Below are positions 1 through 32,008 of a stretch of DNA of 32,008 nucleotides, in pieces. The translations under genes and the position numbers were made by a program. Origin of the DNA: Gemmatimonadota bacterium. Its GTDB lineage: Bacteria; Gemmatimonadota; Gemmatimonadetes; Gemmatimonadales; Gemmatimonadaceae. The first letter of the stretch is position 1, and every line of letters begins with the position of its first letter. The stretch covers positions 1 through 32,008 of the forward strand of contig DAHUXM010000010.1 in assembly GCA_027307165.1 (NCBI GenBank). The letters run 5' to 3'. A model generated the notes under the pieces. The model did no database searches. It saw only the letters and a list, made by a program, of their open reading frames with translations, and was not told where the DNA came from.

Positions 1-804
1 CGATTCCCGAAGCGGGCCGGGCAGGGAGAAGATCCTCGGCGTCTCCCGGAACTTGAAGACACGGTATAGATGGAACTCCTCGCGACTATCCGACACCGAT
101 ACTTCCTTTGCCGACGCAAAGAACGGCGTCATCGATCCGAAAGCCGTTGTCTTCACCTCGATCAGTCGCTCACGGCCGTCCGCGTTGTAGGAGACGATAT
201 CGTAGCCAAGCCCATCACCCTGAGTCTTCGCCACGTGCTCGATGCGCTCAGCGAGAGATCTGAGGCCAAGTTCCCAGAGCCGGCGATGTTCCACATCGAG
301 AACGAACTTCTCGCCGGCGAGACCTAAAGAGGAATTTCGCGCTTCGCGCTCGAGGTAGTTCACGTTGCGAAGAATGGGGGATGACGGTTGACGCTGTTCG
401 TAGGTGACGTGTGCTCGGTCGCGCGATGGCGCTGGTACGAAGACGTCGTCGATGCTTAGCGGTTCTGCGAAGTCGAAGACCGGCGCCTCGACGATCGCTT
501 GGGCTAGTGCGACTATATCAGCGTGCAGATCGAGGTACACTTCGACCTCATCTTTCAGGAGTTCCTGATAGTTGCCGCGCGGCTTGTAGCCACCGATACA
601 TGGAAAACCGGTCTCGAGGAGGATCGCGCTGATGTTGCAATGTTTGAATTCGACCGCTTGCTCCGATCGATTGTGCAAAATTGCCTGGAGGTGGCGCCTG
701 TGTTCGCTCTTGTTGAACGGCTCGCCGCGGAACTCATGCTCGAGCATGACGAAGTAGTCCGCGACAGTCGCGGCAACTTCTTCTGAAGACCAGGCCTCAG
801 GCAT
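1..804 (-). CDS. DUF3883 domain protein, PD-(D/E)XK nuclease-like, 3' end cut by window edge
   Basis: The frame is open from an ATG at 804 to the window edge (268 codons, no stop), so the protein lacks only its C-terminus. Residues 15-85 form a helical N-terminal region with motifs typical of these proteins (NKSEHRR, EFKHCNISA, GYKPRGNYQ). Residues 160-262 match DUF3883, the domain also found at the end of the plant protein NO VEIN: GEKFVLDVE, WELGL, then GDGLGYDI and RLIEVKTT. D202 and E216-x-K218 sit where a PD-(D/E)XK nuclease would have its metal ligands. Family knowledge: DUF3883 proteins are common in defence islands and beside restriction systems. Here it lies at the end of a minus-strand island downstream of two decayed toxin-antitoxin pairs. 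Nuclease activity is an inference from the motif; no substrate can be named. Confidence 0.8.
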   Translation of the reverse strand, partial: MPEAWSSEEVAATVADYFVMLEHEFRGEPFNKSEHRRHLQAILHNRSEQAVEFKHCNISAILLETGFPCIGGYKPRGNYQELLKDEVEVYLDLHADIVALAQAIVEAPVFDFAEPLSIDDVFVPAPSRDRAHVTYEQRQPSSPILRNVNYLEREARNSSLGLAGEKFVLDVEHRRLWELGLRSLAERIEHVAKTQGDGLGYDIVSYNADGRERLIEVKTTAFGSMTPFFASAKEVSVSDSREEFHLYRVFKFRETPRIFSLPGPLRES

Positions 805-844
805 GCGAGAGAGTGACGGCGCTACGGATCAAATGCTGCACAGC

Positions 845-1033
845 CTATACCTGCTCACCGCAGAAACGGCATTTGATCGCTTCCGACTTGATCAGCTCGG
901 CGCAGAACGGACATTTCTTCATATCGCCAGATCGTACAGCGTGTTCTTCAACAGCGGGCCGGTTCGGCGATGCGACGAGCGCCAAAATGAACCCGAATGG
1001 GCCCAGTGGTAGCCACGAATAAAGGTCGGTGAT
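845..1033 (-). pseudogene. zinc-ribbon protein, C-terminal fragment
   Basis: The C-terminal 25 residues, beginning at an ATG at 922, contain two CxxC knuckles (KKCPFCAEL and KCRFCGEQV), a classic short zinc ribbon. The same frame stays open upstream to the TAG at 1036-1034. It encodes a hydrophobic stretch (WLPLGPFGFILALVASP) and a linker, the arrangement of small membrane-anchored zinc-ribbon proteins. No ATG or GTG exists between that stop and position 922, and the stop is the one that closes the adjacent toxin remnant. The 5' part has therefore probably been lost. Translation from an internal TTG or from the ATG at 922 as a 25-residue ribbon is possible but less likely. Confidence 0.6.
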
Positions 1034-1330
1034 CTAGCCATTAAGCCGGTCGCGCCAGTACCCGGGTCGGCGATGATGATGCGCGACGGAGAGGATCGCC
1101 ACAACGTCGTCGTGAACCATGTAAACAACATCGTAAGGGAATCCAGTGACAATGAGTTGACGGGCGCGATCTCCTCGACGACCACCGACGTCTGGATGTT
1201 ATAGAACAATGTCCGTGGCGCGCGTCACTGCGACAAGAAAGCGGCCCCCGAGACCGGGGACCGCTGTTTCGTAGTATTCGGCGGCTGCGAGAAATTCATC
1301 GCGCGCCGCCGGATGGAATTCGAGAATCAC
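1034..1330 (-). pseudogene. ParE/RelE-family toxin, interrupted by nonsense codon 44
   Basis: Reading from a GTG at 1330, which overlaps the antitoxin stop as GTGA, gives one frame of 98 sense-plus-stop codons that matches the RelE/ParE toxin fold along its length. The N-terminus has FHPAARDEFLAAAEYYE and PGLGGRF. The C-terminal half has GFPYDVVYMV and the diagnostic VAHHHRRPGYWRDR. Codon 44 (1201-1199) is TAA, placed just before a conserved HP where family members usually have a polar residue. One substitution from GAA or CAA would create it. No frameshift is needed, and length and spacing are otherwise normal (about 98 residues). Intact members inhibit gyrase or cleave ribosome-bound mRNA. 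This copy should give only a 43-residue peptide. Confidence 0.82.
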
Positions 1331-1560
1331 CGATGGAGCCGTCGCTCGACTTCAGCAAATACCTCGGCTGCGGGGATTCCGGCCACCAATCCATTTCCAA
1401 GGCCATGAGCGCGCCTCTCGATCTCCTCGTCCCAAGCCGAAACAGCGCCCGTGTCGCGCTCTTCGATGCTTGCAAGGAGCAGTTCTGCGAGACGCGCGCG
1501 ATCAACGGATGGAAGCGCGAGAAGTTGATCAGCTAGCGCGTCTGCGTTCCGATCCACCAT
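1327..1560 (-). CDS. addiction-module antitoxin (TIGR02574/Unstab_antitox type)
   Basis: This 77-residue protein has the pattern of the putative addiction-module component family: an N-terminal segment with ALPSVDRARLAELLLASIE, then DTGAVSAWDEEIERRA and a C-terminal helix ending AEVERRLHR. Family members pair with RelE/ParE toxins and are normally degraded faster than the toxin. The ATG at 1560 is used; the stop overlaps the toxin's GTG (GTGA), so the two were translationally coupled. The antitoxin frame is intact although its toxin is broken by a stop codon. No DNA-binding motif of its own is obvious. Confidence 0.85.
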   Translation of the reverse strand: MVDRNADALADQLLALPSVDRARLAELLLASIEERDTGAVSAWDEEIERRAHGLGNGLVAGIPAAEVFAEVERRLHR

Positions 1561-1716
1561 GGGCGGTCCTGTGACGGGTTAGGTCCGGTCTATCCGAACG
1601 ATTGTTCGAAGGTGCTGAATGCGATCATCCATTCGATGTACAAATCTATTGCGGCGACCATTTTTCGCGGAGTCGTCGCGGAAAACGAGTGGCTGCTTCG
1701 TGGGCCGCAGGGTCCA
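1561..1716. other. short intergenic stretch between the two toxin-antitoxin remnants
   Basis: I see no convincing gene, hairpin or promoter in these 156 bases. The minus strand gives a short open stretch (PAAHEAATRFPRRLREKW) ending in TAG that I cannot assign. It would carry the promoter of the addiction-module antitoxin if that pair is transcribed on its own. Confidence 0.4.
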
Positions 1717-1935
1717 CTAGCTCGCGCGTTGCTCGATCACCCCGTCCATGCCTGTCAGGACCAGTCGCTGCAGTTGGACCTTATGGCTGGCGTTGTCGAT
1801 ATCAATGCCGACGAGTTGTCCCGCAGCATCATAATCCAGCACTACCCCTTCCGAGATCTCGCGACTCGACACGCTGGTCTGTTCGGATAGATCGATGTAA
1901 AGAGAATCAGTATTCGCGTAGTATGCGAGCTTCAT
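1717..1935 (-). CDS. DUF2283 family protein, probable antitoxin
   Basis: This 72-residue protein starts at the ATG at 1935. An upstream in-frame extension to 1977 exists, but the family begins exactly at this methionine (MKLAYYANTDSLYIDL). The short beta-rich DUF2283 domain is complete: SLYIDL, EGVVLDYDAAGQLVGIDI and a C-terminal tail. DUF2283 genes are regularly found directly after DUF4258 genes and are considered the antitoxin half of that pair. That is what is seen here: its ATG overlaps the TGA of a DUF4258-type frame as ATGA. The partner is incomplete, so the protein may be an orphan. Confidence 0.8.
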   Translation of the reverse strand: MKLAYYANTDSLYIDLSEQTSVSSREISEGVVLDYDAAGQLVGIDIDNASHKVQLQRLVLTGMDGVIEQRAS

Positions 1936-2090
1936 GGCCGGAATCCGCGATCGGGGAAGGCGTTGTGGATCGTACACCTGTCATCCAGTGTCACTACACG
2001 AAGATACCGGCCCCCGAGATTTGGTACCATCCCCCAGAACCGGTACCGGTTGTCCTCCTGCCTCATCGATTCACCAAGCCGCGCTCTCAC
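1932..2090 (-). pseudogene. DUF4258-like toxin, C-terminal remnant
   Basis: The only open stretch runs from a GTG at 2090 (or the ATG at 2066) to the TGA at 1934-1932. It encodes about 52 residues whose end is distinctive: YRFWGMVPNLGGRYLRVVT, then a TIHNAFPDRGF segment. That is the C-terminal half of a DUF4258-type protein, normally about 90-110 residues. The N-terminal half with its usual conserved His/Arg is missing, and an in-frame TGA lies immediately upstream. None of the other frames in 2091-2237 clearly supplies the missing half, so deletion or heavy decay is more likely than one frameshift. The stop overlaps the DUF2283 start, preserving the ancestral operon junction. Confidence 0.6.
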
Positions 2091-2237
2091 TCAACGAAAG
2101 CCGAGTCGCGAATCTGTTGTTGGGTCTTGCAGCGACTCGACATATTATTGCCAGAACATCATATACTGCGGCGCATTCGGTTCCTATCTGCACGATCTGG
2201 ACTTCGAGAGTGATACGCGCTATCGTCAGGACAGTTA

Positions 2238-2954
2238 TCACGACACCTGGAGCAGCCGCACGATTTGCGGGAGGTCGGAAGCCGTGATGATACCTCGAAA
2301 ACGAGGCGTAGTCTCACTACCGTCGGCAATAAGCAAAGCAGACAGCTCGCATCCTCTACTTTCGATGTCGGAGAAATACTCGATCACACGCGCAAGAGTG
2401 ATATCAGGCTTGATAAAATCGTAGGAGCGCGTATCCTCGGCGTATGAGAGAACGTTTTGAACTGTCGCTTCCCCTTCAGCAGCGCGCGAATCCTTGCTAC
2501 ATGCTCCGAACCATCGGGCGATCGTGTTTGTGGTCAGCAGGCCAACGAATTCCTTCCTGTTCATGACCGGGAGCTGGGAGAATGATTCGTTCAGGATGAT
2601 CGCAGCGGCACTGGAGATTGAGTCGCCAACCTGCACTGTTACAACGTCGGTCTTGAATCGCTCTCCGACAGTTGGCGGATTCGTAATCGCCTCTGCAATC
2701 CTGCCGATGGCCGTAACGGTGCTACGGTGTGGTTCCGCAATCACACGCCCACCGTCATGATGATGGACAATCGCGTTTCGGAGGTGAGCGAACTCCCGGA
2801 GATCGTCCTGGTAACGGTTAACCTCGGCGATCGTAGTTGCTGCCTGCTTGACTAAACTATGGAACGGTGCGCCGGCATCGGCGTGCGTACGATGGCGAAG
2901 GAAAATCTCGATGTGCGAGAAGGCGGTGAGAAAAGCATCGGAGTTCCTGGACAT
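2238..2954 (-). CDS. HEPN-like (RX4H) domain fused to paired CBS domains
   Basis: The protein has 238 residues and starts at the ATG at 2954, with GAGG about 10 nt upstream. Residues 1-95 are predicted all-helical and contain R59-N-A-I-V-H64 in an HLRNAIVHHH context. This fits the RX4-6H motif of HEPN ribonucleases, where the Arg and His are catalytic. Residues about 97-152 (VVTVQVGDSISSAAAIILNE, then a FSQLPVMNR and VGLLTTNTIARWF segment) and about 165-236 look like two CBS motifs, which as a pair bind adenine nucleotides. The gene lies 50 bp after hsdR on the same strand and is probably a distal member of that operon. Inference: a nucleotide-sensing, RNA-cleaving suicide or regulatory factor, analogous in position to PrrC/RloC anticodon nucleases in hsd loci. 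The HEPN call rests on one short motif. Confidence 0.65.
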   Translation of the reverse strand: MSRNSDAFLTAFSHIEIFLRHRTHADAGAPFHSLVKQAATTIAEVNRYQDDLREFAHLRNAIVHHHDGGRVIAEPHRSTVTAIGRIAEAITNPPTVGERFKTDVVTVQVGDSISSAAAIILNESFSQLPVMNRKEFVGLLTTNTIARWFGACSKDSRAAEGEATVQNVLSYAEDTRSYDFIKPDITLARVIEYFSDIESRGCELSALLIADGSETTPRFRGIITASDLPQIVRLLQVS

Positions 2955-3004
2955 TGGCAGAGACCTCGGATAGTTGCGTTACCTCTGATCACGCGCGAGC
3001 GTGT

Positions 3005-6000
3005 TCACATATTGGTGATCGCATACACCATGTCGCCGACAAACCGCTTGAACGACTCGTTCTCAACGTATTGCTTGTAAACCTGAGTGTCTTCCTTCAG
3101 AAGATGCTGCATCACCCTGGCAAGCGCCTGGTCATGCGCCATCCGCGCGGTATGCGGGGTGTTCTCCTTCGCATTCCGATACGCTGCGTCCGCCGCGACT
3201 TGTGGCGCGATGTCATCACGAATACGCTTCGTAACTCGGTCCGTGTCCGTGAACAATGTGCCGAAGTGCTCGTTGAATGTCTTGAGAATATTGCTCAGTC
3301 GGTCCAACTCGGGGCCAGACTTGTGTCCGGCCGTATCCGTCGGCACGGGCTCGATCTCGGCGTCAGCATCCTCTAGCGCGATCTTCATCACCGCCTTCTT
3401 CTCGACCCGGTAGCTATCCATGTCGATCGCATCGAGAATACCTCTGGCTAGATCCTCTTCCTTGGGTGCGGGCAGCTTGGGCGTAAGGAGATCGAGAAAT
3501 ATCGATAACTTCTCCCACTCCACATTGCTGTACGGGATTACCGACGCGAGAAATCCATACGTTCGGCAGAACACTTTGGCGTTGCCCTTGAACTCCACCT
3601 GCGCATCCTCGTCAAGCCGCTCCTCGTAGACGACTCGGCACGCATCCAGGATCGGATCCAACTCGTCGCGCTCAGCACCGGCGAGAAATAGCTCAACTAC
3701 CGTGTCCACCTGCTCGGGCGCGTACACCTGGGCGCTGTCCAGCGCCGCCTTCAGATCGTGCAGCTTGTTCGGGTCGGTCTCCTCGGCGAGCAATGTCGTA
3801 CGGTAGTAATCCTGGAACGCGAAGGTGATCGCCTCGCTGTTGTTCTGGAAGTCGAGCACGAAGCAGTCGTGCTTCTGCGGATGGGCGCGATTCAATCGCG
3901 ACAGCGTCTGCACCGCTTTTATGCCGGACAGCGGCTTGTCCACATACATCGTGTGCAGCAGCGGCTCGTCGTACCCCGTCTGGAACTTGTCAGCACAGAT
4001 CAGGAACCGATACGGATCGGTCTGAATCTTCTCGGCAATCTCGCTGCTCGCAAATCCGTTGAGTGACGACTCACTCACCTTCACGCCGCGGTAGTCGTGC
4101 TCGCCCGAGAATGCAACGATCGCCCGATATGGGCTCTTGCGCTCGGCCAGGTACTCCTTGAATGCGTGGAAGTACTGAATGGCTCGCTCGATCCCACTCG
4201 TCACCACCATCGCGCGGGCCTGACCACCGATCTTGCCAGCGGTGATCACCTGCTCGTGAAAATGATCCACCATTATTTCGGCCTTGAGCCGAATGGCGTG
4301 GTCGTGGCTCTCGACGTATCGGCGTAGCTTTTTCTGCGCTCTTCTGGTATCGAACTCCGGATCATCCTCGGTCTTCTTCACCAGCTTGTAGTAGCTGTTC
4401 ACGGGTGTGTAGCTCTTGAGCACGTCGAGAATGAAGCCTTCCTCGACCGCCTGCTTCATCGTGTAGCTGTGGAATGGCCGGTGCTTGACCTTGCCGTCGC
4501 TGTCCGGCGGAAGCGGCTCTCCGAACATCTCCAGAGTCTTGTTTTTGGGCGTAGCCGTGAACGCGAAGTAGCTCGCGTTGTCCAACATCTTGCGCGCGGC
4601 CATGCGCTTCGCGAGCGCCTCGTTCACCACGTCCTCAGGATCAGACTCCTCGTCTTCCTGATCATCCTCGGCGGCGCCAAGTGCCTTGGTCATTGCGCCT
4701 GAAGTCTTGCCACCCTGGCTCGAATGCGCCTCGTCTATAATGATCGCGAAGGTCTTACCGTCTTCAGTCGCGATCTCGTCCAGGATGAAGGGAAATTTCT
4801 GCACCGTCGAGACGATGATCTTCTTTCCTTCTTCGATGAACGTGCGGAGGTCGCCGGAGCGCTTGGCGTGCCCAACTGTCGCTCCCACCTGCATGAACTG
4901 CTTGATGGTGGTCTGGATCTGGTCGTCCAGCAAACGCCGGTCGGTGACGACGATGACGGAGTCGAATACCTCCCTGTCATCACGCTTCACGCCGATGAGC
5001 TGGTGCGCGAGCCATGCAATTGAATTGGACTTGCCACTGCCCGCCGAGTGCTGGATCAGGTAACGCTTGCCGGCGCCGTTGGTATGCACGTCGGCAAGAG
5101 CGTGTCGCACGACGTCCAGCTGATGGTATCGCGGCCATACCTGCTTGCGCTTCTTCTTGCCAGTGCGCTGATCCCGTTCCTCGACGATCTGTGCATAGTT
5201 CTCGAGAATATTGGTCAGCCCTCCTGGGGTGAGTGTCTGCTTCCAGAGGTAGTCAGTCTTGAGTCCATCTGGGTTGGGGGGATTACCGGCCCCGTCGTGA
5301 TAGCCCTTGTCGAACGGCAGAAACCAGGAGCTTTTGCCGCGCAGCTCAGTGCACATCTGCACCTCGCTATCATCGACCGCGAAGTGTACAACGCAGCGGC
5401 CGAATTCGAACAGCCGTTCGCGGGGATTACGATCACGCTTGTACTGCTCGACTGCATCGGCGACGGTCTGCTTGGTAAGGCTGTTCTTCAGTTCAAATGT
5501 CGCGATGGGCAGGCCATTGATGAACAGACACAGATCGAGCGCGCGCCGTGTCTCGTCCATGCTGTACGCGAGCTGTCGCGTGATCGAGAAGCGGTTCTCG
5601 GCGTGCAATTGCTCGGCGTTCGCGTTGCCCGGCGATGGTGTTCCGTAGAAGAGGTCGAAGTGTACTGGCCCGTGTTCCACGCCCTTACGTATAACATCGA
5701 TCACACCGCGCTTGCCAATCTCACTGGAGAGGCGTGCAAGGAACTTGAGACGATTGATATCCTTCGGGTCGTCCGCATCTACGAGTGCGAGCTTGGCGAA
5801 TGCATCCGGTTGTGTCGCGCGCAGGAAGGCAAAGTGCTGCGGCACGTCGAGTGCGTGCGCACGGTCGTAGTCCTGCGTGCTACCGGCTGTGTAACCTGTA
5901 CCGCCATAGGCCGGCGGCCGTTCTGCGACCTGATTCGCGGCGACGGAGATTCCATCCGTCCCCGTCATGTGCCGCATGATGAGCGATTCGAGCCCTTTCT

Positions 6001-6019
6001 CGCTCGTGTCGGTTGTCAC
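3005..6019 (-). CDS. hsdR: type I restriction enzyme R subunit
   Basis: This 1004-residue subunit translocates DNA and cuts it when the target is unmethylated. The N-terminal nuclease domain shows D162 (LDLCLFING), E176-x-K178 (FELKNS) and the following EQYKRDR segment, the PD-(D/E)XK arrangement of HsdR. The SF2 motor follows: Walker A at 325-331 (SAGSGKS), DEAH at 429-432, motif III FTATPK, then the CADKFQTGYDEP and QTLSRLNRAHP motifs of the second RecA domain. A C-terminal helical region ends at 3005. The start is GTG at 6019, 15 bp after darG. It is the last classical subunit of the operon, separated from hsdS by the inserted darT and darG. No disrupted motif is visible, so it appears functional. 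Confidence 0.95.
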   Translation of the reverse strand: MTTDTSEKGLESLIMRHMTGTDGISVAANQVAERPPAYGGTGYTAGSTQDYDRAHALDVPQHFAFLRATQPDAFAKLALVDADDPKDINRLKFLARLSSEIGKRGVIDVIRKGVEHGPVHFDLFYGTPSPGNANAEQLHAENRFSITRQLAYSMDETRRALDLCLFINGLPIATFELKNSLTKQTVADAVEQYKRDRNPRERLFEFGRCVVHFAVDDSEVQMCTELRGKSSWFLPFDKGYHDGAGNPPNPDGLKTDYLWKQTLTPGGLTNILENYAQIVEERDQRTGKKKRKQVWPRYHQLDVVRHALADVHTNGAGKRYLIQHSAGSGKSNSIAWLAHQLIGVKRDDREVFDSVIVVTDRRLLDDQIQTTIKQFMQVGATVGHAKRSGDLRTFIEEGKKIIVSTVQKFPFILDEIATEDGKTFAIIIDEAHSSQGGKTSGAMTKALGAAEDDQEDEESDPEDVVNEALAKRMAARKMLDNASYFAFTATPKNKTLEMFGEPLPPDSDGKVKHRPFHSYTMKQAVEEGFILDVLKSYTPVNSYYKLVKKTEDDPEFDTRRAQKKLRRYVESHDHAIRLKAEIMVDHFHEQVITAGKIGGQARAMVVTSGIERAIQYFHAFKEYLAERKSPYRAIVAFSGEHDYRGVKVSESSLNGFASSEIAEKIQTDPYRFLICADKFQTGYDEPLLHTMYVDKPLSGIKAVQTLSRLNRAHPQKHDCFVLDFQNNSEAITFAFQDYYRTTLLAEETDPNKLHDLKAALDSAQVYAPEQVDTVVELFLAGAERDELDPILDACRVVYEERLDEDAQVEFKGNAKVFCRTYGFLASVIPYSNVEWEKLSIFLDLLTPKLPAPKEEDLARGILDAIDMDSYRVEKKAVMKIALEDADAEIEPVPTDTAGHKSGPELDRLSNILKTFNEHFGTLFTDTDRVTKRIRDDIAPQVAADAAYRNAKENTPHTARMAHDQALARVMQHLLKEDTQVYKQYVENESFKRFVGDMVYAITNM

Positions 6020-6034
6020 GCGCGCCGACAGGAC

Positions 6035-7093
6035 TCAGGCATTCGCTACTGCGCTCGAGTTCCGCCATCCTTCGGTCCGCAGCCGGTCCGCAGCGAGCTG
6101 TATCTGCGCTGGCGTGAACCGTTGCTTGCGCTCGCCCCAATCGTGAATCGCCGTGATGATCCGATCCGGATCGCTCGCTCCTTCCTGCATCATGACCCAA
6201 TGCACGGTGGCTAACAGCTCGAGACCGTATGGCGTCTCGAATCCGTCGACGAGACTGACGACGCGGTTGAACCGGTCACGCGTTACAGACGCCGTTGCCA
6301 GGAATGCTTCGGCATCTCTCGTCGCACCTGGCACCAGGGAGAGTTGCTTGTCGGGACGGTCCCCCCCGCCGGCGTAGCCGGCAATGAGATGTCCGTCTAT
6401 CGCACGCAGCACGTGACGGAGGTTCTCTGCATAGGGGCCATACTGCGCCTTGACGTAGCGGAGTTTCAGCGGCTCGCCTGATTCCTGAAGGAAGTACATC
6501 AGCTTGTGTACTTCGAGCAGAGTGATGAACGGATCCATGAGGGCGCCGAGGTATCTGTTCATCAATCCGACAAGGGCAGCGCGGCCGGCTGTCATTCGCG
6601 GAACGTCGGTGGATCGGTTGACGCCCTCGTTGGCCGCAGGCGAACGCGGCTCGAACACTACCACGTCGACGTCTGGCAGCTGCTCGAACGCCTGAACGAT
6701 GAGCGGGCGGATCTCGGCCCAGCTCAGTCCACCCAAACCGCTCCCGAGAGGGGGAATGGCGATCGAGCGGATCCCGCGCCGACGGACCTCATCCACCAGG
6801 GCGGCGAGGCCGGATTCGATGTCCTCGATGCGGCTCTTGCCACGCCAGTGGCGCTTGGTGGGGAAGTTGATGATGTAGCGTGGGGGAGCGAGCTCGCCGG
6901 TTTCATAAATGAACATCCGGCCCGGCTCGACCTCGCCGCGCTTGCAGGCTGCCGCGTACGCCTTGAAGTTGGCGGGGAAGGCCTGCTTGAATTGCAGGGC
7001 GATTCCTCGCCCCATCACGCCCACCGAATTGACGGTGTTGACGAGCGCCTCGGTCCCTGCCTGAAGGATGTCGCCGGTAGTGAATCGGATCAT
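6035..7093 (-). CDS. darG: DarG antitoxin: macrodomain DNA ADP-ribosylglycohydrolase with DarT-binding C-terminal domain
   Basis: Starting at the ATG at 7093 the protein has 352 residues. Residues 1-155 are a macrodomain of the DarG type: FTTGDIL, NTVNSVGVMGRGIALQFK with N22, and YIINFPTKRHW with K80. K80 occupies the same position as the lysine known to be essential in Thermus DarG. This domain removes ADP-ribose from thymidine in DNA. The C-terminal half, with LLEVHKLMYFLQESGEPLKL and YGPYAENLRHVL, resembles the DarG region that binds and neutralises DarT. An ATG 12 bp upstream (7105) is possible, but GGAGGA sits just before 7093. It lies 14 bp after darT and 15 bp before hsdR, so it is co-expressed with both. 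Confidence 0.92.
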   Translation of the reverse strand: MIRFTTGDILQAGTEALVNTVNSVGVMGRGIALQFKQAFPANFKAYAAACKRGEVEPGRMFIYETGELAPPRYIINFPTKRHWRGKSRIEDIESGLAALVDEVRRRGIRSIAIPPLGSGLGGLSWAEIRPLIVQAFEQLPDVDVVVFEPRSPAANEGVNRSTDVPRMTAGRAALVGLMNRYLGALMDPFITLLEVHKLMYFLQESGEPLKLRYVKAQYGPYAENLRHVLRAIDGHLIAGYAGGGDRPDKQLSLVPGATRDAEAFLATASVTRDRFNRVVSLVDGFETPYGLELLATVHWVMMQEGASDPDRIITAIHDWGERKQRFTPAQIQLAADRLRTEGWRNSSAVANA

Positions 7094-7097
7094 GGCT

Positions 7098-7103
7098 TCC
7101 TCC
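7098..7103 (-). promoter_or_regulatory. Shine-Dalgarno of darG
   Basis: GGAGGA on the minus strand ends 4 nt before the ATG at 7093. The upstream ATG (7105-7103) overlaps this motif and has no purine-rich site of its own, so the downstream start is preferred. Most other operon genes lack a strong site and rely on stop-start overlap, so an independent strong site would favour ample antitoxin synthesis. Confidence 0.6.
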
Positions 7104-7107
7104 ATAC

Positions 7108-7755
7108 CTAATAATACCAGTCCGGGATGACTTCGACAGGCGGGCGGTGGGTGGCGCCGGCTAGGGCGCGCAGGACACGCGATTGGATCCGGGTTGACTG
7201 GACGCCAACACGCTGTACCAGGCTCCAGGGGAAGAATCCCTGCATCAGGAACTCGGCCTGTTTTCCTTCCTTGACGTCGGGGTCGCGGAAGTCCCTCGCC
7301 GCAACGGCCGGCCAGTTGATCTCGTCAAGCTGGTCGATGGTGGCCCGGAACTCTGCGTACGCACCGCCGGCATTGGAGAGTGTGAAGGCCCATCGCCGGC
7401 TATTCGCATCGGCCCATCTGACAGCATCGTGAAAATCTGCTTCGAGATGGACGATCGGATCCTGTCCGCCGAGGTATGAGAGTTCCGGATGGTTCGCCGC
7501 GTGGAACAGATAGAGCATGATCGACCGCGGACCGAAGTAGAACGGAACGTACTCACCGACGTGGTCGCCTTGGTGGCACTTAACGGGCAAGGCGAGGCGC
7601 CGCTGTTTTATGCTCTTCATTCCAATCTGCGTGTGCGGTCCACCGTTGTGGAGCATGCCAGCATCTGACGAAAGTCCGTCACCGGCGAGGATTGACGGAA
7701 GATTACTGATATGCGTAATGTGATAGATTTTGGGCCGATCGGGTGGCCGGGTCAC
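7108..7755 (-). CDS. darT: DarT toxin, thymidine-specific DNA ADP-ribosyltransferase (DUF4433)
   Basis: DarT enzymes transfer ADP-ribose from NAD+ to thymidine in single-stranded DNA, blocking replication; in phage defence they stop phage DNA synthesis. This 215-residue protein shows the family landmarks: IYHITHISNL (10-19, NAD-binding His12), the KSIKQRRL segment (R52/R53), VPFYFGPRSIMLY (70-82) and KQAEFLMQGFFPW with the catalytic-type Glu168. Length is normal for the family. The start is GTG at 7755, overlapping the hsdS stop as GTGA, so toxin output is coupled to hsdS translation. The antitoxin darG follows 14 bp later. All key residues are present, so it is expected to be active and must be held by DarG. 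Confidence 0.93.
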   Translation of the reverse strand: MTRPPDRPKIYHITHISNLPSILAGDGLSSDAGMLHNGGPHTQIGMKSIKQRRLALPVKCHQGDHVGEYVPFYFGPRSIMLYLFHAANHPELSYLGGQDPIVHLEADFHDAVRWADANSRRWAFTLSNAGGAYAEFRATIDQLDEINWPAVAARDFRDPDVKEGKQAEFLMQGFFPWSLVQRVGVQSTRIQSRVLRALAGATHRPPVEVIPDWYY

Positions 7756-9131
7756 GCAAGGATCTCCTCGTCCTCGGCTATCGTCTCGTCGTCCATGTCG
7801 CTCTGATCAGATTCTGGTATCGGTTCATCCGGCAAGCGAGCCGCGGCTTCGCGTACATCGAGCTTGCCGGTAACGATGTCAGCGACTAGGCGGGTGCGGT
7901 ATTCGCGCAGAAGCGCGATCTCGCGCTCCAGGCGGATAGCATCCTGCACAGAGTGCGCGGTCGTACTGGCGATGTACGAGGCGATCTGTGCTTGTTCCTG
8001 TAACGGGATCAATGGGAGGTCGACCTGTCGGAAGTTCTTTTCGGTCAGATCCTGCCCGTCTCTGATAAAATCAGCAGTGCCTTGCAGTGCGCCAATATAG
8101 CCCCGTGATTTGAACAGGTATGAGAAGAAGTCAATATCGACGTCCTCAGTTGGTTTCAGAACAACGTAAGACGAGCGGATTGCTCCTGCGGTCCAAGCTC
8201 GCTCAAGTCCACCTTGGAAACTGCGCATGCTCATGACGAAGTCGTTACGTTCGACATGTTTGCGCTTTTCGAGGTGCATGGAGATTTTTACAACGCGTCG
8301 TGCAACCAGACGCTCGAATTCCTCCTGAGCTATCACTCCGTATTTTTGGGTGGCGGAGAGTTGCACATCACTCGAGCGCGCTAACTCCTTGCGTGAGTTG
8401 AACAGGCGCCTGCTACGTGAAAGTTCCCAATACTGTGGAATGTTACCCAGCCACGGTATGCCGGACGGTTTGAGCGTGACGGACGGATCGAGGCCACGAG
8501 TGACGGCCCGCTGGATGATGGCCTGCTTCTGCTCGTTGAGAAGCGCGATCACCTTTCGCTTCGCCCGGACCGCGCGCTCCAGACGTCCATTCGCCCAGTC
8601 CAGAAACCGCACTATTGCCGCTTGTTCGCCGGGCGGTGGCACCGCGACTGGCATCCTCTTAAAATGTTCGAAGTTGAGATTTTGACGAAGGCCAGATCCG
8701 TAGCCATAGATGGCTTTACTAGTGTCCCAGACATTGAGGAATTGAAATCCGAATTCCGGGTTAACTCCCGCAATCGTTCGTAGAGACAAATAGGCCGATG
8801 TGATGATACCGCGATCTCGCACCATGCCTACCCGTAGGCTAGTGTGGTCGTTTTGAAGATCGGTGGTGCGAAGGACAATGTCGCCAGGGTTCACAATTTG
8901 ATACGTCGCGAATGACTCTGGTACAAGCCCGTGGAACTTGTCCGCGGGCTTGACGACAATGCGCCCGTAACTGAGCGAGAGCACCGTCCTTTCTTTCATG
9001 CCGTTGTTGCGCTCGTGGTTCGGCATGAAGACACCAAATGCCGGTAGCAGCTTCCAATGCGCAGGCACGTTGCCGAGCCACGGCAATCCCGACTCCTTGT
9101 ATTCCGGATACGGCTTGAGATCAGCGATCAC
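7752..9131 (-). CDS. hsdS: type I restriction-modification specificity subunit S
   Basis: HsdS carries the two target-recognition domains that set the DNA sequence recognised by both methyltransferase and nuclease complexes. The 459 residues show the internal duplication typical of the family. The pattern GLPWLGNVPAHWKL near residue 14 recurs as GIPWLGNIPQYWEL near residue 220. Each heads a target-recognition domain and is followed by a long conserved helix: RFLDWANGRLERAVRAKR, and the IASYIASTTAHSVQDAIRLE region with the LLREYRTRLVADIVTGKLDV tail. The start is GTG at 9131, overlapping the stop of the GmrSD-like gene as GTGA, and its own stop overlaps darT. The two halves are dissimilar between repeats, implying a bipartite target whose sequence cannot be read from the protein. 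Confidence 0.93.
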   Translation of the reverse strand: MIADLKPYPEYKESGLPWLGNVPAHWKLLPAFGVFMPNHERNNGMKERTVLSLSYGRIVVKPADKFHGLVPESFATYQIVNPGDIVLRTTDLQNDHTSLRVGMVRDRGIITSAYLSLRTIAGVNPEFGFQFLNVWDTSKAIYGYGSGLRQNLNFEHFKRMPVAVPPPGEQAAIVRFLDWANGRLERAVRAKRKVIALLNEQKQAIIQRAVTRGLDPSVTLKPSGIPWLGNIPQYWELSRSRRLFNSRKELARSSDVQLSATQKYGVIAQEEFERLVARRVVKISMHLEKRKHVERNDFVMSMRSFQGGLERAWTAGAIRSSYVVLKPTEDVDIDFFSYLFKSRGYIGALQGTADFIRDGQDLTEKNFRQVDLPLIPLQEQAQIASYIASTTAHSVQDAIRLEREIALLREYRTRLVADIVTGKLDVREAAARLPDEPIPESDQSDMDDETIAEDEEILA

Positions 9132-11230
9132 TCGCGATCACCATCGCCCATCTGCCGTTCGAAAGATTGACGCACAAGGCCAATGACGTACGGTAGCTCA
9201 TCGAGAGACTTAAGGCCTACTTCAATGTCGCCATTTCCCCATCTCCCAAGGGCAGTCACGTCTTTGCACCAGTGTTTCGGATCATTGATCTCAGCGAATG
9301 GCATATTGATGCTAAGCCGCAACCGCTTGGCCTGCGGCACCACATCCACAAAGTTGGTCTCGGCCCTGTAAGCCACATAGAGCTTCATGAACTCCTCGGT
9401 CACACACGGATCGAGTGCGAGTACTTCCTTCCGAAACGCCTCGAACACCTCGCGCAGGCCGGACGCGAACAAGTGCGGATGGTCCGCAATGCCGTAACCA
9501 CCAGCAGATAGCGATTTCTCCGGCTGGTATGCACTTAAGATCGCAGGATCCAGCTTCGGCTCAGTCCACACCGGAAGCGCCTGATCAGCCAGATGCCTAG
9601 CGCGTTCCCGGATGGCGGCTTCGTTCCAATCCTCGAGCTGACCCAACTCGGCGTTGACTCTAAGGGGGCTCTGCTTGAATCCACCTACCATATCGCGTTT
9701 CTCTGCGAAAGGCCGGTCGCTGTACTCCGCGTTATAACCTGTGAGCGTGAGGTTGCCGAGCGTGTGTAACCAGCGCTGCTGCACTTGTTGCCAGTCCGGA
9801 CCTAGCGCTTGCTTCCAGGTTGCCGGCGGGTCAGGATTCTGCGGCAAAATGTGCTCAATGGTGTACTCATCGACTGGTACGCGTTCTTTTCGGCCGTAAT
9901 TCTCCAATCGGCGCAACCAATAACTGCGGCTCCGGAAGTTGTACAGATCGCGGGTTTGCAGCTCTCGATGGAACTCCTCGTCGCTCGGGAAGCGGCGATA
10001 AGATGGAAGCGTCAGAAAATGCGCCTGAACGCTCTCGAGGTAACGATCTTTCTTCAGCGCCTTGCCAAAGGTCGCGAACGTCTTGTTCATCGAGTTCGTT
10101 GGAATGGCACAAATAGCGCGGCGGAATACATACGCTTCGACCATCCGCACGCACGCCTCGAATTCTGCGGCTGTGAGGCGGCCGTTCGCATAGTCGTCGT
10201 ACAACTCAAGCAAAAACGGGTAAGCGACGTCAACCTTCAACTCTCTCAAGTCGCGAAAGGCGGTCGACAGGACAGGATCGCGTTCGCTACCCAACGCCAG
10301 GGCGCAGAAGTAACGCGCGAAAGTTCGGATACCTCTTACTAGTGCCTCGATCCCTGCATCCATTACGGCCGTGGTTCCGGAATAGCTTTTAAATGCTTCG
10401 TAAACCTCTCGTTCTCGCGGAATGTCGCCTGTACGCACGGTGAGGTAGTGGCGCATGAAGCTGTCGAACTGGCTGCCATACGCTTCCTGCCCAAAATCCT
10501 GCTCCATGGGCCGCCAGTATTCTTCGTACAGGCGGGTCTGAAGAGAAGGTTCGAGACCCATCAGGATGAAGTTCCGAATCAAGTCGGCCTGGCTCAGCTC
10601 CTTGCCAGTCGAGTTCATGCTCTCGAAGATGAGCTGTGGATTGTCCTGGTCGCGGCTAAGCGCAATGTCCACGACCACAAGCTTTGCCAAGCCATGACAT
10701 ACCGCACTCAGGTTTCCCTTCTGCTGAGCGATGAGCTCGGAGAACAAGAGAAAGTTCTGCGATACGCGTAGGGACGGCTCTTTGGGTGGCTCCGTGTGCT
10801 TGATGATTGCCTGGAGCGACGTGTTATCGGTCTGCGAGAGCAACAGTTTGAAGTAGCGATCGCCAGTCTCTAACGGGTTGCTCAGATAGTAGTGACGAAG
10901 CTTTGCTGCAGAGAAACCGTCTACAGGCTCAGTATCGCCAAGTGCCTGGGCTAGCGCTTCTATTAACAATGAGAGCGTGGTCAGGCGCTGCTGACCGTCG
11001 ATCACGAGAAGCGGTGCTTGGTGTGTGATCTGCGATAGCCCTTGCTCGACGTATACGATAGATCCGATGAAGTGGACTGCGATGACGTCGCTTGAACCGG
11101 CTCGCAGAATGTCGTCCCATAGTTGTCGACATTGCTTGTCTGTCCAGGAGTAAGTGCGCTGGTAAATCGGAATAATGAACTGCGGCGACTTTTGCAAAAA
11201 GCTCAACAGTTTAGCTTCAGTGGCTTTCAC
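9128..11230 (-). CDS. GmrSD-like DUF262/DUF1524 nuclease with DUF5655 tail
   Basis: This 700-residue protein has the fused architecture of GmrSD-type modification-dependent restriction enzymes. The DUF262 (GmrS, ParB/Srx-like nucleotide-hydrolysing) domain is at 1-220: IPIYQRTYSW, VIDGQQR at 76-82, then ESMNSTGKELSQADLIRN. The DUF1524 (GmrD, His-Me finger nuclease) domain is at about 440-515: YTIEHILPQNP with His460, then HTLGNLTLTGYN and FAEKR. Residues about 560-700 match DUF5655, a domain often at the end of such proteins. Family knowledge: these enzymes cut phage DNA carrying modified cytosines. Here it sits between hsdM and hsdS with GTGA overlaps on both sides, so it cannot be expressed apart from the type I system. 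The start is GTG at 11230. Confidence 0.9.
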   Translation of the reverse strand: MKATEAKLLSFLQKSPQFIIPIYQRTYSWTDKQCRQLWDDILRAGSSDVIAVHFIGSIVYVEQGLSQITHQAPLLVIDGQQRLTTLSLLIEALAQALGDTEPVDGFSAAKLRHYYLSNPLETGDRYFKLLLSQTDNTSLQAIIKHTEPPKEPSLRVSQNFLLFSELIAQQKGNLSAVCHGLAKLVVVDIALSRDQDNPQLIFESMNSTGKELSQADLIRNFILMGLEPSLQTRLYEEYWRPMEQDFGQEAYGSQFDSFMRHYLTVRTGDIPREREVYEAFKSYSGTTAVMDAGIEALVRGIRTFARYFCALALGSERDPVLSTAFRDLRELKVDVAYPFLLELYDDYANGRLTAAEFEACVRMVEAYVFRRAICAIPTNSMNKTFATFGKALKKDRYLESVQAHFLTLPSYRRFPSDEEFHRELQTRDLYNFRSRSYWLRRLENYGRKERVPVDEYTIEHILPQNPDPPATWKQALGPDWQQVQQRWLHTLGNLTLTGYNAEYSDRPFAEKRDMVGGFKQSPLRVNAELGQLEDWNEAAIRERARHLADQALPVWTEPKLDPAILSAYQPEKSLSAGGYGIADHPHLFASGLREVFEAFRKEVLALDPCVTEEFMKLYVAYRAETNFVDVVPQAKRLRLSINMPFAEINDPKHWCKDVTALGRWGNGDIEVGLKSLDELPYVIGLVRQSFERQMGDGDRE

Positions 11231-13539
11231 TTGGAACCGACCTTGAGCAAGCCATCTAATAGTCCGTCAGCCTCGCGCTCGATGGCCAGGATATCCGCGC
11301 TAATCTCTTCCAAGGACCGCAGCGGCTGTGGCTTGTAGAAATGCCGGGTGAAGCTGATCTCGTAGCCAACCTTCGCCGCATCCGGTTTAATCCACGCATC
11401 AGGCGTGTAAGGCAGCACCTCGCGTCGGATGAACTCCTCCACGCCACCGTCCTCCAGTAATGGCACCTGTTCAGTATCGCGTAACTCTGAGTCGGGTTCA
11501 TACTCGACGATCGCCGGTTTGCGATTAAATGTTGTCCCGAACAGGCCGTGCAGCGGATCCGCCTTGACCTTGCCGGGTTTGTGAACCCTCGCGATTACGG
11601 GTGGTGCTGTCTCGACGCGCCAGCTGACGGCCTTCAGGATCTGCTTCAATTCCACCGGAGGCAGTCTGATGCTGCCCTTGCTAATCGCGGTGTCCACCTG
11701 ATCGCGAAAGACGTTGTGGTCCTCGAAGAGCGCGTTCCCCACTGCAAACCGCAGTTTCGTAGCGACATCCACCAATCGTCCGTCCCGTTCCCACGTCTTG
11801 GGGTCGAGTAACTTCTTCAGCTTCTTTGCAGGCAGCCCCTTCTTCGTGTTGTCGCTCTCTTCGTCGTCGTCCTCCGCATCATCTTTGCCCCAAGCAGCCA
11901 GGCGTCGTTCAATCGCGGCAGAAACCTTCGCGAAGTTTGTGAAGAGATCGTCGCCAAACTCTTCGTAGAGTGTCGTGCGGATGTCCTCATCGCCAGAGTT
12001 GAAGCGCAGCGCCTCGATTGCCTTGATAGTGAGCTGACTATGCAATCGCAACGGACGCTCTACCGTGACTTTCCAGTATCCAAACGCGGCGTTCGGAAAG
12101 ATCTTTGACTCGGGCGTTTCCCTGAACTCGCGGAACGTGCGGTTGATGCGATCGATGTCGTCGGACGAGAGCTCGCAGTTCTTCTTACCGAGGTTCTTAC
12201 GGAGCGGCTTGAACCATTGAGTGGCGTCGATGAGCTGTACCTTGCCCTTGCGGTGCCCAGGCTTCCTGTTCGACAGGACCCAGATGTAAGTCGCAATTCC
12301 GGTATTATAGAAAAGATTGAGCGGGAGCGCGACGATGGCTTCGAGCCAGTCGTTCTCTATCAGCCAACGACGGATGTTACTCTCGCCCTGACCCGCGTCG
12401 CCGGTGAAGAGCGACGAGCCGTTGTGCACCTCGGCGATGCGGCTACCCAGAGTTGATTTGTCGTTCATCTTTGACGCCATGTTGGCGAGGAAGAGCATCT
12501 GGCCGTCGCTGGACCGCGTGACGAGTGACAACTCCTCGCCATTGTGCATCACCCTGAAACGCAGATCGCGCATGCCATCCTTGCCACCCATTGCCTCCAG
12601 GTCCTTCTTCCAACTCTTACCATATGGCGGATTTGCTAGCATGAAGTCGAACTCTTGCGCCGGGAATGCATCATGCGCGAGAGTTGACCACTCTGCGCCG
12701 CCGACAATATGTTCGGCGCTCTCGCCCTCGCCCTTCAGCAGCATGTCAGCTTTGCAAACGGCGTAGGTTTCGGGGTTGATCTCCTGGCCGTAAAGCAGCG
12801 CCTTCACCTGTTGTCCGCGCTTCGCAGCGATCGCGCCGAGGGTCTCCTCGGCAACGGTGAGCATGCCACCCGTGCCGCAGGCGCAGTCATAGAGCAGATA
12901 GGTGCCGGACTTGATCTCTGATTCGATTGGCAGGAATACGAGATTTGCCATCAGTCGTACCGCGTCGCGCGGCGTCCAGTGCTCGCCGGCTTCCTCGTTG
13001 TTGTCCTCGTTGAACCTTCGGACGAGTTCCTCGAAGACAGTTCCCATCGAGTGATTGTCGATGCCGGCCGGCGAAAGGTCGATGTTGGGGTCGAGGAACT
13101 TGCTTATCAGCGTACCAATTGCGTCAGCCTTGGACAGCGTCTGGAGCTGGTTCCGGAACTTGAAGTTGTCCAGGATGTCCTGGACGTTGGGCGAAAAGCC
13201 GTTGAGATAATCCTCGAAGTCGGCGAGCAGCTGCGCCTGGCTACCGCGCGACTTCAGGTCGCGCAGGGTGAACTTCGATGTGTTGTAGAAGGCCTGGCCA
13301 GCCGCATCACAGAGCGCGGATCGTTGTTCGGTGATGCGAGCCTCGTCGAGCATCTTCTTGGCCTCAAGTACTTGCTTCTTGGTCGGTTCCAGGACTGCGT
13401 CCATGCGTCGGATAACGCACATTGGCAGGATCACATCTGGGTATTTACCACGTCTGAAGAGGTCGCGCAGCACATCGTCGGCGATGCTCCAGATGAAGGA
13501 GACGATCTTATTGTGAGTTACTTGATCCACGTGGTGCAC
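11227..13539 (-). CDS. hsdM: type I restriction-modification DNA methyltransferase subunit M
   Basis: HsdM methylates adenine N6 in the target defined by HsdS. Residues 8-135 are the helical N-terminal HsdM domain. The methyltransferase fold follows, with SAM-binding motif I DCACGTGGML at 218-227 and catalytic motif IV NPPYG at 303-307. At 770 residues it is longer than the about 520 of the E. coli enzyme. The extra roughly 250 residues at the C-terminus (from about 520) include an acidic linker and a KPDAAKVGYEISFTRHFYKP segment seen in the long HsdM subclass. The start is GTG at 13539, with an alternative GTG at 13530; neither has a clear ribosome-binding site. It is the first gene of the operon, preceded by 485 bp without a gene. 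Confidence 0.94.
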   Translation of the reverse strand: MHHVDQVTHNKIVSFIWSIADDVLRDLFRRGKYPDVILPMCVIRRMDAVLEPTKKQVLEAKKMLDEARITEQRSALCDAAGQAFYNTSKFTLRDLKSRGSQAQLLADFEDYLNGFSPNVQDILDNFKFRNQLQTLSKADAIGTLISKFLDPNIDLSPAGIDNHSMGTVFEELVRRFNEDNNEEAGEHWTPRDAVRLMANLVFLPIESEIKSGTYLLYDCACGTGGMLTVAEETLGAIAAKRGQQVKALLYGQEINPETYAVCKADMLLKGEGESAEHIVGGAEWSTLAHDAFPAQEFDFMLANPPYGKSWKKDLEAMGGKDGMRDLRFRVMHNGEELSLVTRSSDGQMLFLANMASKMNDKSTLGSRIAEVHNGSSLFTGDAGQGESNIRRWLIENDWLEAIVALPLNLFYNTGIATYIWVLSNRKPGHRKGKVQLIDATQWFKPLRKNLGKKNCELSSDDIDRINRTFREFRETPESKIFPNAAFGYWKVTVERPLRLHSQLTIKAIEALRFNSGDEDIRTTLYEEFGDDLFTNFAKVSAAIERRLAAWGKDDAEDDDEESDNTKKGLPAKKLKKLLDPKTWERDGRLVDVATKLRFAVGNALFEDHNVFRDQVDTAISKGSIRLPPVELKQILKAVSWRVETAPPVIARVHKPGKVKADPLHGLFGTTFNRKPAIVEYEPDSELRDTEQVPLLEDGGVEEFIRREVLPYTPDAWIKPDAAKVGYEISFTRHFYKPQPLRSLEEISADILAIEREADGLLDGLLKVGSK

Positions 13540-14024
13540 GACTTGGGTTCGAGGATTCGCGACTGGCGACTAACTACGACTCCAACAAATGTACGGTGCG
13601 AATGGCACCCCCCGACACCGGGCGTCTCCTGTCACATGATGCCACACTGCCGAGCTGGGTAGGTAGGGGCCGCCAAAGCTGTGTCTGCGAGCTCACAGGA
13701 CGCGGGCGAAACTATTGACCTCTAATTGTTCCCCCGGCGCAGTGCGGAATCGCGATACCGCCACCTCCCTTGATATGCAGAACCGCGCTAACGAAATCGC
13801 GTGTGGGGTGCGCCGGCGTTGCGGCATTCATTTTTCTCGCGTGCGCCTTCTATGGCACCAGGACTTAAGGGATGTTGAAGGGGAGCGGGTATACGCGAGC
13901 GAGTAGGGATGATTACTTCAGATGTGTACGACATGTGAGTTATGCGATTACAAGGACGCAGCGCAGTCGGCCAGAGAGTTATAGACCCACCGGTCGACTA
14001 TTAAGGTTTGCTTGCCAGGCCACC
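13540..14024. other. 485-bp intergenic leader upstream of hsdM
   Basis: No credible gene is present on either strand; open frames here are short and lack family motifs. It should contain the promoter of the hsdM operon and the end of the nuclease transcript that stops at 14025. I see a small inverted repeat near 13596-13610 (GGTGC, 5-nt loop, GCACC) about 60 bp before hsdM, which could be an operator or part of a leader. I could not recognise a convincing -35/-10 pair. It is more AT-rich in places than the core genes to the right. Confidence 0.5.
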
Positions 14025-15797
14025 CTACGAGGACAACGCCTTACGAATCGGTGTCATGATCTTATAAAAGCCGGCAAAATGCGCGTCGCCTGGAGTAGAA
14101 TGCGTCTTAAAGTGCTCAAGGAGCAGCCGCTTCAATTTCGCTTTGGCTTCGTTCCTCTCGTGCGGGTCCGCACTCATGGCGGCTTGGGCAAGGTCAAAAT
14201 TTGCGTTGTGAACTGCCTTCCGGATCTCTTCTGGCACGAGCCCTTCTATATCCTTCCTGCCAGCTGCGTCGACCCCAATCGGCAGATATTGCTTGGTGCG
14301 CTCAAGGCCTAAAATGTCCAGCGGCCGCCGGACGTCACGCTCAGCGTCCAAGTCGAACGTTAGAAAAAAACGATTGTACTTACTCAGGATGAATTTTAGT
14401 AACGTGACGTTCTTTAGTGTGTCCTTGCCGCCGTATGGAACGATTTCTCCATCGAACTCAAGGCGGTTGGTACCATGTGCAGGATCTCGCAGTAGTTCGA
14501 AGTATTCCTTATCAATATCACCTTCGACAAGGAGGATGTTATTCCCCTTATTGTTGAGCAAATTGCGCCAGGGTTCGAATTCGATATTGTCGAGCCCAAG
14601 GGCGAGGCCAAATGGCTCCATCCAGCTGTCCCCGCATGTGTCGACGACTTGCGTGTGTTGGGCGTCCTTCTTCACAACACACCGCTGAAGCAAGACGTTT
14701 GCCCCCGGGTTCCCGAGACTCAACATATAAGGGCTGTGAGTCGTCGCGATAACTTGTACTTCGAGTTCTTCGGCAAGATCTTGAATTACTCGTCCGAACT
14801 CCGCCTGTGCTGACGGATGCAAAAAACTTTCGGGCTCTTCAATAATTAGAACCGGAGTGATCCGATCAGAAACATTCTCGGACTGACTCGCCTGCTTGGC
14901 CTTCAAAATTGTGAGGAGCACTTGCGTGCGATTCCTAGTTCCACTCCCCCAATCATTCAGCGGAACTGCAAAATTCTTACTGCCGAGTGAAATATCAATC
15001 GGCATGTATTCCAGATTGAGCTTTGGCAGGGTAAACCCGACGTTGTATTTTTCCTCGAGTTTGCCGAGGAGAGCTCCCACTTCCTTCTGATGCTTCTTCG
15101 CTAAACCCTGCACAAAGCCGTCAACCTTCTTCTGAACTTGTTCGAACTGGGCGCGGTCCGCCGTTGAGAACTCACCCAATAGCCCACCAAATCCCCGTCG
15201 ATGGCGAAGCCGCGGGTTTTGATCCAGTTCGGTTGAATTATAAAAGAAGATAGCCGTGCTCGAACGAATCTTCTTGGCGATCTCGCTTGCTGAAAAGTCC
15301 TCAAGAACCTTGCCGTTAACGGACACGCTCGTCGAGTCGTCAGTGGAATTCGCAGTGCGAATTACCTGGAGCATCACTTCGAGATCATTCTGATCGTTAG
15401 CAATCTCGGCAAACTTGCTGATGAATAGAAAAAGACCTGTGTCACGTTCACGGTTTACGAGTAAACCGAGCGAGATGGTGATTGATTCTTCCGTCTTGTC
15501 TTTCTTCTTCCATGCGGGGAAGTCGTCTTTGAACGACACCTCCATATCGTCGCTGTAGACAAATACACTATCCTCTGGCAGGACAGCTCGTATTGCACGT
15601 ACAAGAGTCGTTTTGCCAGCATTGTTGCGACCGCAAATAGCCGAGTAGTACGACGGGAACGATAGGGTGATATCTTCGATCGTCCGGTAATTGCGCACGT
15701 CCAGTTTCGTGATTCGCATCTTGGGAGCATTAGTGAGGAAGGACTTCGATGACGTATTTGTGAACACTAGCTTGCCGTATTGCGCCCATCTATTCAT
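14025..15797 (-). CDS. OLD-family ATP-dependent nuclease (AAA ATPase plus TOPRIM)
   Basis: The 590 residues combine an ABC-type ATPase and a TOPRIM nuclease as in OLD and GajA proteins. ATPase: Walker A GRNNAGKT at 56-63, signature-like WGSGTRNRTQ at 283-292, Walker B LIIEEPESFLHP at 318-328 and H-loop TTHSP at 352-356. TOPRIM: E425 in ILLVEGD, D482/D484 in LTFDLDAE, and a DIEGLVP motif at 516-522. Known relatives block phage or process DNA ends. No UvrD-like gajB follows, so this looks like a stand-alone OLD gene. The ATG at 15797 overlaps the end of the preceding core gene by 8 nt, with AGGAGG and GAGGTGG upstream; Met27 (15719) starts the conserved domain but has no such site. By eye it is clearly less GC-rich than the genes to its right. 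Confidence 0.9.
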   Translation of the reverse strand: MNRWAQYGKLVFTNTSSKSFLTNAPKMRITKLDVRNYRTIEDITLSFPSYYSAICGRNNAGKTTLVRAIRAVLPEDSVFVYSDDMEVSFKDDFPAWKKKDKTEESITISLGLLVNRERDTGLFLFISKFAEIANDQNDLEVMLQVIRTANSTDDSTSVSVNGKVLEDFSASEIAKKIRSSTAIFFYNSTELDQNPRLRHRRGFGGLLGEFSTADRAQFEQVQKKVDGFVQGLAKKHQKEVGALLGKLEEKYNVGFTLPKLNLEYMPIDISLGSKNFAVPLNDWGSGTRNRTQVLLTILKAKQASQSENVSDRITPVLIIEEPESFLHPSAQAEFGRVIQDLAEELEVQVIATTHSPYMLSLGNPGANVLLQRCVVKKDAQHTQVVDTCGDSWMEPFGLALGLDNIEFEPWRNLLNNKGNNILLVEGDIDKEYFELLRDPAHGTNRLEFDGEIVPYGGKDTLKNVTLLKFILSKYNRFFLTFDLDAERDVRRPLDILGLERTKQYLPIGVDAAGRKDIEGLVPEEIRKAVHNANFDLAQAAMSADPHERNEAKAKLKRLLLEHFKTHSTPGDAHFAGFYKIMTPIRKALSS

Positions 15798-16875
15798 TGT
15801 TCCGCAACCACCTCGCCTCCTGCCGTCCCGCTTGCACCAACCCCTTCGCCACTGTTCTAAACGGCCTCCCCTGTGTAAACGCCGATCCTATCGCATACAG
15901 CGATCGCACCGAGAATCGAGACTCGTTAGAAAGCGCAAAAACCGCCTCCCACCTCTCCGGTGCGAACTTCGCCTTAAACGAATCCAACCCTTCGAAGTTA
16001 TAAAACCGCCGCCCATGCGCTCTTACCCACTTGAACCCAATCTGAATCAAAAGTGAGTGACTGGTAAGATCCCCACCCCTCGTCGACAACGGCGCCAACC
16101 CCAGCGTGACGTAATCAGCCCTCTGCTCCGCCACCCACCGTACCGCGCTGTCAATCATCAGCTCCGCCGTACCATTCGGCGCACCGCGGCCCCTCACGAA
16201 CTGCTCCGTGAGCCAGCCGCGCCGAGCCGGTATCGGTGACGCCACCAGAAACCCCACCGGCACTTCGCCACGCGTAGCAACGAATACCCGTCGATCCCGA
16301 AGATTCCCCAACGTCTCGGGCTCAACCAGAAAATGCAGCGGCGGCAAACCGCGAGTCCCCAGCCATTCCTGAAGCAACGTCTTGAGCTCGGGACTCCGTT
16401 CCGCCCGGTCCGACGGCCACAACGAAACACTCACACCCTTGTTCCGCGCACGATTCAACTGCGCGCGCAACGACGAGTGCGTAGCGATGATCTCAGCCCA
16501 GTCGGCAGGATCCCACGACGGCTGCGCGCCGAGCAATATCGCGGTGTGCGTTTTCGTCCCGCGATACAATGCGTCGAGACGTTCCTCCGCACCGAAGTAG
16601 ACGACGCCGGCACCAGCCGCCCGCGAGTCCCGCTCGAATTCCTCGGCGACGTCCCGCAGGTCGGCATCCGTAGCAACAGGCGCTCCGCCCACCACTCGTC
16701 GCCCGCCAGCTCGTACATACCCAACTACCGCCGGATGCAACCGCGAGAACCAGAGCTCGAACCCAGGATTCAGTATCTGGTACGCAGTGGAATTCCACCC
16801 GTACTCCAGCACCAGCTCCCGCGCCCGGTCATACTCGGCGCCGCTCTGCGCACTCGGCGTCATCACGGCGCTCAT
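15790..16875 (-). CDS. DUF2156 / MprF C-terminal-domain-like acyltransferase-fold protein
   Basis: The 361 residues match the phosphatidylglycerol lysyltransferase C-terminal (DUF2156) family, a double GNAT fold. Landmarks are the ILNPGFELWFSRLHP segment (34-48), VVGGAPVATDADL, VYFGAEERL (about 94), LRAQLNRARNKGVSVSLWP (142-160) and FYNFEGLDSFKAKFAPERWE near residue 300. In MprF this domain transfers amino acids from aminoacyl-tRNA to phosphatidylglycerol. No flippase membrane part is present here, so it is a stand-alone soluble version with unknown acceptor. It is the last gene of the core minus-strand operon, 24 bp after the DUF2461 gene. Its 3' end touches the defence island. Confidence 0.8.
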   Translation of the reverse strand: MSAVMTPSAQSGAEYDRARELVLEYGWNSTAYQILNPGFELWFSRLHPAVVGYVRAGGRRVVGGAPVATDADLRDVAEEFERDSRAAGAGVVYFGAEERLDALYRGTKTHTAILLGAQPSWDPADWAEIIATHSSLRAQLNRARNKGVSVSLWPSDRAERSPELKTLLQEWLGTRGLPPLHFLVEPETLGNLRDRRVFVATRGEVPVGFLVASPIPARRGWLTEQFVRGRGAPNGTAELMIDSAVRWVAEQRADYVTLGLAPLSTRGGDLTSHSLLIQIGFKWVRAHGRRFYNFEGLDSFKAKFAPERWEAVFALSNESRFSVRSLYAIGSAFTQGRPFRTVAKGLVQAGRQEARWLRNNE

Positions 16876-16899
16876 TTCTCTGTATCGCGCAGCGCGGGG

Positions 16900-17703
16900 C
16901 TATCGCCGGCTGTGCGCCGGAAGCCCGAGCACGCGATTGAGCCAGCGCACGAACGGCAACATCGTCGCGTACTGCTTCGCGATCATGTCCGGCAGCTTCG
17001 CACTCGACATGTCGTCTTCCGATAGCTCGCGACTCACCGTGAACGACTTGTATCGCAAGAGATCTGCAGCAGGATGCTCTGGATCGAACGCGCGCGGTGT
17101 CCGCTTCAACACTGCCTCGTCGCTCAACGTACCGAACGCGCGCTTGAATGCCGGCTGCTGCAGGATCGATCGCAATTCTTCATGATCATCCGCGATCGCT
17201 TCACGCAGCGTCTTCAAGGCAGCCGCAGGTGGCATCCAGATCCCGCCCGCAACGATGCACTCCCCCGGCGCGATCTGAAAATAGAATCCGGCCCCACCGT
17301 GCACGGCAGCAGTACCAACAGCATGCCCGGCGTCACGATGATAGAACCACGCCGCAGCATTGGTCTTGTACGGCGACTTGTCCTTGGAGAACCGCACGTC
17401 GCGGTAGATCCGGAATATCGACCGCTTGGGATTCCCCACCATCTCCGGCGCAATCTCGCCGAGCCGCGCGTCGATCTCCTCGACCAGCACCTGCAGCGGG
17501 CGCTTGACTTCAGTTTCGTATCGCGACCGGTTCGCCTCGAACCACTCGCGCTTGTTGTTCCGCGCCAGGCCGCGCAGAAAGGTCAGTGCCGCAGGTCTGA
17601 ATCCGGTGAACTTCTCAGGTGCGTTGCTTACGGACGCTCTCTCCGCCTTGCTCTCCGTCCTGCCAGACCTCTTTCCTGTTGTCTTCTTCTTCGTAGTCGC
17701 CAT
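16900..17703 (-). CDS. DUF2461 domain protein (TIGR02453)
   Basis: The 267 residues begin with a basic, lysine-rich low-complexity tail (about 1-28). A complete DUF2461 domain follows: FTGFRPAALTFLRGLARNN, EWFEANRSRYE, IFRIYRDVRFSKDKSPYKTN, GGAGFYFQIAPGE and GGIWMPP. The biochemical function of this widespread family is not established. The gene starts 3 bp after the AI-2E-family permease and ends 24 bp before the DUF2156 gene, so it belongs to their operon. The basic tail is probably disordered and may be a nucleic-acid or membrane-surface contact; this is conjecture. Confidence 0.88.
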   Translation of the reverse strand: MATTKKKTTGKRSGRTESKAERASVSNAPEKFTGFRPAALTFLRGLARNNKREWFEANRSRYETEVKRPLQVLVEEIDARLGEIAPEMVGNPKRSIFRIYRDVRFSKDKSPYKTNAAAWFYHRDAGHAVGTAAVHGGAGFYFQIAPGECIVAGGIWMPPAAALKTLREAIADDHEELRSILQQPAFKRAFGTLSDEAVLKRTPRAFDPEHPAADLLRYKSFTVSRELSEDDMSSAKLPDMIAKQYATMLPFVRWLNRVLGLPAHSRR

Positions 17704-17706
17704 CTC

Positions 17707-18834
17707 TCACGTTGTTGCGGGTCGTACTGCGATCCGTCGCTCATCCGCGTCGCGCTGGCCGAGGAATTCGCCAACGCCGGAGAGCCACTCTACATGATCG
17801 CACACTATCTTGAGCGACGCCAACATCGGGACCGCGATGAAGGCGCCGGCGATTCCCCAGATCTCCCACCAGAACGCGACTCCGATGAATATCGCGACGG
17901 GATTGAGAGACAGCCGATGCCCCATCACCATCGGGCCGATGAGATTGCCCTGGATGAGATTCAGCGCGACGAAGCTCCCGGGCACGATCAGCGCGTGACC
18001 GACGTTGTCGAACACGGTGAGCGATGCGATGGTGAGTATCGCAACGAGCGTGAGCGCGCCGATGTACGGTATGAACTCGAGACAAGTGACAAGTGCGCCC
18101 CACAGAAACGGGTTCGGCATCTTGAGCAGATACATGATGCCGGTGAACACGGCACCCTCGGCGAGATTGAGTAGCGCCGACGTCACGAGATATCGCGATA
18201 TCGACGCCTCGATCTGCCGCGCGACTTCTATCGCCGTCCGCTGGCTCGCTGCCCCCGTCGCGACCTTTATCGTCTTCTGCAGAAAGAGATCGCCCGCCGC
18301 GAGCAGGAAGAAGAGCAGCACGAGCACCTCGAGCAACGCTCCGATGATGCTCTGCGTCGTTCCGAAAAAGCGCGACCCCAGGCTCGGCCCCGCCACAACA
18401 ACAGTGCGCGTCGGTGTGCCACTGCCGGATACGCTGGTAACCTTGTCCATCTGCTCGGCGGTGCGCGACACCTGCTCCATCGGCTTCATGATCTTGTGAA
18501 GCTTGTCGCCGGCCTGCTTGAGCGTCGCGGGCGCGGACGTGAGCCATCCCTGCGCGGGCGCCGCGAGCTCGTACACGCCGAGGCCAAGGCCGCCGGCGAG
18601 CGCGAGTATCAGTACGCCGGCTGTGAGCGCCGCGGGAAGATGCAGCACTCTCCGCGTCCACCTTATCGCCGGACTCAACAGGAAGTTGAGCTCGAAGGCG
18701 AAGAAGATGGGGATGAAAAACGCGCGGCCAAAGTACAGTGTGTAGACCACCGCGAGCAATGCAAGAATTGCAAGGCTCAGCGAGTGGCGCATCACGCTGA
18801 CATCGGCCGCGCGCGCTTCAGGTTCGTCTGTCAC
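17707..18834 (-). CDS. AI-2E family transporter (PF01594)
   Basis: This 375-residue inner-membrane protein starts at GTG 18834; ATG 18792 at residue 15 is an alternative. Paired hydrophobic segments lie near 15-55 and 66-90. A soluble stretch (about 90-150) is followed by segments at about 160-185, 225-250, 255-285 and 295-355. Family landmarks are SRYLVTSALLNLAEGAVFTG, the NPFLWGALVTCLEFIPYIGA region, GNLIGPMVMGHRLSLNPVAI and a terminal IAVPMLASLK. Members include the E. coli autoinducer-2 exporter TqsA, but most are of unknown substrate, and nothing here points to autoinducer-2. It lies 20 bp after the S41 peptidase gene and 3 bp before the DUF2461 gene. Confidence 0.9.
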   Translation of the reverse strand: MTDEPEARAADVSVMRHSLSLAILALLAVVYTLYFGRAFFIPIFFAFELNFLLSPAIRWTRRVLHLPAALTAGVLILALAGGLGLGVYELAAPAQGWLTSAPATLKQAGDKLHKIMKPMEQVSRTAEQMDKVTSVSGSGTPTRTVVVAGPSLGSRFFGTTQSIIGALLEVLVLLFFLLAAGDLFLQKTIKVATGAASQRTAIEVARQIEASISRYLVTSALLNLAEGAVFTGIMYLLKMPNPFLWGALVTCLEFIPYIGALTLVAILTIASLTVFDNVGHALIVPGSFVALNLIQGNLIGPMVMGHRLSLNPVAIFIGVAFWWEIWGIAGAFIAVPMLASLKIVCDHVEWLSGVGEFLGQRDADERRIAVRPATT

Positions 18835-18854
18835 GGCGCGTTGTTCGATGCGGC

Positions 18855-20453
18855 TTACCGGTTCGATGCCATGCCCTGTGCCTTCTGCGCCAGAGCGAAA
18901 AGTCCCTGTGTGTTCTGCACTCCCTTCAGTGCCGCGATCGCCTTCTGAAGCTGATTGTCGTCATCGAGATACTTCCGCTTGGCCGCGGAATCGCCGAACG
19001 CCATCGTCGTGATGCGCTGCCCGATGATCCGGTCGAGCTCGGTTCCGGCGCCCTTCGCGAGCAACGTCGAATCGACCGTAACACCCTTCTTCTTCAACTG
19101 CGCGAGGAAGGTGTTCCGTATCTCCGGCGTCACCGTGAAGTTGGGCTTCACCTTGCCCTTCATCTCGGCGGCGTAATCCTGCATCGCCTGCGCGAAGATC
19201 TGCGACTTGGGTGCGAGGCTCTTGAGCAGGTCCTGCTCCGGCGTGCTCAACGTGTCAGGCTTGACGATGATGTCAGGCGTGATGCCGCCACCGCCGTACA
19301 CTATGCGGCCTGCATCGCTCTTGTACTGCGGACGCGCACGACGCATGGAGTCGGTCTCGAGCGAGTCCGGCATGACTTCCACGAACTCTCCATCCGGCAG
19401 CAGCTTGCGCTCCTTCTGAATCGACCGGCCACTCGGCGTATACCACTTGGCCGTCGTCATCTTGAGCGCGTAACCGCCATCCAGCTTGAAGAGACTCTGG
19501 ACAAGTCCCTTTCCAAATGATGTAGTGCCCATGATCAGCGCGCGGTCGTGATCCTGCAGCGAACCGGCGACGATCTCCGATGCGGATGCCGTATGGCCAT
19601 CGACGAGCACGACTATTGGAATCTTGGGCTCCTTGGGCGCGTCGGTCGCGCTGTAGGCCTCGACTTCACCCGTGCGTCCGCGAACGCTCAGGATGGACTG
19701 GCCCTGCGGGAGGAACAGGTTGCTGGTCGAGATAGCCTGGTCCAAAAAGCCACCCGGATTGCCGCGCATGTCGAAGACGATGCGATTCGCACCGGCCTTG
19801 GTGACGTCGCTGATCGCGTCGCTCACTTCCTGCGTCGCCGTCTCGTTGAACTGCTGCAACGGGATGTAGCCGACGTTTCCGAACACCAGCGTGTACGGAA
19901 CGGCGGGGATGTGCACGATGGCGCGCGTAAACGTCACCGGAATCGGGTCCGCCACACCGGCGCGTCCGAACTTGACGCTCACCTTGGTGCCGGGATCGCC
20001 CTTGAGCTTGTCCGATACCTGGGCGCTGGTCCAGCCGCGTGCGTTCGCGGTATCGATCTGGAGAATACGGTCGCCTTCCATCACGCCGCCCGCCGACGCC
20101 GGCGTGTGCGGGAATACGCGCTGCACGGTGATGAAGCCGCTGGTCGGGGCGATCTCCATTCCGATTCCGCCGTACTTGCCCCCCGTCTGCTGGCTGAACT
20201 GGTCGAATTCCTTCTTGGTGAACAGGACGGAATAAGGGTCGTTCAGCTCCTTCACGAGGCCGGTTGCGGCCTTCTCGTAGAGCGCGTTGGCGCCGACGCT
20301 ATCGACGTAGCGCGAGGCAGTGATTCTGAGCACTTCGTCGAGCAGCTGAGCGCTGGCGACAGTTTCGTGCTTCTGATAGACAAAGGCCCCGACAACGAGG
20401 GGGAGCACGACCGTCCCGAGGACGGCCAGATGTAGGACGCGAGGTTTACGCAT
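18855..20453 (-). CDS. S41 family C-terminal processing peptidase (CtpA/Prc-like)
   Basis: The 532-residue exported serine protease has an N-terminal signal anchor at about 6-26 (LHLAVLGTVVLPLVVGAFVY). A PDZ domain at about 90-175 (GGIGMEI, GGVMEGDRILQID) is followed by the S41 core. The catalytic residues by family spacing are S290 (HTASASEIVAG), K315 (TSFGKG) and Q319. RGNPGGFLDQA at 230-240 is the conserved oxyanion-region motif. The segment after about 400 is an extension often seen in long Ctp proteins. Such enzymes trim the C-termini of periplasmic proteins. The gene follows the RPA-like gene by 13 bp and precedes the AI-2E permease by 20 bp, so it is within the core operon. The start is ATG at 20453. 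Confidence 0.93.
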   Translation of the reverse strand: MRKPRVLHLAVLGTVVLPLVVGAFVYQKHETVASAQLLDEVLRITASRYVDSVGANALYEKAATGLVKELNDPYSVLFTKKEFDQFSQQTGGKYGGIGMEIAPTSGFITVQRVFPHTPASAGGVMEGDRILQIDTANARGWTSAQVSDKLKGDPGTKVSVKFGRAGVADPIPVTFTRAIVHIPAVPYTLVFGNVGYIPLQQFNETATQEVSDAISDVTKAGANRIVFDMRGNPGGFLDQAISTSNLFLPQGQSILSVRGRTGEVEAYSATDAPKEPKIPIVVLVDGHTASASEIVAGSLQDHDRALIMGTTSFGKGLVQSLFKLDGGYALKMTTAKWYTPSGRSIQKERKLLPDGEFVEVMPDSLETDSMRRARPQYKSDAGRIVYGGGGITPDIIVKPDTLSTPEQDLLKSLAPKSQIFAQAMQDYAAEMKGKVKPNFTVTPEIRNTFLAQLKKKGVTVDSTLLAKGAGTELDRIIGQRITTMAFGDSAAKRKYLDDDNQLQKAIAALKGVQNTQGLFALAQKAQGMASNR

Positions 20454-20466
20454 AGTGGTTGTAAAA

Positions 20467-21327
20467 CTACGGGGCTATAGTGTTCCGTGTTGCCAGCACG
20501 TAGTCCACGTGCCACTCACGGTCGAGCTGGTGAAACGATGCGTCTCTAAGGAGTCCCGCGGCGATAAGCATCTCGTGCGCCGGTTGTAATACCCGCTGCA
20601 GATGAGAAGGATATCGCTGAGTAAGAGGCAATTGCGAAGCCAGTAGGCCAAGAGAGATGCGCCAGGTTATGTGGTCCTGCGATCTGGCCGTTGCCAGCAG
20701 ACGGTAGAGCCGGCGAGCGACCGGGTTGGACAGACTGCCATACTGCTGGAGCGAGAGCGAGATTGTGTTGCCGGCCGCGATGTTGGCGCGAAGCTGCGGT
20801 GATACGACTACCCGCGCGTCGCCCGGCTCCGAGGCCGAAAGTGCTGAGAAAAGCGCCAGCTGGTCCCGATCGGTCAAGCGGCGCCGCTGGATCGTGACCG
20901 AGCTGAGGATGGTGAAAGTCCCTTCGAACGGTCGTTCGGAAGCAATCTGGTACGCGCCACTCGATTCAAGTCTCGTCCGCTCCAGCCGGTTCAACGCGGA
21001 TCTGAGCTGCTCGTAGGTGCGGCCGTCCACCTTTCGGCCGATCGATCGGAGGAACGAGTGAAGCGTGAAACGAACGACACCGTCGGCGGGGAAGCCAGCC
21101 TCCCCGAAGCGGTGCAGGATCTCGACGTAAACGTCCTGATCAAAGGTACCCGGTAGCCTGTCGCCGGGTGCAGGGAGCACGCGCCAGCGGCCACCCCCCG
21201 GTGGGGTATACGTTATGGCGCCCTCGTCCGCCGAGTCGCTGAGGCGGAAGAGGGGAAGGGCTTCGAGCGACCGGTCGAGGGCGACTGTCTTGCTCGTCGG
21301 CCGTCGGCCGGGCACTGCCAGATGCAT
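20467..21327 (-). CDS. replication initiator protein A-like (RPA family)
   Basis: From the ATG at 21327 the protein has 286 residues. It resembles the replication initiator protein A family, built of winged-helix units: VRFTLHSFLRSIGR, TYEQLRSALNRLERTRLES, VARRLYRLLATARS and the SHLQRVLQPAHEMLIAAGLL region. A longer frame to 21432 exists, but its first 35 residues look unrelated and would leave only about 25 bp between divergent genes. Family members start replication of plasmids and secondary replicons. Chromosomal homologues such as this one, heading an operon with a housekeeping protease, may instead be DNA-binding regulators. No iteron array is visible nearby. The gene is first in the minus-strand core operon. 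Confidence 0.72.
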   Translation of the reverse strand: MHLAVPGRRPTSKTVALDRSLEALPLFRLSDSADEGAITYTPPGGGRWRVLPAPGDRLPGTFDQDVYVEILHRFGEAGFPADGVVRFTLHSFLRSIGRKVDGRTYEQLRSALNRLERTRLESSGAYQIASERPFEGTFTILSSVTIQRRRLTDRDQLALFSALSASEPGDARVVVSPQLRANIAAGNTISLSLQQYGSLSNPVARRLYRLLATARSQDHITWRISLGLLASQLPLTQRYPSHLQRVLQPAHEMLIAAGLLRDASFHQLDREWHVDYVLATRNTIAP

Positions 21328-21457
21328 ACCTATAGAATAGGCGATGCCGGCACGCTTGGAAGAGGGAAGTGGAACGGGAAGTGAATAGGGAACGGCGTAC
21401 CTGTGGCGTCGAGCAACCGGAGACCAGACCATTCACAAGCCGAGCGATAGATCATTG
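21328..21457. promoter_or_regulatory. divergent intergenic region between RPA-like and phospholipase D-like genes
   Basis: Both genes read outwards, so this 130-bp stretch should hold two promoters. On the minus strand a weak -10-like TATTCT lies about 10 nt before the ATG at 21327, which would give an almost leaderless message. I see no strong -35 element or operator palindrome. Confidence 0.4.
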
Positions 21458-22759
21458 ATGGCCCTTCTGACGTACGCCGGCGAGATAGCGGTCACTGTCG
21501 TCCTTCTCGCACTGGTGCTGATTGGCGTTCTGTCGGTAACGCATGGTACGCCGGTGCGCACGGTCATAGCGCCAGGCACCTCCGATCGACCGCCCGTGGT
21601 GGGCGATTCGCTCTTCGCGGAAGCGATGGAGCTGTACACCAGCACGCACTTCTCGCGCGGCAACGCGGTTACGCTCTGCCTGAACGGTGACGGGACGTAT
21701 CCGCGATTATGGAAAGACATATCATCTGCGAAGCACACGCTCACGGTGCAGATGTATTACTCCGAGCCTGGCAAGGTCGCGGATGAGATGAGGGATCGTC
21801 TGATAGAGCGTGCGCGTGCAGGAGTCCGCGTGCTGGTGCTGCTCGACGCGTTTGGATCCGGTCCGCTGCGCAAGACGGACTTCGTCGAGAAGCTGCGTGC
21901 CGCGGGTGCACACGTTGCGTGGCTGCGGCGTATCCGGTGGTACACACTCAATCGTGCGGCAACGCGCTCGCACGTGCGCGCGGTGGTGATCGACGGTCAC
22001 ATCGCGTACACGGGCGGCTTCGGTCTCGCCGATTACTGGCAGGGTGACGGCCACCACGAGAACCAGTGGCGCGAGTCGAACGTACGCTTCGAGGGGCCGG
22101 CAGTCGCGGCGCTCCAGGCTGCATTCGCCGCGGGATGGGCCGAGGCTACGGGAATGCTGCTCACCGGCGATACGTTCTTCCCACCCGCTATCTTCGAACC
22201 GGTAGGCAATACGGTCGCGGGATTGATGTACACCACTCCGGCCGTCGGGAGCACGATCGCAGAGCGTTTTCTCGCGCTGACCATCGCGAGCGCACAGAAG
22301 ACTCTCTACATAACCAATTCGTATTTCGTACCGGACGCGGAATTCCGCACGATGCTGATCGATGCCGTCAAGCGAGGGGTCGATGTGCGCGTGATCACCG
22401 CCGGCGACAGGAGCGATGTGAAGACCACGGTGTTCGCAGGACGGGCATATTATGAGGAGATGTTGCGCGGCGGTGTGCACATCTACGAATACACTCCGAC
22501 GATGATACACTCCAAGACGATCGTTGCGGATGGATTGTGGTCATCCGTAGGCTCCATGAACTTCGACAACCGCTCGCTGGCCTTCAACAACGAGTCCAAT
22601 CTCAACGTACTCGGTGCCGGATTCGGCGCCGAGATGGATTCGGTCTTCATGGACGATCTCAAGTACTCCAAGGAGATAAAGCTGCCCGAGTGGGAGCACC
22701 GGTCGCTGTACGAGAGGACGATCGAGTGGGGGGCGGAGAAGTTGTGGCGGGTCCTGTAG
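21458..22759 (+). CDS. phospholipase D / cardiolipin synthase-like membrane protein
   Basis: The start is the ATG at 21458; an adjacent in-frame TTG one codon earlier is less likely. The 433 residues open with one transmembrane helix (7-27), followed by two phospholipase D modules. Module 1 has H172-x-R174 and D179 (SHVRAVVIDG, then GGFGL), so the usual Lys of HxKxxxxD is Arg. Module 2 is canonical: H351-x-K353, D358, then GSMNFDNRS. Closest described functions are cardiolipin synthases, which join phosphatidylglycerol to a second lipid, but one helix instead of two and the altered first motif leave the reaction open. It is transcribed away from the RPA operon and precedes the Lhr helicase, from which a repeat element separates it. 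Confidence 0.85.
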   Translation: MALLTYAGEIAVTVVLLALVLIGVLSVTHGTPVRTVIAPGTSDRPPVVGDSLFAEAMELYTSTHFSRGNAVTLCLNGDGTYPRLWKDISSAKHTLTVQMYYSEPGKVADEMRDRLIERARAGVRVLVLLDAFGSGPLRKTDFVEKLRAAGAHVAWLRRIRWYTLNRAATRSHVRAVVIDGHIAYTGGFGLADYWQGDGHHENQWRESNVRFEGPAVAALQAAFAAGWAEATGMLLTGDTFFPPAIFEPVGNTVAGLMYTTPAVGSTIAERFLALTIASAQKTLYITNSYFVPDAEFRTMLIDAVKRGVDVRVITAGDRSDVKTTVFAGRAYYEEMLRGGVHIYEYTPTMIHSKTIVADGLWSSVGSMNFDNRSLAFNNESNLNVLGAGFGAEMDSVFMDDLKYSKEIKLPEWEHRSLYERTIEWGAEKLWRVL

Positions 22760-22792
22760 GTCCAATGACGTTCCGTGAGACAGTCCGGACGC

Positions 22793-22989
22793 CGTCATTC
22801 CCGCGAAAGCGGGAATCCATGTGTCGCTCGTCATTCCCGCGAAAGCGGGAATCCATGTGTAGCTCGTCATTCCCGCGAAAGCGGGAATCCATGTTATCGA
22901 TCTCTGGATGCGATGTTACCATGAACCTGGTCGGCAGCAGATGGATTCCCGAGGCGCGGATGCATCCGCGCCCTACAGCGGGAATGACG
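22793..22989. repeat. composite palindromic repeat element, copy 1
   Basis: Three identical 20-bp palindromes, ATTCCCGCGAAAGCGGGAAT, start at 22797, 22833 and 22869, exactly 36 bp apart. They are joined by near-identical 16-nt linkers ending in CTCGTC. Then comes a 56-nt core (22889-22944), followed by a reverse-facing half-site pair (ATTCCC at 22945, GGGAAT at 22980). The centre of that pair is replaced by a separate perfect palindrome at 22953-22972. The whole lies in the gap between the phospholipase D-like and lhr genes. A second element with the same layout is at 29552-29693. Each palindrome can form a strong hairpin in RNA, so transcription termination or mRNA stabilisation for the upstream gene is plausible. 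Confidence 0.9.
22953..22972. repeat. perfect 20-bp palindrome nested in the repeat element
   Basis: GGCGCGGATGCATCCGCGCC is its own reverse complement. It sits where the reverse-facing member of the repeat family should have its loop, flanked by CCTACAG and the outer ATTCCC/GGGAAT arms. It looks like a palindrome inserted into, or recombined with, the fourth repeat unit. Confidence 0.75.
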
Positions 22990-23029
22990 AATCTGGTGAG
23001 CTTTCGCGAACTCGACGAGTAACCGAACC

Positions 23030-27196
<4,167 letters not shown>

Positions 27197-27200
27197 TACC

Positions 27201-27231
27201 TCGTCATCCCGGTTGCACGCGGGGATGACGA
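27201..27231. terminator. bidirectional hairpin terminator between lhr and the oxidoreductase gene
   Basis: A perfect 10-bp stem (TCGTCATCCC at 27201-27210 with GGGATGACGA at 27222-27231) and an 11-nt loop occupy the 50-bp gap between two convergent genes. No long T-tract follows on either strand. The arms share the TCGTCAT/ATGACGA ends of the composite repeats at 22.8 and 29.6 kb, so it may be a diverged relative. Confidence 0.6.
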
Positions 27232-27246
27232 TTGTGCTGGGACGGA

Positions 27247-28386
27247 TTACGCGTTCGGTGCGAGCGCGGGTAGCAGGTCGGCCTTTCCCGTGACCGCTAT
27301 CTGCGCGACCATTCGCCCGTACAACGCTCCGATCACATTTCCCGTTCCGCTGTAGCCGCCGATCGCCCACACTCCCTGCCGCACCTGCTCCATCACAGGC
27401 AGGATGCCAGCCGAGTACGAAACAGCGGCGGCCCATCTGTGTCGTACGTGCTGTGTCACACCGACAGTATCGCGCAGGACGCGCTCGATGCACTGCTGTA
27501 CTTCGCTCGTCGGATCGGTGTCAGTCGTCCATTCATCTTCGACGAATCTGTCCCTGCAGCCGCCGATCACGACGCGGCCATCCGGTAGCTGCTGCCAGTA
27601 GTCGTAGCCCCAACGGCTGTACACGGGCCGCGGAATGTCGACGTCGGGTGCAGGGTCGGTGCCGAGCATCTGCAATCGCGCGGTGCGCACACGTCCTGCA
27701 AGCTCCGGAAGCAGCAGCTCGAGATGTCCATCCACGGCGACGATGACGTGATTGCAACGCACGCGGCCGTCGTTCGTGCGCACCTCGCCGTTGTCGAGTG
27801 AATATGCGCGCGATCGTTCGTGGAGTGTGGCGCCGAGTTCCACTGCACGTCGTGCGAGAGTGCGACAGCGCGCGAGCGGATTGAACGAACCATCCGCGGG
27901 AAAGATGAGACCGCGTCCATCGCGGCCATCATATGGCGTGACTGCAAGTCCGTCGGCGCGCATCGCGGCCAGTTGCAGTGCGCAATCACGCTCTTCTGCT
28001 TCAGAGCTTGCGAGCCGGAGTGAGCCGCAACGTCGTACGGTATGTGGCGCATCCTCAGCGATGCGATCCATTTCGTCGAGCGTGAGCTGATAGATGCGTC
28101 GCGCGCGCGCATCGCCGAGCGCAGCGACGGCGTCGTGGTAGAAGACGGAGAGGCCGGCGAGTAGAAAGCCGCCGTTACGTCCCGCGGCACCGCCGCCGAC
28201 GGAGTTCGCATCGAGACCGACCACGCGCTGTCCAAGTCGGAGCAGCTCGTGGATACACGACAACCCGGAGCCACCGAGCCCAACGACGCACACATCCGTT
28301 TCCGTGTCGCCTTCGAATTTCGGGAACGAGACGGAAGAAAGGTCTTCGCCCCATGCGGGCGTGTTGAAACGACGAAGCGTATCCAC
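27247..28386 (-). CDS. FAD-dependent oxidoreductase (DAO family)
   Basis: The 379-residue flavoprotein resembles D-amino-acid/glycine-oxidase-type enzymes. The Rossmann motif VVGLGGSGLSCIHEL (35-49) and D59 (VVGLDA) bind FAD, and GGGAAGRNGGF follows at about 64-74, as in DadA-like and gamma-glutamylputrescine-oxidase-like members. The C-terminal half has RPVYSRWGYDYWQQLPDGR, VVIGGCRDRF and a second FAD-contact region AIGGYSGTGNVIGALYGR near residue 345. The amine substrate cannot be deduced. The start is GTG at 28386. It is transcribed alone, convergent with lhr and divergent from the DMT permease gene, which could move a related amino acid or amine; that link is only positional. Confidence 0.87.
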   Translation of the reverse strand: MDTLRRFNTPAWGEDLSSVSFPKFEGDTETDVCVVGLGGSGLSCIHELLRLGQRVVGLDANSVGGGAAGRNGGFLLAGLSVFYHDAVAALGDARARRIYQLTLDEMDRIAEDAPHTVRRCGSLRLASSEAEERDCALQLAAMRADGLAVTPYDGRDGRGLIFPADGSFNPLARCRTLARRAVELGATLHERSRAYSLDNGEVRTNDGRVRCNHVIVAVDGHLELLLPELAGRVRTARLQMLGTDPAPDVDIPRPVYSRWGYDYWQQLPDGRVVIGGCRDRFVEDEWTTDTDPTSEVQQCIERVLRDTVGVTQHVRHRWAAAVSYSAGILPVMEQVRQGVWAIGGYSGTGNVIGALYGRMVAQIAVTGKADLLPALAPNA

Positions 28387-28584
28387 GTTCGGAGAGAGTA
28401 GCGGTCAGACACCCACGGGGCAAGCAATGACAGGCAGAATGCAAATCGCCGCGAGCGACTCGTGCATGACTCTCTCTTGCCGCGTCGAGTCGCGCCATTG
28501 CGGAAATATCTGCGATGTGGCTCGATCGCTATCACTCTGAGACACCGAGCAGCGCGAGTGCCCGTTGTGCTGTTATCTTGGCGC
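28387..28584. promoter_or_regulatory. divergent promoter region between oxidoreductase and EamA permease genes
   Basis: These 198 bp must start transcription in both directions. On the plus strand a TATCTT hexamer at 28573-28578 lies only 6 nt before the ATG at 28585, which would yield a leaderless message. No matching -35 is obvious, so this is tentative. An in-frame extension of the permease to 28462 has no transporter character and was not used. Confidence 0.4.
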
Positions 28585-29544
28585 ATGGATCGCCCGACTG
28601 ACGCCACGATCGCCGAGCGCACCGGACCGCGAATTACGCCCGGCTGGGTGCTGGGTGCATCGCTGCTCGGTATTTCCGTTGCGGGACCGCTCACGCGACT
28701 GTCGTCCGCCGATCCACTGGCGATTGCCATTGGGCGCATCGCGTTCTCGCTCGTCGTGATCGGCGTGTTGCTTGCGGCGACCGGCGAGTGGCGACAGTTC
28801 GCGCGGCTCGAGCGCTTCGAATGGTTCCTCGCCATCGGCGCGGGCGCGGTGCTGGCGCTGCATTTCTGGTCCTGGAATGCGTCGCTTCATCTCACGACAA
28901 TTGCAGCGTCCACTACGCTGGTGACGAGTCTTCAGCCGGGCTTCGTCGCGATTTTGTCGATCTTCATCGCGCACGAAGCGCCGAGCCGGCGGCAGATTGT
29001 CGGACTGACCATCGCCACGTTCGGTGCCATCTCGATAACCGTGCCGGATTTCATGACCGGTGCCGCGACGGTTGCGACACCGAACCCGCTGCTGGGGAAC
29101 GCGCTCTCCGTCGGCGCCGCGCTTGCGGCCGCGCTGTACATGGTCGTCGGCCGCAGATTGCGCTCGCGGCTGGGCGCATGGTCGTACGTTGCACTGGTGT
29201 ACAGCGCTGCGCTCGTCACACTGCTGTGCATAGCCGCCGTCTCGGGAATACACGTCGCGCCTCAGCCACCGCGCGATCTCATGATATTCGTCGCGCTGGC
29301 ACTCGGCCCCATGCTGCTCGGCCATACTGGAATGAACTGGGCCCTGGAGCACCTTCCTGCTTACATCGTCAACCTCACGATGCTCGGCGAGCCCGTTGGT
29401 GCAACGATACTCGCAGCGCTATTGCCCGGGATTCACGAAATTCCGAGATGGACCACGCTTGTGGGCGGCGCGATAATCCTGGTCGGCTTCATTGTCACGG
29501 TGTGGAATCGAGAGGAGAAAGTGGAGCTTGTCGAAGCGCCGTAG
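28585..29544 (+). CDS. DMT superfamily transporter, EamA type
   Basis: The start at ATG 28585 gives 319 residues, the usual size. The protein is almost entirely hydrophobic, with about ten transmembrane helices arranged as two EamA repeats. The first repeat runs over about 18-150 (VLGASLLGISVAGPLTRL, ALHFWSWNASLHLTTIAAST, LVTSLQPGFVAILSIFIAHE). The second runs over about 165-310 (ALAAALYMVVGRRLRSRLG, LLGHTGMNWALEHLPAYIVN, LGEPVGATILAALLPG). Related proteins export amino acids or other metabolites, but the substrate of this one is unknown. It is divergent from the oxidoreductase gene, and a composite repeat separates it from the convergent MerR-type gene. Confidence 0.88.
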   Translation: MDRPTDATIAERTGPRITPGWVLGASLLGISVAGPLTRLSSADPLAIAIGRIAFSLVVIGVLLAATGEWRQFARLERFEWFLAIGAGAVLALHFWSWNASLHLTTIAASTTLVTSLQPGFVAILSIFIAHEAPSRRQIVGLTIATFGAISITVPDFMTGAATVATPNPLLGNALSVGAALAAALYMVVGRRLRSRLGAWSYVALVYSAALVTLLCIAAVSGIHVAPQPPRDLMIFVALALGPMLLGHTGMNWALEHLPAYIVNLTMLGEPVGATILAALLPGIHEIPRWTTLVGGAIILVGFIVTVWNREEKVELVEAP

Positions 29545-29551
29545 CGAAATT

Positions 29552-29693
29552 CGTCATTCCCGCGAAAGCGGGAATCCATGTTATGGATCTTCGAGTGCGA
29601 TGACAGCAGGAAACGGGTCGGCAGCAGATGGATTCCCGCTTTCGCGGGAATGACGACGGACACATGGATTCCCGCTTTCGCGGGAATGACGAC
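29552..29693. repeat. composite palindromic repeat element, copy 2
   Basis: One forward palindrome (29556-29575, identical to copy 1) is followed by a 56-nt core (29576-29631). Two reverse-facing copies, ATTCCCGCTTTCGCGGGAAT, start at 29632 and 29668, again exactly 36 bp apart. The core is the same length as in the element at 22.8 kb and matches it at 45 of 56 positions by hand alignment, including the shared 3' block GGTCGGCAGCAGATGG. It fills the gap between the convergent EamA and MerR-type genes and probably ends transcription from both sides. Confidence 0.9.
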
Positions 29694-29709
29694 GATCTGA
29701 GCCCGCGCC

Positions 29710-30255
29710 CTACGCGCGCGTACCGTTCCTTCCGATCGCGGCGCGCACCGCTTCTCTCATCGCCATCACGACATCGTCGTCCGCAGCGCCGGAATCTTCC
29801 CGCACGTGCAACTCGATGCCATCTGCGACCAGCACTCGGCGCCACGTCGCGGGTTCGTCGCCCTGCATCACCACTTCATCGGCGCGAACGAGTAGTGCAG
29901 GCTCGAGTGATCCCGCCACGCGCTTCTCGAGCACGTCGCCGGTCAGTGTCAGAACTTCCTTTTTGATAGCGTCGAGTGATTGACCTTCGCGCTGTCTGAT
30001 CTTGACCGTCAGAAGCTGCAGCAGATGCCGGTAATGATACGTTGCTGCCGTGCCGGTACCTTGCGGGCGATCGATCAATCCCGCGGAAACGTAGAAACGA
30101 ACCGATCGCGCGGACGGCGCTGCGCGTGCCGACGCATTGGTCGGACGAATGCCTGCCGAGTCTACAAGACTGGCGGCGTGAGCGGCGAGCCCTCTGGCAT
30201 TCCAGGGAGCGTGTCGAGCGTGGGCGCGGAGGAGGGCAACCGGCGATTCAGCCAT
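29710..30255 (-). CDS. MerR-type transcriptional regulator
   Basis: The 181-residue protein carries a MerR-like DNA-binding segment at about 46-100: SARSVRFYVSAGLIDRPQG, followed by YHYRHLLQLLTVKIRQREG and SLDAIKKEV. The first 45 residues are an unusual alanine-rich leader instead of the normal short MerR start. The remaining C-terminal region (EDSGAADDDVVMAMREAVRA) shows no known sensor motif. The ATG at 30255 lies 94 bp inside the end of the upstream hydrolase gene, and no later ATG, GTG or TTG precedes the helix-turn-helix. The large overlap therefore seems real unless a rare start is used. Target genes are unknown; the overlapping hydrolase is the obvious functional partner. Confidence 0.75.
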   Translation of the reverse strand: MAESPVALLRAHARHAPWNARGLAAHAASLVDSAGIRPTNASARAAPSARSVRFYVSAGLIDRPQGTGTAATYHYRHLLQLLTVKIRQREGQSLDAIKKEVLTLTGDVLEKRVAGSLEPALLVRADEVVMQGDEPATWRRVLVADGIELHVREDSGAADDDVVMAMREAVRAAIGRNGTRA

Positions 30256-31250
30256 GTGGATAGGATAACGTTAAAATCGTCTGGACGCTCGTCCTGCGGT
30301 AGATCGCCGGCTGGCGAGAGGATGTGGACGTCGAAATCCGGCTTGAGTGTTCTGAATCCCCGGATCTCTTCCACGGGCGCGATCTGCGCCTCCTCGCCCC
30401 AAAATAACAGCGCCGGCTGATGCAGGCGCCGGAGCGCTCGCCGCACGTCGATGTTGAGATGGCCCGCGATGAACGCCGCCGGCGCATGTCGAGCCCCGCG
30501 CTGATGCGAGACGTCATAGCTGACAGCGACCAGCTCGTCGGTCACGAGCGTGTTATCCGCGTAGGCCTCTTCCAGAAAATGCCTGAGGCTGCGCCGCGAT
30601 ACGAGGGCGTTGAATGCAGCCGTCCCCACCACCGGCGTATCGATCGCCATGCGGCCAGCGTCACCGCCCACACCCGGCGCACCGTTGAGACGCGTCAGTC
30701 CGGTAGGCTGGATCAGCACCAGCTCCGGGAAACGGTGCGGGTCACGCGCTCCCAGTATTATCGCGTAGGCTGCGCTGAGCGAGTTTGCTACCAGGATGCA
30801 GGGTCCGCCAATGACCTGGGCGACAAAGTCGGATATGAGAGCGATGTACGTGCGCGAGGTGTACCGGATCGCGGGCCGGTCGGACCGGCCGAAGCCGAGC
30901 AGGTCGATCGTGTAGACCGTGTGATCGCGGGCCAGGTAATCGACGTTGTGGCGCCACTCGAACGACCAGGCCGCCGCATGAATTCCATGGATCAGGAGCA
31001 GCGCGGGCCCCTCGCCCCGCTTTGTGAACGATATCCGCCGGCCGCGCCAGCTCCAGCCGCCTTCCTCGCCACCTATGAAATTCGGAATCCTGTCGACGCC
31101 GCGCTTGGCGTACGCGTTATAGGCCGCCGCGGCGCCGAGTAGCGCACCGCCCGAGACCAGCAACCTGCGCCAGAAGGAAGAGCCGTCGTCGTTGCTCAAT
31201 TCGTCACCATCGTCGTCGTGACGAAGAGGTTCAATGCGGTGTCGAGCCAT
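30162..31250 (-). CDS. alpha/beta-hydrolase-fold protein with degenerate catalytic sites
   Basis: The 362 residues begin with a charged tail (1-26) and one hydrophobic helix at about 28-46, so the protein is probably membrane-anchored. The alpha/beta-hydrolase core follows: LLLIHGIHAAAWSFEW (oxyanion region, H88-G89), YTIDLLGFGRSDRP and the nucleophile-elbow position LVANSLSAAYAI. The elbow reads A-N-S157-L-S, not G-x-S-x-G. At the place of the usual GH(L/W)P catalytic histidine the sequence is GDLPQDERPDDFN, with Asp316. It may be a pseudo-enzyme or a non-hydrolytic relative; esterase activity should not be assumed. It shares 94 bp with the following MerR-type gene and is preceded by a 160-bp gap. 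Confidence 0.82.
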   Translation of the reverse strand: MARHRIEPLRHDDDGDELSNDDGSSFWRRLLVSGGALLGAAAAYNAYAKRGVDRIPNFIGGEEGGWSWRGRRISFTKRGEGPALLLIHGIHAAAWSFEWRHNVDYLARDHTVYTIDLLGFGRSDRPAIRYTSRTYIALISDFVAQVIGGPCILVANSLSAAYAIILGARDPHRFPELVLIQPTGLTRLNGAPGVGGDAGRMAIDTPVVGTAAFNALVSRRSLRHFLEEAYADNTLVTDELVAVSYDVSHQRGARHAPAAFIAGHLNIDVRRALRRLHQPALLFWGEEAQIAPVEEIRGFRTLKPDFDVHILSPAGDLPQDERPDDFNVILSTWLNRRLPSSAPTLDTLPGMPEGSPLTPPVL

Positions 31251-31327
31251 GATCGGAGCGTCGTCGAAGTGTCTGTCCCTCTACCGCTGGCACATACCGG
31301 GCCGCGCGGCAGAGGTGGAAAATGTCG

Positions 31328-31339
31328 AATCGTACGATT
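31328..31339. promoter_or_regulatory. 12-bp perfect palindrome upstream of the hydrolase gene
   Basis: AATCGTACGATT is self-complementary and lies 78 bp before the ATG of the hydrolase gene, within the only intergenic gap of that locus. It could be an operator, possibly for the downstream MerR-type protein, but no second copy was seen and a chance palindrome is possible. Confidence 0.3.
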
Positions 31340-31350
31340 GAATGATACGA

Positions 31351-31374
31351 AGAAGGCCCCCGGAGGGGCCTTCT
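31351..31374 (-). terminator. hairpin terminator after the H1-like gene
   Basis: AGAAGGCCCC at 31351-31360 pairs perfectly with GGGGCCTTCT at 31365-31374 around a 4-nt loop. It starts 37 bp beyond the stop of the H1-like gene and before the hydrolase start. The following minus-strand bases are only moderately T-rich. It separates the two transcription units. Confidence 0.7.
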
Positions 31375-31410
31375 CGTCGATCGGTAGCTGCCGAACCAAT
31401 CCGATCGAAA

Positions 31411-32008
31411 TCAGCGCCGCGAGCGCCCCGCGGACCGGCTGGACGAGCGGCTGGCCTTGTGGGTCGTCTTGTGACCGGAGCTCTTTTTGGCGGAGGTCTT
31501 TCCAGACTTTTTTGCCGCCGGCGCCGACTTGCGCGCCGCAGCCTTATGAGTCGCAGACTTACGAGCTGTCGTCTTACTGGCGGCCTTGTGCGCGCCTGCT
31601 GTCTTCTTTACAGTGGACTTCTTCGCAGCTGCCTTCTTCGGGGCCGGCTTGGCAGCGGCCTTGGAATGCGACTTTGCCGCAGCCTTTGCGGCCTTTTTCG
31701 CGGCCGGTTTGGCAGCGCTCTTGTGAGCTGTTTTCGCTGCCTTGTGAGCCGCTTTCGCTGCCGGCTTGGCAGCCGGCTTTGGTGCAGGCTTCGGGGCGGA
31801 CTTGGCCCCCGATTTGGTAGCCGACTTGGCTGGCGTCGCCTTTCCGGCGCTCTTTGCGGCCGACTTGGGTGGAATCGGCTCGATGATGATTACCTCGTCG
31901 ATGTCGACGTCATCCAGATCATCCAGCTCATCCTCCAGCTCCTCGATGTCGTCGTCGACGATCGGGCTCTTGGGAGGGATGCTGAGCGACGAGTCCAGCG
32001 ATTCGAAG
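31411..32008 (-). CDS. histone H1-like lysine/alanine-rich protein, 5' end outside window
   Basis: A single frame is open from the right edge to the TGA at 31413-31411 (198 codons plus stop visible). The visible N-terminal 45 residues are strongly acidic (DDDIEELEDELDDLDDVDID). From about residue 52 the sequence changes to Lys/Ala/Pro/Ser repeats of the SAAK, KPAAK and KKAAAK type, ending with an Arg/Ser-rich tail (SRSSSRSAGRSRR). This basic composition resembles eukaryotic H1 tails and bacterial H1-like proteins (Hc1/AlgP type) that bind and compact DNA. The acid-plus-basic two-part layout could be self-shielding. Start and any N-terminal domain lie beyond the window, so it could equally be the disordered tail of another DNA-binding protein. 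Confidence 0.75.
   Translation of the reverse strand, partial: FESLDSSLSIPPKSPIVDDDIEELEDELDDLDDVDIDEVIIIEPIPPKSAAKSAGKATPAKSATKSGAKSAPKPAPKPAAKPAAKAAHKAAKTAHKSAAKPAAKKAAKAAAKSHSKAAAKPAPKKAAAKKSTVKKTAGAHKAASKTTARKSATHKAAARKSAPAAKKSGKTSAKKSSGHKTTHKASRSSSRSAGRSRR

Follow-up and report, generated by a model that had tools for sequence, protein, structure and literature searches.

A predicted CBS-gated HEPN protein next to hsdR

The window analysed here, a stretch of 32,008 nucleotides from a Gemmatimonadota bacterium, carries at positions 2238..2954 (minus strand) a gene for a small protein that joins an N-terminal HEPN-like domain to a C-terminal pair of CBS domains. As cargo, the gene occupies an exchangeable slot beside a composite type I restriction-modification (R-M) operon, in an island of a known kind. 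On balance, we favour the interpretation that it encodes a single-protein, nucleotide-gated HEPN RNase that would act as an anti-phage arm independent of this operon.

The open reading frame is a real gene for 238 amino acids with an ATG start, and it is present as a single copy in its own genome. As the earlier note had claimed, it directly follows hsdR (3005..6019, minus strand; HSDR_N, 5.1e-20) in transcription order and direction; its ATG lies 50 nt past the hsdR stop codon, and a GAGG is found 9 nt upstream of the ATG.

The predicted HEPN domain

HEPN domains are characterized by an Rx4-6H motif, in which the arginine is followed by a polar residue and which is located at the end of helix 3, and by a second motif, Ex3[KR] (PMC3710099). 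The earlier note had recognized R59-x4-H64 in a helical N-terminus, and R59, N60 and H64 are indeed found there, forming the predicted catalytic motif R59-N60-x3-H64 (2763..2780, minus strand), while E16-x3-R20 (2895..2909, minus strand) fits the second motif. Among homologues covering the respective positions that were retrieved by searches not selecting on the motif, R59 (38/38), N60 (38/38) and H64 (39/39) are invariant, as the earlier note had anticipated for R59 and H64, whereas A61, I62 and V63 vary; the conservation of RNx3H is therefore more than would be expected by chance. Position 16 is E or D in 36 of 37 homologues and position 20 is R or K in 30 of 37. The motif-blind set comprises tblastn matches to plasmids and phage records as well as matches from protein and HMM or profile searches of whole genomes; the profile behind part of these searches had some pattern-selected sequences among its sources, yet does not itself demand the motif. 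Eighty further loci, selected from a scan of genome_contigs by the pattern [AR][DQH]LRNAIVH, served for alignments, context and structure and were left out of the motif-conservation counts.

An AlphaFold2 model of the full-length protein, built from an alignment of 34 sequences, has a mean pLDDT of 93.1 and a pTM of 0.86, and residues 1-96 modelled alone have a pLDDT of 88.8. Residues 1-95 (2670..2954, minus strand) are predicted to form a four-helix domain (helices at residues 4-23, 31-47, which is broken, 49-64 and 77-91) in which R59 and H64 are located at the end of the third helix, in agreement with the fold that the earlier note had suspected. When Foldseek candidates were compared with residues 1-96 by VIA-align, the seven best structural neighbours included six HEPN chains; the best rows were 1wwp (Z 9.1), an MNT-associated HEPN protein (PMC3710099), MntA-HepT entries (Z 8.0-8.1), 5yep (Z 7.8) and the HEPN domain of sacsin (Z 7.6), with Csm6 (Z 4.9) and Csx28 (Z 2.4) further down. 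For a helical bundle, a type of fold for which the tool itself advises caution, such Z values are modest, and the weight therefore rests on the agreement between the motif, its position in the helix and the fact that almost all of the top rows are HEPN proteins. A Foldseek search restricted to the HEPN domain yielded no significant match.

At the sequence level, a HEPN domain is not called for this protein by Pfam, NCBIfam or PADLOC, and Pfam leaves residues 1-95 blank. Weak Pfam HEPN matches recur among 37 family members (RiboL-PSP in 11, HepT-like in 6, Apea in 4), but no curated HEPN profile reaches its cut-off in any of them, the best E value being 0.005, and a profile search of the HEPN part against PDB sequences returned chance matches only, e.g. 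to TrwJ and bacterioferritin. HepT of the HepT-MntA (HEPN-MNT) toxin-antitoxin systems, which is among the best structural neighbours, is neutralized by a separate nucleotidyltransferase, whereas the putative control module of the window protein is the fused CBS pair; no adjacent MNT antitoxin gene was found, the neighbours being hsdR, a DUF2283 gene and small ORFs without MNT match. Taken together with the CBS pair described below, the motif and the predicted fold make a CBS-gated HEPN ribonuclease a well-supported prediction.

The CBS pair and its relation to DS-11

The CBS pair that the earlier note had placed in the C-terminal part was confirmed by Pfam (residues 97-236; 2247..2666, minus strand; PF00571, 1.8e-10, in two stretches), and Foldseek with the whole protein matched CBS pairs with bound AMP, ADP or ATP. 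The protein thus contains the two CBS motifs expected of a Bateman module. The canonical ribose/phosphate motif G-h-x-T-x-x-D is found in CBS2 only, where it reads G221-I-I-T-A-S-D227 (2274..2294, minus strand) and is retained in the family as G-I-x-T-x-x-D (D227 in 39 of 40 homologues, G221 in 38 of 40); the corresponding position of CBS1, 144, is almost never D. An aromatic residue (F or Y) is present in 40 of 40 homologues at position 125 of CBS1, shortly ahead of S-Q-x-P; in the window protein it is F125 (2580..2582, minus strand).

These features recall DS-11, which has been described as a lone CBS-controlled HEPN defence protein (PMC13092281) and in which mutation of the HEPN catalytic residues or of Y157 in the CBS region abolishes phage defence (PMC13092281; Science 2026). 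DS-11 originates from DefensePredictor and is represented in NCBIfam by NF053863 ('CBS domain-containing anti-phage protein'; model cut-off 260 bits). Both DS-11 and the window protein are single proteins combining a CBS pair with a HEPN domain that contains RNx3H; both DS-11 and the window family have the CBS1 motif [FY]SQ[LI]PV with an aromatic residue at the Y157 position, and DS-11 relatives share with the window family a CBS1 without and a CBS2 with the ribose-binding aspartate. Y157 is predicted to contact the adenine base (PMC13092281). In a homologue of DS-11 from E. coli, counting from the ATG leads to the tyrosine of DYSQLPV as residue 157, and if this residue is the Y157 needed for defence, F125 is its likely counterpart, a mapping that follows the ORF numbering of the E. 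coli homologue rather than the published sequence. We do not claim that an aromatic residue at this position is unique to DS-11 and the window family.

The window protein is nevertheless not a member of DS-11. DS-11 consists of an N-terminal extension, the CBS pair and a C-terminal HEPN domain, with approximately 365 amino acids in the E. coli homologue, whereas in the 238 amino acids of the window protein the HEPN domain comes first and the CBS pair follows. Its match to NF053863 amounts to 30.5 bits, restricted to the CBS region and far below the cut-off, and a profile comparison detected no similarity between the HEPN domains of the window family and of DS-11. HEPN-CBS fusions were noted already by Anantharaman et al. 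in 2013 and predicted to be ligand-controlled RNases; few examples were named, including one from P. propionicus, and some carried an HD domain (PMC3710099). The idea of a CBS-gated HEPN effector, put forward in the earlier note, has thus gained a proven example with an identical parts list in DS-11, but the accompanying claim of novelty does not hold, as such fusions have been known since 2013 and DS-11 was validated in 2026. The window family does differ from these earlier proteins in domain order, size and breadth, and it is unnamed in the Pfam, NCBIfam and PADLOC models searched.

An exchangeable slot in a defence island

In transcription order, the island comprises hsdM, GmrSD-DUF5655, hsdS, darT and darG (together 6035..13539, minus strand), then hsdR and finally the HEPN-CBS gene. 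On the 3' side of the latter follow a DUF2283 gene, an antitoxin gene of the Unstab_antitox type accompanied by a toxin frame that appears truncated, and a NOV_C/PDC-S36 gene. The antitoxin gene overlaps a toxin-like frame of 43 amino acids (1199-1560, minus strand), and the two appear to be a decayed toxin-antitoxin pair. The NOV_C protein (1-804, minus strand, running off the contig end) is the PADLOC candidate PDC-S36. On the other side of the operon, an AAA ATPase (14025-15797, minus strand) has AriA/Old/GajA-type PADLOC matches; LPG_synthase_C and other non-defence genes come next, so that it has no obvious partner. The HEPN-CBS gene itself has no PADLOC match.

The same operon layout, with DarTG between hsdS and hsdR, is found in the RptR-RMS-DarTG-M48 island of EPEC, where this insertion site has been described as a potential recombination hotspot for defence systems; no HEPN-CBS gene is reported for that island, which has a metallopeptidase gene downstream (PMC12255303). 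A Meiothermus plasmid (L178) shows the same hsdM-DUF262-hsdS-DarT-DarG-hsdR order, with genes for an AAA ATPase and a DUF4276 protein before hsdR and likewise without HEPN-CBS. In related hsd operons of the phylum, the cargo in the hsdM-hsdS and hsdS-hsdR intervals differs.

All eight hsd operons that were fetched from the phylum, whose hsdR is 62-90% identical to that of the window, lack the HEPN-CBS gene, and two genomes (G001 and G034) have no copy anywhere. One of the eight operons belongs to the same genus and lacks the gene in spite of 90% identity in hsdR and 89% in darG. Compared with this operon, the DNA of the window is collinear through hsdR; collinearity is lost at the hsdR 3' end and returns within the NOV_C gene, and approximately 2.2 kb including the HEPN-CBS gene are replaced there by unrelated DNA with P5CR-like and MarR-like ORFs. 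On its far side, the exchangeable slot is delimited by the NOV_C flank, which is homologous in the same-genus genome.

The family in other genomes

Homologues are 27-43% identical over nearly the full length and occur in many phyla; the 80 pattern-selected loci belong to Bacillota, Bacteroidota, Chloroflexota, Acidobacteriota, Myxococcota, Nitrospirota, Pseudomonadota and others. Within the phylum of the window, a full-type match was found in 2 of 395 genomes. The tree left the position of the window protein unresolved. No relatives were found in the viral_contigs collection. Two homologues came from records named as Enterococcus and Listeria phages (L007 and L008); these records carry bacterial genes (lspA and rluD in both, fhs and pyrR in L007), are read here as bacterial chromosome and resemble bacterial contamination.

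The closest homologue (L020, 43%) belongs to another type I operon, in which it is placed between hsdS and hsdR; hsdM is found on the same contig approximately 9.5 kb upstream, and genes for AlbA and PDC-M54B lie in between. Two others lie inside SNF2-helicase/methylase clusters (L024 and L047), one adjoins Gabija (L022), and plasmid copies are mostly found near R-M or SIR2-DUF87 genes. Several plasmid copies are truncated or broken: that of a Corynebacterium glutamicum plasmid (L004, 11950-12561) has an internal stop and lacks the N-terminal helices, and that of a Rhodococcus ruber plasmid (L006, 9670-10104) is cut short beside an IS21 element; both are decayed. Most homologues, however, are found in non-defence, housekeeping contexts such as those of lspA and miaA. 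Enterococcaceae copies are located in lspA-rluD-pyrR, Lysinibacillus copies by an ABC transporter gene and Bacteroidales copies by miaA, and others adjoin genes for glycosidases, MatE, a P-type ATPase or an AA_kinase-PUA protein. In four Bacteroidales loci (L068, L072, L073 and L074) the gene directly follows, in conserved order, a miaA-like tRNA isopentenyltransferase gene, annotated as such in L073. Among 41 homologue genomes, that of L020 is the only one in which a PF02384 methylase is listed close to the homologue, and L024 and L047 add two methylase neighbours by direct annotation; an enrichment of R-M neighbours is suggestive but limited.

Possible roles

In the mechanism that we favour, the N-terminal HEPN domain, with R59, N60, H64 and the E16-x3-R20 motif, would be a ribonuclease that is probably active as a dimer. 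The CBS pair would bind an adenine nucleotide or a derivative through the intact CBS2 site and thereby control the HEPN pair. Phage infection would change this ligand, upon which RNA would be cut and the infected cell stopped, and the gene would have been acquired as exchangeable cargo beside the hsdM-GmrSD-hsdS-DarT-DarG-hsdR operon, most likely adding an anti-phage arm of its own. A role in defence is plausible because both domains are required in DS-11, and the surrounding defence genes (hsdM/S/R, DarTG, GmrSD and NOV_C/PDC-S36) and the location of L020 speak for it as well, while the missing PADLOC match and the non-defence contexts of most homologues speak against it.

The earlier note had suggested a partnership with hsdR after the model of PrrC and RloC, which it regarded as HEPN nucleases kept silent by type I systems. 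This is correct only for PrrC, whose silencing is due to a linked type I enzyme; RloC has no link to R-M genes, and it is its own ABC domain that keeps it inactive (PMC3710099). In a PrrC-like arrangement, the HsdRMS complex would bind and silence the HEPN protein until phage anti-restriction releases it. The gene does lie directly 3' of hsdR in the same direction, a HEPN RNase gene is linked to hsd genes as in PrrC/PrrI, for which a precedent thus exists (PMC3710099), and the L020 homologue is inserted between hsdS and hsdR. However, linkage to type I R-M, conserved for PrrC, is found here in the window and L020 and is absent from the eight related operons, and genomes G001 and G034 have no copy at all; among the 41 homologue genomes, listings of a PF02384 methylase near the homologue are likewise confined to L020. 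Moreover, PrrC has an N-terminal ABC NTPase in addition to its regulatory link to the type I enzyme, while the window protein has neither this domain nor the Rad50-like ABC domain of RloC and instead brings its own predicted sensor. With the slot being exchangeable and most homologues residing among housekeeping genes, we have largely rejected a silencing partnership of the PrrC type, which appears very improbable. Hardly more probable is a HEPN-like fold without RNase activity, serving for RNA binding or dimerization only in what would be a CBS-type regulator. The failure of all curated HEPN models to reach their cut-offs would be in line with it, and some HEPN domains are non-catalytic (PMC3710099); yet HEPN domains presumed inactive have lost Rx4-6H, whereas no residues of this family are more conserved than R, N and H.

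The main rival, owing to the widespread housekeeping contexts, is a physiological RNA switch: a nucleotide-gated RNase with a general task, e.g. slowing of translation or RNA turnover under energy or nucleotide stress, whose proximity to hsdR would be incidental. We regard this as possible. It is consistent with the conserved neighbourhoods in Enterococcaceae, Lysinibacillus and Bacteroidales, where R, N and H are intact, and with the exchangeability of the slot behind hsdR. Judging by the order of locus tags, the Enterococcus faecalis CBS protein EF1724 may be a copy of this family, in which case its importance for fitness would also speak for a physiological role; yet family homologues were found here in Vagococcus. 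EF1724 is kept in 24 of 24 enterococci, is important for fitness in rich medium and is listed as distinguishing enterococci from Vagococcus (PMC7701990). On the other hand, the family is rare in the phylum of the window, and plasmid carriage near R-M genes and the location of L020 inside a type I operon fit mobile defence cargo better in the present case.

Both roles might be combined in one family. We tentatively suggest that a large family of CBS-gated ribonucleases with the HEPN domain in first place, so far without a name, is spread across bacteria. It would serve as a resident nucleotide-sensing RNA switch in Bacilli and Bacteroidales and, independently of DS-11 with its reversed order, would elsewhere have been recruited repeatedly as an effector that senses infection, at loci of type I R-M, SNF2/methylase and Gabija. 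A second family with the parts of DS-11 in reversed order, approximately 235 amino acids long and present in many phyla, would make the fusion of a CBS sensor with a HEPN RNase a recurring solution and would offer small, testable proteins for a ligand search, and the housekeeping copies in Bacilli allow one to ask whether an immune effector arose from a metabolic RNA switch or vice versa.

Two minor observations concern the tree. A sequence titled Arthrobacter beigongshangensis (L058) groups with the Lysinibacillus/Planococcus copies and shares their upstream genes, which makes its name or assembly suspect. Seven divergent sequences (L117-L122 and L131) form a well-separated branch with H or another residue at the position of Q127 and Y at that of W148, while RNx3H is retained.

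Follow-up and report, generated by a model that had tools for sequence, protein, structure and literature searches.

Organization of the two intergenic arrays

The window, the whole 32,008-nucleotide stretch that was analyzed, is contig 34 of a 3.7 Mb Gemmatimonadota genome in 37 contigs (labelled G000). Six exact copies of a 20-bp palindrome, ATTCCCGC-N4-GCGGGAAT, were found in it, spread over two intergenic sites. Locus 1 (22793-22990) lies between the end of a PLD-domain gene (22759) and the start of a codirectional Lhr-type helicase gene (23030), and carries exact palindromes at 22797-22816, 22833-22852 and 22869-22888, a step of 36 bp. Locus 2 (29552-29692) lies between convergent genes, an EamA transporter gene ending at 29544 and an opposite-strand MerR-type gene with its 3' end at 29710, and carries exact palindromes at 29556-29575, 29632-29651 and 29668-29687. 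When up to 3 mismatches were allowed, the window held 10 palindrome matches against 0.29 expected, and 0 of 100 shuffles reached 10. The consensus REP at both loci is CGTC-ATTCCCGC-GAAA-GCGGGAAT-CCA; one pair faces inward around the core, and the extra palindromes are added on its outer sides. Features were assigned as follows:

22793..22828, + strand: outer tandem unit 1 of locus 1, a CGTC-1 REP and linker
22829..22864, + strand: outer tandem unit 2 of locus 1, a CGTC-1 REP and linker
22865..22891, + strand: left arm of the locus 1 REP pair (CGTC tag, palindrome, CCA tail)
22892..22941, + strand: 50-nt spacer of locus 1 (56 nt from palindrome to palindrome)
22942..22990, - strand: right arm of locus 1, a chimeric REP of CGTC-1 arms enclosing a GTAG REP
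22952..22976, - strand: nested GTAG-type REP hairpin of locus 1 (reverse strand, GTAGGGCGCGGATGCATCCGCGCC)
29552..29578, + strand: left arm of the locus 2 REP pair
29579..29628, + strand: 50-nt spacer of locus 2 (56 nt from palindrome to palindrome)
29629..29655, - strand: right arm of the locus 2 REP pair
29656..29692, - strand: outer tandem unit of locus 2 (REP at 29665-29691, 36 bp off the right arm)

The original prediction had both loci built from inward-facing palindromes around an equal 56-nt core, and the coordinates of the two cores (22889-22944 at locus 1 and 29576-29631 at locus 2) confirmed this. Relatives of the window's Lhr protein, with up to 86% amino-acid identity, were found in Gemmatimonadetes/Gemmatimonadaceae MAGs. 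Elsewhere in the window, among ordinary chromosomal-looking genes, positions 20467-21432 (- strand) matched the Pfam RPA family (replication initiator protein A; E 7.7e-19).

Members of the family in the genome

The exact palindrome was counted 139 times genome-wide (reversed control, 0), and the exact tagged REP, CGTC-ATTCCCGC-N4-GCGGGAAT-CCA, 128 times (63 + 65). Arrays were located by scoring the 26-base unit GTC-ATTCCCGCGAAAGCGGGAAT-CCA in fetched loci, and identical sequences were collapsed. This gave 63 distinct arrays with a common grammar of n left palindromes, a core and m right palindromes, the CGTC tag pointing outward. The commonest layouts were 1+1 (24 arrays) and 1+2 (12 arrays); one side was missing in 8 of the 63 (layouts 0+2, 4+0, 3+0, 2+0 and 1+0), owing to contig ends, decay or, at locus 1 of the window, the split right arm. 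From these arrays 55 plain pairs were catalogued, all of them head-to-head; the genome-wide search for palindrome plus core, proposed earlier with the proviso that the core might occur at the two window loci only, thus found it well beyond them.

Palindrome-to-palindrome length in the 55 plain pairs was 56 nt in 46, 55 in 6, 57 in 2 and 54 in 1, corresponding to CCA-to-TGG cores of 50 (46), 49 (6), 51 (2) and 48 nt (1) and to a REP pair of about 105 bp in all. In the 46 equal-length pairs, each arm had a mean identity to the consensus of 0.989, whereas the core reached 0.828 and the 20-nt flanks 0.43-0.47, so the repeat stops at its arms, which are 26-27-bp inverted repeats. The pair was predicted to fold into a single hairpin (-39 kcal/mol as DNA; z -10.2; 0 of 200 shuffles). 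The core was also considered as a structured RNA and rejected: RNAalifold on the 46 equal-length pairs paired the arms only, and the core alone folded at 0.0.

Nearest paralogous cores differed at a median of 7 of 50 positions (5/50 for the locus 1 core and 6/50 for the other window core), and the cores of L053, L054 and L065 differed at 0 or 2 of 50 within unrelated flanks. Four gametes were seen in 134 of 190 pairs of informative core sites, a count from which no recombination is claimed because repeated mutation gives the identical pattern. A search of viral_contigs returned 0 exact core matches. Against plasmids, the whole pair gave two distant matches at 72-75% identity, in Azospirillum oryzae (NZ_CP054615.1, 306840-306930) and Novosphingobium resinovorum (NZ_CP017076.1, 1624625-1624712); these stretches are possibly alphaproteobacterial REP pairs of like kind.

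Outer tandem units

Neighboring same-strand palindromes were 27-58 bp apart, with 36 bp the commonest distance (18 of 64 intervals); the 36-bp period of the original prediction therefore stands inside the two window loci and was rejected as a strict genome-wide rule. Linkers were alike within a locus (mean likeness 0.774; 36 comparisons, 14 array sides) and not between loci (0.297; 820 comparisons). The L054 pair is also present in the sister genome (L164), where it has no outer unit; the additional unit in the present genome contains sequence nearly identical to the flank at that site (GAGCCCAACAGCG vs GAGCCCTACAGCG). Since linkers are alike only within loci and the L054 unit includes a copied flank, outer units arise by local duplication of a REP together with its flank. 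For the expectation that copy number changes by slippage or unit-wise recombination, the comparison supplied one instance of a gained outer unit, palindrome and flank duplicated together. In G039, a species without strict pairs, five coreless CGTC REPs were seen in tandem at ~42-bp spacing (L163, G039:C182).

Relation to known repeat families

The palindrome resembles that of the Neisseria dRS3 and intergenic mosaic elements, which is ATTCCC-N8-GGGAAT. Di Nocera, De Gregorio and Rocco equate Neisseria dRS3 with the CGTC-1 class of REPs (Di Nocera et al., 2013; PMC3733652), state that CGTC REPs have no dedicated transposase and name their mode of movement as an open question. The CGTC-1 dimers described there share with the present family the CGTC tag, an 8-bp stem starting with AT, a 4-nt loop and a CCA tail, as well as head-to-head arrangement, conserved spacers (20-100 bp), a preference for gene 3' ends and the lack of a transposase; tail-to-tail and head-to-tail dimers are rare in that class. 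In the present genome the 128 exact tagged REPs have an unpaired CGTC tag at one end, an 8-bp stem, a 4-nt loop and a CCA tail, the 55 plain pairs are head-to-head, head-to-tail neighbors are the outward tandem units (64 intervals), and none of three Y1 loci has an exact CGTC palindrome within ~1.5 kb. The tag, stem, loop, tail and head-to-head layout place the family among the CGTC-1 REP dimers. The same source notes that some genomes contain GTAG REPs as well. Set against that text, the host phylum, Gemmatimonadota, lies outside the five phyla it lists, outer tandem units are commoner here (grouped CGTC elements are described as rare), and no mention of GTAG-in-loop chimeras was found in the consulted part of the paper; compared with that part, the novelties are the phylum, outward arrays that are specific to each locus and the chimera of CGTC and GTAG REPs. 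Literature searches on the CGTC REP names returned this paper alone; by title, nothing related was returned for REP with Gemmatimonadetes, nor among the matches listed for RAYT with Gemmatimon.

REPINs (Bertels and Rainey, 2011; PMC3116915) are likewise inverted REP pairs with a spacer that form a single hairpin with conserved arms, are intergenic, occur in tandem clusters that include flanks and show signs of unit loss. The two inverted REPs, spacer and hairpin are all present here. Classical REPINs differ in having a RAYT flanked by its own REP, whereas RAYT loci in this genome carry GTAG and not CGTC REPs, and in leaving an asymmetric deletion where the candidate footprint here is a symmetric palindrome (PMC3116915). 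The family is called REPIN-like rather than filed as a REPIN because a cognate RAYT with matching REP was sought in the genome and not found.

Transposase search

Three Y1 loci were found in the genome; two ORFs matched the RAYT model NF047646 and the third was interrupted. The RAYT-like ORFs in L046 and L048 scored 74 and 60 bits, under the 80-bit cut-off of the model. GTAG REPs with the same stem as the nested REP of the window stand on both sides of the gene at L046, and another GTAG REP lies near that at L048. No exact CGTC palindrome was present within ~1.5 kb of the 3 Y1 loci, which fits the 2013 statement that CGTC REPs lack a dedicated transposase (PMC3733652). Y1 genes were detected in 30 of 179 genomes of the family, being present in G040, which has no strict pair, and absent in G039; Y1 presence does not track the strict pair.

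Distribution among relatives

A strict pair was defined as GCGGGAATCCA-N35..65-TGGATTCCCGC and searched in the same 179 genomes. Two contained it, the present genome (46 strict pairs) and its sister G041 (6); the outgroups G039 and G040 had 0. Exact tagged REPs were counted in 4 of 4 genomes of the genus (G000 128, G041 19, G040 17, G039 45), so the pair with its 50-nt spacer is restricted and the REP is not.

Flank probes placed 38 of 39 loci in G041 (L024 was missed) and 7 known loci were added, giving 45 site pairs; the resulting shares are not an unbiased rate, because the 7 were known from element presence in G041. At these orthologous sites G041 had a full pair at 6 (L023, L028, L051, L054, L061 and L079), a half pair at 1 (L029) and none at 38. 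Identity of the compared flanks was mostly 0.88-0.98, with poor alignment at some sites (L038, L040). The L038 site in G041 (L189, G041:C2:89200-91095) holds ~600 bp with two small ORFs that by eye resemble a toxin-antitoxin pair. The full pair at L054 is common to both sisters and the L053 site is empty in G041. At L023 and L028 the cores were too divergent for sure common descent; four orthologous cores differed at 1-3 of 50-51 positions. Arms of orthologous pairs were not clearly more conserved than cores (few changes, few pairs), and the proposal that arms are better conserved by descent was dropped for the small number of orthologous pairs. At L051 the core is inverted in place between the sisters (L158 in G041), with 3 differences when inverted vs 31 without inversion, the outcome that exchange between the inverted arms would give.

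For locus 1 of the window, the site in G041 reads CTGTAGATCCTCTCGCTGAC uninterrupted, with no palindrome and only a few bases between the genes, and a relative (L088) has a similarly short gap without the element. The element of locus 2 is absent in G041 and in the same, more distant relative. Another relative has a symmetric CGTC-like palindrome (GTCATCCCGGCCTTCGGCGGGATGAC; L083, 5930-5955) in the gap matching locus 2. The earlier proposal to look for empty sites and target duplications in sister genomes was borne out in its first part: empty sites were found, and no target-site duplication was seen by eye in the 45 site pairs.

Perfect symmetric palindromes, for example GTCATTCCCGC-TTTC-GCGGGAATGAC, occupy 4 of the 45 sites in G041 (L022, L030, L058 and L059). 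Exact copies are rare (G041 5, G040 4, G039 2, G000 1), and 3 of the 5 in G041 fall at pair sites of the present genome. At L030, two outgroups carry unrelated hairpins and no symmetric palindrome, which does not settle the direction of change. In G040, 2 of the 4 exact copies (L227, L229) were seen in the intergenic regions of pairs L060 and L049, with flanks too diverged for base-by-base alignment. At five G041 loci (L190, L202, L204, L209 and L214) a GTAG-type hairpin was observed in place of the pair; different REP families are thus drawn to shared intergenic places.

Origin of the pairs

We consider it likely that the two window loci represent the same non-autonomous, REPIN-like element, in which a pair of head-to-head CGTC-1 REPs encloses a conserved 50-nt spacer and moves with it as a unit. 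The family has many copies, conserved arms, presence and absence between sisters, one inverted core and near-identical cores in unrelated flanks. The two REPs and spacer could fold into one long hairpin, and the pair would move as this hairpin in single-stranded form, with a Y1/HUH-type (RAYT-like) or other transposase acting on it in trans. Outer REPs are added by local duplication of REP and flank, as seen at one site. Loss of a pair would probably proceed by collapse through its internal 8-bp direct repeats, ATTCCCGC or GCGGGAAT, and a symmetric palindrome would be the expected remnant of such a deletion. Gain is the simplest reading for both window copies, since neither the sister nor the more distant relative has the element there. 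The larger distances among paralogous cores (median 7/50) than among orthologous ones (1-3) mean that many insertions may be older than the divergence from G041, which would then have lost them; the two window copies nevertheless resemble gains, and their nearest cores are 5/50 and 6/50 away. At most sites, absence from the sister may reflect either a gain here or a loss there.

The same core distances would suit a relic, now immobile CGTC family, its pairs predating the sister split and the differences being mostly sister losses by hairpin-driven deletion. This account is possible, if somewhat unlikely. It would explain the perfect palindromes, the expected deletion product, at four of the 45 pair sites, and it accords with the suggestion of Di Nocera et al. 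(2013; PMC3733652) that CGTC families may be going extinct; it is opposed by the identical or near-identical cores in unrelated flanks, with the L053 site empty in the sister, by the two window sites being empty in both relatives, and by the lack of strict pairs in G039 and G040. Were the symmetric palindromes instead targets, with pairs inserting into existing CGTC palindromes, the allelic relation of pair and palindrome in the sister would fit too, as would the exact palindromes of the pair-free outgroups (4 in G040, 2 in G039); we regard this as improbable, given that the outgroups carry unrelated hairpins at L030 and that the sister has no palindrome at the locus 1 site. Retention of the palindromes as bidirectional terminators or mRNA 3'-end stabilizers, that is, as functional RNA and not a mobile element, is suggested by strong hairpins, by 44 of 63 arrays lying between convergent (22) or codirectional (22) genes and by a median of 35 bp to a gene 3' end (74 distances; crude ORF calls), but is very unlikely as an explanation of the family: the pair is absent at 38 of 45 sister sites, and a shared core, here without conserved structure, would be superfluous for a terminator. 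The repeat may influence transcripts secondarily.

The REPIN-like reading agrees with the original prediction of a small mobile or amplifying element of dRS3 or MITE type, which is supported by the core at 55 plain pairs, the empty sister sites and the equation of dRS3 with CGTC-1. The two intergenic arrays of the window are accordingly mobile-type repeats and not CRISPR arrays, attenuators or structural RNA genes. With dozens of pairs here and few in a close sister, clearly occupied and unoccupied sites, one core inverted in place, putative products of collapse and the chimeras, movement of CGTC elements becomes testable by strain comparison.

Chimeric CGTC/GTAG REPs

The reverse palindrome predicted at locus 1 is in the right-arm place but is not plain, being split by a GTAG-type REP that the prediction had missed. 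It reads ATTCCCG-AGGCGCGGATGCATCCGCGCCCTAC-A-GCGGGAAT at 22945-22985, with the 25-nt GTAG-type hairpin AGGCGCGGATGCATCCGCGCCCTAC at 22952-22976; on the other strand the chimeric REP reads CGTCATTCCCGC-T-GTAGGGCGCGGATGCATCCGCGCC-T-CGGGAATCCA, the GTAG-type REP replacing the loop. At least 11 chimeric REPs were found, in 10 of 65 places scanned (the window, L026 with two, L029, L031, L041, L049, L055, L059, L070 and L078), a sample biased because the places were fetched for plain CGTC palindromes; a degenerate twelfth lies downstream in L070. The CGTC tag points outward in 11 of 11. At least 3 form the right arm of a pair (window, L070, L078) and elsewhere the chimera is an outer unit. Two were found at fetched loci of the sister G041 (L176 and L210, the sites of L029 and L055).

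This anatomy suggests a past insertion of a GTAG REP into a CGTC REP loop; the resulting chimera now occupies ordinary REP positions. The likely RAYT of the nested REP is encoded in this genome between REPs of identical stem. A more far-reaching and highly doubtful idea is that the chimera is a live bridge between REP super-families: a GTAG REP at a fixed point, spread within CGTC pairs and arrays, would let a GTAG-specific RAYT cut and move CGTC elements. If so, CGTC elements, for which no transposase is known, would be mobilized in trans by a GTAG RAYT encoded in this genome. At L041 and L049 the pairs have a common left neighbor, a chimeric REP with the truncated core CCATGTTATCGAGCTAAAGTC after it, and cores of their own that differ; a larger composite may have moved.
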